This document shows, piece after piece, positions 1 through 64,000 of a stretch of 64,000 nt of DNA (position 1 is its first letter; each line of letters opens with the position of its first letter). The stretch covers positions 434,001 through 498,000 of the forward strand of contig NZ_VFOX01000002.1 in NCBI RefSeq assembly GCF_006716345.1, given 5' to 3'. The notes under the pieces are model-generated. The model did not search any database and was not told the origin of the DNA. It saw only the letters and a list, made by a program, of their open reading frames with translations. This DNA comes from Microbacterium saperdae (lineage in GTDB: Bacteria; Actinomycetota; Actinomycetes; Actinomycetales; Microbacteriaceae). A program made the position numbers and the translations under genes.

Positions 1-45
1 TGAGCGAGGCCTGGTGCAGAGGCCGCACCCGCCCGATGGCTGCGC

Positions 46-336
46 CTAGAACGTGTCGAGGTTGACGAGGTTGTTGGCGCCCAGACCATCCGCATGGGTG
101 CGCAGGTAGGGGCTCCCTCGGCCCGGTCTGACGACGGCGACTCGCACGCGGTCCGCGCCGGAGCCCACGTGGGCCTCGCCCCCCTTGACCTCGAGCCAGG
201 CGACGAGCGACGGCTTGTCGATCTCGCCGACCTTGCCGGATTCCGGGTTCACCCACCGGTACCGGACGATCTCATCCGCCGTACGGGCCGTGCTGCCGAA
301 CCGTACTCTCGTGATCTCGATTGCCATACCTGCCAC
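46..336 (-). CDS. DUF3892 domain protein
   Basis: Small 96-residue protein that is almost entirely one DUF3892 domain. Family features seen are the early VRYRW segment, a central SLVAWLEVKGGEAHVG stretch, and a C-terminal YLRTHADG...NNLVNL motif. The family's biochemical function is not known to me. No signal peptide or membrane segment is visible. A second Met at residue 4 could be the true start. The gene stands alone, downstream of and on the same strand as the sigma-factor pair, with about 140 bases between, so it may have its own promoter. Family call is good; function is unknown. Confidence 0.75.
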   Translation of the reverse strand: MAGMAIEITRVRFGSTARTADEIVRYRWVNPESGKVGEIDKPSLVAWLEVKGGEAHVGSGADRVRVAVVRPGRGSPYLRTHADGLGANNLVNLDTF

Positions 337-479
337 CCCGTCGCATCGCCGCGGCTGTCGCGGACGCTCTCCAGTCTTCGTGAGGCACGCGACCTCGACG
401 TGCGGGCCGGGTGCAGCTCTTTCGTTGCTCCTGCGGAATCCTTACCGAATTCGCCTCACGGTGCGGGGGCGCATCGAGC

Positions 480-1466
480 TCAGCGCCCGGCATCCCACAT
501 CGTGTACGAGATCACGCCCACGGGGAGCGTGTCGAGCGGCTCGGTCAGCTCGCTCTCGGTGCCCACCATGCGGCCCGTCTCGACGGAGAGGAACACGGTC
601 TCGACCCGCTCGGGGATGGTCGACGCGACACGGAGGCCGATGACGTCGCGCCCGAGGCGGTCCGTCGTCTCACCGAGCACCTGCACGTCGCCGGTGTCGG
701 CCAGCAGGCGCAGCAGCGTCGCATGCTGCTCATCGCTCAAGGTCCAGTACTGCATCAGCCCGGTGATCGCGGCGAGCAGCTCGCCGGATGACGAATCCGG
801 GGTGGCGCCGAACACGGCCAGCGCGGCCTCGAGCTCGGCAGGCGAACTTCCGGAGAGGTTCGCCGCTTCGGGGGCCAGTGTGAACTCCTCCGGGGGGATG
901 ACGACCTCGTCGATCAGGTCTCCGGGCTGGTACTCGCTCGGTTCGACACCGGCGGGCCGCTCGGCATCCGACCAGTACGGGTCACCGGCGACGATGGTGC
1001 TCGTGGCCGTCTCACCCGGGGCCCACACGAAGGTGATGTCCTGAGGGACGACCTCGACGTGGCCCTCCTCCATGTCGACGCTCCAGCCCCAACCGACGGA
1101 GTGGACTCGCGACTCCTGTTCGACGTCTGGCGGAGCGAGCAACGCCTGCTCGGCATCATCCACGACCTGGGCGAGCGAGCCGGAGGACCGGTACTCGAGC
1201 GGCGGCGGAGTGAGCGCCACTGCCTGCCCGGTCGGAGCGAAGACGTTCGCGGCGACCACGGCTGCCACCGCGACGGTCGCGACAGCGGTCGTGAGTCCGG
1301 CCCAGAGGAGCGTCTTGCGCGGGCGCGTCTTCCGGGGGCGCGCGGTTCCCCGGATGATGCCCTCGCGGATCGCGATGTGCGCGGCGGAGAGCCCGGCGGC
1401 ATCCTGTTTCGGCGCGGGGTTCGCTGCCCGCAGGAGCCGGTCGAGTTCGTCATCGGAGACGTTCAT
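480..1466 (-). CDS. CU044_5270-type membrane-anchored protein, sigma-factor partner
   Basis: 328-residue protein with a short cytoplasmic N-terminus (about 50 residues, rich in Arg/Lys/Pro), one membrane segment at roughly residues 52-75 and a large extracytoplasmic domain. This layout matches actinobacterial CU044_5270-family proteins, which commonly sit directly downstream of ECF sigma factors. Its ATG overlaps the sigma-factor stop codon (ATGA), so the two are translationally coupled. I infer that it senses or modulates the sigma factor, possibly as an atypical anti-sigma factor. I see no zinc-binding HxxxCxxC anti-sigma motif. Confidence 0.7.
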   Translation of the reverse strand: MNVSDDELDRLLRAANPAPKQDAAGLSAAHIAIREGIIRGTARPRKTRPRKTLLWAGLTTAVATVAVAAVVAANVFAPTGQAVALTPPPLEYRSSGSLAQVVDDAEQALLAPPDVEQESRVHSVGWGWSVDMEEGHVEVVPQDITFVWAPGETATSTIVAGDPYWSDAERPAGVEPSEYQPGDLIDEVVIPPEEFTLAPEAANLSGSSPAELEAALAVFGATPDSSSGELLAAITGLMQYWTLSDEQHATLLRLLADTGDVQVLGETTDRLGRDVIGLRVASTIPERVETVFLSVETGRMVGTESELTEPLDTLPVGVISYTMWDAGR

Positions 1467-2098
1467 GATCCTTCGCCACCGCTTTCCAGCTGCGCGCGGA
1501 GTTTCGTGCGCGCACGGGTGAGCATCGTCCAGACGGCGCTCTGACTCGTCCGCAGCACTTCGGCGACCTCGCCGGCGCTCAGGTCATCCCAATACGTGAG
1601 CACGACGATCTGTCGCTCGCGGGCGCTGAGGGTGGTGAGCGCCGTGCGCAGTGCCAGCACCTCCATAGGATCCAGCTCCTCCGACGGGCTTTCGAGCCCA
1701 CGGACCAGGGCTTCGAGAGCCCGATCACGGGAGCGGTCGCGTCGGGAGCGATCACGCAGCTTGTTGTTCGCAGCGCGGAGGAACCAGGTGAGAGGCATCG
1801 GCCGGTCGGCGTCGAGCTTGCGCCAGGCCACCGTGAAGATCTCCGCGGTGATCTCATCGACCTCGTCGTCGTCGTCGATGTAGCACTCGAGGTGTCGGTG
1901 CACCCGCGGCCAGTAGTCGTCGAAGAGGCGCCGGAACACGACATCCTTGAGTTCCGTCCCCTGCGGATGCGCGGCGCGGGTCGACTCGCTCTTGTGCCGA
2001 CGTCGGGAAAGCCGGCGGGCGCCCGTCGACCGGTCGGCGGAGGGGGAGGCGCCGGCGAAGGCGATGCGCAACGTACCGACGACCCCGAACGAGAACAT
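1463..2098 (-). CDS. ECF-type RNA polymerase sigma factor
   Basis: Sigma-70 family protein. Region 2 is seen as FDDYWPRVHRHLECY...EITAEIFTVAWRKLD followed by PLTWFLRAANNKLRDRSRR. Region 4 is seen as LSARERQIVVLTYWDDLSAGEVAEVL with the recognition helix SQSAVWTMLTRARTKLR. Sigma regions 1 and 3 are absent, as in ECF factors. I choose ATG 2098, which has GTGAGG a few bases upstream; an upstream GTG at 2125 is also possible. About 45 basic residues precede region 2, longer than usual. It directs transcription of an unknown regulon and is coupled to the membrane partner downstream. Confidence 0.88.
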   Translation of the reverse strand: MFSFGVVGTLRIAFAGASPSADRSTGARRLSRRRHKSESTRAAHPQGTELKDVVFRRLFDDYWPRVHRHLECYIDDDDEVDEITAEIFTVAWRKLDADRPMPLTWFLRAANNKLRDRSRRDRSRDRALEALVRGLESPSEELDPMEVLALRTALTTLSARERQIVVLTYWDDLSAGEVAEVLRTSQSAVWTMLTRARTKLRAQLESGGEGS

Positions 2099-2157
2099 GG
2101 GGACCTCACTCACGATGGCTGGCACTGCTCGACCAGGCTATCGGCGCAGGCGCAGCG

Positions 2158-2616
2158 TCATGGCAGGCAACGCAGGTTCGTGGTGCCACCCGACACGTTC
2201 ACGGATGCTCCGGCGCCGGCGGATCCGAGCACGGTGCCGGCGGCGTTTCGCGCCTGCACCGTGCCGGATGAGCGAGCGTTGGCGATCGAGCCAACGGTGC
2301 TCAGTGCCGCGGTACTCACCGTCGTGCACGAAGTCCAGCTGAGCTTCGTGCCTCCCCTGTTCGCTCCGGCGTATGCACAGTACGATCCGGTGGCGCAGGA
2401 GCCGACGGCGCGGGCGTCGGGCGAGGGAACAGAGAGTTCCATGCCCAGATCCGGCCAGACCACGGTGTGCTCATCGACGACGGTGCCCCCCGGCACTGCA
2501 TCGATGGCGTATTGAACGTCGGGGTGAAGTGCGGGTTCTTCGCTCGCCTGCGCAGGCGTCGCGATCCCCATCGCGAGAACCGTGCCCAGGGCAAGGCTGA
2601 GGAGCCTCTTCTTCAT
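2158..2616 (-). CDS. Secreted peptidase inhibitor I36-like protein
   Basis: 152-residue exported protein. It has a clean signal peptide (MKKRLLSLALGTVLAMG..., predicted cleavage after AQA near residue 24). The C-terminal half contains CATGSYCAYAGANRGGTKL, a spaced cysteine and a final LRC. This resembles peptidase inhibitor family I36 (Streptomyces metalloproteinase inhibitor, beta/gamma-crystallin fold), which binds extracellular metalloproteases. Four cysteines could form two disulfides. The AAGTVLGSAGAGASVNV segment fits the crystallin-like repeat. The I36 assignment is by motif only. The gene stands alone and is divergent from secA2. Confidence 0.6.
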   Translation of the reverse strand: MKKRLLSLALGTVLAMGIATPAQASEEPALHPDVQYAIDAVPGGTVVDEHTVVWPDLGMELSVPSPDARAVGSCATGSYCAYAGANRGGTKLSWTSCTTVSTAALSTVGSIANARSSGTVQARNAAGTVLGSAGAGASVNVSGGTTNLRCLP

Positions 2617-3008
2617 GCTCGTCCGTTCGGGTGTCGAGAGATGCTGATGATCCTCTTTCCATCACACCGCTGTGCGGCAGCTGGTTGCGACGGGGAGCAC
2701 GCACCTTTTCGGATGACGAGCGACTTCCTTACCGACGACTTTCTTGTGGCATCGAGACGTTGCACACTCGGGACTCCGCGAGATTCGACGTTGGATTCGT
2801 GAAGGCTGGGACTACTCGTCATTCGGGCTTGTGCAGGCCCAGGGGCGGGGGCTTGATGCCGAGGCCGGCCAATGAGTTGGCGCGGGGGAGGATGTCACCA
2901 TGTTCATGTTGTCGCGAGTTGAATGACCGGACTGAACCTTGCTCGGTGCCCGAGCGGCGCGGTGCGCGGGGGTCACGCGCGGAGCTGACCTCGAAGAAGG
3001 GACCTTGC
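2617..3008. other. Intergenic region between I36-like gene and secA2
   Basis: About 390 bases with no convincing gene. A frame open from 2631 runs into secA2, but its first 126 codons encode Cys/Arg/Pro-rich sequence unlike any SecA N-terminus, so I treat it as untranslated. It should hold two divergent promoters. I found no clear -35/-10 pair or palindrome. Confidence 0.5.
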
Positions 3009-5279
3009 GTGGAAACGCCGAAATGGCTTCGAAGAGCGCTCGACCTCCCAGGCGCTACATCGTTTGCATCGTTGGAGCCTTTGGCGGATCAGGCGATCTC
3101 ACTGCGAGAGGAGCTGCGCGATCTCTCGGGAGCGGATCTCATCCAGCGGGCTCAGGTGGGCGATGGAGCTCATGCGCAGGTGCTTGCGGTCGCCGCAGAG
3201 GCGTCTCGACGCGCGCTCGGCGTCGTGCCGTTCCGTGAGCAGATGTTGGCCGCTGCGGCGATGCTCGCGGGCTTCGCTGTGGAACTGGACACGGGAGAAG
3301 GCAAGACGCTGGCAGGCGCCTTGGCCGCGGCGGGGTTCGCGCTCAAAGGGCGATCGGTTCACGTGATCTCCGTCAACGACTATCTCGCTCGGCGGGATGC
3401 TGCGTGGATGGGCCCGCTGTATGCGGCACTGGGCCTTTCGGTGACGGCTGTCGAGGAATCGACGGGCACCGAGCAGCGGCGCGCTGCGTACAGAGGCGAT
3501 GTCGTCTACGTGAGCGTCAGCGAAGTCGGCTACGACGTGCTGCGTGACCGGTTCTGCATTCATGAAGACGACCGGGTGTCTCCGGCGATGGATGTCGCCA
3601 TCGTCGACGAAGCCGATGCCGTCATGATCGACGAGGCGATCATCCCTCTCGTCCTCGCGGGCACTGCGGCGATCCCCGAAGGTGATGTGGCTCAGTCTGC
3701 ATCGCTCGTCCTCGACCTCGAGGACGGTGTCGACTACCTGGTGGACGACGACGGTGCCACGGTGACATTCACCGACAAGGCTCTCGACGAGCTCGAGTCG
3801 CAGCTCGGCGGCATCAACCTCTATTCTCCGGAGAACATCCCCACCCTGACCGGTCTCACGCTGGCCCTGCACGCGAAAGTGCTGATGCGTCGTGACGTCG
3901 ATTACATCGTGGACGGCGACGATCTTCGACTCGTGAACACGACTCGTGGGCGGGTCGCTGAAGGGCAGCGGTGGCCAGACGGGATGCACGCCGCCGTGGA
4001 GGCGAAAGAAGGGCTCACCTCGAGCGGAGCGGGCATCGTGCTCGATCAGGTGACCGTGCAAGATCTGCTTGTGACATACCGGACTCTGCTCGGCATGAGC
4101 GGGACCGTGCTGGACGTCTCGGAGGACTTGCTGGAGTTCTACAGCCTGCGCTCCGGACGGGTCGAGCGACGGCTGCCACTGGCGAGGTCAGACGAGCCCG
4201 ACATCATCGTCGACACGGAGGCGGATGTCTTCGAGGCTGTGGTCGATGTGGTGCAGCGCTGCCACGAGGACGCCCGGCCTGTGCTCGTGGGGACGCAGAG
4301 TGTCGCCGCGTCTGAGGCCATTGGGAAACTCTTGACGGCCCGCGGCCTCGACGTTCGTGTGCTCAACGCGAAGAACGACGAGGCGGAGGCATACACCGTC
4401 TCGCGTGCGGGCGAGCTGGGCGCCATCACGATATCCACCCAGATGTCGGGCAGAGGCACCGACATCGTGCTCGGTGGCGTGGATGGAGCTGACCATGAAG
4501 CTGTCGCGTCAGTCGGCGGGCTCATGGTCATCCAGGTCGGGTTGTATCCTTCGCGCCGCTTGGATGCGCAGTTGCGTGGGCGGGCGGGAAGACAAGGCGA
4601 CCCCGGGGGTTCCCTGCGCATCGCGAGTCTGCAGGATGTTCTGATCGCCACGACGGCGACCAGAACGATCGCCTCGCAGATCGAACGGCCCGCGCGACTC
4701 ACCCGCAAGCGCAAGGAGTACATACTGGACGTCGCGCAGGACATTTCCGAGGCAGTTCGCGCCGACCAGCACCGGGCCACCTGGGGATATCACCGGGCCA
4801 TCGCGCTGCAGCGATCTGCGGTATTGAGGGAGCGCGAGGCGCTCATCTCCTCGGACTCGACGTTGTGGGCCCGTCTGGGAAGAGTTCCCAGGGACGAGGA
4901 CGACGACGACTTCACGACGGCCGTCCGCGAAGTCGCAGTATCCACGATGGATGACCTCTGGTGCGACCATCTTGCGATGCTGCAGGAGACAAGAGACGGG
5001 ATTCATCTCCGCGCGCTGGGCGGGCAGAACCCACTCGATGAGTTCCATCGCATCGCTTTGATCGCGTTCGACGGCTTCTTCGAACGCGTCTACCAGGCTG
5101 TGGATCGACTTCTCTTCGCGACGGGAGAGCTCGATGCGCAGGCCGCCGCGGCAGCTGCGCGGCTGCGACGACCATCGGCGACGTGGACGTACATGATCAC
5201 GGACAATCCGTTGGGAGACGCGGCGTCCCGAGCAGCCGAGTCTTTGCGCACGATGTGGGCGGACCGGCGGCGACGATGA
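3009..5279 (+). CDS. secA2: Accessory preprotein translocase ATPase SecA2-like
   Basis: 756-residue SecA-family motor. It has a Walker A LDTGEGKTL (residues 93-101), the SVNDYLARRDAAWMGP motif, VSEVGYDVLRDR, Walker B VDEADAVMIDEA (residues 199-210), the IEAKEG-type segment VEAKEGL, GMSGTV, TISTQMSGRGTDIVLGG and DAQLRGRAGRQGDPG. It ends without the C-terminal zinc/SecB-binding Cys motif of housekeeping SecA. Length and this truncation match actinobacterial SecA2, which exports a subset of proteins with SecYEG. GTG 3009 is chosen because GAAGAAGG lies just upstream and the protein then begins like SecA. No accessory SecY or substrate gene is adjacent. Confidence 0.85.
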   Translation: METPKWLRRALDLPGATSFASLEPLADQAISLREELRDLSGADLIQRAQVGDGAHAQVLAVAAEASRRALGVVPFREQMLAAAAMLAGFAVELDTGEGKTLAGALAAAGFALKGRSVHVISVNDYLARRDAAWMGPLYAALGLSVTAVEESTGTEQRRAAYRGDVVYVSVSEVGYDVLRDRFCIHEDDRVSPAMDVAIVDEADAVMIDEAIIPLVLAGTAAIPEGDVAQSASLVLDLEDGVDYLVDDDGATVTFTDKALDELESQLGGINLYSPENIPTLTGLTLALHAKVLMRRDVDYIVDGDDLRLVNTTRGRVAEGQRWPDGMHAAVEAKEGLTSSGAGIVLDQVTVQDLLVTYRTLLGMSGTVLDVSEDLLEFYSLRSGRVERRLPLARSDEPDIIVDTEADVFEAVVDVVQRCHEDARPVLVGTQSVAASEAIGKLLTARGLDVRVLNAKNDEAEAYTVSRAGELGAITISTQMSGRGTDIVLGGVDGADHEAVASVGGLMVIQVGLYPSRRLDAQLRGRAGRQGDPGGSLRIASLQDVLIATTATRTIASQIERPARLTRKRKEYILDVAQDISEAVRADQHRATWGYHRAIALQRSAVLREREALISSDSTLWARLGRVPRDEDDDDFTTAVREVAVSTMDDLWCDHLAMLQETRDGIHLRALGGQNPLDEFHRIALIAFDGFFERVYQAVDRLLFATGELDAQAAAAAARLRRPSATWTYMITDNPLGDAASRAAESLRTMWADRRRR

Positions 5280-5455
5280 CGTTCCGATGGATCACTTCCG
5301 GGGTTTCGTGGTGGGGCACGAGTAAGACACTCGCCACGTCGAATATCTTGTTGGCGCCAACTCGCGTGCAGTGAATGTCTCTGCCGCGCCCGGGCCTGAC
5401 CCGCCTGGGGACCGGCAGACTGGGGGAGGACCATCCGCAGACTTCCGGAGACGTG

Positions 5456-6256
5456 ATGAATCAAGAGCAGCCCCGCAAAGCGCCCAGCCAGGCCGTCCTC
5501 ACCGTGCAACAGGTGGAACAGGTGAGCCCTGATCTGATCCGGATCACCGCGGGAGGTGACGGGTTCGCCGATTACAACGACAACCTCTTCACCGACAAGT
5601 ACGCCAAGGTCCTCTTCGCCGACCCGCGTCACGGGCTGACTCCTCCTTATGACCTGGCACAGTTGCGCGCCGAGGAACCCGAGAAGCTGCCCACTCGACG
5701 GACCTACACGATCCGTGCGGCCGACGCCGAGGCGCGGCAGATCGTCATCGACTTCGTCGTGCACGGCGACGAGGGTGTCGCCGGCCCCTGGGCTCGCGCC
5801 GCTCGGCCGGGCGACACGATCGTCGTCAGCGGCGCCGGTGGCGGATACCGTCCCGACGCCGCCGCCCCCTGGCACCTGCTCATCGGAGACCACACGGCTC
5901 TGCCGGCGATCTCCTCCGCCGTCGAGGAGATGGATGCCGCCGCGCAGGGTCATGTGCTGCTCACCGTCGCCGATCCGGCGGACCGCATCCTTCCCGCCCT
6001 CCCGTCGGGTGTGAGCATCCGGTGGACCCAGAACGACGATGAACTCCTCGCCGCGCTCGCGGAGCTGCCCTGGTCAGAGGGAACCCCCGGGGTCTTCGCG
6101 CACGGTGAGCGCGGAACGATCAAAGAGGTTCGCGCCCTGCTGAAGCAGCGTGAGGTGCCGCGGGAGTCCCTGTCGATCTCGGCATACTGGGCGCGCGGTC
6201 GCGCAGAGGATCAGTTCCAGGCTGAGAAGCGCGAGCCGATCGGGCAGATCGAGTAG
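5456..6256 (+). CDS. Siderophore-interacting protein, FAD-dependent ferric reductase
   Basis: 266-residue cytoplasmic flavoprotein of the SIP/ViuB family, which reduces ferric siderophores to release iron. The FAD-binding motif RRTYTIR, the VVHGDEGVAGPWARAARPGD loop, the GDHTALPAI segment and the C-terminal ISAYWARGRAED motif are typical. ATG 5456 has GGAG ideally spaced upstream; an earlier in-frame ATG at 5375 would add 27 residues without family similarity. It follows secA2 by 176 bases and is probably transcribed separately. It may serve the siderophore importer encoded at 13-17 kb, but that is inference. Confidence 0.88.
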   Translation: MNQEQPRKAPSQAVLTVQQVEQVSPDLIRITAGGDGFADYNDNLFTDKYAKVLFADPRHGLTPPYDLAQLRAEEPEKLPTRRTYTIRAADAEARQIVIDFVVHGDEGVAGPWARAARPGDTIVVSGAGGGYRPDAAAPWHLLIGDHTALPAISSAVEEMDAAAQGHVLLTVADPADRILPALPSGVSIRWTQNDDELLAALAELPWSEGTPGVFAHGERGTIKEVRALLKQREVPRESLSISAYWARGRAEDQFQAEKREPIGQIE

Positions 6257-6272
6257 CCGACGGCGGGGCCCC

Positions 6273-6866
6273 TCAGCGCAGGTCGGACACCGTCGCGACC
6301 ACGGTGGCGTAGAGGTCGGCGATGCCGGCCAGCGCCGAGCGGTGCAGCTGCTCCGCCGACACATCCCCCGCGACCGAGGGCAGGCTGCGGGTGGCCGTCG
6401 CGGCGGCGACCACGGTGGGGCGGTTTCCGCGGAGGAAGGCGCCCTCGGTCGTGTACGTCACGCACATGTGGGTCATGAAGCCGGCGATCACGATGTCCTC
6501 GTGGCCCGCGGCATCCACGCGGTCGCCCAGGTCGGTGCCGACGAACGAGTTCGGTGCGTGCTTGATCACGACGGCCTCGCCCTCGATCGGGGCGACGCGG
6601 TCGTGGATCGCACCGATGTCCTCACGGATGTCGTACGCGGATCCGGCACCGCCGTCGTGCTGCACGTGGATGACGGTGGCTCCCGCCTCCCTGGCCTTCG
6701 CGAGCAGTTCCGCCGCCGCGTCGAGAGCGGCATCCCAGCCTTCGAGCTCCATCTCGCCACGGGTGTACGTGTTCTGGAAGTCGACGAGCACGACGGTCGA
6801 CGTCGCCAGTTCGGCGGGGCTGTCGACGACGCCGCTGAGCGAGCGGAGGGTGGCTGACGTGGTCAT
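6273..6866 (-). CDS. Isochorismatase-family cysteine hydrolase
   Basis: 197-residue hydrolase with the catalytic triad of the family: Asp in VVLVDFQNTY, Lys in VIKHAPNSF and Cys in GFMTHMCVTYT. Members hydrolyse isochorismate, nicotinamide or other small amides and vinyl ethers; the substrate cannot be read from the sequence. ATG 6866 is preceded by AAAGGA; a longer frame to 6989 lacks family similarity. The gene is divergent from a GlxA-type regulator that probably controls it through the inverted repeat between them. Confidence 0.82.
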   Translation of the reverse strand: MTTSATLRSLSGVVDSPAELATSTVVLVDFQNTYTRGEMELEGWDAALDAAAELLAKAREAGATVIHVQHDGGAGSAYDIREDIGAIHDRVAPIEGEAVVIKHAPNSFVGTDLGDRVDAAGHEDIVIAGFMTHMCVTYTTEGAFLRGNRPTVVAAATATRSLPSVAGDVSAEQLHRSALAGIADLYATVVATVSDLR

Positions 6867-6903
6867 GCGGGGTGTCCTTTCGAAGCGGTCGACACTAGTC
6901 TGG

Positions 6904-6941
6904 GTGACCCGAACTGTTCTTGATAGATGGATTCGGGTCAC
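6904..6941. promoter_or_regulatory. Inverted repeat in isochorismatase/GlxA divergent promoter
   Basis: Perfect 10-base arms GTGACCCGAA (6904-6913) and TTCGGGTCAC (6932-6941) separated by 18 bases, lying between the two divergent start codons. Position and symmetry suggest the binding site of the adjacent GlxA-type regulator. Confidence 0.6.
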
Positions 6942-6979
6942 GTGCCGTCGGTTTCGGGGCGACCTGTTCAGGAGGATGC

Positions 6980-7933
6980 ATGAGCGCACCGCGTGTCACG
7001 GTGATCGCCGTGGAGGGCATCAGTCCGTTCCACCTCTCGGTGCCGTCGCTGGTCTGGGGCGGTGAGACCCCGGTGGGGGAGATCGAGCCGTGGCCCATCC
7101 AGGTCGCCGCGCTGCGCGCCGGCACCCTGCGCACCTCCGCCGATTTCGACATCGACATCAAGCACGGGCTCGAGGCCGTTCGGGGCGCGGATGTCGTCGT
7201 GGTCCCCTGGTGGGGGCAGCCCGAGACCGCCGCGCCGGATGAGCTGTCGGCCGCGCTGCGCGATGCGCGGGATGACGGCGCCGAACTGCTCGGCCTCTGC
7301 CTCGGCGCCTTTCCCCTCGCCGACAGCGGCGTGCTGGACGGGCACACGGCCACGACGCACTGGAAATGGGCGGATGTCTTCCGGGCCCGCTTCCCGCTGG
7401 TGACGCTGGAACCGGATGAGCTGTACGTCGACGAGGGGCGGATCATCACCGGCGCCGGTGCCACGGCAGGGATCGACGCCTGTCTGCACCTGTTGGCGCG
7501 GAAGGAAGGGCAGCGCGTCGCGAACCGGGTTGCCCGGCGGATCGTCGCGGCCCCGCATCGCTCCGGCGGGCAGGCGCAGTTCATCGAGCGACCGGTTCCC
7601 GAACCGGGCAGTGATCCACTCGCGGAGGCGATGCGCTGGAGTGCGGCGAACCTGGACGCAGACCTGTCGATCGACAGCCTCGCCGCCCATGCGCATCTGA
7701 GCCGGAGCTCGTTCACTCGCGCGTTCCGGGCTCGGACCGGCACGACGGTCGCGAAGTGGGTGCTCGGGCAGCGGCTCTCGGCGGCGCGGGAGCTGCTGGA
7801 GACCACCGCACTGCCGATCGACGACGTCGCGTCGACCGCCGGCTTCGGTGGTGCCGCGCTGTTCCGCCAGCATTTCGTCACCGCTTTCGGGGCGACGCCG
7901 AGTCAGTACCGGGCGGCGTTCCGCTCGCGGTGA
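6980..7933 (+). CDS. GlxA-family transcriptional regulator (DJ-1/PfpI plus AraC HTH)
   Basis: 317-residue regulator. The N-terminal two thirds is a DJ-1/PfpI amidotransferase-like sensor domain; it has a Cys in ELLGLCLGAFPLADSG, as in the GlxA group. The C-terminal 100 residues form an AraC/XylS double HTH (SIDSLAAHAHLSRSSFTRAFRARTG, then VASTAGFGGAALFRQHF). ATG 6980 has a perfect AGGAGG upstream; a frame open from 6920 is not needed. The effector is unknown. Divergent arrangement with the isochorismatase-like gene suggests it controls that enzyme. Confidence 0.87.
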   Translation: MSAPRVTVIAVEGISPFHLSVPSLVWGGETPVGEIEPWPIQVAALRAGTLRTSADFDIDIKHGLEAVRGADVVVVPWWGQPETAAPDELSAALRDARDDGAELLGLCLGAFPLADSGVLDGHTATTHWKWADVFRARFPLVTLEPDELYVDEGRIITGAGATAGIDACLHLLARKEGQRVANRVARRIVAAPHRSGGQAQFIERPVPEPGSDPLAEAMRWSAANLDADLSIDSLAAHAHLSRSSFTRAFRARTGTTVAKWVLGQRLSAARELLETTALPIDDVASTAGFGGAALFRQHFVTAFGATPSQYRAAFRSR

Positions 7934-8107
7934 GGGGGCCGGCGGTCGATTGCTCCGGTCGCTCTCCGTGGCCGAGAACGCCTGGTCTCAGACGGTCCAT
8001 GCGATCGTCTTCGCCCACGGGTTCTACGAATGGCCTGGGTAAAAGGGAGACAAGACGTCCCTGGGTCATGTCGACGACGAAGCAGCCCGTGGGCTGGTGA
8101 TCGCAGT

Positions 8108-8130
8108 AGGGTGTGCATCCATCACACCCT
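8108..8130. other. Hairpin in the 7934-8221 intergenic region
   Basis: Perfect 8-base arms AGGGTGTG and CACACCCT with a 7-base loop. It sits in a 288-base gap holding no convincing gene. There is no T-tract, so a terminator role after the GlxA-type gene is only possible. A 103-codon minus-strand frame across this gap looks non-coding. Confidence 0.4.
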
Positions 8131-8221
8131 GCTATCCACAACTCATACACGCAGTATGCGAACTCGGTCGCCGGTTGGATCCAGTACACGCTGACCTCGC
8201 AAGACTAGGCCCAGGAGAATC

Positions 8222-8554
8222 ATGAACGACCAGCGCAGCGCACAATCGCAGATCGGTGACAACCTGGCGTGGGTGAGCCTCTTCGTGGCGGTCGTGTCTG
8301 CGCTGGTCGTCTTGGCGCGGACCCTCGAGATCGCTGGCTGCTCCAATCAATGTGACTACCCGACACCCGAGACCATAACCCGCGGATTCTGGATCACTGA
8401 CCTGATCGTCTTCATCCTCACTACAAGCGCGTACTTCTTCACAAGATCGCGACTCCGTTTGGCCTGGCTGCTCCCGGCAGCTGGTATCACGATCACACTG
8501 ATCGCCTTGCTCATCACGAATCTCGTGATGAATAGCGCGATGCGCCTCGGCTAG
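8222..8554 (+). CDS. Small hypothetical membrane protein
   Basis: 110-residue protein with three likely membrane helices (about residues 15-33, 57-75 and 82-103) and a short Cys-containing loop (GCSNQCDY) between the first two. CAGGAG lies a few bases upstream of the ATG. I do not recognise a family. It is less GC-rich than its neighbours, which may indicate a lineage-specific gene. No operon partner is evident. Confidence 0.6.
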   Translation: MNDQRSAQSQIGDNLAWVSLFVAVVSALVVLARTLEIAGCSNQCDYPTPETITRGFWITDLIVFILTTSAYFFTRSRLRLAWLLPAAGITITLIALLITNLVMNSAMRLG

Positions 8555-8652
8555 TCACCTGCCCTTGAGCGTGGGTGGTCGTCGATGCGGTCCTAGGTGA
8601 GCTACGACGCGGTTCTGGTCTGCTGGCGACCATCGCGGTGAGCCAGCCCAGC

Positions 8653-8988
8653 TCAGCGATCGCGCAGAGCGGCAGCGATCAGCCCGCGCACCTCGGCTGA
8701 GGTCGAGTCCGTCGCGTACGGCTCCCAGCGATCGAGCTGCTCGAGGGTCCACTCCCAGTGCGCGGTGCGCAGCACGATCGGCAGCGGATGGCGCTGCGGC
8801 GGCCATCCGTACTGATCCCGCTCGCCGTCGAATGCAGCGGACGCGCGCCACCCCGCATCGCGGACGCAGGAGCCGACCATCGTCGTCTCGATCACCGCCT
8901 CGACCGCATCGATGGCCATGCTGTTGTCGACGCAGCCATCGACCCGCCACCAGAGGTGGACGGGGATCTCGATCGTCAGATACTCCAT
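8653..8988 (-). CDS. Conserved-looking hypothetical protein, 111 aa
   Basis: Soluble protein beginning MEYLTIEIPVHLWWRVDG, with many Trp residues and a C-terminal ALRDR. ATG 8988 is preceded by GGAG. The upstream extension of the frame (to 9750) runs antisense through the next gene and is excluded. I do not recognise a family. It is divergent from the GntR-controlled membrane gene and shares that intergenic space. Confidence 0.55.
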   Translation of the reverse strand: MEYLTIEIPVHLWWRVDGCVDNSMAIDAVEAVIETTMVGSCVRDAGWRASAAFDGERDQYGWPPQRHPLPIVLRTAHWEWTLEQLDRWEPYATDSTSAEVRGLIAAALRDR

Positions 8989-9029
8989 GTCTCCATCTTG
9001 CCCCGGGGTTCTTGTATCGCGCTTAAAGT

Positions 9030-9061
9030 ACAAGTTGTGGTAGACATATGACACAACTTGG
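9030..9061. promoter_or_regulatory. Palindromic operator of the GntR-regulated unit
   Basis: Arms ACAAGTTGTG (9030-9039) and CACAACTTGG (9052-9061) are complementary at 9 of 10 positions with a 12-base spacer, just upstream of the membrane protein gene. YtrA-type GntR repressors bind such sites in front of their own operon, so this is a likely autoregulatory site. Confidence 0.6.
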
Positions 9062-9075
9062 AGATCGGAGACGAC

Positions 9076-10116
9076 ATGTCGCAGAGTGATGCCCCCTTGT
9101 TCGGCCTGATGGACCTGGTGAGAGCGGCGTTCTCGCTGCCGCTGTTCTCGCTGTTCCTCGCCGCGGTGATCGTCGGCGCGATCCTGATCTTCGCGACACG
9201 TCCGCAGGTCGCCCTCCGCCCGGCGCCGGGCGGGAGCGCGGAGGTGATCCGATCCGTCCAGACGCGCTACCGCATCGAGCGTGTGGCGCTCGCGATCACC
9301 GCGGTCCTGGTCATCGTCGTCTTCGCCGTCGAGAACGTGCTGCGCGGCTATGTCCTGCACCTGGGGGAGCTGCTGCCGTGGTGGCGCTTCGCGACGGCGA
9401 TCTTCGTCGCCGCGCTCGGCCTCGGCGTCGTGGCGGCGATCGAGGTGCGTGGTGCCACGCCCGCGGCGGTCCCCTTCCTGTCCGGTGCGCGACGCACGTG
9501 GACGAGCTTCGGCCCGCGCGTCGGTCTCATCGGGGGAGTGGTGGTGCTGGTCGCGATCCTGGTGACGTCGATCGCCGCGGGGCTGGCCGCCTATGCCGAC
9601 AGCCGAGGGGACTCCGCATGGCTGGAGATCCCGATCCCCAACGAGGAGACGATCGATCCTCTGCGACTGCATTTCTACGGGTGGACCTATGGGGCGCCTG
9701 TCCTGATCTGCGCCGCCCTTCTGGCGGCGGCCACCTGGGGCGTGCTCCATGCCAACGCCTCGCGGCCCTACATCCGCCCGGAGGCGGTCGCCGCCGAGAA
9801 GGACGCGCGTCGTGTCGTGGCGCGGGATGCCGTGCGCATCGCGACCGCGGCGATGCTCTTGGGCCTGGCGGGTGCGTGGCGACTGATCGCCAGCGCCGGC
9901 ACCGCGTCGGGTCTCGTCATCGACGGGAAGAACGACGGCGCCCCCTACGAGGTGATCTGGCGCTACGCAGAACTCGCAGCCGCGGCGGGCTGGGCTGCGC
10001 CGGTCCTCGAAGTCCTCGCTTTCGCCCTGCTGTTGCTGGTCGCGGTGCGGATCCGTGCCCCCAAGGTCCCGGCGGAGGCCGAGGCTGCCGTGGCCGATGC
10101 CGAGGTCGCGCGATGA
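9076..10116 (+). CDS. Multi-pass membrane protein in a GntR-regulated operon
   Basis: 346-residue integral membrane protein with about seven to eight hydrophobic helices, including segments near residues 20-42, 68-90, 105-125, 150-172, 205-225 and 315-335. No known family motif is recognised. ATG 9076 has CGGAG upstream. Its stop overlaps the start of the GntR regulator (ATGA), so the two are co-translated, and the palindrome in front fits autoregulation. A transport or sensing role is possible but not shown. Confidence 0.65.
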   Translation: MSQSDAPLFGLMDLVRAAFSLPLFSLFLAAVIVGAILIFATRPQVALRPAPGGSAEVIRSVQTRYRIERVALAITAVLVIVVFAVENVLRGYVLHLGELLPWWRFATAIFVAALGLGVVAAIEVRGATPAAVPFLSGARRTWTSFGPRVGLIGGVVVLVAILVTSIAAGLAAYADSRGDSAWLEIPIPNEETIDPLRLHFYGWTYGAPVLICAALLAAATWGVLHANASRPYIRPEAVAAEKDARRVVARDAVRIATAAMLLGLAGAWRLIASAGTASGLVIDGKNDGAPYEVIWRYAELAAAAGWAAPVLEVLAFALLLLVAVRIRAPKVPAEAEAAVADAEVAR

Positions 10117-10517
10117 CCGCGTCTCCGATCCTGTCCGCGGCGGACGAGGGGAGTCCTACGCAGGACATCTATCGCCAGCTGCGCGGACTCATCGTGTCGG
10201 GCCAGCTCGGAGCGAACGAACGCCTCCCGACTGTGCGCCAGATGGCGACCGATCTCGGTGTCGCGGCGGGCACGGTCGCCAAGGCGTACAAGATGCTCGA
10301 GCACGACGGCCTCGTGGTCAGCCGCACAGCTGCCGGCACGCGGGTCGCGGAATCGGCGGGGCTGCTGCCGGCATCCGTGCTGAAGCACGTCAGGGATCTC
10401 GTGGCTGAGGCGGCATCGACCGGCGCCGGCCAGGATGACGTGATCGACGTGCTGCGCGCGGTCTGGCGGGCCGAGACGGGGCTGGCGACGGAGGGTGAGA
10501 GCGTGTCTGACCTTTAA
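10113..10517 (+). CDS. GntR-family regulator, YtrA subfamily
   Basis: 134-residue protein with an N-terminal GntR winged HTH (DIYRQLRGLIVSGQLGANERLPTVRQMATDLGVAAGTVAKAYKMLEHDG in short) and a short C-terminal helical region. The absence of a large effector domain is typical of YtrA-type repressors, which usually autoregulate an operon with membrane or ABC genes. The start overlaps the upstream membrane-protein stop. The palindrome at 9030-9061 is the likely operator. Confidence 0.85.
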   Translation: MTASPILSAADEGSPTQDIYRQLRGLIVSGQLGANERLPTVRQMATDLGVAAGTVAKAYKMLEHDGLVVSRTAAGTRVAESAGLLPASVLKHVRDLVAEAASTGAGQDDVIDVLRAVWRAETGLATEGESVSDL

Positions 10518-10560
10518 GCAACCAAAGTTGACATTCAGGATCTTAGCAACGTAGGTTGAC
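10517..10560 (+). promoter_or_regulatory. Duplicated operator-like repeat before HTH/ClpN genes
   Basis: Two direct copies, AGCAACCAAAGTTGAC (10517-10532) and AGCAACGTAGGTTGAC (10545-10560), spaced 28 bases start to start. Each copy is itself a dyad (CAAC-4-GTTG). The second ends three bases before the HTH start codon at 10564. This is a likely binding site of the small HTH protein, giving autoregulation. Confidence 0.5.
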
Positions 10561-10563
10561 GAC

Positions 10564-10809
10564 ATGGAATCCGTTCAGGTCGCCGACATCGCCGCTGACA
10601 CATCCGACCCTCGCGCCGGCTTGCGCGCCGTCGCCTCGTTGCGACGTCTCGCTGACACGCTCGAACTGCGGCAGGTCGAAGCGGCGTTGCGCGCGGGGAT
10701 CAGCTGGCAGGGCATCGCCGACGCGCTCGGGGTCACGAGGCAGGCCGTGCACAAGAAGCATGCGAAACGGATCGATCCCTCGATCGAGATCCCGAGGAGG
10801 AACGCATGA
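10564..10809 (+). CDS. Small helix-turn-helix DNA-binding protein
   Basis: 81-residue protein. A helical N-terminal part (AVASLRRLADTLELRQVEAALRAG) leads into a clear HTH (SWQGIADALGVTRQAVHKKHAKR). It is nearly only a DNA-binding unit with no effector domain. Its stop overlaps the start of the ClpN-START gene (ATGA). I infer that the partner protein acts as its sensor or co-regulator. The duplicated dyad immediately upstream is its likely operator. Confidence 0.75.
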   Translation: MESVQVADIAADTSDPRAGLRAVASLRRLADTLELRQVEAALRAGISWQGIADALGVTRQAVHKKHAKRIDPSIEIPRRNA

Positions 10810-11786
10810 GCAAGCTCACCCGTGCCGCCGCGACGAGCCAGACCCTCTCGCTGGCGGCGATGGAGGAGGCGTCCCGGTTCGGCGTGCGGGATGCCGACAT
10901 CGAGCACCTCTTCCTCGCGCTGACCATCGACGCAGGGATCGGCGGACAGGTGCTGCGCAGCCTCGGGATCACCCTCGATACGACGCGTGCGGCGATCGAG
11001 AAGCAGCAGGCCGACCAGCTGGGTTCGCTCGGCGTGCAGGCGGACAGCGCAGGGGGACGCATCGTCTATCAGGAGACCGGCGGCTACGACTGGACCGAAC
11101 GCGCACTCGCCGTGATGAGGGTCGCCGTCTCGGGAGATCGCGGGGGTGATTCCGCTGCGGTCCTGCGTGCGCTGCTCGCCGAGCCCAGTGGCCTGATGGC
11201 GGATCTTCTCGGGCGGTTGGACGTGGAGCCCGATCGCATCGCTGCCGCGCTCGACGACGCCGCACTGCTGATCGCGGAGCATCCGAACGCAGCCGACCAG
11301 CCGCCGACCATCCATGGCTCGCACACGGCGTTCGTACCGGCGGATCCGGAAGCAGTGTGGAACCTGCTCGCCGACGGCGGGCGCCTCGCGGAATGGGAGC
11401 CGACCATCGGGGAGGTCGTCGCACAGGATGCCGCGACCGGTCGCTGGGAGGCGCGGACGCGCACGGTGGGTTCCGGCGGCAAGCCGCTGAAGATCCGCGA
11501 CGGCATCCGTCGGCAGTACGCCGAGTCCGTGCGGCGTGAGCGACCGTCGCACGCGACGTGGCACTTCACGTACCCGGATGAGCCGCGGTCGAACGCGCGC
11601 GTGGTCGCGATCGACATCGAGCCGGCCGCAGGTGGGGCGCAACTGCGCCTCTCGTTCGGATGGGAGCTGCACGCGAGTCGTCGCCGCCGGAGGGTCATCG
11701 GGGCGCTGCTCAAGCCGGCCTTCCGCTTCCTGTGCTTCGTGCAGCTGACCCAGATCGCCGGGGGCATCAGTCGCGCGTTCCGGTGA
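10806..11786 (+). CDS. ClpN-domain / START (SRPBCC)-domain fusion protein
   Basis: 326-residue soluble protein. Residues about 5-155 contain the two four-helix repeats of the ClpA/ClpB/ClpC N domain (SLAAMEEASRFGVRDADIEH and a second repeat near 98-150), which normally recruits substrates or adaptors to Clp unfoldases. No AAA+ module follows. Residues about 168-326 look like an SRPBCC/START-type ligand cavity (HTAFVPADPEAVWNLLADGG...LAEWEPTIGEV). This is an unusual fusion. The ATG overlaps the HTH gene stop. I infer regulated proteolysis or ligand sensing in partnership with the HTH protein. Confidence 0.7.
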   Translation: MSKLTRAAATSQTLSLAAMEEASRFGVRDADIEHLFLALTIDAGIGGQVLRSLGITLDTTRAAIEKQQADQLGSLGVQADSAGGRIVYQETGGYDWTERALAVMRVAVSGDRGGDSAAVLRALLAEPSGLMADLLGRLDVEPDRIAAALDDAALLIAEHPNAADQPPTIHGSHTAFVPADPEAVWNLLADGGRLAEWEPTIGEVVAQDAATGRWEARTRTVGSGGKPLKIRDGIRRQYAESVRRERPSHATWHFTYPDEPRSNARVVAIDIEPAAGGAQLRLSFGWELHASRRRRRVIGALLKPAFRFLCFVQLTQIAGGISRAFR

Positions 11787-11820
11787 CTTCTCGCGTCGAA
11801 ACCGTCCCTCGCGCCGCTTG

Positions 11821-11836
11821 TTCTTTATATATAGAA
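11821..11836. promoter_or_regulatory. AT-rich palindrome upstream of padR
   Basis: TTCTTTATATATAGAA matches its own reverse complement at 14 of 16 positions. It lies 8 bases before the padR start and stands out in this GC-rich DNA. It probably combines a -10-like element with the PadR operator. Confidence 0.5.
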
Positions 11837-11844
11837 TAAGCAGC

Positions 11845-12168
11845 ATGACGAAGCTGACGCGGGTGACGGCACCCACTCTCGACGTGGTGCAGGTGCTGCT
11901 CGGTTCCGCGGACCCGATCTGGGGTCTCGCGCTCGCGAAGGCTGTGGAGCGCGCGCCGGGCACGGTGTACCCGATCCTCTCCCGGCTCGAGGAGCTCGGC
12001 TGGATCGTGGGCGACTGGGAGGGCGAGTCTGACCATGCGGGGCCGCGCCGCCGGTACTACCGCCTGACGGATGAGGGGCGCGCAGAAGCTGCCGCACTCG
12101 TCGCCGCACGCGCTCGCCGCGTCGTGGCCTCGCCCACGCCGCGACTCGCCTTCGGGGTCTCGGGATGA
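11845..12168 (+). CDS. PadR-family transcriptional regulator
   Basis: 107-residue winged-HTH repressor. Seen are the PadR signature LAKAVERAPGTVYPILSRLEELGWI and the wing RRRYYRLTDEGRAEA. ATG 11845 is chosen since the 9 codons before it overlap the promoter palindrome; the ribosome binding site is weak. The stop overlaps the next start (ATGA). PadR proteins typically repress themselves and a downstream membrane protein, and this pair fits that pattern. Confidence 0.87.
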   Translation: MTKLTRVTAPTLDVVQVLLGSADPIWGLALAKAVERAPGTVYPILSRLEELGWIVGDWEGESDHAGPRRRYYRLTDEGRAEAAALVAARARRVVASPTPRLAFGVSG

Positions 12169-13169
12169 GCGGTTCCGAGACGCTCATCCGCATCGCCGCA
12201 GCCTTCCTGCCTCGGTCGCGGCGGGAGATACGTCGAGAGGAATGGCTCGCCGATCTCGCCGGCGCGGAGGAGCTCGGCATCCCTCGCAGACAGGTGGCAC
12301 TCGGCGCGCTGCAGGCCGCGCTGTCTGAAGGCGTGAGCTCTCGGCGGGGAACCTTCACGCGGCGACGGATCTTCGCGATCGTGGCGATCGGCGTCGGTGC
12401 GGTCGTGGTGGGTGCTCCGGCAGCGGCGATCGCCGTGATGCTCGTCTCCGATGCACGCGGTGTCGTGACGGTGGAGGCCACAGACGACGGCGATCGGGAG
12501 GTGTTCTGGCGGGACTACCCCGGGATTCCCGAGCTCGACCCCGAAGAGATCCTCTCCGGACCCACCCTGGAAGAAGGGGAGGCGGAGGGGCGTGCCCTGC
12601 TGGAGGAGATCGAGACCGCACTGACCGCGGAGTTCGGTCTCGAATGGGCGGCGCCATCCACCGGGAACGGCGACCAGGTCGCCTTCCCCGCGGAGAACTT
12701 CTACGGTGGCCCCTCGATGCTCAGCACCCTCAACGTGTCGGGGCGGCAGTCCACCAGCGTGCCGGCGACCTGGGCTGAGAAGGAACGGGCGCTGGAGATC
12801 ATCGCCAGTATCGCGGCACGGCACGGCTTCACCGAGCTGACGCTCGATCACGACTCCGACAACATGACGGCGGCCGACCTGAAGCAGGCCTTCGGCGGGG
12901 TGACCCCGGAAGAGTCGGTCATCATCTCCGGAATGGTGGAGGGCCCGAAGGGGCAGTGGCTCATGTTCACCATGCAGGATCTGTCGCTCGACCGCGACGG
13001 GCGCTTCACCGAGGATGCCGAAGCCTCGGCGGAGTACGGTTCCCTCCCGAACTCGATCTCGGTCATGTACGGCGCGAACGGACTGCTGCCAGGTGCTGAC
13101 CGCGCGGAGTTCGAGCGCCGGCTCGCGCCCTACGTGGGCCTGGACCGCCCGACGCCGCTGGAGAGCTGA
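12165..13169 (+). CDS. PadR-associated single-pass membrane protein
   Basis: 334-residue protein. The N-terminal segment (FLPRSRREIRREEWLADLAGAEELG...ALGALQAAL) resembles the cytoplasmic prefix found in several PadR-linked actinobacterial membrane proteins. One membrane helix lies at about residues 68-95, followed by an acidic extracytoplasmic domain with no family I recognise. It is translationally coupled to padR. Function unknown; perhaps an envelope sensor. Confidence 0.6.
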   Translation: MSGSETLIRIAAAFLPRSRREIRREEWLADLAGAEELGIPRRQVALGALQAALSEGVSSRRGTFTRRRIFAIVAIGVGAVVVGAPAAAIAVMLVSDARGVVTVEATDDGDREVFWRDYPGIPELDPEEILSGPTLEEGEAEGRALLEEIETALTAEFGLEWAAPSTGNGDQVAFPAENFYGGPSMLSTLNVSGRQSTSVPATWAEKERALEIIASIAARHGFTELTLDHDSDNMTAADLKQAFGGVTPEESVIISGMVEGPKGQWLMFTMQDLSLDRDGRFTEDAEASAEYGSLPNSISVMYGANGLLPGADRAEFERRLAPYVGLDRPTPLES

Positions 13170-13196
13170 GCGTGACCCCTCGGGGCGCCGGTGACC

Positions 13197-15329
13197 TCAG
13201 TCGCGCATCCGCCGCAGCAGCCACACGAAGTACGGGGCGCCGACGAGCGCGATCATGAGTCCGGCCGGGAGCTGCGACGGCGCGATCAGCGTACGACCCA
13301 GGGTGTCGGCCACCAGCACCAACAGCCCGCCGAGCACCATCGCGACCGGGATGACGCGGCCGTGCCTGGCGCCGACCAGGGTGCGTGCGAGGTGCGGTGC
13401 CACGAGACCGACGAAGCCCACGGTGCCGACGGCGATGACGGCGACCGCGGCCAGCACGGCGGCGAGGGCGAGCACGCCCAGCCGGGTCCGCTCGGGAGGA
13501 ACCCCGAGGATGCGCGGAGTGTCCTCATCGATCGCGAGCAGATCGAGCTCGCGGCGCATGCTCAGCAGGATCGGGATCGCGATGAGCAGCACGATCGCGA
13601 CGGGCAGCACATCGGGCAGCGAGCGGCCGTACGTGGTGCCGGAGAGCCAGGTCAGGATGCGCGGCGTCTCCCAGGGGTCGGAGCGCAGCAGCAGGAAGGC
13701 CGTGACGGCACTGATCGCATAGCTGCATCCGATGCCCACCAGCACGAAACGGTCGGGGAGCAATCCACCGCGCCAGGCGAGCAGGGCTATCAGTCCGAAC
13801 GTGAGCAGGCCGGCGACGATGGCCATCGTGATGAGCGCCGGGCGTCCGCCGCCGCCGAATCCGGTGGTCACGACGATCACGGCGCCCAGCCCCGCTCCGG
13901 CGGTGATACCGAGCAGTCCCGGCTCGGCGAGCGGGTTGCGGACAGTGCCTTGCACGGCCACACCGGCGAGGGCGAGAGCGGCGCCGGCGAGCACCGCGGC
14001 CGCGATCCGGGGTGCGCGTTCGTCCAGCGCACGCGCCACGAGGTCGGGCGCGCTGTGCTGTATCCAGAGCAGGATGTCGCCCGTGCGCAGCCACAGGCTG
14101 CCGGCGAGCAGGGCGATCACGACCGCCGCGAGCAGCAGGGCAGTGGCCACGAGTGCCACCACCAGGAAGCGCCTCCGGGTGCGCAACGTCGAATGGATGG
14201 TGCGGATCGCCCGAGCCGCCCCGGCGTCGCGCATCCGCAGCGCGAGGATCACGATGACGATGCCACCGAGAAGGGCGGTCGGGATGCCGGTGGGGATCGA
14301 GGTCGCCCCCTCGGCGCCGAGGATCGCGCGCAGGGCGACGTCGGCGAGCAGGATCAGGAGTGCGCCGAGGAGTCCCGCGGTCGGGACGAGGAAGACGTGT
14401 CGCCGGAGCGCCGGCACCCGGCGGGCCAGCAGCCGAGCGAGAACGGGAGCGCCCAGACCGACGAACGCGATCGGGCCGGCGAGGGTGACCGCGGTGCTGG
14501 TGAGGAGCACGGCGCACAGCACGGCGACCATGCGTGTGGAGCGCACAGGCACCCCGAGCGAGGAGGCGGCGTCATCGCCGAGTCCGAGCACGTCGAGGCG
14601 ACGGGAGAGCAGGAGGGCGATCAGGAGAACCGCGACGATCATCGGTGCTGCGCGCACGGATGCGTCGATGTTGAGCTGTCCGAGCGAGCCGCTGCCCCAG
14701 GCGAACAGTCCCGTCGTGTTCTCCTTGAACAGGATCAGCAGCATCGCGGTGCCGGCGTCGAGCGCCATCGCGATCGCGGAGCCGGCCAGGATCAGGCGCG
14801 TGGTGGAGGTGCCGGCCGCGCGTCCGGTCAGTCCGAGCACGAGGGCTGCCGCGAGCAGTCCGCCGACGAAGGCCACCCCGCTCGATGCCCACAGCGGCAC
14901 GGACAGCCCGAACGCGGCGACGGCGGTGAGGGCGAAGTACGCCCCGGCGGTCACGGCGAGCGTGTCGGGCGAGGCGAGCATGTTGCGGGTGACGGACTGC
15001 AGCAGCGCGCCGGCCACGCCGAGCGCGAAGCCGACCGCGACACCCGCGAGCAGTCGCGGCAGCCGGGAGCCGGTGAAGATGTCGTTGACGGACACCCCGC
15101 CGACGCTGACCTCCTCGCCGTTCAGCGCGCGGAGCAGGTCTCCCGCGCCGACACCGGACGTGCCCTGGGTCAGATGCCAGAGACCGACGGCCGCGACGGC
15201 GACGATCAGTGCGAGAAGGAGGCCGAACCCGCCGAGCATCACCCGGCGGTTCGACACGCTCTCGCCACCGGCCGGCGCCTCCGTGTCGGAGGACCGGCCG
15301 GTGGTGGTGAGAAGGGTCGGTGAGGTCAC
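13197..15329 (-). CDS. fhuB: Ferric-siderophore ABC transporter double permease, FhuB type
   Basis: 710-residue permease made of two FecCD-type halves (about residues 30-370 and 380-705) fused in tandem, giving about 20 membrane helices. Each half has the family features, for example LLRALNGEEVSVGGVSVNDIFTGSRLPRLLAGV with PLAEPGLLGITAGAGLGA in the second, and GxxF(V/I)GLxAPxLAR near the end of each. The GTG start overlaps the stop of the binding-protein gene (GTGA), so it is the last gene of the fhuC-fhuD-fhuB-like unit. It imports ferric siderophores across the membrane; the specific ligand is unknown. Gene symbol is by architecture. Confidence 0.88.
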   Translation of the reverse strand: MTSPTLLTTTGRSSDTEAPAGGESVSNRRVMLGGFGLLLALIVAVAAVGLWHLTQGTSGVGAGDLLRALNGEEVSVGGVSVNDIFTGSRLPRLLAGVAVGFALGVAGALLQSVTRNMLASPDTLAVTAGAYFALTAVAAFGLSVPLWASSGVAFVGGLLAAALVLGLTGRAAGTSTTRLILAGSAIAMALDAGTAMLLILFKENTTGLFAWGSGSLGQLNIDASVRAAPMIVAVLLIALLLSRRLDVLGLGDDAASSLGVPVRSTRMVAVLCAVLLTSTAVTLAGPIAFVGLGAPVLARLLARRVPALRRHVFLVPTAGLLGALLILLADVALRAILGAEGATSIPTGIPTALLGGIVIVILALRMRDAGAARAIRTIHSTLRTRRRFLVVALVATALLLAAVVIALLAGSLWLRTGDILLWIQHSAPDLVARALDERAPRIAAAVLAGAALALAGVAVQGTVRNPLAEPGLLGITAGAGLGAVIVVTTGFGGGGRPALITMAIVAGLLTFGLIALLAWRGGLLPDRFVLVGIGCSYAISAVTAFLLLRSDPWETPRILTWLSGTTYGRSLPDVLPVAIVLLIAIPILLSMRRELDLLAIDEDTPRILGVPPERTRLGVLALAAVLAAVAVIAVGTVGFVGLVAPHLARTLVGARHGRVIPVAMVLGGLLVLVADTLGRTLIAPSQLPAGLMIALVGAPYFVWLLRRMRD

Positions 15330-16384
15330 TTCCCGACGATGACGTCGACGAAGGCGTCGATCGCCTGCTCGCCGGAACGCGGTCCGCCGGCGCCCCAGAC
15401 ACCCGGGGGGAACTCGAACGCCCGGCCCTCCTTGACGGCCGGCAGGGAGGTCCAGATCGAGCTCTTCTCGAGCTCGGTGACGTAGCTCTCCGCCGTGCCG
15501 TCGTTGGAGTAGATCAGGTTCGCGGAGCCGACAGCAGTGAGACCCTCGATGTCGGTCTGCGCCAGACCGTAGGCGGGATCGACCCCGCCGCTGCCGTAGG
15601 AGTCGTTGATCTCATCGGTCCAGGCGCCGGTCAGACCCAGCTCCTCGCCGAGTTCCGTGAACAGCGCACCCTTGCCGTAGGGGCGGATGACGACGTTGCC
15701 GCTCTCGATCCAGCCGTCGAAGAACACGAAGTCGGTCGTGGCGAGGTCGGCGTCGGCGACCTCGGCCTTCGCATCGGCGAGGTGCTGGTCGAACTCCGCG
15801 AGAACCGCGTCCGCGCGCTCGGTGCGCCCCGTCGCCTCGCCGATCAGCGAGAACACGTTCTTCATGTTGGCGATCTGACCGGTGCCGTCGGCGCCGATCG
15901 TCGCCAGCACCGGGATGTCGCGCTCTTCGAGCTTCTTCAGGAGCTCGTCGTCGGCGCTGTACGCCTCGATGATGATCAGGTCGGGGTCGGTGCCGTAGAG
16001 GGTGTCGAGGTCGGGCTCGCCGCGCTCTCCCACATCGGTCACGCTGTCCGGAAGCGGCTCGGCGCTGACGTAGGTCGTGTAGTCGGCGGTCGACGCGGCC
16101 CCGACCGGCGTCACGCACAGCGAGAGGAGGTCCTCGGTCTGCTGCCACTCCAGCACGACGACCCGCTCGGCGGGCTTGTCGAGCTCGACCGTGCGGCCGA
16201 GGCTGTCGGTCACCGAGACCGGGCCGGTCGCCGTGGTCGTCGTGTCGTCGGTGCAGCTCTGCGACGAGACGGCGTCGGTGGTCGTGTCGCTGCCGGCGCT
16301 GATGTCGGTGGTGCCGCAGGCGGTCAGCGTGAGCGCGGCGACGCCGGCGACGGCGAGGGCCGCGAGGAGGCGGGGGCGGGGCAT
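15326..16384 (-). CDS. Iron-siderophore ABC transporter substrate-binding lipoprotein
   Basis: 352-residue FhuD/FepB-type (TroA-superfamily) binding protein. The signal peptide ends in the lipobox LTACG (Cys near residue 23), so it is lipid-anchored outside the membrane. The core begins with VTDSLGRTVELDKPAERVVVLEW and ends with RSGEQAIDAFVDVIVG, as in the family. Only 11 bases separate it from the ATPase gene, and it overlaps the permease start by 4 bases. It captures the ferric siderophore for FhuB. Confidence 0.88.
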   Translation of the reverse strand: MPRPRLLAALAVAGVAALTLTACGTTDISAGSDTTTDAVSSQSCTDDTTTTATGPVSVTDSLGRTVELDKPAERVVVLEWQQTEDLLSLCVTPVGAASTADYTTYVSAEPLPDSVTDVGERGEPDLDTLYGTDPDLIIIEAYSADDELLKKLEERDIPVLATIGADGTGQIANMKNVFSLIGEATGRTERADAVLAEFDQHLADAKAEVADADLATTDFVFFDGWIESGNVVIRPYGKGALFTELGEELGLTGAWTDEINDSYGSGGVDPAYGLAQTDIEGLTAVGSANLIYSNDGTAESYVTELEKSSIWTSLPAVKEGRAFEFPPGVWGAGGPRSGEQAIDAFVDVIVGK

Positions 16385-16395
16385 GGGTTGTCCTC

Positions 16396-17316
<921 letters not shown>

Positions 17317-17393
17317 GAGGGAACCCTGCGTCGGGAATCGGGAGGGGTGCAGGTCCCTTCGACCGGACAGCGGAACGCACGACGGAGTCGTTT

Positions 17394-17417
17394 TTAGGGT
17401 TACCTTGCCTAATCAGG
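17394..17417. promoter_or_regulatory. DtxR/IdeR-like iron box
   Basis: TTAGGGTTACCTTGCCTAA at 17394-17412 matches 14 of 19 positions of the DtxR/IdeR consensus. It is followed at once by an overlapping dyad, GCCTAATCAGGC. It lies 78 bases upstream of the fhuC-like start codon. Known of the family: iron-loaded DtxR/IdeR binds such tandem sites and represses siderophore uptake. Confidence 0.65.
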
Positions 17418-17473
17418 CTAAGCCGCGCCTCCGGCGTCCGCAATCGAGGCTCTACGACAGCCGATACGGCGTT

Positions 17474-18334
17474 TCAGACAATCGCGTCGGATGCGGTCCG
17501 CGCGAGATACGCGCCCGGCGTCGTGCCCATCACTCTCTTGAACGATGCGATGAACGTGCTCGACTGCGCGTAGCCCATCAACTCCGACACCTCCTGCACC
17601 GCCAGGCCCTCCGCGAGGAGCGACAGCGCATGGTGGACGCGCAGCGCCTGACGCCACTGCAGGAACGACAGCCCGGTGTGCGTGCGGAAGAGGCGGGCGA
17701 CGGTCCGCTCACTGATCCCGATGCTGTCCGCCCACTCGCCGAGCGTGCGCTCATCCGTGGGATCGTCCAGGAGCGCGGAGACGATGGGCCCGACCCGTTC
17801 GGCGTGCGGCACATGCAGGCTCAGCTGCTGCGGCGACGGCAGCAGCACGTCGAAGACCACGGCCTCCGCCCGCATCCGGGCGCTCTCGCTCAGGTCCTTC
17901 CGCTCCAGATGGGTGAGCAGCGAGGCCAGCACCGGCGTCACCTCGATCGTCGTCGCGTGCGCGAATTCGACAGCCGAGCGGGCGGGGTCGAAGAGCGCGT
18001 CGTAGAGGACGGTGCGCGCCGTCGTGCGGCCGGAGTGCACCGTGCCGGCGGGTATCCACAACCCATGGCCATCGGGAACCGTGACGATCGAATCCGCCAG
18101 GCGCACCGTCATGGTTCCTCCGCGGACCCAGACCAGCTCATGGAGCGGATGCGTGTGGGGATCGAACTCCAGCGGCGCCTCGACGAACACGCTCTCCGAC
18201 AGGATCGCGAACGGCGCGGGGACCACGTGCGGCACCTGGATCTCGTGCAGCACGACGGTCTTGTCCTCGCGACGCCACGCGCCGCGGGACTCCGTCTCCC
18301 CGTGCGCGTCGGTCACCGTCTGCGCCTCGTCCAT
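17474..18334 (-). CDS. AraC-family regulator with cupin sensor
   Basis: 286-residue regulator. Residues about 40-130 form a cupin ligand domain (FDPHTHPLHELVWVRGGTMTV...GHGLWIPAGTVHSG). The C-terminal about 100 residues carry the AraC double HTH (TLGEWADSIGISERTVARLFRTHTG and VSELMGYAQSSTFIASFKRVMGTTPGAY). It lies between the fhu operon and the sugar-acid operon, 25 bases downstream of kdgK and on the same strand as both. Either system could be its target: AraC regulators often accompany siderophore uptake genes, while the short gap favours co-transcription with kdgK. Confidence 0.82.
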   Translation of the reverse strand: MDEAQTVTDAHGETESRGAWRREDKTVVLHEIQVPHVVPAPFAILSESVFVEAPLEFDPHTHPLHELVWVRGGTMTVRLADSIVTVPDGHGLWIPAGTVHSGRTTARTVLYDALFDPARSAVEFAHATTIEVTPVLASLLTHLERKDLSESARMRAEAVVFDVLLPSPQQLSLHVPHAERVGPIVSALLDDPTDERTLGEWADSIGISERTVARLFRTHTGLSFLQWRQALRVHHALSLLAEGLAVQEVSELMGYAQSSTFIASFKRVMGTTPGAYLARTASDAIV

Positions 18335-18359
18335 GTGCCGAGTCTACGAAGGCGCGGTC

Positions 18360-19313
18360 TCAGCGCCGCACCGGATCGGCATCGCCGAGGAGGAACCCTT
18401 CGAGCTCGCGCGACGTCGGCGCGGCCTCCCAGTCGCCCGGCACCAGGCAGGCCATCGCCCCGCACGCGTTCGCGCGGCGCAGAGTCGCGTCGTGGTCGAG
18501 GCCGGCGAGCAGGGCGCTGAGGTACCCGGCGACGAACGCGTCACCGGCGCCGACCGTGTCGACCACGTCGATCACGAACCCGGGCGACGACACGACGGCA
18601 TCGCGGGTGTACACGGCCGCGCCGTCGGGACCGAGCTTGACGACGACCGCTTCGCACCCGGCGCTTCTGAGCACGACTGCAGCTTCACCCGGCGCCGCGT
18701 CCGGATACAGCACGCCGAACTCCTCGGCCCCGCCGAACACGATGTCGGAGCGCTCGGCGATCTCACGGAGCACAGGACCTGCGACGGCCGCCGCGGCCAG
18801 CCTCGACCGGTAGTTGATGTCGAAGCTCACGGTCACCCCCGCGCTCTTCGCGCGGTCGATGGCGGTGTGCACGGCGCCGCGGGCCGACTCCGACAGCAGC
18901 GGCGTGATACCGGTGACGTGCAGCAGTGTCGCCTCCTCGACCCAGCCCTCGGGCAGATCGGATGCGCGCACCCGCGAGCCTGCCGATCCGGCCCGGTAGT
19001 AGTGGACGGCGGTCGACGACGAGGACGGCTTCTCCTTGACCATGAGGCCGGTGGGAGCATCCGCATCGACGACCGCGCGCACGTCGACGCCCTCGCCGCG
19101 GATCTCGCGCAGTACGCGCTCGCCCATCGACTCGTCGCCGATGCGGCCCAACCACGACACGGCCACGCCGAGTCGAGACAGACCGATCGCGACATTGCTC
19201 TCCGCCCCGCCGATGCCGAACCGCAGTTCGGACGCGTGGCGCAGCGACCCGATCTCCGTGGTGCGCACGAGCGCCATGGTCTCGCCGAGCGTGACCACCG
19301 AGGGTCGGGTCAT
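18360..19313 (-). CDS. kdgK: 2-keto-3-deoxygluconate kinase (PfkB family)
   Basis: 317-residue ribokinase-like kinase. The N-terminal GGAESNVAIGLSRLG motif and the C-terminal signature DVVDTVGAGDAFVAGYLSALL with catalytic Asp are clear. The substrate is inferred from context: the gene overlaps the KDPG aldolase gene by 4 bases and follows a KDG-forming dehydratase. It would phosphorylate KDG to KDPG in the cytoplasm, linking the operon to lower glycolysis. Confidence 0.85.
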   Translation of the reverse strand: MTRPSVVTLGETMALVRTTEIGSLRHASELRFGIGGAESNVAIGLSRLGVAVSWLGRIGDESMGERVLREIRGEGVDVRAVVDADAPTGLMVKEKPSSSSTAVHYYRAGSAGSRVRASDLPEGWVEEATLLHVTGITPLLSESARGAVHTAIDRAKSAGVTVSFDINYRSRLAAAAVAGPVLREIAERSDIVFGGAEEFGVLYPDAAPGEAAVVLRSAGCEAVVVKLGPDGAAVYTRDAVVSSPGFVIDVVDTVGAGDAFVAGYLSALLAGLDHDATLRRANACGAMACLVPGDWEAAPTSRELEGFLLGDADPVRR

Positions 19314-19969
19314 CGCGCGCAGACCGCGACGAAGGCCTCGGCCCGGTCACGCAGTGCGCCGAGATCGCCGCCGCCGAACGCGTCGCCCAGCAGCGGACCG
19401 CCGACGCTCACCGCGACCGCACCCGCGGCCAGCCACGCCTCTGCCCCCGCCAGGTCGACGCCGCCCGAAGGCACCGCGACGATGTCGGGGAACGGGCCGC
19501 GCAGATCCTTCAGATACGAGGGGCCGACCTGACCGGCGGGGAACACCTTCACAGCCGAGGCGCCCGCCGACCACGACGCGAAAAGCTCGGTGGGGGTGAG
19601 TCCGCCGGGAACGATCGGCACGCCGGCATCCGTCGCCTGCTGCACGAACGACGTCGAGGTGATCGGGGTGACGAGGTAGCGGGCTCCGGCGTCGACCGCG
19701 CGGGCGAGGTCCTCGCTGTTCGTCACGGTGCCGACACCGAGGTCGGCCGCTCCGTCGTACCGTGCGAGCAGCTGAGGCAGCCGGTCGAACGTGCCCGGCG
19801 TCGTGAGCGTGAGCTCGATGCTGCGGATGCCCGCGTCGATCAGCACGTCGAGCACCGGCTCGTAGTCCTCTGCCCGCTGCGCGCGGGCGACGACGATCAG
19901 CCGGGACTCGACCGTGCGCGCGGGCAGCGCGACCCGCGTCCGGGTGGAGGGGCGGAGCTCACCAGTCAT
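19310..19969 (-). CDS. eda: KDPG / 4-hydroxy-2-oxoglutarate aldolase
   Basis: 219-residue class I aldolase. The Schiff-base Lys is K141 in [14 protein letters not shown] and the catalytic Glu is E52 in [18 protein letters not shown] is the phosphate-binding loop. It cleaves KDPG to pyruvate and glyceraldehyde-3-phosphate. Its start overlaps the manD stop by 11 bases and its stop overlaps the kdgK start by 4, so the pathway genes are tightly coupled. Confidence 0.9.
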
Positions 19970-21188
19970 GCACGGTCCCGTCGAGCAGACGGTTCACCGG
20001 CAGGTAGGCCTTGGTGTACTCGTATCCGGATGCCGCGTCCTCGTCGAGTTCGACACCCAGGCCGGGCTGCTCGCCGGGGTGCAGGAAGCCCTTGTCGAAC
20101 GTGAACGAGGTCTGGAACACCTCGAGCGTCTTCTCGTTGTGCGGCATGTACTCCTGGATCCCGAAGTTGTGGATCGCGAGGTCCAGATGCAGAGCGGCGG
20201 CCATGCCGACGGGGGAGATGTCGGTGGGCCCGTGGATGCCGGACTTGATGCCGTAGATCGCGGCGAAGTCGAGCAGCTTCTTCATCGCCGTGATGCCACC
20301 GGTATGCGTGACGGCCGAGCGCACGTAGTCGATCAGGCGCTCGGTGATGAGGGTCTGGTAGTCGTACACCGAGTTGAACACCTCGCCGATCGCCAGCGGC
20401 GTGGTGGAGTGCTGGCGCACCAGGCGCAGCGCGGACTGATCCTCACCGGGCGTGCAGTCCTCAAGCCAGAACAGGTCGTAGGGCTCGATGTCCTTCGCGA
20501 AGCGTGCGGCCTCGATCGGCGTCATCCGGTGGTGGCCGTCGTGCAGGATGCGCAGGTCGGTGCCGAAGTCCTCGCGGATCTGCGAGAAGATCCCCGGCAT
20601 GTGGTTGAGGTAGTTGCGGGTGTCCCACCGCTCTTCGCTGGGACGGCCGTTCTCGACGCGCTTGGCGGGCTCGTAGTCGTAGCGCACGCCGGGGCCGGTG
20701 GCCGAGACGCCGTAGATCTGGCCGAGGCCGGGAACACCGGTCTGCACGCGCACGGCGGTGTAGCCGAGCTCTTCGTAACCGGTGATCGCGTTCTTTAGCG
20801 CGGCGTAGTCCGTGCCGGAGGCGTGGGCGTAGACCCGCACGCCCTCACGGCTCGCGCCGCCGAGCAGCTGGTACAGCGGCATCCCGGCCTTCTTGGCCTT
20901 GATGTCCCACAGCGCCATGTCGACCGCGGCGATCGCGGCCATCGTGACGGGTCCGCGGCGCCAGTACGGTCCGCGGTAGAGGTACTGCCAGGTGTCTTCG
21001 ATCCGGTCCTCGTCGCGGCCGATGAGCATCGAGGCCACGTGATCGGCGAGGTAGGAGGCGACCGCGAGCTCGCGGCCGTTGAGCGTGGCGTCACCCCACC
21101 CGACGATGCCGTCGGAGGTCGTGATCTTGAGCGTGACGAAGTTGCGTCCGGGGCTGGTGATGTTGACGTCGACGAGATCGATGGTCAT
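19959..21188 (-). CDS. manD: D-mannonate dehydratase, ManD type (enolase superfamily)
   Basis: 409-residue enolase-superfamily enzyme. Metal ligands are D217 (ILHDGHH), E243 (WLEDC) and E269 (IGEVFNS), with a further active-site His in SGIHGPTD (H319). The RGPYWRRGP loop and the C-terminal [22 protein letters not shown] are typical of ManD, not of UxuA. It dehydrates D-mannonate (some members also D-gluconate) to 2-keto-3-deoxy-D-gluconate. It is unrelated in fold to classical UxuA. Context with fructuronate reductase, KDG kinase and KDPG aldolase supports D-mannonate as the physiological substrate. Confidence 0.88.
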
Positions 21189-21269
21189 GGCAGAGGTTCC
21201 TCAGGAGTGGGGGTGGGATGCGGGGTGCGACCGTTCGGGCGGCCGCACCCCGAGTGGGTGTCGGTGCGA

Positions 21270-22664
21270 TCAGATCGCGTCGCGCGGATCGGTGAGATCG
21301 CGGCCGGCGACCTCGGGCATCCAGATCGATGCGATCAGCGCGCTCAGCGTGAAGATGAAGAGCATGATGATGATCGGGATGAACGAGCCGGTGACGGCCG
21401 AGACCCACGCGGCGGCGATGACGGGACCCGCACCGGTCGCGATGATGGCGGCGATCTCGCGGGCCATCGCCGTGAACGTGTAGCGGTTCCGGGCGCCGAA
21501 GAGCTCCGGGAGCGTGAGGTTCTCGAGCGACGCGAAGCTCATCACCGCGAGGTTGTGCAGCACCACGTAGCCGATGAAGACCTGCAGCGTGACACCGCTG
21601 CTGATCATGAGCATCGTCGGGATGATGATGATCAGCGCGATGACCGCCCAGATCATGTACATGCGCTTGCGGCCGAACTTGTCGCCGAGCCAGCCGGACA
21701 GCGGCACGGTGATGAACGCGACGAGCGACGAGACGATCACGGCGTTGACGCCGATCGAGCGGTCGAGCAGCAGCACCACCGTGATGTAGCTGATCAGGTA
21801 CGTCTGGATCATGCCGGAGTTGCCGGCCTGTCCGAAGCGCAGCAGGAGGGCGATCGAGAATGCCTTCCAGGGCTTGCGCTCCATCGCCTCGAGGGTGCGC
21901 ACGTCGCCAGTCTCGGTGGCGAGCTGGATCGTCTCCTCGCGGGAGAGCGCCTTGCCGTCGACGACGTCATCGCGTTCCTCGAAGACCGGGGTCTCCTTGA
22001 GGTTGAAACGCACCCAGATCGCGAAGAGCATGATGATCGCGCTGCCGATGAAGGGGATGCGCCATGCCCAGTCGATGACTTCCTGCTCGCTGTATGCGAC
22101 GAGGAGGATGGCCCAGATACCGGAGGCGAGCAGGGTTCCGCAGTTGGTGCCGAGGGCCACGAGCGAGGCGATGATGCCGCGACGCTTCGCCGGGGCGTAC
22201 TCGGCGAGCATGACGCCGGCGCCCGAGATCTCCGCACCGGCGCCGAAGCCCTGCGCGATGCGGAGGAGGACGAGCAGGATCGGCGCGAGGACGCCCACCT
22301 GGTTGTACGTCGGCAGGAAGCCGATGAGAGTCGTCGCGAGACCCATCAGCAGGATCGTGTAGAACAGCACCTTCGTGCGTCCGGTCTTGTCACCGAGACG
22401 AGCGAAGAAGAACGCGCCGACCGGGCGGGCGACGTAGCCGACGCCGTAGGTCGCCATCGCCGCGACGACCGCCACGGCGGGGTTCTCGGAGGAGAAGAAC
22501 AGATCGGCGAACACGAGCGCAGCGGCCAGCGAGTAGAGCTGGTAGTCCATGAACTCGAGGGCGGTGCCGAGCCACCCGGAGATGGCGGCGCGGACGAGGT
22601 CTTTGACCGACCTCTTCGCGGTGGGATCGTCGACGGCCTGCGCCGTCGTCTGCGGTTCTGACAT
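21270..22664 (-). CDS. MFS transporter, metabolite:H+ symporter type
   Basis: 464-residue, 12-helix transporter of the MHS group (KgtP/ProP-like). Seen are the start motif GWLGTALEFMDYQLYSLAA, RPVGAFFFARLGDKTGRTK between helices 2 and 3, and QGFGAGAEISGAGVMLAEYAP. ATG 22664 is preceded by AGGAG and is the first Met compatible with an MFS start; the longer frame upstream is antisense noise. It lies inside the sugar-acid operon and probably imports its substrate, a hexonate or related acid. Confidence 0.86.
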   Translation of the reverse strand: MSEPQTTAQAVDDPTAKRSVKDLVRAAISGWLGTALEFMDYQLYSLAAALVFADLFFSSENPAVAVVAAMATYGVGYVARPVGAFFFARLGDKTGRTKVLFYTILLMGLATTLIGFLPTYNQVGVLAPILLVLLRIAQGFGAGAEISGAGVMLAEYAPAKRRGIIASLVALGTNCGTLLASGIWAILLVAYSEQEVIDWAWRIPFIGSAIIMLFAIWVRFNLKETPVFEERDDVVDGKALSREETIQLATETGDVRTLEAMERKPWKAFSIALLLRFGQAGNSGMIQTYLISYITVVLLLDRSIGVNAVIVSSLVAFITVPLSGWLGDKFGRKRMYMIWAVIALIIIIPTMLMISSGVTLQVFIGYVVLHNLAVMSFASLENLTLPELFGARNRYTFTAMAREIAAIIATGAGPVIAAAWVSAVTGSFIPIIIMLFIFTLSALIASIWMPEVAGRDLTDPRDAI

Positions 22665-22702
22665 GGGAGGTACTCCTTTGGACCAGGAACGGGTGGGTAT
22701 CG

Positions 22703-23707
22703 CTAGAGGGACAGCAGGACCTTGGCCGAAGCGGACGAGTCGCGAGCGAGCTCGAACGCGCGCACGGCGTCGGATGCGGGGATGATGTGGGAGATGACCG
22801 GGTCGAGGGCATCGGACTCGGCGAGCATCGCCACCGCGTCGTCGATCTCGGTCGAGAAGCGGAAGGCGCCGCGGATCGTGAGCTCCTTCGCGAGCAGAGG
22901 TGCGAGGTTGACCCCGATCTCCGCGTTCGGGAGCATGCCGACCTGCACGATGGTTCCGGTGCGGCGCGTGGCCCGGACGGCCTGCGTGAGCGCGACGCCG
23001 ACGCCGGAGCACTCGAAGACCACGTCGTACGACTCGTTCTCGATCGTGTCGCGACCGACCAGCGAGAGCTCGGTCGCGCCGAGTGCCTGCGCGCGGTCGA
23101 GGGGTTCGGTGCGCACGTCGCTGGCGCCGACGACGCCTGCTCCGGCGTGCACGGCCGCGGCGACCACGAGCAGACCGATGGGCCCGGCGCCGATGACCAG
23201 CACGCGGCGGCCGGTGAGGTCTCCTGCGAGTCCCGCGGCGTGCAGGGCGACCGCCAGCGGCTCGGCGAGGGCGGCCCGCTCCAGCGGCAGGTTGTCGGGG
23301 AGCACGCGCACCATGTGGTCCTCGACGATCAGCAGCTCGGCCGCGCCACCCTGGCGGTGCGGAGTGGTCGCCGCGCTGCCGAAGTAGTCGCCACCGGGGC
23401 GCAGGTGCGGACGGTCCTCGAGACCGGGCAGGGCGGGGCCGTAGCGGGCGGGGTGCACCGTGACCGGAGTCCCTGGCGCGAGGCGCCCTGACGGGTCGAG
23501 GTCGACGACGCCCGAGAGCTCGTGACCGGGGATGAGGGGTTCACGGATCGTGTACTCCCCGTTCGCGCCGTGGAAGTAGTAGTGCAGGTCCGATCCGCAG
23601 ATGCCGACGAAGCCGACGCGCAGCCGCACCTCACCGTCACCGGGCTGAGGGACCTCGCGGTCCTCCCACTGGATGTCTTCCTTGCCGTGGATGACGAGCG
23701 CCTTCAT
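22703..23707 (-). CDS. Zinc alcohol dehydrogenase, L-idonate / L-gulonate 5-dehydrogenase type
   Basis: 334-residue medium-chain dehydrogenase. Catalytic zinc ligands are C37 (GICGSDLHYY), H62 and E63 (PGHELSG); the NAD site is VLVIGAGPIGLL. GICGSDLHYY and GGDYFGSAATTPHRQGG resemble L-idonate 5-dehydrogenase and RspB-type L-gulonate dehydrogenase. Odd point: the four-cysteine structural zinc loop is missing (residues about 85-105 contain no Cys). The start overlaps the fructuronate reductase stop by 4 bases. With that partner, oxidation of L-gulonate to D-fructuronate is the most economical role. Confidence 0.78.
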   Translation of the reverse strand: MKALVIHGKEDIQWEDREVPQPGDGEVRLRVGFVGICGSDLHYYFHGANGEYTIREPLIPGHELSGVVDLDPSGRLAPGTPVTVHPARYGPALPGLEDRPHLRPGGDYFGSAATTPHRQGGAAELLIVEDHMVRVLPDNLPLERAALAEPLAVALHAAGLAGDLTGRRVLVIGAGPIGLLVVAAAVHAGAGVVGASDVRTEPLDRAQALGATELSLVGRDTIENESYDVVFECSGVGVALTQAVRATRRTGTIVQVGMLPNAEIGVNLAPLLAKELTIRGAFRFSTEIDDAVAMLAESDALDPVISHIIPASDAVRAFELARDSSASAKVLLSL

Positions 23708-25218
23708 CGTCGCCCCTCCTTCATGATCGTGTGCGATGCCGAGACGGCGTCGGAGATGGCCGCGTCGATGCCAGGACCGCGGATGATGTCGATCAGTTCA
23801 CCGACGCGGGTGATGAACGCGTCCTGTCCCGCGAGTTCATCACCGAACAGCTGCAGTCCGGCGATCACACGCTCGGCGAGGTCGCGTCCGTGGCGTGCGG
23901 TCGCGGCGAGGGCGGCGAGACGCTCGCGCGCGGCATCCGTCATGGCGGCGGCGTGCAGACCGGGGTCGAAGCCGGGCAGAGGTGCGAGGCACGACAGATA
24001 GCCGGCGACGGTCAGCGCGATCAGGTGCGGCATCTCGCCCTCGCGCAGAGCGAGCAGGGCGGGCTCGGGAATGCGCTGGCGGAGCTTGACCGAGCCGTCG
24101 GTGCCGACCTGACTGGTGCGGTGGCCGAGTGCGGTGTTGCCCCAGCGCTCGAACAGCTGGCTCTCGTACTCGCGGATGTCGACACCGGAGGGGACGTCGA
24201 CCGACGGCTCGTACTCGCCGCGGAGGATCGTGCGCGCCGCATCCTCGATCTCGTCGAGACGGATGGCTTCGGGGATCGTCGCGACGCCGCGCAGTGCTCC
24301 GAGGTAGGCGATGAGGGAGTGGGTGCCGTTGAGGAGCCGCACCTTCATCTGCTCATAGCGTCCGACCTCGTTCGTGAAGACCGCGCCGCCGGCCTCCCAC
24401 GAGGGGCGGCCGCCGGCGAACCGGTCTTCGATGGCCCACATCGTGAACGGCTCGGCGGGGACCGGAACCTCGTCGCGCACGCCGAGGAGCGTGCTCACCT
24501 GTTCGCGCAGCTGCGCCGTGGTGGAGGGCACGATCCGGTCGACCATGCTGGAGGGGAAGCTGACCGACTGATCGAGGAAGGCGAGGGTGTCTGCGCCTTC
24601 CCCGCGGGGGAGCGCGTCGAGGAACTCGCGCACGAGCTTCTCGGTGTGGGCGCCGTTGGCAGACAGGTTGTCGCAGCTGAGCACCGACAGGGGGGCGCCA
24701 CCGGCGGTGGCACGGGCCTGCAGGCCGCGGGCGAGCTGGCCGATCGTGGAGCGTGGTGCCCCACCGCGCAGGTCGGCCTGCACGGTGGGGTCGTCGAGGT
24801 CGAGTCGCTGGGTGGCTGCCGAGTAGCTGTAGCCGTTCTCGGTGACGGTGAGCGTCACGATGCGGATGCCGGGATCTGCGAGATGCGCGACGACGCGCTC
24901 GGGCTGGGCAGCGCCGACGAACGCGTCGGTGTGCACCCCGGGGACGGTGAGCGAGGTTCCGGACGGGGAGATCGTCGCGACGGAGTAGAGGAAGTCCTGC
25001 GCGTGCATCGCATCGACGACAGCGCGAGAACGCGACGCGACGCCGACGATGCCCCAGTCGCCGCCGGTGCTCTGCAGTGCGGCGGCGGTGTAGACCGCCT
25101 GGTGCGCGCGGTGGAAGCTGCCGAGTCCGAGGTGCAGGATGCCGGCGCCGGAGGGCGACGCGGGAAGTGATGCCGTGCCGGGCGACATGCGGCCGAGCGT
25201 GGGGGCCTGGATGCTCAT
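23704..25218 (-). CDS. uxuB: Mannitol dehydrogenase family, probable fructuronate reductase
   Basis: 504-residue long-chain polyol dehydrogenase. Rossmann-type start ILHLGLGSFHRAHQAVYT, then SCDNLSANG, SFPSSMVDRIVPSTT and the catalytic signature MKVRLLNGTHSLIAYLG (Lys-Asn-His). Family members reduce fructuronate (UxuB), tagaturonate or fructose. With manD, kdgK and eda downstream, D-fructuronate to D-mannonate is the favoured reaction. It is the first gene of the operon and faces a divergent LacI-type regulator. ATG 25218 has AGGGGAA upstream. Confidence 0.82.
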   Translation of the reverse strand: MSIQAPTLGRMSPGTASLPASPSGAGILHLGLGSFHRAHQAVYTAAALQSTGGDWGIVGVASRSRAVVDAMHAQDFLYSVATISPSGTSLTVPGVHTDAFVGAAQPERVVAHLADPGIRIVTLTVTENGYSYSAATQRLDLDDPTVQADLRGGAPRSTIGQLARGLQARATAGGAPLSVLSCDNLSANGAHTEKLVREFLDALPRGEGADTLAFLDQSVSFPSSMVDRIVPSTTAQLREQVSTLLGVRDEVPVPAEPFTMWAIEDRFAGGRPSWEAGGAVFTNEVGRYEQMKVRLLNGTHSLIAYLGALRGVATIPEAIRLDEIEDAARTILRGEYEPSVDVPSGVDIREYESQLFERWGNTALGHRTSQVGTDGSVKLRQRIPEPALLALREGEMPHLIALTVAGYLSCLAPLPGFDPGLHAAAMTDAARERLAALAATARHGRDLAERVIAGLQLFGDELAGQDAFITRVGELIDIIRGPGIDAAISDAVSASHTIMKEGRR

Positions 25219-25275
25219 GGGGTGTTCCCCTCACGGGCTTCGGCGCACCACTGGGGGTGATCGGCGATGATCGTC

Positions 25276-25325
25276 ATGTAAAGAAGTGTGTATGAGTTGT
25301 ACAAACTTGTCAACCTGTTTTACAT
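25276..25325. promoter_or_regulatory. Divergent operator region between uxuB and lacI
   Basis: Nested symmetry lies in the gap: outer arms ATGTAAA (25276-25282) and TTTACAT (25319-25325), and a perfect inner palindrome TTGTACAA (25297-25304). The stretch is AT-rich relative to both genes. It is the probable site of the divergent LacI-family regulator and of overlapping promoters. Confidence 0.5.
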
Positions 25326-25369
25326 CGACGACGGGGATCGTAGGATTGCGGGATAACCGGAAGGCGACA

Positions 25370-26332
25370 GTGGCAGCGACATTGACGGACGTGGCGAGGC
25401 GCGCAGGCGTGTCCATCGCCACGGCATCCCGTGCCTTCGGTGAGCCGGAGCGGCTGGCGGAGGGCACGCTCGAGCGCGTGCTGCAGGCCGCGACCGACCT
25501 CGGCTACTCCACGCCGCAGTCGGCCGTCGCCACGCGCACGTTCGGCGTCGTGGTGCCGGACGTCGCGAACCCCGTCTACGCGACACTGCTCAAGGCGATC
25601 CAGGGACAGGCGTGGCACGGTCGCCACCGCATCGTGCTCTTCGACGCCGATGAGGACCTGCGGCGCGAGCGCGAGCAGATCGAGCAGGCCCGCAAGCTCG
25701 ACGGCATGCTGCTGTGTTCGCCCCGACTGCCCGACGCCGAGGTGCTGGCACTCGTCGGCGACACCCCCTACGTCGTCGTCAACCGCCAGATCGACGGCGC
25801 GGCCTGCGTGCTGATGGACACCGAGCATGGACCCACGCAGGCGATCGAGCACCTCGTCGCGCTCGGCCACACGCATATCGCCTATGCCGCGGGACCGCGC
25901 GGCTCCTGGGCGGATGTGCGCCGCGCCGACACGATCGCTCGCGCCTGTGAGCGCCACGGCATCCGTCTGACCCCTCTGAGCCATCATGCGGCATCGATCC
26001 AGGGTGGCCGCGCGGCTGCCGCACCCGCAGCCGCGAGCGGTGCCACGGCGGTCGTCGCCTACAACGACCTCGTCGCACTCGGTCTCGAAGCCGGGATGAT
26101 CGAGCTCGGTCGGCGCTGCCCCGCCGACATCAGCATCGTCGGGATCGACGACATCGACCTCGCCGGAGCCGTGACCCCGGCCCTCACCACGGTGCGGATG
26201 CCGATCGAACGCAGCGGCGCGCTCGCGGTCGACCTGCTGCTGCAGGCGATGTCGGGAGTCGTGATCAGCGACATCGTGACGCTCGGCTCGCAGCTGATCG
26301 TGCGTGCGTCGACGGCGGCGCCGTCGGCCTGA
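25370..26332 (+). CDS. LacI-family regulator of the sugar-acid operon
   Basis: 320-residue repressor. The N-terminal HTH reads TLTDVARRAGVSIATASRAFGEPERLAEGTLERVLQAATDLGY; the remainder is a periplasmic-binding-like effector domain (FGVVVPDVANPVYATLLK..., ISIVGIDDIDLAGAVTPALTTVRMP). GTG 25370 is chosen because GGAAGG precedes it and the HTH begins 5 residues later; the open frame from 25286 overlaps the operator. Divergent from uxuB, it probably responds to an intermediate such as KDG or a hexonate. Confidence 0.85.
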   Translation: MAATLTDVARRAGVSIATASRAFGEPERLAEGTLERVLQAATDLGYSTPQSAVATRTFGVVVPDVANPVYATLLKAIQGQAWHGRHRIVLFDADEDLRREREQIEQARKLDGMLLCSPRLPDAEVLALVGDTPYVVVNRQIDGAACVLMDTEHGPTQAIEHLVALGHTHIAYAAGPRGSWADVRRADTIARACERHGIRLTPLSHHAASIQGGRAAAAPAAASGATAVVAYNDLVALGLEAGMIELGRRCPADISIVGIDDIDLAGAVTPALTTVRMPIERSGALAVDLLLQAMSGVVISDIVTLGSQLIVRASTAAPSA

Positions 26333-26428
26333 CGCGCGTCCGAGCCCTCACGACTCGATGGCCCTTCCTTTTCCGGCGCGTCCGTACGACCCTGGAGAGG
26401 AGAGACCCGTCGAGGAGTGGAGTGCACG

Positions 26429-26554
26429 ATGTCGAATCCAGATGCTCTGATCAACAGCTACGAGGACTTCTCCGGCCTTCCGGAGGTGCCGGAGGAGCCG
26501 GAGGTTCCGGAAGAGGTCGAGGAGCAGATCAAGCTGGCGCGCGAAGACGAGTGA
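26429..26554 (+). CDS. Possible small acidic Pro/Glu-repeat protein, 41 aa
   Basis: Short frame encoding MSNPDALINSYEDFSG followed by LPEVPEEPEVPEEVEEQ and a charged tail ending REDE. The repeated PEVPEE unit and very acidic composition are unusual. CGAGGAG lies about 11 bases before the ATG, and third positions are GC-rich as in real genes here. It is too short for homology judgement. The next small gene encodes a strongly basic protein of similar size, so the two could interact, but this is speculation. Confidence 0.4.
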   Translation: MSNPDALINSYEDFSGLPEVPEEPEVPEEVEEQIKLAREDE

Positions 26555-26593
26555 GCGCAGACGATCGGGATTTTTTTCCTGTTCAGCGGTAAT

Positions 26594-26621
26594 TTGACTT
26601 CCCCTGGGAAGTGGCTATGGT
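26594..26621 (+). promoter_or_regulatory. Sigma-A type promoter with embedded palindrome
   Basis: -35 TTGACT (26594-26599) and -10 TATGGT (26616-26621) are separated by 16 bases. A perfect inverted repeat ACTTCCC-CT-GGGAAGT (26597-26612) overlaps the -35 and fills the spacer, as expected of a repressor site. It drives the 44-residue basic protein gene about 40 bases downstream. Confidence 0.6.
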
Positions 26622-26664
26622 CGGGAGTGTCAGCCGCCAGCCAACAAGGGGAAGCGAGTTTCAG

Positions 26665-26799
26665 ATGTCCAAGAAGTCACCGCAGGCACGCGACGGCAAG
26701 AAGGTTCCGCAGCTCTCTCTGAAGGAGAAGCGCCTCGCGAAGCGCTCGAAGCAGGAGCCTGAGACGTTCATCAAGCCGCGCAAGAGCGCGACCGCCTGA
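26665..26799 (+). CDS. Small basic protein, 44 aa
   Basis: Lysine-rich peptide with the core KKVPQLSLKEKRLAKRSKQ. AGGGGAAG lies upstream, and a good promoter ends about 40 bases before the start, so expression is likely. Upstream in-frame codons (from 26611) overlap the promoter and are excluded. The composition suggests nucleic-acid or ribosome binding. I do not recognise a named family. Confidence 0.6.
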   Translation: MSKKSPQARDGKKVPQLSLKEKRLAKRSKQEPETFIKPRKSATA

Positions 26800-26972
26800 T
26801 CGGCGCGGGTCGCGGGATCTGACGAGCCCGGCCTTTGCGGCCCGAGGAGCGTCTGGTCCCGCGACGCGGATGCCGACTCGGGGACACGCCGGTATATCGC
26901 GTGTGGACACCACCTTCTCCAGCCGTCAGGATGAATCGGACGGTCGCACCGGTGACCGGAGGGGTGGAGAGC

Positions 26973-27818
26973 ATGGCGGACTTCTGGCAGACGCGCGACG
27001 GCTTCTGGCATCGGGGCGGATGGTGGCGTGCGCTCCTGGTCACTGCCGCCTATCTCGTCGTCTACCTCGGCGTCGGACAGCTGGTCGGGCTCACTCTCGG
27101 TCACCTGATCGTCGACGGCGGCCCCTTCGCGAGTGTCACGAACGTCGCGATCGAGCTGCTTCTCCCGATCGGGGTGGGCGCAGTCGTCATCCTGGCCTTC
27201 CTGGCCGTCATCGGCTGGATCAAGCCCGTCTTCGCGCGGCAGCCGATCGACGGACGTCCGTGGATGTGGATCGCCGTCGCCGTGGTCGCGTATCCGATCA
27301 TCCTCCGCTTCATCGGGATCGACTACGGTGCCTTCCCGGCCGGAGTGGTCGTGGTGTCGCTCATCACGGGCCTGTTCATCGGCATCGCCGAGGAGCTGGT
27401 GACCCGTGGAGCCGGCGTGGCGCTGCTGCGCAAGGCCGGCTACAAGGAGCTCGTCGTCGCGGTGCTCTCCTCCGCGCTCTTCGCTCTGATGCACCTCGTC
27501 AACGCGATCGGGACCGGCTTCACCCCCACGATCGCCATCCTGCTGGTCTACACGTTCTTCTTCGGCATCTGCATGTACGTCATCATGCGGGTGACCGGGA
27601 GCATCGTCTGGGCGATCGTGATGCACGGTCTCACGGACCCGACCCTCTTCCTGTCGACCGGCGGTATCGACACGGCGGCCGAGGGCGCGCAGAACATCTG
27701 GTTGGTCATCGCCGCCACCGGCAACTGGGCCGTGATCCTGTTCGGCATCGTGGCGCTGTTCCTCATCCGCGGGCGCGTGCTGCCGGCGGCCGAGAAGGCA
27801 CCGACGCTGCCCGCGTGA
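26973..27818 (+). CDS. CPBP-family intramembrane metalloprotease
   Basis: 281-residue membrane protein with about eight helices. The CPBP (Abi/Rce1-like) motifs are visible: EELVTRG (EExxxR, motif 1), FALMHLVNA (FxxxH, motif 2) and a third His in AIVMHGLTDP. These residues coordinate the catalytic zinc. ATG 26973 follows GGAGGGG. Members process prenylated or bacteriocin-like substrates or confer self-immunity; the target here is unknown. The gene converges on the fructokinase with a 6-base gap. Confidence 0.82.
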   Translation: MADFWQTRDGFWHRGGWWRALLVTAAYLVVYLGVGQLVGLTLGHLIVDGGPFASVTNVAIELLLPIGVGAVVILAFLAVIGWIKPVFARQPIDGRPWMWIAVAVVAYPIILRFIGIDYGAFPAGVVVVSLITGLFIGIAEELVTRGAGVALLRKAGYKELVVAVLSSALFALMHLVNAIGTGFTPTIAILLVYTFFFGICMYVIMRVTGSIVWAIVMHGLTDPTLFLSTGGIDTAAEGAQNIWLVIAATGNWAVILFGIVALFLIRGRVLPAAEKAPTLPA

Positions 27819-27824
27819 CGCGCG

Positions 27825-28775
27825 TCAGATGAGGCCGCTCCTCGAGCTCGCAGCGGTCATCTCGTCCTGGAAGGGCGGATCTGCCCCCGGCCGAGACACG
27901 GTGATCGCCGCAGCATCGGTCGCGAACTCCAGAAGCTCCCGGATCTCTCCTGCGCCGACGGCGCGCAGACGATCCCGAGCTGCTGCGTTCGCATATCCCC
28001 TCCTCAGCAGTGCAACGATGAGGGCTCCCATGAAGGCATCGCCCGCGCCGACGGTGTCGACAACGTCCACTCGGCGAGCTTCGCTCGTGACCGTGAACGC
28101 GGAAGTCACGGCGGTGGCCCCTTCTCCGCCTCCCGTCACCACAACGAGTGCCGGACCGCGGGCGAGCCATTCCGAGGCGCTGCGCAGCGGTGAGCGCTCG
28201 GGGTAGAGCCAGCGCAGGTCGTCATCGCTCGCCTTCACGACGTCGGCGGAGGAAACCATATCCTCCACGTCGCGAACCGCCCCGGCGTGGTCGGGCAGAA
28301 GCGCAGGACGCACGTTGGGGTCATATGTCGTGAGCGAATGTGCTCGTGCAGAGGCCAGCATCTCCTGCACCTGAGTGCTCCCGGGTGGCAATATGGCCGC
28401 GATCGAACCAGCGTGCACGATACCGGGGTCGATATCGTCGATCGGCGGCTGGGAGAGCTTCCAGCACAGGTCGAACTCGTAGGTAGCCGAACCATCAGGT
28501 CCGAGATCAGCAACCGCTGTCCCCGTCCGATCCAACCGGGTGCGGCACGTCTCGACTCCTGCCTCATCTAGCCATTCCCGGATACGTGAGCCGTGGTCAT
28601 CGTCTCCGAACGCCGTGAGGAGATGAGAGCTGGCGCCGAGTCGCGCCACTGCGAGCGACACGTTCGCAGGACTTCCGCCGGGCGCCTCGTGGATGACGAC
28701 CCCGTCTCTGCGGACGATGTCCATCAGGGCCTCCCCGATGACGACGACGACCTCCGATAGCCGGGTGCCGGTCAT
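27825..28775 (-). CDS. PfkB-family sugar kinase, probable fructokinase
   Basis: 316-residue ribokinase-family kinase. GEALMDIV and GGSPANVSLAVARLG near the start and DVVDTVGAGDAFMGALIVALL near the end match bacterial fructokinases. Its ATG overlaps the stop of the GH172 gene (ATGA), so it is last in the ABC importer/GH172 operon. It would phosphorylate the sugar released by the GH172 enzyme; fructose is likely on family grounds. The separate kdgK at 18.4 kb shares the fold but is only distantly similar. Confidence 0.82.
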   Translation of the reverse strand: MTGTRLSEVVVVIGEALMDIVRRDGVVIHEAPGGSPANVSLAVARLGASSHLLTAFGDDDHGSRIREWLDEAGVETCRTRLDRTGTAVADLGPDGSATYEFDLCWKLSQPPIDDIDPGIVHAGSIAAILPPGSTQVQEMLASARAHSLTTYDPNVRPALLPDHAGAVRDVEDMVSSADVVKASDDDLRWLYPERSPLRSASEWLARGPALVVVTGGGEGATAVTSAFTVTSEARRVDVVDTVGAGDAFMGALIVALLRRGYANAAARDRLRAVGAGEIRELLEFATDAAAITVSRPGADPPFQDEMTAASSRSGLI

Positions 28776-29869
28776 CGTGGAGTGCGTTCCCGTGCGGAAG
28801 GGAGTGCCGGAAAGGGCGCTCCCACGGTGTCCTGATACCAGTACGCCGTGGTCGAGATGTCGTCGGCACGCTCGAACAGGCCGTGGTCCCAGGTGCCGAT
28901 CTGCTGCACAGTGACGGCGAGCCGTTCCTGGAAGAAGATCGGATCGGGGAGGTGCCAGCGGTACATCCCGTGCATCGGCAGCATGGGCGTCCAGAACTCC
29001 GAAGCGCGGGTCTCGTCCTTCGCGCTGGCGAACGGGTACCCGAAGTAGGGAGCGCTGAACGTGATGGGTTCGGGCTCCGACTCGGCGCTCAACTCGTTCT
29101 GAAAGGCCCACGCGCCGCCGGCGTAGTCCTCGAGACCTGTGCTGCAGAGGGAGGGCAGATCGCCGTCGTCGTCGACGTAGAACTTCACCTCGCCCTCGCC
29201 CCACCAGTAGCGCTGCAGGGAGGCTAGGGCGACGTAGGTCCCGACATAGGTACCCGTGCCGCGGATGCCGTCGACGATCACATGGTCCTCGCCGAGCGCA
29301 GTGGTGCCGTTACTACGCCGCCACTGCGCGTGGAAGTACCCCGGCCACTCCTCGAACCGGTCGCCTGTGGTGTAGTCGATCTGGAAGAACACGTGGCCGA
29401 TGTCGCCCTTGTGCTCGCTCGTGATCTCGATGCGTGCGCCGGTGCGGAATGGCATGGGGAAGTAGGAGTTCATCCCGCTCGTCGGCGCCACCACGATCGG
29501 CTCGGAGGTCACGAGGGTGCGCGCGCCGAATCCGTTGCAGAAGAAGTCGCCGAGCGGCACCTCGACCTGCGGATGCTCTGCGCCGTCCCAGTAGGCGCGC
29601 AGGACGAGATCGCGGAGTACGAACGGCCCCGCCTCGGTGGCGTCGGTGACGGTGATCCAGATGTGGCGGATGACTCCTCCGCCGGAGATGTCGGCCAGGG
29701 TAATGCTCTCGCCGGCGGGCAACTCGTACCAGGCGCTTCCTTTGCGGCCGGGGCCGAGTACGGAACTGGCCGCACCGGCTGAACCAGGGGCTCCCGTCGG
29801 GTTCTCGGCGTTGATCGTGTGGCTGCGGATCGTGCCGTCGTTGCGCAGGCGATTCCAGGAGTTGGACAT
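28772..29869 (-). CDS. DUF2961 / glycoside hydrolase family 172 protein
   Basis: 365-residue protein covering one DUF2961 (GH172) domain. Family features seen are VIRHIWITV, YWDGAEHPQVEVPLGDFF, FPMPF, GTGTYVGTYVAL, EGEVKFYVDDDGDLPSLCSTGLEDYAG split across one motif region, and PMHGMYRWHLPDPIFF. Glu residues in GEGEVKF and STGLEDY are candidate catalytic acids. Characterised GH172 enzymes act on difructose dianhydride I or alpha-D-arabinofuranosides. No signal peptide is present, so it works in the cytoplasm after import. The fructokinase overlapping its stop favours a fructose-containing substrate. Confidence 0.82.
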   Translation of the reverse strand: MSNSWNRLRNDGTIRSHTINAENPTGAPGSAGAASSVLGPGRKGSAWYELPAGESITLADISGGGVIRHIWITVTDATEAGPFVLRDLVLRAYWDGAEHPQVEVPLGDFFCNGFGARTLVTSEPIVVAPTSGMNSYFPMPFRTGARIEITSEHKGDIGHVFFQIDYTTGDRFEEWPGYFHAQWRRSNGTTALGEDHVIVDGIRGTGTYVGTYVALASLQRYWWGEGEVKFYVDDDGDLPSLCSTGLEDYAGGAWAFQNELSAESEPEPITFSAPYFGYPFASAKDETRASEFWTPMLPMHGMYRWHLPDPIFFQERLAVTVQQIGTWDHGLFERADDISTTAYWYQDTVGAPFPALPSARERTPR

Positions 29870-29895
29870 CGTGTGGGGTTCCTTTTCGGTGGGTC

Positions 29896-30762
29896 TTACT
29901 TCACTGCTCCCGCGGTCACGCCGCGAGTGATGGTGCGCTGGAAGATGAGGAAGAAGATGAGTGTGGGGATCAGGGAGAGGAGTGAGCCGGCATTGACGAC
30001 CGTGATGTCGATGGAGTGCTGTCCGCGCAGCGTCGACAGCGCGATCGGCACGGTCTGCGACGCCGGATCGGCGAGCAGGATCAACGGGATGTAGAACTCG
30101 TTCCACGACCAGATGAAGATGAACACCACCAGGACCGTAAGAGTGGGACGCACGATCGGGAACACGACGGTCCAGAGGATCCGCCAGCGGTTCGCGCCGT
30201 CGATCGCAGCCGCTTCCAGCACCTCACGGGGGAATGTCGACATGACGCTCGAGAGGATGTAGGTGCCGTAGGCCGCCCACAGGATTGTGAACACGATGAT
30301 GATCGACCAGACGGTGTTCAGGGTCTTCGTGGCCTGTGCCCCGTAGAACAGCGGGTAGATCAGCGCTTCGTGCGGCACCATCGTCGCGATCAAGAGCACC
30401 GCAGTCACTGCCGTGCGGGCGCGAATCCGTCCGATCCCGATGGCGTAGGAGGCAAGCAGGGCGAGTCCGGTGCCCGCGAACGCGATGATCGTCGAGCTGA
30501 AGATCGAGTTCCACAGCGCCAGCGGAAAGTTCACGCGCGCGAGATAGCTCGTGAACGCGTCGAACGTGAACGTCGTCGGCCACGCCAGAGGACCGTGCGC
30601 CGAGTAGTCGGCGCCCGTCTTGAATGCGTTGAGCACGAGCAGGAGGAACGGGGACGCCATCACGATGGCGACGAGGATGGCGACGCTGAGCATGATCCAG
30701 TTCGTCCTGGTGCGGCGCGGCCTGTTGGATGCGGTCGGATCGATGAGCGGCAGAGATGACAT
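29896..30762 (-). CDS. ABC sugar transporter permease, MalG type
   Basis: 288-residue permease with six helices. The coupling-helix EAA motif is seen as EVLEAAAIDGANRWRILWTVVFPIVRPTL. ATG 30762 shares its first base with the stop of the upstream permease (TGATG); the longer frame upstream is not real. It pairs with the MalF-type permease as the membrane pore of a carbohydrate importer (CUT1 type). No ATPase gene is present in the operon, so a shared MsiK-like ATPase elsewhere is likely. Confidence 0.88.
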   Translation of the reverse strand: MSSLPLIDPTASNRPRRTRTNWIMLSVAILVAIVMASPFLLLVLNAFKTGADYSAHGPLAWPTTFTFDAFTSYLARVNFPLALWNSIFSSTIIAFAGTGLALLASYAIGIGRIRARTAVTAVLLIATMVPHEALIYPLFYGAQATKTLNTVWSIIIVFTILWAAYGTYILSSVMSTFPREVLEAAAIDGANRWRILWTVVFPIVRPTLTVLVVFIFIWSWNEFYIPLILLADPASQTVPIALSTLRGQHSIDITVVNAGSLLSLIPTLIFFLIFQRTITRGVTAGAVK

Positions 30763-31688
30763 CAGCTGAGCTCCTTTCTGTTCTCGCGGTGCTGCCAGAC
30801 GAGCATCACGGTGGCGACGACGAAGATGACGATCGACATCACGGTCGCGATGGTCGATCCGTAGCCCACTCGGGATAGCTCGAAGAAGTTGCGATAGGCG
30901 TAGTACGAGGGCACCGTCGTCGACTCCTCGGGGCCGCCTCCGGTGAGGATGAGGATCGGTGCGAAGACCTTGAGGGCAGCGATCGTCGCGGTGAGGACGA
31001 CGACGAAGATCTCCGGTCGGATCTGTGGGATGGTGATCGCCTGGAAACGTCGCCACCATCCGGCGCCATCGAGTTCGGCCGCCTCATACAGCTCAGGATC
31101 GACGCGTTGCAGCGCAGACATGAAGATCACGACGGGATACCCGATCTGCAACCAGATCAGCATCAACATCACGGCGTAGATCGCGATGTCCGGGTTGCCG
31201 AGCCAATCCGGCGGGCTCATGATGCCGAGACCCTTCAAAGCCAGGTTGATCGAGCCGTTTTGCGTGTCGAGGATCCAGGCCCAGATGAAGCCGGCGACAG
31301 CGATGGGGAGAATCTGCGGGACGTAGTAGGTGGCGCGCAGTACAGCGATCGCCTTGTCGCCGAAGCGCCGACCGAGGTAGTCGAAGAGCAGCGCGGCGAG
31401 CAGGATCCCGATGATGGTCGGGACGACGGTGATCGCGACGATCATCGCCAGCGTGTTCTGGAAGGATCGCCAGAAGGTGTCGTCGGAGAACAGGGCGATG
31501 TAGTTCTCGAGGCCCGCCCAGCGCATCGGCGCCTGTCCCCCCTTCCAGTGGAAGAGGCTGGTGTAGACGTTCATCACGAACGGCGCGGCGACCACGATGA
31601 TGAAGCCCGCGGCCAGCGGCAGCAGGTAGAGCCAATACGATGCGCGTCGGTCGATCGGCCTTCGTGTGAGAGCGGTGCTCGACGGCAT
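30762..31688 (-). CDS. ABC sugar transporter permease, MalF type
   Basis: 308-residue permease with six helices and the EAA motif ELYEAAELDGAGWWRRFQAITIPQIRP. The N-terminal RASYWLYLLPLAAGFIIVV and SLFHWKGG are typical of CUT1 permeases. It sits between the binding-protein gene (50 bases upstream) and the MalG-type permease (one-base overlap). The start is supported by AAAGGAGG just upstream. Confidence 0.88.
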   Translation of the reverse strand: MPSSTALTRRPIDRRASYWLYLLPLAAGFIIVVAAPFVMNVYTSLFHWKGGQAPMRWAGLENYIALFSDDTFWRSFQNTLAMIVAITVVPTIIGILLAALLFDYLGRRFGDKAIAVLRATYYVPQILPIAVAGFIWAWILDTQNGSINLALKGLGIMSPPDWLGNPDIAIYAVMLMLIWLQIGYPVVIFMSALQRVDPELYEAAELDGAGWWRRFQAITIPQIRPEIFVVVLTATIAALKVFAPILILTGGGPEESTTVPSYYAYRNFFELSRVGYGSTIATVMSIVIFVVATVMLVWQHRENRKELS

Positions 31689-31738
31689 CGCATCCTCCTT
31701 TCAGTGGGGGCCGCCGTCGCCGACGGCCCCCGGTTCGG

Positions 31739-33058
31739 TCAGCCGGCCAGAGCCGTCTCGCGTCCTTCGTCGTAGAACTTCTGGAGCTTGTCGGTGTACT
31801 CGTCTGCATCCTCGTTCCGGTTGGACATGGCCTGCATGTTCGACTGGATGAAGTCCAGGAAGCCCGGTACGGGGTAATCCGGGTAGAACGCCAGCGAGTC
31901 GTTGGCGAGCAGCTCGTTGAAGCGTTCGGTGTACTCGCGCGTCAGCTCGTCCTCGATCGTGGAGGCGTCTCCGGCGAGCGGAAGCCCTCCGAGCTGGCCG
32001 ATCTTGTTCTGCACTTCTTCGCTGAGCGTGATGTCGATCCAGTCGTATGAGAGCTCCTTGTTCTTGGCGTTCGCAGGCACGCCCCACAAGTGACCGCTCG
32101 ACCCCATCTGCAGGTTCGCGCCCGGAAGGGTGAAGTAGCCCCAGTCAAAAGTGGCCTGCTCACGGATGCGCGCGAACTCGCCCTGGTTCCAGATCAGCAT
32201 CGCTTTGTCTCCGCTGAGGAAGTTGACTGTGGCCTGCTCGAAGTTGAGGCCGCCCAGCTCTTCGCCGACATAGCCCTTGTCGATCCAAGACTGGAAGCGA
32301 TCGGCGGCCGTCTTCCAAGGAGCCTTCGAGAAGTCGACCGGTTCGCGGAGGAACATGAAGTCGTCGATGCCTGCGCGATCAGCTTCTGCCGCCACGAGCG
32401 AGTACCAGATCCACATCTGGTTGAAGCCCTGACTTGTCGACGCGGATGAAGAGATGGGGGTGATGCCCGCCGCGACGAGAGCATCCATGTTCGCTTCGAA
32501 TTCTTCGAGCGTGGCCGGTTGCTCGGTGATGCCCGCTTCTGCGAACAGCTCCTTGTTGTAGTAGAACATCACGTACTCGCCGATGTTCGGTACTCCGTAC
32601 CAGTTGCCGGATCCGGCGAGTCCCTGCTCGTCATACTGAGCGAACGCCTGCATGCCGCCGGTGACCTTCTCGTCCCAGCCGTATTCGGCGACCTGGTCAT
32701 CCAAGGGTGCGAGGAGTCCCTGCCCGGCGAGCTGTCCGCCGTCCGCATTGCCCTTGTTGAACTCGATCACATCCGGCACCTTGTCGCCGGTGAGGGTGAT
32801 CTTCGCGTTCTGCCGCATGGCGTCGAAGCTCGTGGTCTGGAAGTCGACCTTCACATCCGGGTGCTTCTTCTGGAAGATCTCGAGCGCGAGCTGCCAACCC
32901 TGGCCCTGCGCGCTCTCCGGATTCTCGTACTGCAGGATCGTGAATGTATCGCTTCCGGCGTCGTCGGCGGACGAGCCGCACGCCGCGAGTGACATCGCCA
33001 CGGCGGCGGCGGCGATGCCTCCGGCCATGCGCAACGTGATGCGCTTTACGGTTGTCAT
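31739..33058 (-). CDS. ABC sugar transporter substrate-binding lipoprotein
   Basis: 439-residue extracellular solute-binding protein, family 1. Signal peptide MTTVKRITLRMAGGIAAAAV... ends in lipobox SLAACG (Cys near residue 27), so it is membrane-anchored. GIPNIGEY-like region VPNIGEYVMFYYNKELFAEAGI and the GHLWGVPANAKNK segment are typical. ATG 33058 has GGAGGAAAG immediately upstream. It delivers the oligosaccharide to the two permeases. The ligand is unknown; a fructose-containing saccharide is suggested by the GH172 and fructokinase genes. Confidence 0.88.
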   Translation of the reverse strand: MTTVKRITLRMAGGIAAAAVAMSLAACGSSADDAGSDTFTILQYENPESAQGQGWQLALEIFQKKHPDVKVDFQTTSFDAMRQNAKITLTGDKVPDVIEFNKGNADGGQLAGQGLLAPLDDQVAEYGWDEKVTGGMQAFAQYDEQGLAGSGNWYGVPNIGEYVMFYYNKELFAEAGITEQPATLEEFEANMDALVAAGITPISSSASTSQGFNQMWIWYSLVAAEADRAGIDDFMFLREPVDFSKAPWKTAADRFQSWIDKGYVGEELGGLNFEQATVNFLSGDKAMLIWNQGEFARIREQATFDWGYFTLPGANLQMGSSGHLWGVPANAKNKELSYDWIDITLSEEVQNKIGQLGGLPLAGDASTIEDELTREYTERFNELLANDSLAFYPDYPVPGFLDFIQSNMQAMSNRNEDADEYTDKLQKFYDEGRETALAG

Positions 33059-33104
33059 TCTTTCCTCCATGGGTGGGTGGGTGGCGCGAAGGGCGCGCCG
33101 AATA

Positions 33105-33127
33105 CCGGCGATGCGGTGCGTCGCCGG
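33105..33127 (-). other. Intergenic hairpin between lacI and binding-protein gene
   Basis: Perfect 7-base arms CCGGCGA and TCGCCGG with a 9-base loop, in the 83-base gap between two co-oriented genes. No T-tract follows. Such hairpins often adjust the stability or relative expression of the downstream binding-protein message. Confidence 0.4.
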
Positions 33128-33141
33128 AAGTGAGAGGGGGA

Positions 33142-34167
33142 TCAGCTGGTGTGAGGGGTCACCGAGCCGCGGATGATGAGTGGGCACCGGATCTGTGCGG
33201 ACTGCGGGGGCCCGATAGCCGATCCGTGGATGCGATCGACCGCGCGTTTCGCAGCCCATGCGCCCATCTCGCGGTGGGGGAGCTGCACGGTGGTGAGACC
33301 CGGACGCAGCGCTTCGGCGATGAACTCCTGGTCGTCGAAGCCGATCACGGACAGGTCTCCCGGGATGCTCAGACCGAGATCTGCGCACACCTGGTAGGCG
33401 GCGAACGCGATCTGATCCGAGAAGCAGAACAGAGCGCTCGGCCTTCTTGCGGAAGACAGAAACTCTCGCAGCGGCTCGACCGCGTTCGCAGTGCTGGGAT
33501 CTGCGAGTTCGAGTACGAGCTCCGCGTCGTACTCGACGGCGTGCTCCCTGAGCGCGGCCCGATATCCCTCGAAGCGGAGTTTCGATGCAATGAATCGATC
33601 GCCCGACACGGTGCAGAACCCGATGCGAGTATGGCCGGCCTCCAGCAGATGGCGCACGGCGGCGGACGCGCCTCCTGCTTCGTCCGGAACCACGGAGTCG
33701 GCGGCAGCGGGGTCGTCGGGTATGCCGTTGAGGATCACCACGGGGATCGTGGGAGGGATGGGCGGAAGGGGCACGACCCGGTGATACTCGGCAGCCAGGA
33801 TCATGGCTTCGATATCGCGCTGCAACAACGACTTCGTGGACTGGGCGACGAGTTCAGGGCGGTTGGCGGTGTCGATGAGCATCGCCAGGTATCCGGCATC
33901 CCAGGCGGAGGTCTGCACGCCCTCGAGCATGCGACCGGCGAACGGGATGCTCGCGACGCCGTCGGAGAGCAGGCCGATCGTGTGCGTGCGTCTGGTGCGG
34001 AGTCCGCGAGCCAGCACATTGGGGATGTAGCCCATCTCAGCGGCGACCGCGCGGATGCGCCGTGCTGTGTCGGCGTTCACGCGCCCCTCATCGCGATCGT
34101 TGAGCACGAGCGAGACTGCTGAGGCGGAGACGCCGACGGCGGCAGCGAGATCCTTCAGCGTGATCAT
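33142..34167 (-). CDS. LacI-family regulator of the GH172/ABC operon
   Basis: 341-residue repressor. HTH: MITLKDLAAAVGVSASAVSLVLND, followed by the hinge IPNVLARGLRTRRTHTIGLL and a sugar-binding-type effector domain (LSVIGFDDQEFIAEALRPGLTTVQLP). ATG 34167 has AAAGGAG upstream; an ATG 21 bases earlier is less likely. It is the first gene of the operon and lies directly behind three operator-like palindromes, so it probably represses itself and the transport/hydrolase genes until the sugar is present. Confidence 0.88.
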   Translation of the reverse strand: MITLKDLAAAVGVSASAVSLVLNDRDEGRVNADTARRIRAVAAEMGYIPNVLARGLRTRRTHTIGLLSDGVASIPFAGRMLEGVQTSAWDAGYLAMLIDTANRPELVAQSTKSLLQRDIEAMILAAEYHRVVPLPPIPPTIPVVILNGIPDDPAAADSVVPDEAGGASAAVRHLLEAGHTRIGFCTVSGDRFIASKLRFEGYRAALREHAVEYDAELVLELADPSTANAVEPLREFLSSARRPSALFCFSDQIAFAAYQVCADLGLSIPGDLSVIGFDDQEFIAEALRPGLTTVQLPHREMGAWAAKRAVDRIHGSAIGPPQSAQIRCPLIIRGSVTPHTS

Positions 34168-34185
34168 CGAATGCTCCTTTGACAT

Positions 34186-34264
34186 CAATCGTTTGACTGA
34201 CGACCCGATTAGCGGGGGTCAAACGTTTGATGTGAAGCTATGTGCGTCAAACGCGTTGACGCAA
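34186..34264. promoter_or_regulatory. Three LacI-type operator palindromes
   Basis: TCAATCGTTTGA (34186-34197, 10 of 12 symmetric), TCAAACGTTTGA (34221-34232, perfect) and GCGTCAAACGCGTTGACGC (34246-34264, perfect 7-base arms around 5 bases). All share TCAA...TTGA with central CG, the usual form of LacI-family operators. Multiple sites allow cooperative or looping repression. Confidence 0.75.
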
Positions 34265-34304
34265 AGCGCGTTATGCGACTGTTACCGAATTACTCTCGCA
34301 TGGA

Positions 34305-34754
34305 TCAGGTGAGCGCGGGGCTGCCCTGCAGCGCGTGCACGACCGGCGCGAGTTCGGGCTGCGTGATCGCTTCGCCGAGGGTGCGTTCCAGTGCCTCGTC
34401 GTGGATGGGATGCGCCTTCTCGTAGAGTGTCCGTCCCGCCGGCGTCAGCTCGGTGTAGATGCCTCGGCGGTCGTCGAGGCACAGGATGCGGGTCAGCAGC
34501 CCGCGGTCCTCGAGTCGGGTGACCAGGCGGGTGGTGGCGCTGGGGCTCAGCGCGGTGGCGCGCGCCAGCTGCTGCATCCGCATGTGCCAGCCGTCCTGGC
34601 GGCTCAGGGCGTCGAGCACCGTGTACTCGACGACGGAGAGTCCCGCCGACGAGGCGAGAGCGCGTTCCAGCTCGGCCTCGATGATGCCGTGCAGCGCGGC
34701 GAGAGTGCGCCATCCGCGCGCGCGGATCTCGACGGCGTCGTCTGAGATGCCCAT
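34305..34754 (-). CDS. MarR-family transcriptional regulator
   Basis: 149-residue winged-HTH repressor. Seen are the recognition region RMQQLARATALSPSATTRLVTRLEDRGLLTR and the wing DDRRGIYTELTPAGRTLYEKA. ATG 34754 has TGGAGGT upstream; the 16 preceding codons overlap the promoter. It is divergent from an MFS exporter and aldo/keto reductase, which it probably represses until a toxic small molecule binds. Confidence 0.88.
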   Translation of the reverse strand: MGISDDAVEIRARGWRTLAALHGIIEAELERALASSAGLSVVEYTVLDALSRQDGWHMRMQQLARATALSPSATTRLVTRLEDRGLLTRILCLDDRRGIYTELTPAGRTLYEKAHPIHDEALERTLGEAITQPELAPVVHALQGSPALT

Positions 34755-34770
34755 GAGTGACCTCCAGAGA

Positions 34771-34841
34771 TAGTTGCTTGCGTAAACTACTTGCGCGTGC
34801 AATCATTATGTCTCGGACGCAAAATCCCGCGTCTGCAACTA
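34771..34841. promoter_or_regulatory. MarR/MFS divergent operator region
   Basis: Several dyads lie between the divergent starts: TAGTTGC (34771-34777) is the inverse of GCAACTA (34835-34841), TAGTT/AACTA arms span 34771-34789, and TTGCGCGTGCAA (34791-34802) is 10 of 12 symmetric. These are plausible MarR sites overlapping the promoters. Confidence 0.45.
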
Positions 34842-34869
34842 CTTTAGCAGAGGATCTCGGAGCACACCC

Positions 34870-36060
34870 ATGCCACTCGGACTCATCGCACTCGCCATCG
34901 GCGCCTTCGGAATCGGACTCACCGAGTTCGTCATCATGGGGCTGCTGCCCGAGGTGGCCGCCGACTTCGGCGTCACCGAAGCGACCGCGGGATGGCTGAT
35001 CTCCGGGTACGCCCTCAGCGTCGTGGTCGGTGCACTGCTGCTGACGGCGGCGACCACACGACTCCCCCGCAAGCCGGTGCTCCTCGGACTGCTGGTGCTG
35101 TTCATCGCCGGCAACGTGCTCACCGCGCTCTCGCCGGACTACGGCGTCGCGATGGCGGGACGGATCGTCGCAGCCCTGGCGCACGGCGCCTTCTTCGGAA
35201 TCGGTTCCGTCGTGGCGGCCGACCTCGTCGCCCCGGAGAAGAAGGCCCGCGCCATCGCGATCATGTTCACCGGGCTGACCGCGGCCAACGTCTTCGGCGT
35301 GCCCTTCGGTACCTTCCTCGGCCAGCAGTTCGGCTGGAGGTCGACCTTCTGGGTGATCTCCGTCATCGGCGTCGTCGCTCTCGTCGGCATCGCCGCGCTG
35401 GTGCGCGCCCCTCGGAGCAGCGAAGCAGCCGTCAGTCTGCGTCGAGAGCTCTCGGCCTTCCGATCCGGACAGGTCTGGCTCTCGCTGCTGGTCACGATCC
35501 TCGCCTACGGCGGCATGTTCGGCGCGTTCACCTACATCGCCTACACGCTCACGAGCGTGACCGGATTCGCGTCCGCGGCCGTGCCGTGGCTGCTCGTGCT
35601 GTTCGGCCTCGGCCTCGTGGCGGGCAACGCGATCGGCGGGCGTCTCGCCGACCGTTCGGTCGATCGCACGCTGGTCGGCTTCATCGCCGCGCTCGCCGTG
35701 GTGCTCGTCGCCTTCGCGCTCCTCGCCTGGTCGCAGCCGGCGACCATGGTCATCCTCGTGCTCATGGGCGGGTTCGGTTTCGGCACCGTCCCCGGCCTGC
35801 AGAGCCGCATCATGCATTACGCCGGAGGCGCCCCGACGCTCGCCTCCGGTGCGAACATCGGCGCATTCAACGTCGGCAACGCGCTCGGCGCCTGGGCCGG
35901 AGGCGTCGGCATCTCGGCGGGCCTCGGCTACGTGTCGCCCATCTGGATCGGCGCCGCACTCACGACATCCGCTCTCGGTGTGATGCTCGTCGCCGTCTTC
36001 CTCGCCGCACGCACCCGTCCCCGCACCGACACGGCGAGCTTCGCCACTGTCACGGCGTGA
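34870..36060 (+). CDS. MFS drug/sugar efflux transporter
   Basis: 396-residue, 12-helix transporter of the DHA1 group (AraJ/Cmr-like). Opening LGLIALAIGAFGIGLTEFVIMGLLPEVA region and the motif GALLLTAATTRLPRKPVLLG are typical; GIFGG-like antiporter motif C is seen as NVFGVPFGTFLGQQFGWRSTF. It follows the MarR gene divergently and precedes an aldo/keto reductase by 32 bases. Likely role: proton-driven export of a xenobiotic or sugar. Confidence 0.86.
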   Translation: MPLGLIALAIGAFGIGLTEFVIMGLLPEVAADFGVTEATAGWLISGYALSVVVGALLLTAATTRLPRKPVLLGLLVLFIAGNVLTALSPDYGVAMAGRIVAALAHGAFFGIGSVVAADLVAPEKKARAIAIMFTGLTAANVFGVPFGTFLGQQFGWRSTFWVISVIGVVALVGIAALVRAPRSSEAAVSLRRELSAFRSGQVWLSLLVTILAYGGMFGAFTYIAYTLTSVTGFASAAVPWLLVLFGLGLVAGNAIGGRLADRSVDRTLVGFIAALAVVLVAFALLAWSQPATMVILVLMGGFGFGTVPGLQSRIMHYAGGAPTLASGANIGAFNVGNALGAWAGGVGISAGLGYVSPIWIGAALTTSALGVMLVAVFLAARTRPRTDTASFATVTA

Positions 36061-36092
36061 CCACCCACTTCCCCGAAAGAGAAAGAACGAGC

Positions 36093-36926
36093 ATGACCAC
36101 TCCCCCCATCCCCACCCTCACCCTCAACAACGGGCTCGAGATGCCCCAGCTCGGCTTCGGCGTCTTCCAGGTGCCCGATGACGAGACCACGGATGCCGTC
36201 TCGAGCGCTCTGGAAGCCGGCTACCGCAGCATCGACACCGCAGCGATCTACGGCAACGAGGTGGGTGTCGGTCGCGCGATCGCCCAGTCCGGGCTGCCCC
36301 GCGACGAGCTGTTCGTCACCTCGAAGGTCTGGGTCGACGATCACGGCTACGACGCGGCACTGCGTGCCTACGACCAGTCGCTGGTGCGCCTCGGGCTCGA
36401 CCGTCTCGACCTGTTCCTGATCCACTGGCCGACCCCCGCCCGCGACACCTACGCCGAGACCTGGCGTGCGCTCGAGCGTCTGTACTCCGATGGACGGGTC
36501 GGCGCGATCGGCGTCTCGAACTTCGAGCCCGAGCATCTCGCGCGCATCATCGGTGACACGGGCATCGTGCCAGCGGTGAATCAGGTCGAGCTGCATCCCG
36601 CTCTGCAGAATCGGGCGGTCGTCGCCGCGAACGAGAGCCGAGGCATCCTCACCGAGGCCTGGAGCCCGCTGGCACAGGGCGCGGTGCTCGGTGAGGCGGC
36701 CATCGTCGCGATCGCCGAGCGCCATGGCAAGACGCCCGCGCAGGTGGTGCTGCGGTGGCACCTGCAGCAGGGTCGTGTCGTGATCCCGAAGTCGGTGACC
36801 CCTGCGCGGATCGCCGCGAACCTCGACGTCTTCGACTTCGTGCTCTCGCCGGAGGAGCTCGCGGCGATCGACCTGCTCGAGCGCGACGGCCGCACCGGGC
36901 CGCATCCCGCACAGTTCAACGGCTGA
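36093..36926 (+). CDS. Aldo/keto reductase
   Basis: 277-residue NADPH-dependent oxidoreductase of the AKR5-like group (2,5-diketo-gluconate reductase-like). The catalytic tetrad is visible: Asp and Tyr in RSIDTAAIYGNE, Lys in VTSKVWV, His in FLIHWP. NADPH-binding IPKSVTPARIAANL is near the end. GAAAGAG lies upstream of ATG 36093. A very long open frame from 34992 contains it but is antisense-like noise upstream. It probably detoxifies aldehydes or ketones under MarR control. Confidence 0.9.
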   Translation: MTTPPIPTLTLNNGLEMPQLGFGVFQVPDDETTDAVSSALEAGYRSIDTAAIYGNEVGVGRAIAQSGLPRDELFVTSKVWVDDHGYDAALRAYDQSLVRLGLDRLDLFLIHWPTPARDTYAETWRALERLYSDGRVGAIGVSNFEPEHLARIIGDTGIVPAVNQVELHPALQNRAVVAANESRGILTEAWSPLAQGAVLGEAAIVAIAERHGKTPAQVVLRWHLQQGRVVIPKSVTPARIAANLDVFDFVLSPEELAAIDLLERDGRTGPHPAQFNG

Positions 36927-36939
36927 GCCCTCGACGACG

Positions 36940-36975
36940 ACGGCCCCCACGAGCATGACTGCTCGTGGGGGCCGT
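36940..36975. terminator. Bidirectional stem-loop between convergent genes
   Basis: Perfect 16-base arms (starting ACGGCCCCCACGAGCA) with a 4-base TGAC loop, 13 bases after the aldo/keto reductase stop and 14 before the convergent shikimate dehydrogenase stop. The T-tract is missing on both strands, as is common for actinobacterial terminators. Confidence 0.75.
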
Positions 36976-36989
36976 GCGTCGTCGGCGCG

Positions 36990-37802
36990 CTACTGCGCGC
37001 GCATGTACTCCTCTGCAGCCCGCACCTGCTCGGCGGACGGACGGATGCCGGTGTAGAGCACGAACTGCTCGAGGGCCTGCAGCGTCGCGACCTCTGCGCC
37101 TGTGATGACGGTCTTGCCTGCCGTGCGCCCGGCCTTCACGAGAGGGGTCTCCGCCGGCAGCGCGACGACATCGAACACCACCGACGATGCGGTGATCGCG
37201 GCGTCCTCGAACGAGAGGGCGTGCTCGTCGGGCCCGCCCGCCATGCCCAGGGGAGTCACGTTCACCAGGATGTCGGCCTCCAGCCCCGCGGCATCCGCCT
37301 GCCATCCGAATCCGTACTGCGCGGCCAGCGCGCGGCCGAGATCCTCGTTCCGGGCGACGATCGTCACCGCGGTGAAGCCGGCGTCCCGGAACGCGGCGGC
37401 CGTCGCCTTCGCCATGCCTCCGGAGCCGCGCAGCAGCACGGAGCACGCCGGATCGAGGCCGTTCCGCTCGATCAGCTGCGCGATCGCGGAGTAGTCGGTG
37501 TTGTACGCGACCAGAACCCCGTCGTCGTTCACGATCGTGTTGACGGAATCGATCGCGGTCGCCGAGGCGTCCATCCGGTCGACCAGAGCGATCACGTCCT
37601 CCTTGTACGGCATGGAGATCGCACACCCGCGGATACCCAGGCCACGCACGCCGGCGATCGCGTTCGCGAGGTCCGTCGGCGCGAACGCCTTGTAGATCCA
37701 GTTCAGCTCGAGCGCCTCGTAGAGGTGGTTGTGGAAGCGGGTTCCGTTGTTGCTCGGGCGCGCTGACAACGAGATACAGAGCGTCATGTCCTTGTTGAGC
37801 AT
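36990..37802 (-). CDS. Shikimate dehydrogenase-family oxidoreductase
   Basis: 270-residue AroE-like enzyme. Substrate side: the usual SxS motif appears as ISLSARPSNNG, the catalytic Lys is in ISMPYKEDVIAL, and the Asp is in YNTDYSAIA. Cofactor side: LLRGSGGMAKATAAAF. It would reduce 3-dehydroshikimate or oxidise shikimate/quinate; the altered start motif (ISLSARP in place of IGxPxxHSxSP) suggests a paralogue rather than the biosynthetic AroE. ATG 37802 is preferred over GTG 37808 by GGAG spacing. No other aromatic-pathway gene is adjacent. Confidence 0.8.
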   Translation of the reverse strand: MLNKDMTLCISLSARPSNNGTRFHNHLYEALELNWIYKAFAPTDLANAIAGVRGLGIRGCAISMPYKEDVIALVDRMDASATAIDSVNTIVNDDGVLVAYNTDYSAIAQLIERNGLDPACSVLLRGSGGMAKATAAAFRDAGFTAVTIVARNEDLGRALAAQYGFGWQADAAGLEADILVNVTPLGMAGGPDEHALSFEDAAITASSVVFDVVALPAETPLVKAGRTAGKTVITGAEVATLQALEQFVLYTGIRPSAEQVRAAEEYMRAQ

Positions 37803-38660
37803 CGTCACCGCTCCAGGCTACTCGTGGGACCGCGCCGCACACCGGTTCTCGGCACCCCTGCGCGGCCGGATCATCGGGACCGGAAATCGGCGTATCGCCG
37901 CAGAATCCCCGGGAATCACCGTGGAGAGCCCGGCGTAACCAAGGCGAGATGACGGCGCTCTTTCCGCTCGCTCGCTGTGTTCCCTAACGTGCTCGGTAGT
38001 CAAGGGACGCGATCCGCGGCCGGCCCGACGGCCGCGCGATCCGCTCCCGAAATGATCCGGGGAGACGACATGGACGCACTTATGCGGCGCACGGTGCAGA
38101 CCGGGAGACGGTCCCCACGCCGTCGTCCCCGAGAGGGTGGCCTCTCCCCGGCCGCCCTCTCACCCGTGCGCTGGCGCATCGCCGGCACGCAGTCATCCCG
38201 GTGCGGATGACGTCGCGCCACGCGCGCACCCAGAGCCGGCACCGCCCACGAGGCATTCCAACTCTCCCTCGCCTCGGGGCGGTGCCTACCCTTCAGCGAC
38301 GGCCGACGCGGCATCGGGCGTGACCGATTCGGTTTGATGGCCGCCGCGCGTCGTCGCCGGACGTCGCCCAGCCGTGCGAGAAATTCGCCCCTGGCGCTGC
38401 CGGCGTCCGCGGATTCGGGGGAGACGGGCGAACGGAGGTGCCTCCGTGCTGTAACGCCCTGTCTCCTCCCGAAACCTGCGATCCTCGCGGATCTTCTCCC
38501 CGACCTTCGCGGATCTCGCCGCCTGGACGAATCGTCCGTGGCGAGATCGTGCATCCTCCCCTATGGTGAAGGTGCATGCACAAGGGGATTCGATCGTCTC
38601 CGTCACCCCCAGATGACGGGCAGCCTTCCCCAGAGGCAGGACGATCCGTGCATGCGATTG

Positions 38661-38706
38661 GGCCCTCTCGAGTAGTTCAGTCCCCAATGGACTATTCGAG
38701 GGGGCC
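38661..38706 (+). ncRNA. Possible structured RNA: long imperfect hairpin
   Basis: Arms at 38661-38676 (GGCCCTCTCGAGTAGT) and 38691-38706 pair at 14 of 16 positions around a 14-base loop. Within it, AGTCC and GGACT can form an alternative inner stem. With the next hairpin it makes a compact structured block about 300 bases before cspA. Whether it is transcribed is not known. Confidence 0.35.
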
Positions 38707-38738
38707 GCTATCGAACATCTTCTCACCTTTTTTGCGAT

Positions 38739-38760
38739 TTGTCCCCCAAAAGGGGGACAA
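38739..38760. other. Perfect 9-bp stem-loop
   Basis: Arms TTGTCCCCC (38739-38747) and GGGGGACAA (38752-38760) around an AAAA loop. A T-run (CTTTTTTG) lies upstream, not downstream, so on the plus strand this is not a classical terminator. It may cap a leader or small RNA. Confidence 0.5.
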
Positions 38761-38931
38761 GAGTCTGGAAAAGGGGTTAGGGTTGTTCCTGACGCACCCT
38801 CCGGTCGTCTTCGGCCCTCATCGCTCCCCCCGCGGTGAGGGCCACACCATTTTCTGGGGCTCGTGTCGACGCCGACCCGCCCCCATCGAGCACCCTCAGC
38901 GGATGTCGGTGAGATTCCGCTCGTGCAACAT

Positions 38932-38960
38932 TTGGGTTACCTTCTGGCCGCGGCTATTCC
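38932..38960 (+). promoter_or_regulatory. Possible cold-shock gene promoter
   Basis: TTGGGT (38932-38937) and TATTCC (38955-38960) are 17 bases apart. A start here would leave a leader of about 70 bases, normal for a cold-shock gene. The elements are only weak matches. Confidence 0.3.
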
Positions 38961-39039
38961 CTTGGGGGCCTCCTCCACTAGCGTTAGCGATGTCGGGGCA
39001 TACCTGCGTCGGCTTCTTCACCAGCAGAACAGGCAGTAC

Positions 39040-39246
39040 ATGAGCACCCAGGGCACGGTCAAGTGGTTCAACTCGGAGAAGGGCTTCGGCTTCATCTCCC
39101 CCGACGACGGCGGCGCTGACGTTTTCGCGCACTACTCCGCCATCGAGTCATCCGGCTACCGGTCTCTCGAAGAGAACCAGCGAGTCGAGTTCGACGTGGC
39201 GCAGGGCCCCAAGGGCCTGCAGGCTGAGAACATCCGCCCCCTTTGA
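39040..39246 (+). CDS. Cold-shock protein, CspA family
   Basis: 68-residue CSD protein. RNP1 is seen in KGFGFISP and RNP2 in DVFAHYSAI; it starts [17 protein letters not shown] as expected. It binds single-stranded RNA/DNA and acts as an RNA chaperone. ATG 39040 is chosen by family; the frame is open back to 38863 but upstream codons do not resemble a protein. The ribosome binding site (AGG) is weak, in line with leader-controlled expression. A terminator follows the gene. Confidence 0.93.
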
Positions 39247-39261
39247 GGCGGACAATGCACT

Positions 39262-39310
39262 GAACTCCCCGACCGGAATCCGCATCAACGCGGCATCCGG
39301 CGGGGAGTTC
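39262..39310 (+). terminator. Stem-loop terminator after cold-shock gene
   Basis: Arms GAACTCCCC (39262-39270) and GGGGAGTTC (39302-39310) pair perfectly, and the interior (GACCGGAATCCGC with GCGGCATCCGGC) continues the stem around an ATCAAC loop. A short T-containing stretch (TGTGCTTT) follows. Confidence 0.8.
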
Positions 39311-39353
39311 TGTGCTTTACGCGGCTGATCCGGGCCCGTTGCGCGTGCGACGA

Positions 39354-40019
39354 TCAGTGCAGGAGCAGTGCGCGGAGCTCGTCGACGGATGACGCGCGGA
39401 ACGCCGCATCGTCGCCTTCGTGCAGCTCGCTGAAGCCCCACTCCACGAAGATCACGGGCACGCCGTTCGCGTTGCCGCCCTCCACGTCGTGGTGGCGGTC
39501 CCCGATCAACACCGGGCGCGACACGTCGGCACCGAGTGTGCTCAGTCGGCGCAGCGCCTCGGCCACGATGTCCGTCTTCGAGGCCAGCGTCGACTCGTCG
39601 GGCGTGGCGCCGACCGTCGTGAGGAACGAGGAACGCAGCTCGAAGTGGTCGATCAGCGCATCGACCTGATTCTCGGGCTTCGAGCTCGCCGTCGCCTGGG
39701 GCACTCCCGCCGCATGCAGATCGTGGATGAGATCGGTGACGCCCGGGTACGTGGCCACATCGGTCGTGTAGCCGTCCGCCTTGCCGAGCGTGCGGTAGAA
39801 GGAGACCGCCTCGGCCGATTCCTCCGGAGTCATCCCCGCCTGGTCCTGGAAGGACTGGAACATCGGCGGACCGATCCAGTGGATCAGCTCCTCGCGGGTG
39901 GGCGCCGGCTTACCGAAGTGCGTGAGTGCGACGTTCAGACGACGGAGGATGCCGATCGAGGCGTCGACGATGGTGCCGTCGACGTCCCACAGCACGCAGG
40001 AGTAGGGGGAAGAGGCCAT
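39354..40019 (-). CDS. HAD-family phosphatase, phosphoglycolate phosphatase-like
   Basis: 221-residue HAD hydrolase. Motif I is WDVDGTIVD (nucleophile D12 region), motif II ATASSKPENQ, motif III Lys in LASKTDIV, motif IV IGDRHHDVEGG. The helical cap between motifs I and II matches the PGP/GPH subfamily. It dephosphorylates a small phosphometabolite. The gene is convergent with the cold-shock gene and 99 bases downstream of nucS on the same strand. Confidence 0.87.
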   Translation of the reverse strand: MASSPYSCVLWDVDGTIVDASIGILRRLNVALTHFGKPAPTREELIHWIGPPMFQSFQDQAGMTPEESAEAVSFYRTLGKADGYTTDVATYPGVTDLIHDLHAAGVPQATASSKPENQVDALIDHFELRSSFLTTVGATPDESTLASKTDIVAEALRRLSTLGADVSRPVLIGDRHHDVEGGNANGVPVIFVEWGFSELHEGDDAAFRASSVDELRALLLH

Positions 40020-40118
40020 GTCTTCCAGCCTATGGGCTCCACGCGTGCCGCCGACTCGTCCTGCACAGGTGTGCAGCGCCTGTTCGTCGAAGCCCTCGCG
40101 ATCCGGTGACCCGGGCGT

Positions 40119-40814
40119 TCAGAACAGCCGGGGGATGCCGGACTCGATGCCCTTCATGTCGTCGTAGTCGAGCACGAGGCAGCGGATGCCGCGGTCCTCG
40201 GCGAGCACACGGGCCTGCGGCTTGATCTCCTGTGCGGCGAACACGCCCTGCACGGGAGAGAGGTGCGGGTCTCGACCCAGCAGCTCCAGGTACCGCGTGA
40301 GCTGCTCGACGCCGTCGATGTCGCCGCGGCGCTTGATCTCGACCGCGATCGCGGCACCGTCCGCATCCCGCACCAGCAGATCGACGGGACCGATCGCCGT
40401 GGGGTACTCGCGGCGCACGAGCGTCGCGCCCTCCGAGATCCGATCGACCTGCTCCGCAAGCAGTCGCTGCAGGTCGGCTTCGACACCGTCCTTCTGCAGG
40501 CCGGGGTCGATGCCCAACTCGTGCGAGGAGTCGTGGATGATCTCGTAGATCTGCACGCGCAGCGCGTCGCCGGTCTTCTTGTGGGTCACACGCCACACCT
40601 CGACGACGCCGGCGCTCGCCTCTTCCTCGCCGGGATCCTCGGAGGACAGCGAGCAGGGAGGGCTCATCCAGTTCAGCGGCTTGTAGCTGCCGCCGTCCGA
40701 GTGCACGAGCAGACTCCCGTCACCCTTGTGCACGAGCAGACGCGTGGCAAGCGGGAGATGGGCATTGAGTCGACCGGTGTAGTCGACCGAGCAGCGGGCG
40801 ATGACGAGACGCAC
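40119..40814 (-). CDS. nucS: Mismatch-specific endonuclease NucS
   Basis: 231-residue EndoMS/NucS protein. The N-terminal DNA-binding domain starts [21 protein letters not shown]; the C-terminal RecB-like nuclease has VDLLVRD...[21 protein letters not shown] (PD-(D/E)XK). The tail ESGIPRLF resembles the beta-clamp contact of actinobacterial NucS. Family members cut both strands at mismatches and replace MutS/MutL repair in actinobacteria. GTG 40814 is the start; length matches the family. Confidence 0.92.
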
Positions 40815-40865
40815 CCGTCGAGCCTAACGGCATCGGCGGCCGGGCTCGCACGACGACGGGGTGGC

Positions 40866-42101
40866 TCAGCCGCTCGTCGTCGCCCCCGGGGTCTTCTCGT
40901 CGTCCCGGAGCGGGCGCGCGGCTCCCGAGAACAGGCCGGACGCCACGACCAGCACGACCAGGATGTACAGGGTGTTCAGCAGGCCGATGTGCTCGCTGAT
41001 GAAGCCGAGCACGGGAGGTCCGCCGAGGAACGCCACGTAGCCGATGGTCGCCGCCGCGCTCACGCGGGCCGCCGCCTTCGCGGGATCGTCGGCTGCGGCC
41101 GACATCCCGAGCGGGAAGCCGAGCGATGCGCCGATGCCCCAGAGCGCCGCGCCCACGAGCACGAGAGGAAGGTTCGGGGCGAGGATGAAGAGCAGGATGC
41201 CGGATGCGGCGGCCACCGCGAGGATGCGCAGCACGGCCACGCGGCCGAAACGGTCGACCAGCGGTCCGCCGAAAAGACGCACCACGGTCATCCCGACGGA
41301 GAACACTGCGAGAGCGATCGCGCCCGTCCCGGTCGTGAAGCCGTGGCCCTGTTCGGTGCCCAGGGCGATCCAGTCGTTCGCGCCTCCTTCCGCGAACGCC
41401 ATGCCGAGCATGACCACGCCGAGCAGGTAGGTGCGAGGTTCACGCCAGGCTTCGAGGGCGACGTGCATCCGCGCCCGCCAATGCGGCTTCTCGGACGGCC
41501 CCGGGTCGAGCGCCGCCTCCCGCGCGGGCACCTGAGAGAAGCAGACGAAGGCGAGCACGGCGATCAGCGCCCCCATGATCGACGCGTGCACCGCGACGGT
41601 GAGGGAGAGCAGCGCGGCGAGAGCCCCGAGGCCCGCGCCGATGACGGTGCCGAAGCTGAAGAACGCGTGGAACACGGGCAGGATCGTCTTGCCCATCTGC
41701 TGCTCGATCGCCGTGGCCTCGACGTTCATCATCACGTCGAGGCTGCCGTTTCCGAAGCCGAACAGCACCATGCCGATGAGAACGATCGGAACCGACGCGA
41801 AGACCGTCGATCCCAGCCCGACGAGGGTGATGCCGACCGCGAACAGCAGGATCGTCAGGAGCATCCCTCGGCGCGCACCGGTGCGCGCCATGACGGCCGG
41901 GCTGGTGGAGATGCCGATGATCGATGCCGTGCCCATGCCCAGGAGGATGAGCCCGACTTGCGCGTTGTCGAGTGCGAGATCCGCTTTGATGCTCGGGACC
42001 CGCGAGGCCCAGGTGGCGATCGACAGGCCGCTCGCGAAGAAGATCGCGAAGATGGCAGCCCGCCACCGGACGAACTGGGAGCGGGTGAGAGCGGATTCCA
42101 T
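40866..42101 (-). CDS. MFS transporter under LacI control
   Basis: 411-residue, 12-helix transporter resembling YbjJ/fucose-permease-like MFS proteins: FFASGLSIATWASRVPSIKADLAL, GFGNGSLDVMMNVEATAIEQ and FHAFFSFGTVIGAG. ATG 42101 or an in-frame ATG at 42113 may start it; neither has a good ribosome binding site. A perfect palindrome lies right upstream and a LacI regulator is divergent, so sugar-responsive repression is likely. Substrate unknown. Confidence 0.84.
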   Translation of the reverse strand: MESALTRSQFVRWRAAIFAIFFASGLSIATWASRVPSIKADLALDNAQVGLILLGMGTASIIGISTSPAVMARTGARRGMLLTILLFAVGITLVGLGSTVFASVPIVLIGMVLFGFGNGSLDVMMNVEATAIEQQMGKTILPVFHAFFSFGTVIGAGLGALAALLSLTVAVHASIMGALIAVLAFVCFSQVPAREAALDPGPSEKPHWRARMHVALEAWREPRTYLLGVVMLGMAFAEGGANDWIALGTEQGHGFTTGTGAIALAVFSVGMTVVRLFGGPLVDRFGRVAVLRILAVAAASGILLFILAPNLPLVLVGAALWGIGASLGFPLGMSAAADDPAKAAARVSAAATIGYVAFLGGPPVLGFISEHIGLLNTLYILVVLVVASGLFSGAARPLRDDEKTPGATTSG

Positions 42102-42114
42102 GTCGCACAGCATA

Positions 42115-42128
42115 TCGAATCGATTCGA
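42115..42128. promoter_or_regulatory. Perfect LacI-type operator
   Basis: TCGAATCGATTCGA is a perfect 14-base palindrome with central CG, immediately upstream of the MFS start and 34 bases before the divergent LacI gene. It is the likely site controlling both. Confidence 0.7.
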
Positions 42129-42161
42129 CTCCGGGGAGCCGGAGGGAGCTATCCTCGAAGT

Positions 42162-43223
42162 ATGAGCAGTCAGGAGACGCCGCGTCGTGCGACGATCGCG
42201 GACGTCGCGCGCGAGGCGGGCGTCGCGACGTCGACCGCATCCGTGGTGTTCAGCGGGAAGGCCAAGGTCGCGGCCGCGACGCGGGAGCGCGTCCTCGCCG
42301 CCGCCGCGGAACTCGGCTATGCCGGACCGGATCCCCGCGCGGCCTCGCTGCGGCGCGGTCGCAGCGGCATCGTCGCGGTGGTCCTCGAGGGCCATCTGCG
42401 GGCGGCGTTCCTCGATCCGGTCACGACCGCGATGATGGACGGCCTCACAGACGGCCTCGCCGAGCTCAGCGCCGGCATCCTGCTGATACGGGACGAACCC
42501 GGTGAGGACGGCTCGGCACTCGCGAGTGCGCCGGTCGACGCCTTCGTGCTCATCGGATGCTCCGGCCGCACCCGCGCCTCGCTCGAAGTCGTGCGCGGTC
42601 GCGGGCTCCCGGTCGTCGTGATCGAAGGGGATGCCGGCGGCGACATCCCGCGCATCACCCTCGACAACGCGGCGGCGGCCGCCGATGTGGCGCGCCATGT
42701 GCGTGATCTCGGTCACCGTGACGTGGCGCTGGTCACGCTCTCCCTCGACGCCGAGCGTGAACGCGGTCTCGTGACTCAGGAACGCATCGCCACGGCCACC
42801 GTCGACGTGACGATCGATCGCCTCGCCGGGATGCGTGAGGTGTTCCCCGACGCGCCCGCGATCTCGGCCTCCGGAAGCCTCATCGACGAGGGGGCGATCG
42901 TCGGACGGATGCTGCTCGCCGACCCCGCGACGCGGCCCACGGCGGTTCTCGCGCAGAGCGACCTGCTCGCGGTCGGCGTCATCCGTGCGGCGGAGGAGCT
43001 GGGGCTGCGCGTGCCCGAAGACGTCTCGGTGGCCGGTTTCGACGGCATCGCGGTCGACGGGCTCGGTCCGCAGCTGCTCACCACCAGCGTGCAGCCCGCG
43101 GTCGAGAAGGGGCGCGCTGCCGGCGAGCAGGTCGCCCGGATGCTGCGGGGTGAGCCGGGGATCACCCAGCACCTGACGTGCCGCTTCCGTGAGGGCACGA
43201 CGACGGCTCCCCCCTCTCGCTGA
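42162..43223 (+). CDS. LacI-family transcriptional regulator
   Basis: 353-residue regulator. HTH: ATIADVAREAGVATSTASVVFSGKAKVAAATRERV, then hinge GPDPRAASLRRGRSGIVAVV and effector domain (SVAGFDGIAVDGLGPQLLTTSVQP). ATG 42162 fits the family start; a much longer frame upstream is antisense to the MFS gene. The short VVFSGKAKVA after the HTH resembles regulators of carbohydrate or MFS genes in actinobacteria. Divergent MFS gene is the obvious target. Confidence 0.86.
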   Translation: MSSQETPRRATIADVAREAGVATSTASVVFSGKAKVAAATRERVLAAAAELGYAGPDPRAASLRRGRSGIVAVVLEGHLRAAFLDPVTTAMMDGLTDGLAELSAGILLIRDEPGEDGSALASAPVDAFVLIGCSGRTRASLEVVRGRGLPVVVIEGDAGGDIPRITLDNAAAAADVARHVRDLGHRDVALVTLSLDAERERGLVTQERIATATVDVTIDRLAGMREVFPDAPAISASGSLIDEGAIVGRMLLADPATRPTAVLAQSDLLAVGVIRAAEELGLRVPEDVSVAGFDGIAVDGLGPQLLTTSVQPAVEKGRAAGEQVARMLRGEPGITQHLTCRFREGTTTAPPSR

Positions 43224-43256
43224 TCCGCCGAACCGCCCGTCTCCTGCAGGGAGAGC

Positions 43257-44750
43257 TCAGCTGTGCTGCGGTCCGAGCGGCAGCGGCGTGTTCGCGAAGT
43301 CGAGGATCCGGTACCGGCCGCAGTCGACCACGCCGTCGGGCACGACGTCGAGCGGAAGCTGCCACGCCACGGTCTGCGCATCCTCGATCAGGAACGACAC
43401 CTCGCCGACGTCGAAGTCGGTGCGGTTCACCAACCAGGCGTATCCGTTGAGCTGGTGATCCACCTGCACGAGCCGTGCCGGATCGTCGAGGTGCAGCTTC
43501 GGGAGCCGCACGGTCCAGAACTGGCCGGCGCCCGTGCGGCCGGAGGCGTCGACCCAGCCGGTCACGCAGGTGAGGTCGGCATCCGGGGCCTGTGCGGCGG
43601 AGGCGAGACGCGGGATGCTGACCACGGATCCGGCCAGCAGCATGACGGCGATGGCCGCGAAGACCGGGCGGAGTCGCGGGATCGAGAGTGCACGAGGAGC
43701 CGCGACGAGGGCGAGCACCGGAGCGAAGGCCAGGGGCTGAAGGTAGCGGGCGGCGTGGGTGCCGAGCGCGATCGCGCCGAGAACCACCAGCACGGGGATC
43801 ACCCATGCCGCCAGAGCGACGACGCGTTCGGCAGGCTCGTGGACGCGGATCGACCTGATCGCAGCGAAGACGAGCAGCGCCACGGTGAGGAGGGTGCCGA
43901 TGACGCCCAGCGGGGTCGTCAGGCGGTCTCCGAGGAGATGGGAGTAGTACCCGACGGACTGCACCCAGAGCTCGGGCTGGGCATAGCCGGCGCCGGTGTT
44001 CGCGATCCATTCCGAGAACGGAATGCGTCCGAGGAAGCCGATCGCCGTGCCGCCGACCAGCACGGCGAGGGAGAGCAGCATCCGCGATCGGGAGGCAGGG
44101 CGCAGCGCGAGCACGGCGAGGACGACGATGAGTGGAATGGTCGCCCACACCGCGAAGAGCGGGTTCGACAGCGTCGCGAGCGCCGCCACGGACGCGAGCG
44201 GGACGAGGAGACCTGCTCCGCGCTTCTCGTGCGCGACGAACCGGCGGATCAGGCCGACGGAGAGCACGACGGCGATCACCGTCGTGGAGTAGTAGGTCGT
44301 GGTGAGCAGCAACGAGGCGAGCTCGAGGGCGTCGCGCGAGGCAGAGGTCTCGGTCACCGCGAGCAGGCCGAACACCGCCGTCGCGATCAGCGCCCATGTC
44401 ACGGGGGAGGTGCCGCTGCGCCGCCGACCCGCCACCAGTCGCAGTGCGCCGTAGAACATCAGCAGGTTGACCACCGCGCTCGCAGCGAGCACGCCGTTCA
44501 CGTCGAATGGCAGGAGCAGATCGAGGCCGGTGAACACCGCAGTCTCGGGAAGGAAGAGCACGCTCGACAGGGCCCAGTGCGAGGGTCCGCCCGACGAGGA
44601 GGACTGCGCGAACAGCGCCACGATCAGCGAGTCGCCATCGCGGAACAGCAGCTCGGAGCGAGCGGAGGCCGCCATCTGCCCGCTCACGATCAGGGCGAGA
44701 GCCGATGCCGCGAGCCACCCCATCAGCTCGCGCACCCACACCCGTGTCAT
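43257..44750 (-). CDS. Large hypothetical multi-pass membrane protein
   Basis: 497-residue protein with about ten to eleven hydrophobic helices and a C-terminal soluble domain of roughly 110 residues (from about residue 390, with CVTGWVDASGRTGAGQFWTVR). The overall form resembles actinobacterial GT-C-like or DUF-type glycan membrane proteins, with an early periplasmic loop (SELLFRDGDSLIVALFAQ) holding an acidic residue. No catalytic motif is recognised with certainty. ATG 44750 is chosen; an upstream ATG at 44801 adds a charged leader. It is isolated, with its own promoter region shared with mrp. Confidence 0.6.
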   Translation of the reverse strand: MTRVWVRELMGWLAASALALIVSGQMAASARSELLFRDGDSLIVALFAQSSSSGGPSHWALSSVLFLPETAVFTGLDLLLPFDVNGVLAASAVVNLLMFYGALRLVAGRRRSGTSPVTWALIATAVFGLLAVTETSASRDALELASLLLTTTYYSTTVIAVVLSVGLIRRFVAHEKRGAGLLVPLASVAALATLSNPLFAVWATIPLIVVLAVLALRPASRSRMLLSLAVLVGGTAIGFLGRIPFSEWIANTGAGYAQPELWVQSVGYYSHLLGDRLTTPLGVIGTLLTVALLVFAAIRSIRVHEPAERVVALAAWVIPVLVVLGAIALGTHAARYLQPLAFAPVLALVAAPRALSIPRLRPVFAAIAVMLLAGSVVSIPRLASAAQAPDADLTCVTGWVDASGRTGAGQFWTVRLPKLHLDDPARLVQVDHQLNGYAWLVNRTDFDVGEVSFLIEDAQTVAWQLPLDVVPDGVVDCGRYRILDFANTPLPLGPQHS

Positions 44751-44961
44751 GTCCGATACTCTGCCACGGCCTGCATTCGCGTCTGAATGATCTCTTTTCA
44801 CCGATTTGGTTAGGCAGAATGCTGCGTCAGGACGGCGAAACGAGCCATTTGATCGAGTCGGCGGCGGATACTGCGGACCGGAGAGCCCCGATCGCCCGGT
44901 AAACTAGGGGTGACCTGCCCGCCTGCGCCATCTGGCCGACGAGCCCCAAGGAGCCGCGTAT

Positions 44962-47910
44962 ATGCTGACGCTCCTCGCCGTGTTCCTCCTCGGGTCGCTG
45001 TTGATGCCCGTTCTGGTGCGCTGGCTCGGAGCTCAGGCCTTCGCGATCGCGGCTCTGGTTCCCGCGGCCGCATTCGTGCATGCGCTCGTCATGACGCCTC
45101 AGGTCCTCGACCCGGAATCGTCTCCCTACGTCTCCGTCGCGTGGATCCCGCAACTCGGCTTGAACATGTCGATGCACATGGACGTGCTCGGGTGGGTGCT
45201 CACGCTGATCGTGACCGGGGTCGGCGCCCTCGTGCTGCTCTACTGCCGCTGGTACTTCCACGACGACTCCGCCGGGATCGGACAGTTCTCCGCCGTTCTG
45301 CTCGGCTTCGCCGGTGCGATGTACGGACTCGTGCTCACGGACGACCTCGTGATGCTCGTGATGTTCTGGGAGGTGACGAGCATCCTCTCGTACCTCCTGA
45401 TCGGCCACTACCGGCGCCGTGCCGCCAGCCGTCGTGCCGCGCTGCAGGCGCTGCTGGTGACCACCCTCGGCGGTCTGGTGATGTTCGTCGGCGTCGTCCT
45501 CCTGGTCGTGGATGCCGGTACGTCCAGCATCCGCGAGATCCTCGCGCTCGCCCCCACCGGGCCGATCGTGGATGCCGCGATCGTGATGCTCCTGATCGGG
45601 GCGATCAGCAAGTCTGCGCTGTTCCCCTTCCACTTCTGGTTGCCCGGCGCCATGGCGGCGCCCACGCCGGTGAGCGCCTACCTGCACGCGGCGGCCATGG
45701 TGAAGGCCGGGATCTACCTGATCGCCCGCTTCGCTCCGATCTTCGCCTTCAGCGCTCCGTGGCGACCGATCGTGATCACGCTCGGCATCGTGACGATGCT
45801 GCTCGGCGGAATCCAGGCGCTGCGCGAGACCGACCTCAAGCGCATCCTCGCCTTCGGCACGGTCAGTCAGCTCGGCTTCTTCGCCGTGGTGGTCGGCTAC
45901 GGAACGCAGGCTGCGGCTCTCGCCGGGCTCGCGCTGGTCATCGGGCACGCACTGTTCAAGTCGGCCCTGTTCCTGATCGTCGGCGTGATCGACCGCCAGC
46001 TGTCGACCCGTGACATCAACGAGCTCTCCGGTGTCGGCAGACAGGCCCCGGTGATGGCCACGGCCGCGTTCATCTCGGTGGCATCCATGGCCGGCGTCGC
46101 CCCGACCATCGGCTTCGTGGCCAAGGAATCCACTCTCACCGCGCTCCTCGACGATGCACTGGCCGGCTCGCCGTGGGGTCTGGTCGCCATCATCGGCGTC
46201 GTTCTGGGTTCCATGCTCACTGCGGCATATGGTGTCCGTTTCCTGTGGGGAGCCTTCTGGACCAAGCGCGATGCGCAGGGTGGCCGGATGCCGACCACCG
46301 CGTGGCCCGACCCTCCCGTCGGCTTCCTCTCGGCCCCGATCATCCTGGCCGGCGTCACCCTCGCCGCTGGTATCGGTGCACCGGCTCTCGACGTCGCACT
46401 GCACGGCTACGCGGTGACGGCCACCCCCGGACTCGACCCGGCGACCGGAGAGGCGACCGAGGGCCCCGGGCATCTCGCGCTCTGGCACGGCTTCGAACCG
46501 GCACTCGGCATCTCGATCCTCTCGATCCTGCTCGGCTTCGGGCTGTTCCTCCTCACCCGCCGCACCGGCTGGGACCGCAAGCCGCGACTGCTGCGCTTCA
46601 CGGCAGCGGATGTCTACTACCTCGTCGTCCGCGGCGTCGACCGGCTCTCGGTGCTCAGCACCACCCTGACGCAGCGCGGTTCGCTGCCCGTGTATGTCGG
46701 CACGATCTTCGTGGTGTTCGTCGCTGCCGAGGTCACGGCACTCGTGGCGAGCGACATCGACCGATTCCAGCTGTCCGCCTGGCACACCCCTGCGCAGATC
46801 GTGGTGGCGCCGATCATGGCGGCCGCCGGTATCTTCGCCGTCCGCGCGCAGAAGAGGTACACCGGTGTGGTGCTGGTCTCGGTGACCGGACTCGGCATGG
46901 TGGCCCTGTTCGCGACCAGCGGCGCCCCCGACCTCGCCCTCACGCAGATCCTCGTCGAGACCGTGACGATGGTCACCTTCGCCCTCGTGCTGCGGCGGCT
47001 GCCCGCGCGCATGGGCGAGCACAACGCCTCGGTCGGCCGCATCCCCCGAGCACTGCTCGGCATCGGCGTCGGCCTCACGATGGCACTGATCGCCGTCGTC
47101 GCCACCCAATCCAGGGTCGCCGACCCGATCTCGGCCGCGTTCCCGAAGCTCGCCTACGAGATCGGGCACGGCAAGAACGTCGTCAACGTCGCCCTGGTCG
47201 ACCTGCGTGGCTGGGACACCATGGGCGAGCTGTCGGTGCTCGTGCTCGCCGCGACCGGTGTCGCCTCGCTCGTGTTCGTCACGCATCGCGCCGATCTCCT
47301 CGCCGCGACCAGGACCCTGCCCCGCGCGACGCGCAAGGCCGCGCGCAGCCGGCCGCTGGTCGAGACCACCGAGGGCATCCGCTTCCAGACGACCGAGAAC
47401 CAGGCCAGCCCGCGCGCCTGGCTCGTTGGCGGCCAGAAGATGAAACCGGAGAACCGGTCGATCCTGCTCGAGGTGATCGTCCGCATCCTCTTCCACACCA
47501 TCATCGTGGTGTCGATCTTCCTGCTCTTCGCCGGCCACAACCTGCCGGGCGGCGGGTTCGCCGGAGGTCTCGTCGCGGGAATGGCGCTGGTCATGCGCTA
47601 CATCGCCGGTGGACGCTGGGAGCTCGGCGCCGCCGCTCCGACGGATGCCGGACGCCTCCTGGGCGCAGGTCTGATCCTCGCCGTCGGTACCGCCGTCATC
47701 CCGCTCTTCTTCGGCCTCGCGCCGCTCACCAGCTCGTTCTGGGAATGGGAGATCCCCGGCATCGGGCACATGGAGTTCGTCACCTCGACCATCTTCGACA
47801 TCGGCGTGTACCTCGTCGTGATCGGACTCGTGCTCGACGTGCTGCGCAGTCTCGGCGCTGAGGTCGACCGGCAGGCGCAGGACATGCGCGAGCGGGGGGT
47901 GAGCATCTGA
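44962..47910 (+). CDS. mrpA: Na+/H+ antiporter subunit A fused to subunit B (MrpA-MrpB)
   Basis: 982-residue membrane protein. Residues 1-500 are the NuoL-like proton channel, with conserved E137 (MFWEVTSILSY) and K217 (GAISKSALFPFHFWLPGAM). The MrpA C-terminal extension follows, and about the last 150 residues are an MrpB domain (ILLEVIVRILFHTIIVVSIFLLFAGHNLPGGGF in part). Fusion of A and B is common in actinobacteria. AAGGAG precedes ATG 44962. It is the first gene of a seven-function antiporter complex that expels Na+ using the proton gradient and supports alkali and salt tolerance. Confidence 0.93.
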   Translation: MLTLLAVFLLGSLLMPVLVRWLGAQAFAIAALVPAAAFVHALVMTPQVLDPESSPYVSVAWIPQLGLNMSMHMDVLGWVLTLIVTGVGALVLLYCRWYFHDDSAGIGQFSAVLLGFAGAMYGLVLTDDLVMLVMFWEVTSILSYLLIGHYRRRAASRRAALQALLVTTLGGLVMFVGVVLLVVDAGTSSIREILALAPTGPIVDAAIVMLLIGAISKSALFPFHFWLPGAMAAPTPVSAYLHAAAMVKAGIYLIARFAPIFAFSAPWRPIVITLGIVTMLLGGIQALRETDLKRILAFGTVSQLGFFAVVVGYGTQAAALAGLALVIGHALFKSALFLIVGVIDRQLSTRDINELSGVGRQAPVMATAAFISVASMAGVAPTIGFVAKESTLTALLDDALAGSPWGLVAIIGVVLGSMLTAAYGVRFLWGAFWTKRDAQGGRMPTTAWPDPPVGFLSAPIILAGVTLAAGIGAPALDVALHGYAVTATPGLDPATGEATEGPGHLALWHGFEPALGISILSILLGFGLFLLTRRTGWDRKPRLLRFTAADVYYLVVRGVDRLSVLSTTLTQRGSLPVYVGTIFVVFVAAEVTALVASDIDRFQLSAWHTPAQIVVAPIMAAAGIFAVRAQKRYTGVVLVSVTGLGMVALFATSGAPDLALTQILVETVTMVTFALVLRRLPARMGEHNASVGRIPRALLGIGVGLTMALIAVVATQSRVADPISAAFPKLAYEIGHGKNVVNVALVDLRGWDTMGELSVLVLAATGVASLVFVTHRADLLAATRTLPRATRKAARSRPLVETTEGIRFQTTENQASPRAWLVGGQKMKPENRSILLEVIVRILFHTIIVVSIFLLFAGHNLPGGGFAGGLVAGMALVMRYIAGGRWELGAAAPTDAGRLLGAGLILAVGTAVIPLFFGLAPLTSSFWEWEIPGIGHMEFVTSTIFDIGVYLVVIGLVLDVLRSLGAEVDRQAQDMRERGVSI

Positions 47911-48509
47911 TGGATGTCTCCCTGACCCTGATCGTGATCATGGCCGTGTTGTTCGCATGCGGCGTCTACGCGATGCTCGAGCGCAGTCTCACCCGCGTGC
48001 TCATCGGCTTCCTGTTGCTCGGCAACGCGACCAACCTGCTGCTGCTGATCGTGATGGGCGTGCCGGGCAACGCGCCGTTCTACGACGCCGAGGGCAGTGT
48101 CAGCGACCCGCTGCCACAGGCGTTGACCCTCACGGCGATCGTCATCACGTTCGCCGTCTCGGCATTCCTGCTCGCCCTGATCTACCGCTCCTGGCAGCTC
48201 GGCCAGGCCGACACCGTCGAGGACGACGAAGCAGACATCGCCCTGCGCGAGCGCACGGATGCCGACGAAGACCTCATGGACGACGAGAGCGACACGGCAG
48301 ACGACGAGGCCACGACCGACTTCGTGGGTGTGCAGACCGCGCCGATCACGGTGCTCCACATGCGAGATCACTCGGCCATCCAGGATGACGCTCCGACGGA
48401 TCTGCCGTCGCGGCCGTACACCGGGACGGATTCCGACGATGCCCGGCCAGAGAGTCCTTCGCCCGGTTCAGGATCCGCACAACGAGACGAAGGGGAGGAC
48501 CGCACATGA
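47910..48509 (+). CDS. mrpC: Na+/H+ antiporter subunit C (MrpC) with acidic tail
   Basis: 199-residue NuoK-like subunit with three helices in the first about 100 residues (GVYAMLERSLTRVLIGFLLLGNATNLLLL; DPLPQALTLTAIVITFAVSAFLLAL). Usual MrpC is about 115 residues. Here an additional tail of about 90 residues, rich in Asp/Glu/Thr/Ser, follows the last helix and should be cytoplasmic. Start and stop overlap the neighbours (TGATG with mrpA, ATGA with mrpD). Confidence 0.92.
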   Translation: MDVSLTLIVIMAVLFACGVYAMLERSLTRVLIGFLLLGNATNLLLLIVMGVPGNAPFYDAEGSVSDPLPQALTLTAIVITFAVSAFLLALIYRSWQLGQADTVEDDEADIALRERTDADEDLMDDESDTADDEATTDFVGVQTAPITVLHMRDHSAIQDDAPTDLPSRPYTGTDSDDARPESPSPGSGSAQRDEGEDRT

Positions 48510-50059
48510 CCGCGCTCGTTCCCCTGCTCGTCGGACTGCCCTTGCTCGGCGCCGCCATCACGCTGATCTTCGGCCGCAACGCCCGCCTCCAGGTCGTCGT
48601 CACGGTGTTGACCCTCGCCGCGGTCTCGGTGATCGCCGCCGTGCTGCTCGTGGTCGTGGATGCCGGTGAGCCGCTCGCCGTCTCGGTCGGAGGGTGGCCG
48701 GTGCCGTTCGGCATCGTGCTCTACGTGGACCGGCTCGCCGCGCTGCTGGTGCTCATCTCGAGCATCGTGCTGCTCGCGGTGCTCCTCTTCTCGATCGGCC
48801 AGGGAGTTGCGGACGGCACGGACGAGACGCCGATCTCGATCTTCAACCCCTCGTACCTGATCCTCGCCGCCGGCATCTTCAACGCCTTCATCGCGGGCGA
48901 CCTGTTCAACCTCTACGTCGGCTTCGAGATCCTGCTCGTCGCCTCGTACGTGCTGATCACCCTGGGCAGCACGGAGTCACGCATCCGCACCGGCGCGGTC
49001 TACATCGTCGTCTCGCTCGTCTCGTCGATCCTGTTCCTCGCCGCGATCGCCATGATCTACGGTGCTCTCGGCACTGTGAACATGGCGCAGATCGCCGAAC
49101 GGATGACGGAGCTGCCGCAGGAGACGCAGCTGGTGCTGCATCTGATGCTGGTGATCGCCTTCGGCATCAAGGCCGCGATCTTCCCCGTCTCCTTCTGGCT
49201 GCCCGACTCCTACCCGACGGCGCCGGCTCCCGTCACCGCGGTGTTCGCCGGCCTGCTGACGAAGGTCGGCGTATACGCGCTGATCCGCACCGAGACGCAG
49301 CTGTTCGCCGACAACGACATCGACACGCTGCTGCTGATCGTGGCGCTGGCGACCATGATCGTCGGCGTCCTCGGTGCGGTCGCGCAAGCCGAGCTCAAAC
49401 GCATCCTGTCGTTCACCCTGGTCAGCCACGTCGGATACATGATCTTCGGGCTGGCGATAGCGACACCGGCAGCGATCGGCGCGACGGTGTACTACATCGT
49501 CCACCACATCGTCGTGCAGACGACGCTGTTCCTCGCGGTCGGTCTCGTGGAACGCCGAGCAGGCAGTACATCGATCCTGCGGGTGAAAGGGCTGCTCAAG
49601 GTCGCCCCGGTGATCGCCGTGCTCTACTTCGTGCCCGCCATCAACCTCGGCGGTCTGCCTCCGTTCTCCGGTTTCATCGGCAAGTTCGCGCTCTTCGAAG
49701 CGGCGGCATCCGTCGGCACCCCGCTCATGATCGTGCTGATCGTCGGTGGCATCGTGACCTCGCTCCTCACGCTGTATGCGCTGATGCGCGCCTGGAACCT
49801 CGCCTTCTGGCGCGAGGAGGAGGACTCGAGCGAGACCGAGGGGCGCATCTCCTACCTGGGCAACGCACCGGCCGCCGACGAGCAGCAGGAGCGGCGCCGG
49901 ATCCCCAAGATCATGACGTATGCCACGGCAGGCATGGTCGCGGTCACCGTCGCACTGACGGTCTTCGCCGGTCCCCTCTACGCGCTGTGCGACCGCATCG
50001 GAGCCACGCTGCTCGATCCGGTCAGCCTGGTGCAGCTGCAGGATGAGGTGGACGGATGA
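48506..50059 (+). CDS. mrpD: Na+/H+ antiporter subunit D (MrpD)
   Basis: 517-residue NuoM/N-like subunit with about 14 helices. Conserved E141 (LYVGFEILLVASYVL) and K222 (FGIKAAIFPVSFWLPDSYP) of the proton path are present, as is LKRILSFTLVSHVGYM. It overlaps mrpC and mrpE by 4 bases each. With MrpA it forms the proton-translocating core. Confidence 0.93.
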   Translation: MTALVPLLVGLPLLGAAITLIFGRNARLQVVVTVLTLAAVSVIAAVLLVVVDAGEPLAVSVGGWPVPFGIVLYVDRLAALLVLISSIVLLAVLLFSIGQGVADGTDETPISIFNPSYLILAAGIFNAFIAGDLFNLYVGFEILLVASYVLITLGSTESRIRTGAVYIVVSLVSSILFLAAIAMIYGALGTVNMAQIAERMTELPQETQLVLHLMLVIAFGIKAAIFPVSFWLPDSYPTAPAPVTAVFAGLLTKVGVYALIRTETQLFADNDIDTLLLIVALATMIVGVLGAVAQAELKRILSFTLVSHVGYMIFGLAIATPAAIGATVYYIVHHIVVQTTLFLAVGLVERRAGSTSILRVKGLLKVAPVIAVLYFVPAINLGGLPPFSGFIGKFALFEAAASVGTPLMIVLIVGGIVTSLLTLYALMRAWNLAFWREEEDSSETEGRISYLGNAPAADEQQERRRIPKIMTYATAGMVAVTVALTVFAGPLYALCDRIGATLLDPVSLVQLQDEVDG

Positions 50060-50640
50060 TGGAACGCACCCGCCGTCACCTCTGGCGCGACATCGGCTCG
50101 CAGCTGCCGTTCCTCGCCTGGCTCGTCGTGCTCTGGATGCTGCTGTGGGCGCAGTTCACCGTGCTGTCGTTCCTCACGGGTCTCGTCGTGGCGATCTTCG
50201 TGACCCGCGTGTTCCGTCTGCCCACAGTCGCTCTCTCCGGCCGGATCAACGTCTGGTACGCGGCGCTGTTCGTCGTGCAGTTCCTGTTCGCGGTGCTGCA
50301 GGGGGCGCTGTACGTGACCGTGCAGGTGTTCGACTTCCGCCGTCAGCCCGGTGCCGCGATCATCGCCGTGCCGCTCCGCTACGCCGACGACCTCGTGATG
50401 ACGCACGTGGCCGTCACCTCTTCGCTGATCCCCGGGTCGCTCGTGGTCGAAGCCGATCGCGACCGCCGCATCCTCTACCTGCACGTGATCGGCGTTCGCA
50501 ACGCCGCCGATGTCGAGAAGCAGCGCGAGGGCGTGCTGGTCTGGGAGCGTCGGATCGTGCGGGCGCTCGGAAGCCCCGCGCAGTACCGTGCTCTCAGGGC
50601 TGATGAGCGTGCCGGATCGACGAAGGGCGGTGTCCGATGA
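50056..50640 (+). CDS. mrpE: Na+/H+ antiporter subunit E (MrpE)
   Basis: 194-residue membrane protein with two to three N-terminal helices (LPFLAWLVVLWMLLWAQFTVLSFLTGLVVAIFV in part) and a soluble domain with SSLIPGSLVVEADRDRRILYLHVIG, the MrpE signature region. It starts with two Met codons in the ATGA overlap with mrpD and overlaps mrpF by 4 bases. Confidence 0.9.
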   Translation: MMERTRRHLWRDIGSQLPFLAWLVVLWMLLWAQFTVLSFLTGLVVAIFVTRVFRLPTVALSGRINVWYAALFVVQFLFAVLQGALYVTVQVFDFRRQPGAAIIAVPLRYADDLVMTHVAVTSSLIPGSLVVEADRDRRILYLHVIGVRNAADVEKQREGVLVWERRIVRALGSPAQYRALRADERAGSTKGGVR

Positions 50641-50906
50641 ACGTGCTCCTGATCCTGATCCTGATCGTGTTCGGCGTCGCCGCGATCCTCACCCTCATCC
50701 GCATCGTGCGGGGGCCGTCGATCCTGGACCGCGCGGTGGCCTCCGACGTGCTGTTGACCGAGGTCATGTGCGTGATCGGCGCGGAGATGGCCATCAACGG
50801 GCACACCCGCAGCATCCCGGTGCTGTTGATCATCGCCGCGATCGGGGTGTTCGGCTCGATCGCCGTCGCGCGTTTCGTCGCGAGAAGGGACAACACGACA
50901 CCATGA
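50637..50906 (+). CDS. mrpF: Na+/H+ antiporter subunit F (MrpF)
   Basis: 89-residue protein with three helices. The conserved LIRIVRGPSILDRAVASDVL motif near residue 20 and the small-residue third helix are typical of MrpF. Overlaps mrpE and mrpG (ATGA each). Confidence 0.92.
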   Translation: MNVLLILILIVFGVAAILTLIRIVRGPSILDRAVASDVLLTEVMCVIGAEMAINGHTRSIPVLLIIAAIGVFGSIAVARFVARRDNTTP

Positions 50907-51292
50907 ACGTGTTCGGTCTGTTGATCCCCGACGCCGTGATCGACGTCGCGGTGCTCGTTCTCATCCTGCTCGGCGCACTGCTCTGCCTGTCGGCCGCGGT
51001 CGGACTGCTCCACTTCCGCGATGTGCCCTCCCGCCTGCACGCGGCCACCAAGCCCCAGGTGCTCGGCCTCGTGCTGATCTGCCTCGCGGTCGCTCTGTCG
51101 CAGCGCAGTGTGGGCGGCATCCTGCTCGGGCTCGTGCTGGTCGCTCCGATCGTGCTGATGCAGTTCGCGACCGCACCGCTCTCGGCGCACATGGTAGGAC
51201 GTCAGGCCTATCGCAACGGCACCATGGAGCACCGCACCCTGGTCGTCGACGAGCTCGCGGATTCGAAGCAGACCCCTCCCGGCGCCGGGTAG
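50903..51292 (+). CDS. mrpG: Na+/H+ antiporter subunit G (MrpG)
   Basis: 129-residue protein with three helices and the family motif GLLHFRDVPSRLHAATKPQVLG. It is the last gene of the mrp operon (order A/B, C, D, E, F, G, complete). A hydrophilic tail of about 35 residues follows the final helix. It is placed 50 bases before the repeat element upstream of the endonuclease gene. Confidence 0.92.
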   Translation: MNVFGLLIPDAVIDVAVLVLILLGALLCLSAAVGLLHFRDVPSRLHAATKPQVLGLVLICLAVALSQRSVGGILLGLVLVAPIVLMQFATAPLSAHMVGRQAYRNGTMEHRTLVVDELADSKQTPPGAG

Positions 51293-51343
51293 TTCCCGGC
51301 GTCTCCCGGTGGACGGGCAGTGGGGCCGGCAGTCGTCCCGGTT

Positions 51344-51424
51344 CCACAACTCCGGAGATTCGGCTGCGTTCGCGATCAGACTGCCCCCGGGCGGGGTGAA
51401 CAGCGTGGATCTCCGGAGTTATGG
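51344..51424. repeat. 81-bp inverted-arm repeat, copy 1
   Basis: Begins CCACAACTCCGGAGA (51344-51358) and ends TCTCCGGAGTTATGG (51410-51424); the arms pair at 14 of 15 positions. The interior of about 51 bases is partly similar to copy 2 (GCGAT near the middle, CGGGG and an ACG/GCGTG segment before the right arm). It lies between mrpG and the endonuclease gene. Confidence 0.8.
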
Positions 51425-51542
51425 CATCCGTACCTTTGAGAGGGCACCCGACCTTTCCTGCAAAGGCGCGCGAGGATAATCTCCCATCCACAATCGGCCG
51501 GATCGCTCTCCGCCGCCCGTCTCCCTGGGCAGTCTTTCCGGC

Positions 51543-52481
51543 ATGCCCCATGACAACAGGAAGCCGCATGCGCTGCTTGCGGAGCTTCGGACCCTATCGA
51601 TCATTCCGCGTCACGTGCTCATCAGTTCAGGGATGTCGACCCATGACATCACGTCGGCGGTCCGATCAGGACGGCTCATGCGGGTGCGGCGAGGGGTGTA
51701 TACGCTTCCGAGCATGCCGGAACCGATCATTGCGGCGGTACGGCTGGGCGGTCGCATCTCCTGCCTCACGCTTCTTCAACTGATAGGGGTGTTCGTCCAC
51801 TCGTGCAGGGAGCCGCACGTGCATGTCCCACCCCACCTCTCACGCAGTCGTGGGCGCAGGCAAAGGGATCTCCTGGTGCATTGGGGCACTCGCCTGGACG
51901 AAGGCGAACCGCACATGGTCTCGATTCGAGACGCGGTACTCCAATCCGTTCGATGTCAGTCCCCACGGGCATCGATCGCGACGCTCGACAGCGTTCTGCA
52001 TCACGGATTGTTGAGGCAGGAGGACCTCGTCCAGATCTTCACGAACCTTCCGCTGCGCTACCACCCGCTTCTGGCTCTCGTAGACGCATCGGCGGAGTCG
52101 GGGCCCGAGACCTACCTGAGACTGATCCTCCGCTCGCTCGGGCTGCGGTTCGAGACCCAAGTTCATCTCCCCGGTGTCGGACGCGTGGACTTCCTCGTGG
52201 AAGGGTGGCTCGTCATCGAGTGTGACAGTCGAGCGTTTCATCAGGGGTGGGACAGACAGGTCAGAGACCGCCGGCGGGACATCGCCGCCGCCCGGCTCGG
52301 CTACGTCACGATTCGACCGCTGGCCAGCGACCTTCTGGAGGCGCAGGCGCGTGTACGGTCCGATCTGCAGGCCGTGGTCGACGCCTTCGGCTCCCGGCTC
52401 TCAGGCCGCGCAGCTCCACAACTCCGGAGAAAGAGTGCACAAAGGCGCGATACGTCGGCGTCATCGGGGCACCGACGCTGA
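51543..52481 (+). CDS. AbiEi-like HTH plus Vsr-like endonuclease protein
   Basis: 312-residue protein. Residues about 10-60 resemble the AbiEi antitoxin-type HTH (ISSGMSTHDITSAVRSGRLMRVRRGVYTL). Residues about 185-285 look like a Vsr/DUF559-type PD-(D/E)XK nuclease (LGLRFETQVHLPGVGRVDFLVEGWLVIECDSRAFHQ..., RRRDIAAARLGYVTIRP). Such fusions recur in actinobacteria without a defined role. There is no good ribosome binding site at ATG 51543. The last 21 codons are inside repeat copy 2, and copy 1 lies 118 bases before the start. Function could be defence or repair; neither is shown. Confidence 0.7.
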   Translation: MPHDNRKPHALLAELRTLSIIPRHVLISSGMSTHDITSAVRSGRLMRVRRGVYTLPSMPEPIIAAVRLGGRISCLTLLQLIGVFVHSCREPHVHVPPHLSRSRGRRQRDLLVHWGTRLDEGEPHMVSIRDAVLQSVRCQSPRASIATLDSVLHHGLLRQEDLVQIFTNLPLRYHPLLALVDASAESGPETYLRLILRSLGLRFETQVHLPGVGRVDFLVEGWLVIECDSRAFHQGWDRQVRDRRRDIAAARLGYVTIRPLASDLLEAQARVRSDLQAVVDAFGSRLSGRAAPQLRRKSAQRRDTSASSGHRR

Positions 52482-52497
52482 ATCTCCGGAGTTATGG
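52416..52497. repeat. 82-bp inverted-arm repeat, copy 2
   Basis: Same arms as copy 1: CCACAACTCCGGAGA (52416-52430) and TCTCCGGAGTTATGG (52483-52497). The interior differs but shares short blocks and nearly the same length. The copy is in the same orientation as copy 1 and overlaps the 3' end of the endonuclease gene. Confidence 0.8.
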
Positions 52498-52532
52498 AGC
52501 GCGAATGCGGGAGCGGTTCCGGCGGAGCGGCG

Positions 52533-53294
52533 TCAGAGTGCGTCGGCGAAGCGCTGGATCAGGCGCGCGGCGGGCTCGGAGTCGCTGATCAGCGTGCCGT
52601 GGCCGTGGTCCGGGATCACCTGGAGGTCGGCGCCCGGGATCTCGTCGATGATCTCCTGGCACCAGCTCATCGGCGCGAGCGGGTCGTCCTCGCCGCGCAG
52701 AACGAGCACCGGCACGTCGATACGTGCGAACGCCTTCTCGGGCTCGTGCACGATCGTGGCCTTCATCTTGCGCACCAGATGCGGGCCGCCACGCAGATAC
52801 TCGCGCGCACCGCGCCACAGCACCTCGGGCCGCTCGCCCATCAGGTCGCGCAGCAGGTAGGTCGCCTGGGCACGGATGTTGCGGGCCGCCTTGTTCACCG
52901 TGGGGCCGGCGAGGATGACGCCCTCCACGAGAGACGGATGACGTGCCGCGAGCTCCGCCGCGATCTGACTGCCCATCGAGTGGCCGATCACGACCACTCT
53001 GCCCGCGTCGAACTCACGCAGGTACGCCGCGACGAGGTCGGCGTGCCGCTCCATCGTGAACGTGCGAGAGGGCTCCGGCGCCTCTCCGAAACCGGGAAGG
53101 TCGAACGCGATCATGCGTCCCTTCAGCTTCTGCACGACGTCGAGATAGACGCTGCGACCCATGCCGATGCCGTGCAGCAGGATGAACGTGTGCGCGCCCT
53201 CGCCGAAGGTCTCGGCGATCAGGCTGGCGCCGCTGCGCTCGAACTCGACGAGGGTCACAGGGACGCCCTTCGGGGCGAGGAGACTTTTCGGCAC
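52533..53294 (-). CDS. Alpha/beta hydrolase
   Basis: 253-residue alpha/beta-fold hydrolase. Oxyanion HG motif in ILLHGIGMGRSVY, nucleophile Ser in VIGHSMGSQIAAEL, catalytic Asp in LRGEDDPLAP and His in IPDHGHGTL. No signal peptide. Ester or C-C bond hydrolysis of an unknown small substrate is expected. It lies downstream of the penicillin-acylase-type gene on the same strand, but a hairpin and a repeat between them suggest separate units. Confidence 0.86.
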   Translation of the reverse strand: MPKSLLAPKGVPVTLVEFERSGASLIAETFGEGAHTFILLHGIGMGRSVYLDVVQKLKGRMIAFDLPGFGEAPEPSRTFTMERHADLVAAYLREFDAGRVVVIGHSMGSQIAAELAARHPSLVEGVILAGPTVNKAARNIRAQATYLLRDLMGERPEVLWRGAREYLRGGPHLVRKMKATIVHEPEKAFARIDVPVLVLRGEDDPLAPMSWCQEIIDEIPGADLQVIPDHGHGTLISDSEPAARLIQRFADAL

Positions 53295-53325
53295 CCGTCA
53301 ACGCTAGTCGACGCAGCAGGGAGGA

Positions 53326-53342
53326 CCCTTCGACAAGCTCAG
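53326..53342. repeat. Short dispersed repeat of actinobacterial type
   Basis: CCCTTCGACAAGCTCAG matches the small palindrome-like repeat scattered through many Microbacteriaceae intergenic regions (general knowledge, not verified here). It lies between two genes on the minus strand. Confidence 0.5.
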
Positions 53343-53367
53343 CGTCTCCGCCGTGCAGTTCCTGGGC

Positions 53368-53384
53368 CCGGGCGCGGCGCCCGG
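53368..53384 (-). terminator. GC-rich stem after penicillin-acylase gene
   Basis: CCGGGCGCGGCGCCCGG is fully self-complementary around one base and starts one base after the acylase stop. It can form a six-base stem with a five-base loop. No T-tract. Confidence 0.5.
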
Positions 53385-53385
53385 C

Positions 53386-56043
53386 TCAGCCCTTCGGTGA
53401 CAGCACCAGGGTGTCGACCGTTGCCGCATCCACCGCCTTCGCCGAGAACGCCCACGGCTTCTGCACACCGGCGGCCCAGTCGGCCGTCTGGTCGATGTAG
53501 TGCTCGTGGTAGGCATGGCCGGAGGCCCCCGTGAGGTGGTTCCAGGTGGAGGCGTCGAAGTCGGCGAGGTCGACCACCATGCGCATCGAGGGAACGGTCG
53601 TGGTGGCGTAGCTCTCGCCGAGCTCCCATCCGGTCGCGTTGACCACCGAGGCGCCGCCGCTGACGGGGAACGGGCCCCGGTTGAAGAGTGCTTCGACGGG
53701 GGCGATGCCCGAGGAGCCCAGAGTGTCGCTGGTCAGAGTGATCGCATGCAGCGAACCCCAGTTCCACCGGGCGACCACGTCGCCCTGGAGGCCGGAGAGC
53801 TCGTCGTAGGCCTGCTCGGCGGAGAGCGCCAGCATCTGCTCCATCCCATCGACGTCGATCTTGTCGTTCGTCCAGAGCGGGTCGGCCGGGTTGTCGAGCA
53901 TCTCCGACACGACGGCGAACAGGCGTCCCTGGTGGCTGATCGGCAGCGGCTGGTCGCGCTGGGCGAAGATGTTCTGCACGAGGTTCGACCACAGCACGTT
54001 CGCGTACGCGGCGCCGGCCGAGGATGCCGCGTTCTGCGCATCCCAGGTGCGCAACAGCTCGACGGCTTCCTTCGGTCCCTTTCCGGAGACGTCCACGTCG
54101 CCGAGTGCGGACGCCAGCTGCTTGCCGATCCACATCTCGTTGTCCGTCTGGATGTCACGCATGTCCTGCGCCGTGAGCGGGGCCACGGCCGCCCGTCGTT
54201 CGATCAGGTGGGCGATGCGCGCTGCGCGGTAGCCGTAGTCCCAGTCCCTCGAGAGGAAGTAGTCGTAATCGTCGGTCACGATGGCGTTGTTCGCGGTGAC
54301 GATGTAGCCCGAGCTCGGGTTGTACGACACCGGCAGCTCCTCGAACGGGATGAAGCCGGTCCAGTCGGAGCTGCTGTCCCATCCGGGCTGGGGGAGCCAG
54401 CCGTCGCCGGCGCCGCGGATCGGCAGGCGACCGGGCGTCTGGTAACCGATGTTGCCCTCGGTGTCGGCGTAGATGAGGTTCTGCGCCGGCACATCGAAGA
54501 GGGACGCCGCGTAGCGGAAGTCCTCGAAGTCCTGTGCGGTCGACAGGGCGAAGATCGCGGTCGCGGCGGTGCCGGGGTCGAGCGCGGTCCACCGCAGGCT
54601 CACGGCGTACTCGTCGTCGGATTCCTCCGTCGTCGGACCCGGTTCTGCCCCACCGGCCGCGAGTCCGGGCAACGGGTCGTCGGCGATCGCGGTGAAGTCA
54701 TCGGTCAGGCCCGAGATGATCGGTCCGTGCACGGTCGAGCGGATCGTGAGCTCGATGTCGTCCCCGCCGGCGACCTTGATGGTCTCGGTGCTCTCCTCGA
54801 GCGGCACGAGAGCGCCGTCGCGCCAGTACTGGTCTCCCTCGATCCGCTCGACGTAGAGGTCGGTGACGTCGGTGGTGAGGTTCGTGAATCCCCAGGCGAC
54901 GGTCTGGTTGTGGCCGATCACGATGCCGGGGAGTCCCGAGAACGAGAAGCCGCCGACGTCGAACGGGCATGCCTCGTTCACGGTCGAGCACTTCAGCTGC
55001 ACCTGGTACCAGACCGAGGGGAGGGAGGCGCCGAGGTGCGGGTCATTGGCCAGCAGGGGCATGCCGGTCTCGGTGAGCGATCCGGAGACGACCCACGAGT
55101 TCGATCCGATGCCTTCGCCGACCTCGCCCACCAGGATGCTCGCCGCTTCGACCACGCTCGAGGTCTCTTCCCAGTCCAGGGTGGTCGTCGCCAGCTGGAT
55201 GTCGCCGTCCTGCTCCGGCACGGTCGTGAACGCCGCTTCGGCGTCGGTGTCGAGCGTGGGCACGGTCGAGATCTTGGGGACGATGACCGGGTTCTCGTCG
55301 AACGGGTAGTCGGGATAGAGCTTCTCGAGAATCGTCGAGGTGGCGACGGCAGGATCGGCGGTTGGACCGGCGTCGAGTTCGGCGGCCAACAGCGCCCGCT
55401 CGGACTCGTCCTCGACGTTGCCCCGGAGGTCCCAGGCCATCGCCTTCAACCATGCCACCGAGTCCGCAGGTTCCCAGGGCTCAGGGGTGTAGTCGGGGTT
55501 CTGCATGCCGATGACGGCATACTCGAGCGAGAGCTCGGCACCCGAGCGCGACGCGAGGTAGGCGTTGACACCGTCGGCATAGGCCTCGTAATAGCTGAGC
55601 GTCTTCTCGTCCATCGCGGCGACCTCGGCCTCGGCGACCTTGCGCCATCCGAGCGTGCGCAGGAAGGCATCCGTCCCGGCCTGCGACTCGCCGAACATCT
55701 CGGCGACACGGCCAGAGGTGACGTGGCGCCGGAAGTCCATCTCGAAGAAGCGGTCCTGCGCGTGCACGAAGCCCTCGGCGAAGAACAGGTCGTCCGTGGA
55801 GTCTGCGGTGATGGTCGGGATGCCGCGGTCGTCGCGCTGCACGGTGACCTCGGCAGCGAGCCCGTCGAGCGTCACGGTGCCGGAGGTCTGCGGGAATGAA
55901 CGCTGGATGGTCCAGGTCACGAAGAATGCGGCGGCCACGGCGATCACGATGATGGCGGCCAGCACCAGGAACGCGATGCGCCCGATGCGAGGGCCCCACG
56001 CGCGGCGCGCGGGTACGTCGATGGGCTGCGAGTCTGTCGTCAT
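53386..56043 (-). CDS. Penicillin acylase-family Ntn hydrolase
   Basis: 885-residue membrane-anchored Ntn hydrolase. One N-terminal helix (about residues 21-45) should anchor it outside. The alpha chain starts RDDRGIPTITADSTDDLFFAEGFVHAQDRFFEMDFRR. Autocleavage is expected before S314 in GIGSNSW, giving the beta-chain nucleophile SNSW; the beta chain then continues NDPHLGASLPSVWY. Family members hydrolyse amides such as penicillin side chains or acyl-homoserine lactones; the substrate here is unknown. ATG 56043 has GAAAGAG upstream and is preferred over ATG 56088. Confidence 0.87.
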   Translation of the reverse strand: MTTDSQPIDVPARRAWGPRIGRIAFLVLAAIIVIAVAAAFFVTWTIQRSFPQTSGTVTLDGLAAEVTVQRDDRGIPTITADSTDDLFFAEGFVHAQDRFFEMDFRRHVTSGRVAEMFGESQAGTDAFLRTLGWRKVAEAEVAAMDEKTLSYYEAYADGVNAYLASRSGAELSLEYAVIGMQNPDYTPEPWEPADSVAWLKAMAWDLRGNVEDESERALLAAELDAGPTADPAVATSTILEKLYPDYPFDENPVIVPKISTVPTLDTDAEAAFTTVPEQDGDIQLATTTLDWEETSSVVEAASILVGEVGEGIGSNSWVVSGSLTETGMPLLANDPHLGASLPSVWYQVQLKCSTVNEACPFDVGGFSFSGLPGIVIGHNQTVAWGFTNLTTDVTDLYVERIEGDQYWRDGALVPLEESTETIKVAGGDDIELTIRSTVHGPIISGLTDDFTAIADDPLPGLAAGGAEPGPTTEESDDEYAVSLRWTALDPGTAATAIFALSTAQDFEDFRYAASLFDVPAQNLIYADTEGNIGYQTPGRLPIRGAGDGWLPQPGWDSSSDWTGFIPFEELPVSYNPSSGYIVTANNAIVTDDYDYFLSRDWDYGYRAARIAHLIERRAAVAPLTAQDMRDIQTDNEMWIGKQLASALGDVDVSGKGPKEAVELLRTWDAQNAASSAGAAYANVLWSNLVQNIFAQRDQPLPISHQGRLFAVVSEMLDNPADPLWTNDKIDVDGMEQMLALSAEQAYDELSGLQGDVVARWNWGSLHAITLTSDTLGSSGIAPVEALFNRGPFPVSGGASVVNATGWELGESYATTTVPSMRMVVDLADFDASTWNHLTGASGHAYHEHYIDQTADWAAGVQKPWAFSAKAVDAATVDTLVLSPKG

Positions 56044-56178
56044 CGTCGAGAACTCTTTCGGGGTAGTGCGAGGAGGACTCAGTTCCACCGAGGCCGGGTA
56101 CGCGTTTCGGGGACGCGCTCTCGCATCTTATACACACGCGTCCTCGTGCGGGGAGCCGCGCCCCCCGCACGAGGGGTC

Positions 56179-58014
56179 TCATCCGATCAGGCTCGGCTGC
56201 AGATCACGCAGGGTGCGACGGTGCGTCATGCGGGTGACCCCGAGCATCGCGAACAGCAGCGCCCCGATGAGCCACATGCCGAGCACCGCGAGATCCCAGC
56301 CTGCGCGGCCGAGGTTCCCGCCGTACATGAGCTGACGCATCGCATCGACCACGTAGCCCAAGGGCAGCACATGGTGCAGGGCCGCGAGGGGTGCCGGCAG
56401 CGTCTGCCACGGGAACGTCCCGCCGGCCGTCACGAGTTGAAGAACCATCAGCACGAGCCCGAGGAACTGCCCGACTGATCCGAGCCAGACGTTCAACGCG
56501 AGGATGATCGCCGCGAACGTCGCGGAGGCGAAGATCATCACCCCGAGGGTGCCCAGCGGATGGTTGAACGTGAAGCCCAGCGTGATCGCGAGGATGCCCA
56601 TCAGACCGACCATCTGCACCGCGCCGAGCATGGCCGGCGTCAGCCATCCGGCCAGCGTGATCCGGATCGGCGAGTGCAGGGCCGTGACAGCGCGGCGCGA
56701 GATCGGCTTGACGATCAGGAACAGCGCGTAGATGCCGATCCAGGCCGAGAGGGCGGCGAAGAACGGAGCGAGCCCTGCGCCGTAGTCCTCGGCGGACGCG
56801 ACCTTGTCGCTCGACACCGTGACCGGATCGGCGATGGTGTCGGCCTGCAGGGTGCGCAGCTCCGGAGTGGATGCCGGAATCGCGTCGACGCCGTCGGAGA
56901 GCCCGTCTCGCAGTTCGGCGGTGCCGGATGCGAGAGTGCTCAGGCCGTCGCGCAGCTGCGCCGCACCATCGTTCGCCGCGGCGGCGCCGGTGGCGACGGT
57001 GCTCGCTCCTGCGGCGAGGTCGGAGGCTCCGGAGGCGAGGGATGCCGCACCGGCGGCGAGCTGGTCTACCTTTCCGACCGCGGCCTGCACCTTGCTGTTG
57101 CCGTCCTGCAGACGCGTGGCCAAGGGGTCGAGCCGGGCGAGCACCTGGTCGATCTCCTCCTGGCTGAGGCCCTGCGCTGTCAGGGCGTCGGCGATGTCGG
57201 TGCGCACCTGGGGCAGCGCGTCGGCGGCCTGCTGCACGGCAGAACCAGCGCGATCGGCGACGTCGGCGAGCTGTCGGTTACCTGCGCTCACCTGCTGCGC
57301 TCCGGAGGCCAGGGTCTGCGCCCCGGAGGCGAGCTGCGCGGTTCCTGCGGCGAGCTGAGCGGTGCCGTCCGCGAGCGTGGAGCTTCCGGACGCGGCGGTG
57401 TTCGCGCCGTCCGTGAGCTTCGTGGCGCCGTCCGTGGCCGTGATCAGGTTGTCGCGCACGTCGCTCAAGCCCGTCAGCAGGCGCTCGGCCGCCTCGCTGC
57501 CGACCATCTCCGCGACCGAGCTGCGGATCTTCTCGACCGCCTGCGTGCCCATGGATGACGCCAGGTAGTTGTTCGCGTCGTTCGTCTCCAGGTCGATGCG
57601 GGCCTGGTGCGGGTCGTCGCCCGCGGCGGAGGTGAGTGCGGTGGAGAAGTCCGAGGGGATCGTCACCGTGAAGTCGACCGTGCCGTCGCGCAGTGCGGTC
57701 GCTGCTTCGTCGGCCGACATCCGCTGCCAGTCGAAGGCATTGCCCTCGATCAGGTTCTCGGCCACATCCTCGCCGTAGTTGACGGTGTCGCCGTTCGGCG
57801 CCTCGGTGCCGGTCGTGGGTGCAGGGGCGCCCTCGTCGGCGACCACGAGTGCGACGGGCACGTCGGGGAACTTCGCGTAGGGATCCTGGTTCGCCCAGAG
57901 GTACAGGCCGCCGTAGAGGATCGGCACGCACACGAGCGCGATGAGCGCGATGACGCCCATCTTGCTCGCGGTGAGACGCCGCAGCTCGGCGGCGATCATC
58001 GCGGGAACCTTCAT
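56179..58014 (-). CDS. YhgE/Pip-family membrane protein
   Basis: 611-residue protein. One helix at about residues 20-42 (MGVIALIALVCVPILYGGLYLWANQDPY region), a long extracytoplasmic domain with many Ala/Gly/Ser repeats (TLASGAQTLASGAQQVSAG, LASGASDLAAGA) that should be helical, then five to six C-terminal helices of ABC-2 permease form. This is the layout of YhgE/Pip proteins, such as the lactococcal phage infection protein. It overlaps the ABC-like gene (ATGA) and is under TetR control. Likely an exporter or envelope factor; cargo unknown. Confidence 0.84.
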   Translation of the reverse strand: MKVPAMIAAELRRLTASKMGVIALIALVCVPILYGGLYLWANQDPYAKFPDVPVALVVADEGAPAPTTGTEAPNGDTVNYGEDVAENLIEGNAFDWQRMSADEAATALRDGTVDFTVTIPSDFSTALTSAAGDDPHQARIDLETNDANNYLASSMGTQAVEKIRSSVAEMVGSEAAERLLTGLSDVRDNLITATDGATKLTDGANTAASGSSTLADGTAQLAAGTAQLASGAQTLASGAQQVSAGNRQLADVADRAGSAVQQAADALPQVRTDIADALTAQGLSQEEIDQVLARLDPLATRLQDGNSKVQAAVGKVDQLAAGAASLASGASDLAAGASTVATGAAAANDGAAQLRDGLSTLASGTAELRDGLSDGVDAIPASTPELRTLQADTIADPVTVSSDKVASAEDYGAGLAPFFAALSAWIGIYALFLIVKPISRRAVTALHSPIRITLAGWLTPAMLGAVQMVGLMGILAITLGFTFNHPLGTLGVMIFASATFAAIILALNVWLGSVGQFLGLVLMVLQLVTAGGTFPWQTLPAPLAALHHVLPLGYVVDAMRQLMYGGNLGRAGWDLAVLGMWLIGALLFAMLGVTRMTHRRTLRDLQPSLIG

Positions 58015-58808
58015 CGTGCGGCTCCGTTCTCGGTCGTGTCGGTGTCGGTGTCGACGACCTCGGCTGCGTCGACAGGCTCGGCAACCCCGTCGTCGGGCTC
58101 CGCAACCCGGGGTTCCTCGACAGGCTCGTCGGCCGACGGATCCGCAGGATCCGCATCCTCTGGCGCATCGAGGGCCAGTGGCTGCACGGGACCGGAGGCG
58201 TTGATCGCCTCGAACTCCTGCATCCGTTCGAGGGCGACGGCGGCCGAGCCTCCGATGATCACGAGCATCGCGTACCCGCGATCGGCGAACTCGCCGGCGA
58301 TGCGCCACCAGCCGTCCGGACTTCCGCCATGGCGGTCGGGCGCGACCAGCACGACGCCGTCGACGCCCTCGCGCAGGACGGCGAGCTCGCACAGGATGCG
58401 CACGCGCGCTGCGGGATCGACGTTGCCGATCGGGGTCGAGGCGAGCTCGTCGTAGCCGAGCTGGGTGAGCCAGCGCCGTGCATGCAGGGGCGTCGCGCCG
58501 ACGCCCGCGAACATGAGCTCCTCGCCGACGACGCCGGCGAGGGTGATGTCGGGGTGCGGATCGCTGACATCGGGGGAGTCGACCAGCGCGATGCGACGGC
58601 GAAGTTCTTTCGGGTTCGCGGTGTCGTCGATGGTCACCCGGCCGGTGTCGGGCTTCATCCGTCCGCTCGCGATGAGGCCGAGCACCGTGGGGCGCTGCTC
58701 GGTCTCGGCGAGGGCGAAGCGCACGGCCCCGCTGTGGAACTCCAGGCTCATCGGGGGGAGCGCCTGCCCGGCGCGGCCCTTGCTCACCTCGTGCAGTGTG
58801 ATCCTCAT
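58011..58808 (-). CDS. Degenerate ABC ATPase-like protein
   Basis: 265-residue protein aligned to the ABC ATPase fold (ITLHEVSKG..., LIASGRMKPDTGRVTID, VVLVAPDRHGG). The key motifs are missing. At the Walker A site there is LAETEQRPTVLGLIAS with no GxxGxGK(S/T); the signature LSGGQ is absent; Walker B lacks the catalytic Glu (VAPDR). The C-terminal about 55 residues are acidic with EPV/AEP repeats. It therefore cannot bind or hydrolyse ATP in the usual way. Overlaps TetR and YhgE genes by ATGA. A structural or regulatory role is inferred. Confidence 0.7.
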   Translation of the reverse strand: MRITLHEVSKGRAGQALPPMSLEFHSGAVRFALAETEQRPTVLGLIASGRMKPDTGRVTIDDTANPKELRRRIALVDSPDVSDPHPDITLAGVVGEELMFAGVGATPLHARRWLTQLGYDELASTPIGNVDPAARVRILCELAVLREGVDGVVLVAPDRHGGSPDGWWRIAGEFADRGYAMLVIIGGSAAVALERMQEFEAINASGPVQPLALDAPEDADPADPSADEPVEEPRVAEPDDGVAEPVDAAEVVDTDTDTTENGAAR

Positions 58809-59434
58809 GCGTCTGCCTCCGTGTTCGATGGTGCACCGACCGCGGGGTGCGTGGCGAGCAGTTCGTCGGCTTCGCGCCACGACAGCCCGGCGATGCTCAG
58901 CACCGTGCGGACGGCGATGCTGGCGGCTTCGGTGCTCGCGGCATCCGTGCGGGAGACGACCGTGCGGGCCATCTCCTCGATCAGGCGGGCGAGCGTGGGT
59001 GCGGTGAGGTCGGTGCGGAAGCTGCCGTCCTCCTGACCTCTCCGCACGAGTGCCGCGAGCGTGCGACGCAACGGTGCGAGTGCGGCGCCGGTGTGCTCGA
59101 CGTGCGCCTCGTCGAGCGCGAGGGCGGCGGCCACCTGCACGTGCGCAGCCTCCTGCCAGAGCAGGGCGGCGAGGCGGGCCAGTGCGAGGCGGGCGTCGTC
59201 GTCGGTCACGGTCTCGGCGATCGCGTTGAAGCGCTGGGCGCCGTTCGCGATGAGCTCGCGGATCAGGGCGTCGCGGTCGTCGAAGTGGCCGTAGAGGGTG
59301 CGACGCGAGAGGCCGGCGCCGCGGGCGATCACGTCGATCGAGGCATGGGGGTCGACGGCGAGGGCGGTGCGGGCGGCCGAGAGGATGCCGGCGCGGTTCT
59401 CGACGGCGTCGCGGCGGGGTGCGCGGGTGGTCAT
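58805..59434 (-). CDS. TetR-family transcriptional regulator
   Basis: 209-residue repressor with the N-terminal TetR HTH (ILSAARTALAVDPHASIDVIARGAGLSRRTLYGHFDDRDALIREL). The C-terminal ligand domain is helical. It is the first gene of a three-gene operon (TetR, ABC-like protein, YhgE), each overlapping the next by 4 bases. A strong dyad lies 13 bases before its start and should be its operator. ATG 59434 is the family-consistent start. Confidence 0.88.
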   Translation of the reverse strand: MTTRAPRRDAVENRAGILSAARTALAVDPHASIDVIARGAGLSRRTLYGHFDDRDALIRELIANGAQRFNAIAETVTDDDARLALARLAALLWQEAAHVQVAAALALDEAHVEHTGAALAPLRRTLAALVRRGQEDGSFRTDLTAPTLARLIEEMARTVVSRTDAASTEAASIAVRTVLSIAGLSWREADELLATHPAVGAPSNTEADA

Positions 59435-59446
59435 GGGCCCATGGTA

Positions 59447-59476
59447 CTTATGGTGCACAGTAGTGTGCAAGATAAG
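59447..59476. promoter_or_regulatory. TetR operator palindrome
   Basis: Arms CTTATGGTGCACA (59447-59459) and TGTGCAAGATAAG (59464-59476) pair at 11 of 13 positions around GTAG. The site lies just upstream of the TetR start and fits autorepression of the operon. Confidence 0.7.
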
Positions 59477-59568
59477 CCGAGGACTCACAGCATCCTCGTA
59501 TCCGGGCCGGGGCAGGACGCACAAAGGGGGCGGATGCCGCAGCATCCACCCCCTCCTGGGAAACCGTG

Positions 59569-61053
<1,485 letters not shown>

Positions 61054-61467
61054 TCAGCCCACGACGGCGGCGTCGAGGTCGTCGAGGTGCTCGGCCTCGG
61101 CGGTCAGCCGTGCAAGCTCGCGCCGCTGGTGCGCGGCATATCGACCGCCCCAACTGGTCAGCGCTTCCACGAGGGGCATCGATCCTCGACCGAGGTCACT
61201 CAGCCGGTACTCGACCTTGGGGGGAACCTGCCGGTAGACCATCCGGACGACGAGCCCGTCGTCTTCCAGCTCACGCAGCTGGCGGGTGAGCACGCGGGCG
61301 GTCGGCTCGCCGAGCAGTCTGCCGAGCTCACCGAATCGGAGCACCTCGTGCTCGTCGAGAAGGCTGAGGATGCTGGGCTTCCATGCCCCGCCGAGCACAG
61401 CGACCGAGATCTCCGCGTCGCAGGCGTCGCCCCAGCCCCGAATGATGCGCTCCGTCTTCTCCCTCAT
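61054..61467 (-). CDS. HxlR-family transcriptional regulator
   Basis: 137-residue winged-HTH protein. Typical HxlR core: VLGGAWKPSILSLLDEHEVLRFGELGRLL, RVLTRQLRELEDDGLVVR and KVEYRLSDLGRGSMPLVEAL. A Cys sits in the N-terminal GDACDAEI segment, at the position used for thiol sensing in YodB/HypR-type members. ATG 61467 preferred over GTG 61476. It is divergent from an MFS exporter and a quinone-reductase-like gene and probably senses electrophiles or quinones. Confidence 0.87.
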   Translation of the reverse strand: MREKTERIIRGWGDACDAEISVAVLGGAWKPSILSLLDEHEVLRFGELGRLLGEPTARVLTRQLRELEDDGLVVRMVYRQVPPKVEYRLSDLGRGSMPLVEALTSWGGRYAAHQRRELARLTAEAEHLDDLDAAVVG

Positions 61468-61507
61468 CGCTTCCACCTTCCTTCGCGCTTCATAGTATCC
61501 GAAGTGT

Positions 61508-61534
61508 AAGTATGTACCTCAAATGACCGTACTT
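61508..61534. promoter_or_regulatory. HxlR-type dyad in divergent promoter
   Basis: AAGTA (61508-61512) and TACTT (61530-61534), extended by partial matches GTAC at both inner flanks. HxlR/YodB regulators recognise TAC...GTA-type dyads between divergent genes. Confidence 0.4.
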
Positions 61535-61564
61535 GTCAGAAGCGTACCTCCGCCCGAGACTGAG

Positions 61565-62938
61565 ATGGTGACCTTCTCGACCTCCACGCCGACCGCTCGA
61601 CCTCGCACGACCCGCCACCCGTGGCTCGCCATGATTCCGCTGCTCCTCGGCATCCTGATCGGCGCGCTCGCGATCAGCAGTGTGTCGACCGCGCTGCCGG
61701 CCATCCGAGAAGACCTCATCCTCAGTGACAGCGGCGCCCTCTGGCTCGTCGACGTCTACGCACTGTCGCTCGCTGCGACCCTCATCGTCGCCGCACGGAT
61801 CGGTGACGCGTTCGGCCGCAAGCGGATCGTGATTCTCGGACTCGCAGGCTTCGCCGTGCTCAACGTCGTGGGTGGATTCGCGCAAGACGGGATGGTGCTG
61901 ATTGTCGTGCGCGCGCTCCTCGGTGTCGCCGAGGCCTTCGTCGTGGCGGGGGTGGTCGCCACGATCGGCGCCCACTATCAAGCGCGGCAGCGGGTCCTGG
62001 CCTACGGCCTGTGGACCGCGACCTTCGGTGCGGGCAGTGCCCTGGGTCCCGTGCTCGGCGGGGTCGTCACGGAAGGCCCCGGATGGCGGTGGCTGCTCCT
62101 CGGGAGCGTGCCGCTCGCGGTGCTCGCCGGTGTGCTCGCGATCTGGCTCGTGCCCGACTCCCGCAGCTCTCGTCCGCCGTCGTGGGACGCACTGAGCATC
62201 GGGTCGTCGATTGTGGCTCTCGGTGCCCTGGCCTTCGCGCTGCACGAGGTGCTCGCCGCTCCCATCCCTGCCGCCGTCGCCGGAGCCGTCGCGGTCGCGA
62301 CCCTCGTCTCCTTCATCCGACGCCAGCGCATCCTGCAGGAGCCGCTCATCGACATGCGGCTGTTCCAGGTACCCGGTTTCAGTCCTGCCATCGTGCGCAT
62401 CGTGGCGAGCGGCGGCGTCTCGTCGGCGACCGTGCTCCTGGTGAGTCTGCACCTGCAGGACGCCAGGGGGCACAGCGCGGCAGAGGCGGGGCTGGCGATT
62501 CTTCCGCAGGCGGTCGCGATCGCGCTGGGCGGCGTGCTCGCTCCGCTGTTCCTGCGATGGCTGAGCTCGCCCACGCTGACGGTGCTCGCTCTCGTGGTGC
62601 AGGGCGCGGGACTGGTCTGGCTGTCGACCGGGGTCGCACTCGTCGTGATGCCGCTGGTGCTCGTCGGCCTCGGATTCGGTATCACGGCGACGCTCGCAGC
62701 GACGACGCTCTTCGACGTCACGACCGAGGATGATGCCGGTCAGGTCGGGGCGATCCAGGAGGTCGGATTCGCGCTCGGCGGCGGCCTCGGCATCGCTGTG
62801 CTCGGAACGATCGCCTCGATCGTCGGGCCGGGGGGCTTCACGGTCGCTCTCCTCGTCGCGGCGGTGGCGGTCGTGGCCGCGGCCCTCCTGCCGCTGTGGA
62901 GACGCACATCGACGGATGTCGTCCCCGCGCCTCGCTGA
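61565..62938 (+). CDS. MFS drug exporter, DHA2 (EmrB/QacA) type
   Basis: 457-residue transporter with about 14 helices. Features: AISSVSTALPAIREDL at helix 1, WLVDVYALSLAATLIVAARIGDAFGRKR (motif A region), and GSALGPVLGGVVTEGPGWRWLL (motif C). ATG 61565 is preferred to an upstream ATG at 61523 that overlaps the regulatory dyad. It probably exports an antimicrobial or electrophile under the control of the divergent HxlR regulator. Confidence 0.87.
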   Translation: MVTFSTSTPTARPRTTRHPWLAMIPLLLGILIGALAISSVSTALPAIREDLILSDSGALWLVDVYALSLAATLIVAARIGDAFGRKRIVILGLAGFAVLNVVGGFAQDGMVLIVVRALLGVAEAFVVAGVVATIGAHYQARQRVLAYGLWTATFGAGSALGPVLGGVVTEGPGWRWLLLGSVPLAVLAGVLAIWLVPDSRSSRPPSWDALSIGSSIVALGALAFALHEVLAAPIPAAVAGAVAVATLVSFIRRQRILQEPLIDMRLFQVPGFSPAIVRIVASGGVSSATVLLVSLHLQDARGHSAAEAGLAILPQAVAIALGGVLAPLFLRWLSSPTLTVLALVVQGAGLVWLSTGVALVVMPLVLVGLGFGITATLAATTLFDVTTEDDAGQVGAIQEVGFALGGGLGIAVLGTIASIVGPGGFTVALLVAAVAVVAAALLPLWRRTSTDVVPAPR

Positions 62939-62982
62939 CGCGGCCCCTCGCCGATGCCGCCCCACTGAAGAAAGGTTCACCC

Positions 62983-63774
62983 TTGTCGCACCCACGTGCC
63001 ACCGTCCACTGGATCTACGCCCACCCTCAGGAGAGCTCCTTCAACGCGCGGCTGTTCCGCGACGGTGTCGAGGCGCTCTCGCGCGACTACGACGTCGAGA
63101 CCACCGATCTCTACCGACAGCGGTTCGACCCCGTCCTCGCCGGTCCTGACCTGGGCGACCCGCAGGGGAGGGACGGGAATGTGGTCGAGCTGATGGGGGA
63201 GGTCTACGCGGGCGGGCAGGTGCCGCCCGACGTGGTCGAGGAGCAGCGCAAGCTCCACGCAGCCGACCTCGTCGTGATCCAGTTCCCGCTGTGGTGGTAC
63301 GGACCCCCGGCGATCCTCAAAGGGTGGTTCGATCGTGTGCTCACGAACGGGTTCGCATACGGCCCGGTCGACCCGGACACAGGTCTCCCTCTCCGCTACG
63401 GCGATGGTCCTCTGGCCGGACGCCGTGCCCTCGTGATCGTGACGGCCGGTGAGGACGAGCGCTCCATCGGCAGACGGGGTGTCAGCGGGGACCTCGACTC
63501 GCTGCTGTTCCCCCTCACTCACGGAACCCTCTGGTACACGGGGATCGAACCACTCGATCTGCACGTCGTCCACGACGCGGACAGCCTCGGGCGCACCGAG
63601 ATCGACCACGAGAGCGCCCGCCTGCGCGAACGGCTCTCGGGGATCGCCGACGAATCGCCGAGCAGCCCCTATCGCCGACTTCGCGACGGCGACTACCACG
63701 GCATCCGGGCGCTCCGAACGGATCTGCTCCCCGGTCGCACCGACCTCGGCATCCATCGAGTGCGGAGCGACTGA
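62983..63774 (+). CDS. NAD(P)H:quinone oxidoreductase-like flavoprotein
   Basis: 263-residue flavodoxin-fold enzyme of the NQO1/KefF group. Seen are VHWIYAHPQESSFNARLF, QFPLWWYGPPAILKGWFDRVLTNGFAY and VTAGEDERSIGRRG. It reduces quinones by two electrons, preventing radical formation. TTG 62983 is chosen since AAAGG precedes it and the fold begins there; the frame is open further upstream inside the MFS 3' end. It follows the MFS gene by 44 bases and completes an HxlR-controlled detoxification cassette. Confidence 0.85.
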   Translation: MSHPRATVHWIYAHPQESSFNARLFRDGVEALSRDYDVETTDLYRQRFDPVLAGPDLGDPQGRDGNVVELMGEVYAGGQVPPDVVEEQRKLHAADLVVIQFPLWWYGPPAILKGWFDRVLTNGFAYGPVDPDTGLPLRYGDGPLAGRRALVIVTAGEDERSIGRRGVSGDLDSLLFPLTHGTLWYTGIEPLDLHVVHDADSLGRTEIDHESARLRERLSGIADESPSSPYRRLRDGDYHGIRALRTDLLPGRTDLGIHRVRSD

Positions 63775-63864
63775 GCGGAGCGGAGCCGGGCAGCGGGCGA
63801 CGCGCAGGAGGCATCTGCCGTTTCCGCCAGAGCGGTGGCAGAGTGGCCGTGAAGGAGGCGGCAC

Positions 63865-64000
63865 ATGGGTGGAGCGATTCTCTGGGGCGTGGTCGCCGCG
63901 GCGCCGCTGTTCATCGGCGCCGTGCTCGCACTGCTCCGGAAATGGCCGCCCCGCTGGCTCGGGATCGTGCTCGGCTTCGGCGCCGGCGCACTCATGGCCT
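63865..64000 (+). CDS. ZIP-family metal transporter, 5' part only
   Basis: Runs off the window end after 45 codons. It starts MGGAILWGVVAAAPLFIGAVLALL and continues RWLGIVLGFGAGALMA, the first two helices of ZIP-like transporters (FGAGAL motif). AAGGAGG lies a few bases upstream of the ATG. Family call is from the N-terminus only. Confidence 0.65.
   Translation, partial: MGGAILWGVVAAAPLFIGAVLALLRKWPPRWLGIVLGFGAGALMA

Follow-up and report, generated by a model that had tools for sequence, protein, structure and literature searches.

In RAYT-REPIN systems, the gene of a resident enzyme lies between copies of its repeats, and paired inverted repeats are dispersed with a fixed spacing, which in P. 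fluorescens SBW25 peaks at 71 and 110 bp, and are located mostly downstream of genes; the RAYT gene is described as single-copy and vertically inherited (PMC3116915, PMC3733652, PMC8049555). The system has been described as a slow replicator that is kept together with its enzyme (PMC8049555). The phage-derived EDxHD homing endonuclease I-Bth0305I is reported to dimerize on nearly 60 bp of DNA (review PMC3943268), while AbiEi, the antitoxin of the AbiE type IV toxin-antitoxin system, is described as binding inverted repeats and bending DNA (PMC7319586). In addition, the Vsr-type REase domain MTES_1575 was described in Microbacterium testaceum as part of a protein that exceeds 2100 residues and also has helicase and HEPN domains (PMC3710099).

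The window analyzed in this study is a stretch of 64,000 nucleotides from Microbacterium saperdae. It contains a gene for an AbiEi-like and Vsr/EDxHD-like nuclease of 312 aa (51543..52481, + strand), which is located between two unstranded two-arm elements. The left element (51344..51424, 81 bp) is delimited by the arm CCACAACTCCGGAGA (51344..51358, + strand) and the inverted arm TCTCCGGAGTTATGG (51410..51424, - strand), an arm type common to 16 further elements of the genome. The right element (52416..52497, 82 bp) has the same orientation and the same arms, CCACAACTCCGGAGA at 52416..52430 (+ strand) and inverted TCTCCGGAGTTATGG at 52483..52497 (- strand), and covers the last 21 codons of the gene, sharing 63 coding bases with its 3′ end. 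An earlier sequence-only reading had described this arrangement, including the repeat that supplies the end of the protein, and both observations are confirmed. The left neighbor is mrpG (50903..51292, + strand; PhaG_MnhG_YufB), present in 147 of 149 genomes, and the right neighbor is a convergent alpha/beta hydrolase gene (52533..53294, - strand). Allowing up to three mismatches, the arm has six matches in the window, four of which are the arms of the two elements (0 or 1 mismatch); the mean expected by chance is 2.15, and six matches were reached in 4 of 100 shuffles. A repeat search within the window found that the arm regions alone repeat, and the two interiors were not reported as mutual repeats.

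The gene product joins an AbiEi-like part to a nuclease of the Vsr/EDxHD type, and it probably binds and cuts DNA. The AbiEi_4-matching region (51591..51710, + strand), corresponding to an AbiEi-type winged helix, contains the Pfam match to AbiEi_4 (PF13338, aa 28-56; 31 bits, cut-off 25) and lies within the structural match to AbiEi (6y8q), which spans aa 17-181. The middle domain (about aa 57-181; 51711..52085, + strand) possibly resembles the C-terminal domain of AbiEi. For the C-terminal Vsr/EDxHD-type nuclease domain (about aa 184-287; 52092..52403, + strand), the matches to the Vsr-like REase domain MTES_1575 (28.7 bits, cut-off 38.2; aa 195-276) and to DUF559 (15.6 bits, cut-off 20.6) are weak and stay below the Pfam cut-offs. 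In its catalytic fold, this domain is EDxHD/Vsr-like, and its acidic and His residues are conserved: E189, D216, E226, D228, H233, D242, and D246 are invariant among 16 aligned sequences. Its fold is nearest to the homing enzyme I-Bth0305I among the folds compared by VIA-align, a comparison that is blind to folds missed by Foldseek; by sequence profile, only 3hrl matched this fold, weakly (E 0.013). The nuclease shares the winged helix with AbiEi antitoxins but differs from them in that this part is fused to a nuclease, that no AbiEii-type partner toxin gene is present among the three flanking genes scanned (mrpG, the hydrolase, and a penicillin amidase), and that its sites are dispersed and their arms about 60 bp apart, whereas the AbiEi sites are adjacent to each other in its own promoter.

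Homologues were found at E 1e-40 in 89 of 149 genomes of the genus. Twenty-five named hits are labelled Microbacterium (21), Microbacteriaceae (2), Naasia (1), and Amnibacterium (1), and a profile search of 21 genomes found homologues at E 1e-8 in all of them, including 19 that had seemed gene-free before. In 11 genomes, two homologues appear by eye to face each other at a distance of 17-23 kb; in one of these (L227; G138:C1:3108500-3128499), the stretch between them holds housekeeping genes that were identified by eye, among them adenosine deaminase, trpS, and sdh genes.

Most homologues are bracketed by a pair of elements with their own arm type. Each gene was searched to its left and right for 12-base arms in inverted orientation at a distance of 60-100 bp, and the likeness of left and right arms was scored as well, with a threshold of 31 out of 36 that was set after the scores were seen. 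Bracketing was found for 35 of 46 distinct close homologues (0 of 920 with shuffled flanks) and for 16 of 26 distant homologues (0 of 520), the latter mostly with quite different arms; the remaining 11 close and 10 distant homologues missed the threshold. At a threshold of 30, the counts are 36 of 46 against 7 of 920 shuffled, and 16 of 26 against 1 of 520. The close set comprises 27 of the 30 loci of the 149-genome search (leaving aside the window itself and two contig-end loci) and 19 of the 25 named hits (leaving aside five duplicates and one contig-end locus), and the distant set 26 of the 30 loci of the 21-genome profile search (two duplicates and two contig ends left out). In 33 of the 35 bracketed close homologues, the span on the left differs from that on the right by at most 1 bp. 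Swapping partners still gave 20% at threshold 31 (in an earlier close-homologue set) because relatives have arm types in common. In a further search, which allowed somewhat wider ranges and had no shuffled control, a score of 31 was reached by 11 of 20 additional distant loci and missed by nine; eight other loci all reach 31, but they had been selected for their proximity to known homologues or elements, and two are repeats of earlier loci.

The arm types include AACTCCGGA, AACTCCTCA, AACTCAGGA, AATTCAGCA, GCAGAACTCCAC, and GTCCCGATCTGC. Genome G085 encodes two homologues, one inside CTCA-type arms and the other inside CAGGA-type arms, and carries 40 CTCA-type and 21 CAGGA-type elements. The own genome of the window encodes three further homologues, of which one (L298, at C2:192207) is clearly bracketed by GAAGGAGATCTC arms (spans 67/67, score 34), one (L297) is at the threshold (31), and one (L296) is below it (27). 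The 23 CCGGA-type elements of G071 belong to a type that brackets none of its five homologous gene places. Bracketing and the co-variation of arms with the gene support, at the level of sequence, the earlier suggestion that the repeat may be recognized by the encoded nuclease. The co-occurrence of repeat copies with homologues (E 1e-40) that had been proposed alongside was not significant across the 149 genomes, neither per element type (Fisher P 0.68, 0.48, and 0.10) nor for any type (0.06), and a simple co-occurrence of the gene with one arm type was rejected. Such presence-absence data are a poor test because all 21 profile-searched genomes contain homologues.

The elements are also dispersed through the genomes. 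In the own genome (4.3 Mb, two contigs), the arm search recommended in the sequence-only reading gave 31 matches with at most one mismatch, which form 18 convergent pairs by position, two of them in the window; the same pattern read backwards gave no match. This reversed control was likewise zero in all other genome searches except one (two matches in G085 and one in G139). Copies of the repeat away from the gene, which had been named as an outcome against the reading, do therefore occur, but they fail as a refutation because different gene variants carry different bracketing arm types. Searched genome-wide, the arm types mark elements that are mostly intergenic and rarely lie between divergent genes, going by predicted gene positions: 99 distinct elements fall in tandem (43), convergent (35), and divergent (8) spacers, inside predicted ORFs (11), or at edges (2), compared with 61 tandem, 21 convergent, and 45 divergent background spacers of at least 100 bp, which were drawn from regions fetched for other reasons. 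The positions depend on a simple, home-made gene caller that missed the nuclease gene of the window. Shared interiors are enriched among far pairs (8 of 580 against 1 of 1236), although the best six are all in G091, and three of 14 near pairs are strongly alike, representing local near-duplicates.

These places would suit a host regulon or an architectural role, in which a domesticated DNA-wrapping factor acts at fixed sites, often at the 3′ ends of genes, that the host needs for insulation, termination, or nucleoid structure, with a nuclease fold that is incidental or rarely used. We consider this unlikely overall, yet with some real weight, and it overlaps with our preferred explanation rather than excluding it. 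The invariant nuclease residues in the 16 aligned homologues and the presence of two unlike arm types together in G085 speak against it; the favorable evidence from the retention of elements is given below.

The nearest relative by mrpG (G117) shows 92.8% identity over 1890 bp, ending at the mrpG stop codon, and homology resumes just before and in the hydrolase gene (94% over the last 136 bp). The G117 gene between both neighbors has 49% identity to the nuclease gene and is surrounded by CAGGA-type arms. Sixteen of the 18 elements of the own genome were examined for orthology (the two of the window separately), and eight of them have both flanks in the fetched G117 stretches. An element is found at the same place in G117 in seven of these eight cases, implying that the elements are mostly old residents, and one place is empty. 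Four of the seven are intact and one is degenerate CAGGA-type, while one intact and one decayed element are CTCA-type; in five of seven, the arm type is thus that of the resident G117 gene, and in two it is another. At one locus (L028/L233), inspection by eye shows a clearly orthologous interior, and both arms have the same base altered. At the three other loci with intact CAGGA-type elements, the interiors resemble each other more than unrelated interiors do (P 0.004, 0.028, and 0.057). The elements seem to be mostly stationary and to co-evolve with the nuclease, as read from these alignments. Retention in place at seven of eight loci and arms altered in situ, explicable by selection on each site, agree with host-needed sites as well.

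The same comparison bears on the idea that the block is a mobile cassette of recent origin, or a composite transposon, with the inverted-arm repeats as its boundaries, as the sequence-only reading had proposed. It would account for the locus being occupied by the gene in some species and free of it in others, for the local near-duplicate elements, and for the one empty place of eight. However, a coordinate comparison across the 149 searched genomes placed the gene behind mrpG in 17 of them, the elements are mostly retained at orthologous places, and at the sole empty place (L194 vs. L239) the missing stretch exceeds the element and its ends do not coincide with those of the element. Moreover, coverage of the protein stays below 80% in all phage and plasmid records, of which one phage record and four plasmid records match it in part, with 28-33% identity. 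The block is therefore probably not a recent cassette, a reading that we regard as improbable.

Among the 17 genomes, identity of the gene is unrelated to that of mrpG (Spearman 0.003, 136 pairs), as if alleles were exchanged or had diverged past recognition of descent. The 14 pairs with the same arm type exceed the expected likeness by 3.2 points (permutation P 0.029). In other species the gene is absent from this locus, as the suggested mrpG-hydrolase comparison revealed, and a solo element was found there twice (G088, and G041 by eye). In G023 (C497, L130), the stretch from mrpG to the hydrolase appears by eye to contain a remnant of the nuclease gene, which suggests loss at this locus. Neither the absence of the gene behind mrpG in other species nor its unlinked identity would be expected of a regulator that the host needs. 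Both the unlinked identity and the solo elements and remnant would be expected if the gene encoded a homing endonuclease, which would cut a solo element at the target locus of another strain so that the gene is copied in together with its flanking elements, and the fold of the nuclease is nearest to that of I-Bth0305I. A classical homing gene interrupts its own target. Here, unlike in EDxHD homing endonucleases, the target is not interrupted and the host retains two intact flanking elements and 16 others; the nuclease further differs from I-Bth0305I in being chromosomal and in having an AbiEi-type DNA-binding part. We rate homing as rather unlikely. A gene identity unrelated to that of the neighbor and the AbiEi-like part could also indicate a defence unit, with a restriction-like nuclease and elements that are by-products or decoys. 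No methylase is encoded by the three flanking genes scanned, which also lack an AbiEii partner, the own genome contains many intact sites, and PADLOC matched the nuclease to AbiEi models only; this second earlier suggestion found no direct support and is quite improbable.

The length of the elements is regular. Among 152 distinct elements of three arm types, 133 are 72-75 bp long, eight 63-65 bp, and nine 84-86 bp, with single elements of 68 and 81 bp; 150 of 152 thus cluster near 64, 74, and 85 bp, in steps of about one helical turn. The count allowed lengths of 40-160 bp, but the loci, except those of the own genome, were fetched with length-limited patterns (66-82 bp and 64-84 bp), so that the frequencies of the 64 and 84 classes are no estimates, while the gaps at 66-71 and 76-83 bp fall inside these ranges. 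The interiors share little sequence between elements. They do share A/T peaks at positions 12, 22-23, and 32-33 and at their mirror images, recurring about every 10 bp in a fixed phase. None of 2000 within-sequence shuffles matched the observed periodicity in the CCGGA sets of 74 and 73 bp or in the CTCA and CAGSA sets, the last two being hand-picked among the matches listed, without near-duplicates and other lengths. For the 64-bp set, the best A/T period is 11.25 (P 0.002), and in distant arm families (28 elements) the periodicity was not significant (P 0.07). In 130 of 132 elements of 74 bp, A/T is more frequent in phase than in anti-phase (0.56-0.58 vs. 0.11-0.14), with in-phase positions taken from the earlier A/T profiles. 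Outside the arms, the flanking DNA lacks this pattern. The peaks consist of A as well as T (0.41 and 0.48, respectively, at position 12; 0.31 and 0.27 at position 22), which makes residual ancestry an unlikely cause.

Paired inverted arms and a preference for 3′ ends are also properties of REPs, and some interiors look terminator-like by eye. The elements might thus be REP/REPIN-type repeats, terminators, or other single-strand hairpins to which the nuclease gene is merely adjacent. Pairing of the two halves indeed extends to positions 10-14 in two sets (CTCA, 0.54 vs. 0.41; CAGSA, 0.45 vs. 0.33), but in none of five sets does it exceed the between-element control beyond position 15. The Y1/HUH transposase (PF01797) is absent from 20 of 20 genomes of the genus, 16 of which bear elements, whereas the control search found it in five of 14 named genomes; this refutes the RAYT version for these genomes. 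Helical phasing and A/T periodicity are features of double-stranded DNA, and the bracketing with matched arms also speaks against this reading. We rejected the hairpin/REPIN reading, which is very improbable in all its forms. Length classes and A/T phase suggest instead that the elements are bent or wrapped as double-stranded DNA.

We propose that the block is one member of a chromosome-resident family that pairs a site-specific nuclease with its own sites and behaves as a slow replicator acting on double-stranded DNA, an explanation that we consider likely. A dimer of the protein would bind the two inverted arms via its AbiEi-like winged helices and would bend or wrap the roughly six helical turns between the arm centers, bringing the nuclease domains onto the DNA. 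The nuclease may then cut or nick within the bent stretch, thereby maintaining and very occasionally copying the elements. The nearest biochemical parallels to such a mechanism are, by analogy, AbiEi and I-Bth0305I. The lifestyle would be that of RAYT-REPIN, a slow resident replicator with its enzyme, but run by an unrelated nuclease on double-stranded DNA; by this analogy, a slow replicator kept with its enzyme fits the retention, the dispersal, and the excess sharing of interiors. For the arms to change in concert, either each site would have to be under selection or conversion would have to be confined to the arms. It is a more tentative proposal, which we hold at somewhat less than even chances, that the family represents a new replicator class: a dimeric AbiEi-Vsr/EDxHD nuclease that recognizes two inverted arms, which wrapped, double-stranded DNA holds at a distance of about one superhelical turn, and dozens of chromosomal sites whose arms are rewritten in concert with the nuclease allele by selection or by nuclease-driven, arm-limited conversion.

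The gene-and-site system is somewhat like RAYT-REPIN, failing two of its defining features. As in RAYT-REPIN, the enzyme gene is flanked by its own repeats (in the 35 close and 16 distant homologues above), and paired inverted repeats of fixed spacing are dispersed in the genome (18 elements in the own genome). Unlike RAYT-REPIN, the enzyme is of the AbiEi plus Vsr/EDxHD type without a Y1/HUH transposase, the elements show no pairing beyond about the first 14 arm bases and have the helical phasing and A/T periodicity of double-stranded DNA, and several homologues occur per genome. To our knowledge, the two-arm elements fit no known repeat class, and an open-access literature search yielded, among the matches listed, no description of such elements. 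The interpretation of the sequence-only reading is thus partly supported. If our explanation is true, a second, unrelated type of enzyme has adopted the way of life of RAYT-REPIN, in which tiny repeats live as a population under the care of a resident enzyme. The elements would then provide a sequence-readable case of an apparent DNA-bending code in a bacterium, and protein and site specificity would have changed together at several loci, with natural variants that are usable for binding assays. Genes annotated as ‘AbiEi family antitoxin’ or ‘DUF559’ may need re-reading.

Finally, some elements show particular arrangements or contents. Elements of different arm types occur next to each other, their starts separated by about 93-95 bp (L187 with L198; G112:C9:69504/69598; G143:C4:12462/12556; G001:C5:3409832/3409925), as if a newer type arises beside an older one. 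Elements of four species (at 4831 in L074, 4293 in L075, 4953 in L076, and 1501 in L063) appear to contain the same promoter/operator-like sequence, TGTTGACGT ... ACGTGAACA, so that host DNA with a function of its own can form the interior. Within elements of G050, G140, G052, G091, and G085, another motif recurs on either strand, CGGCGTGTCG or a sequence near it. Three nearly identical, near-palindromic CTCA-type elements of 65 bp lie 215-253 bp apart in G057 (C11:45397-45929; L150).
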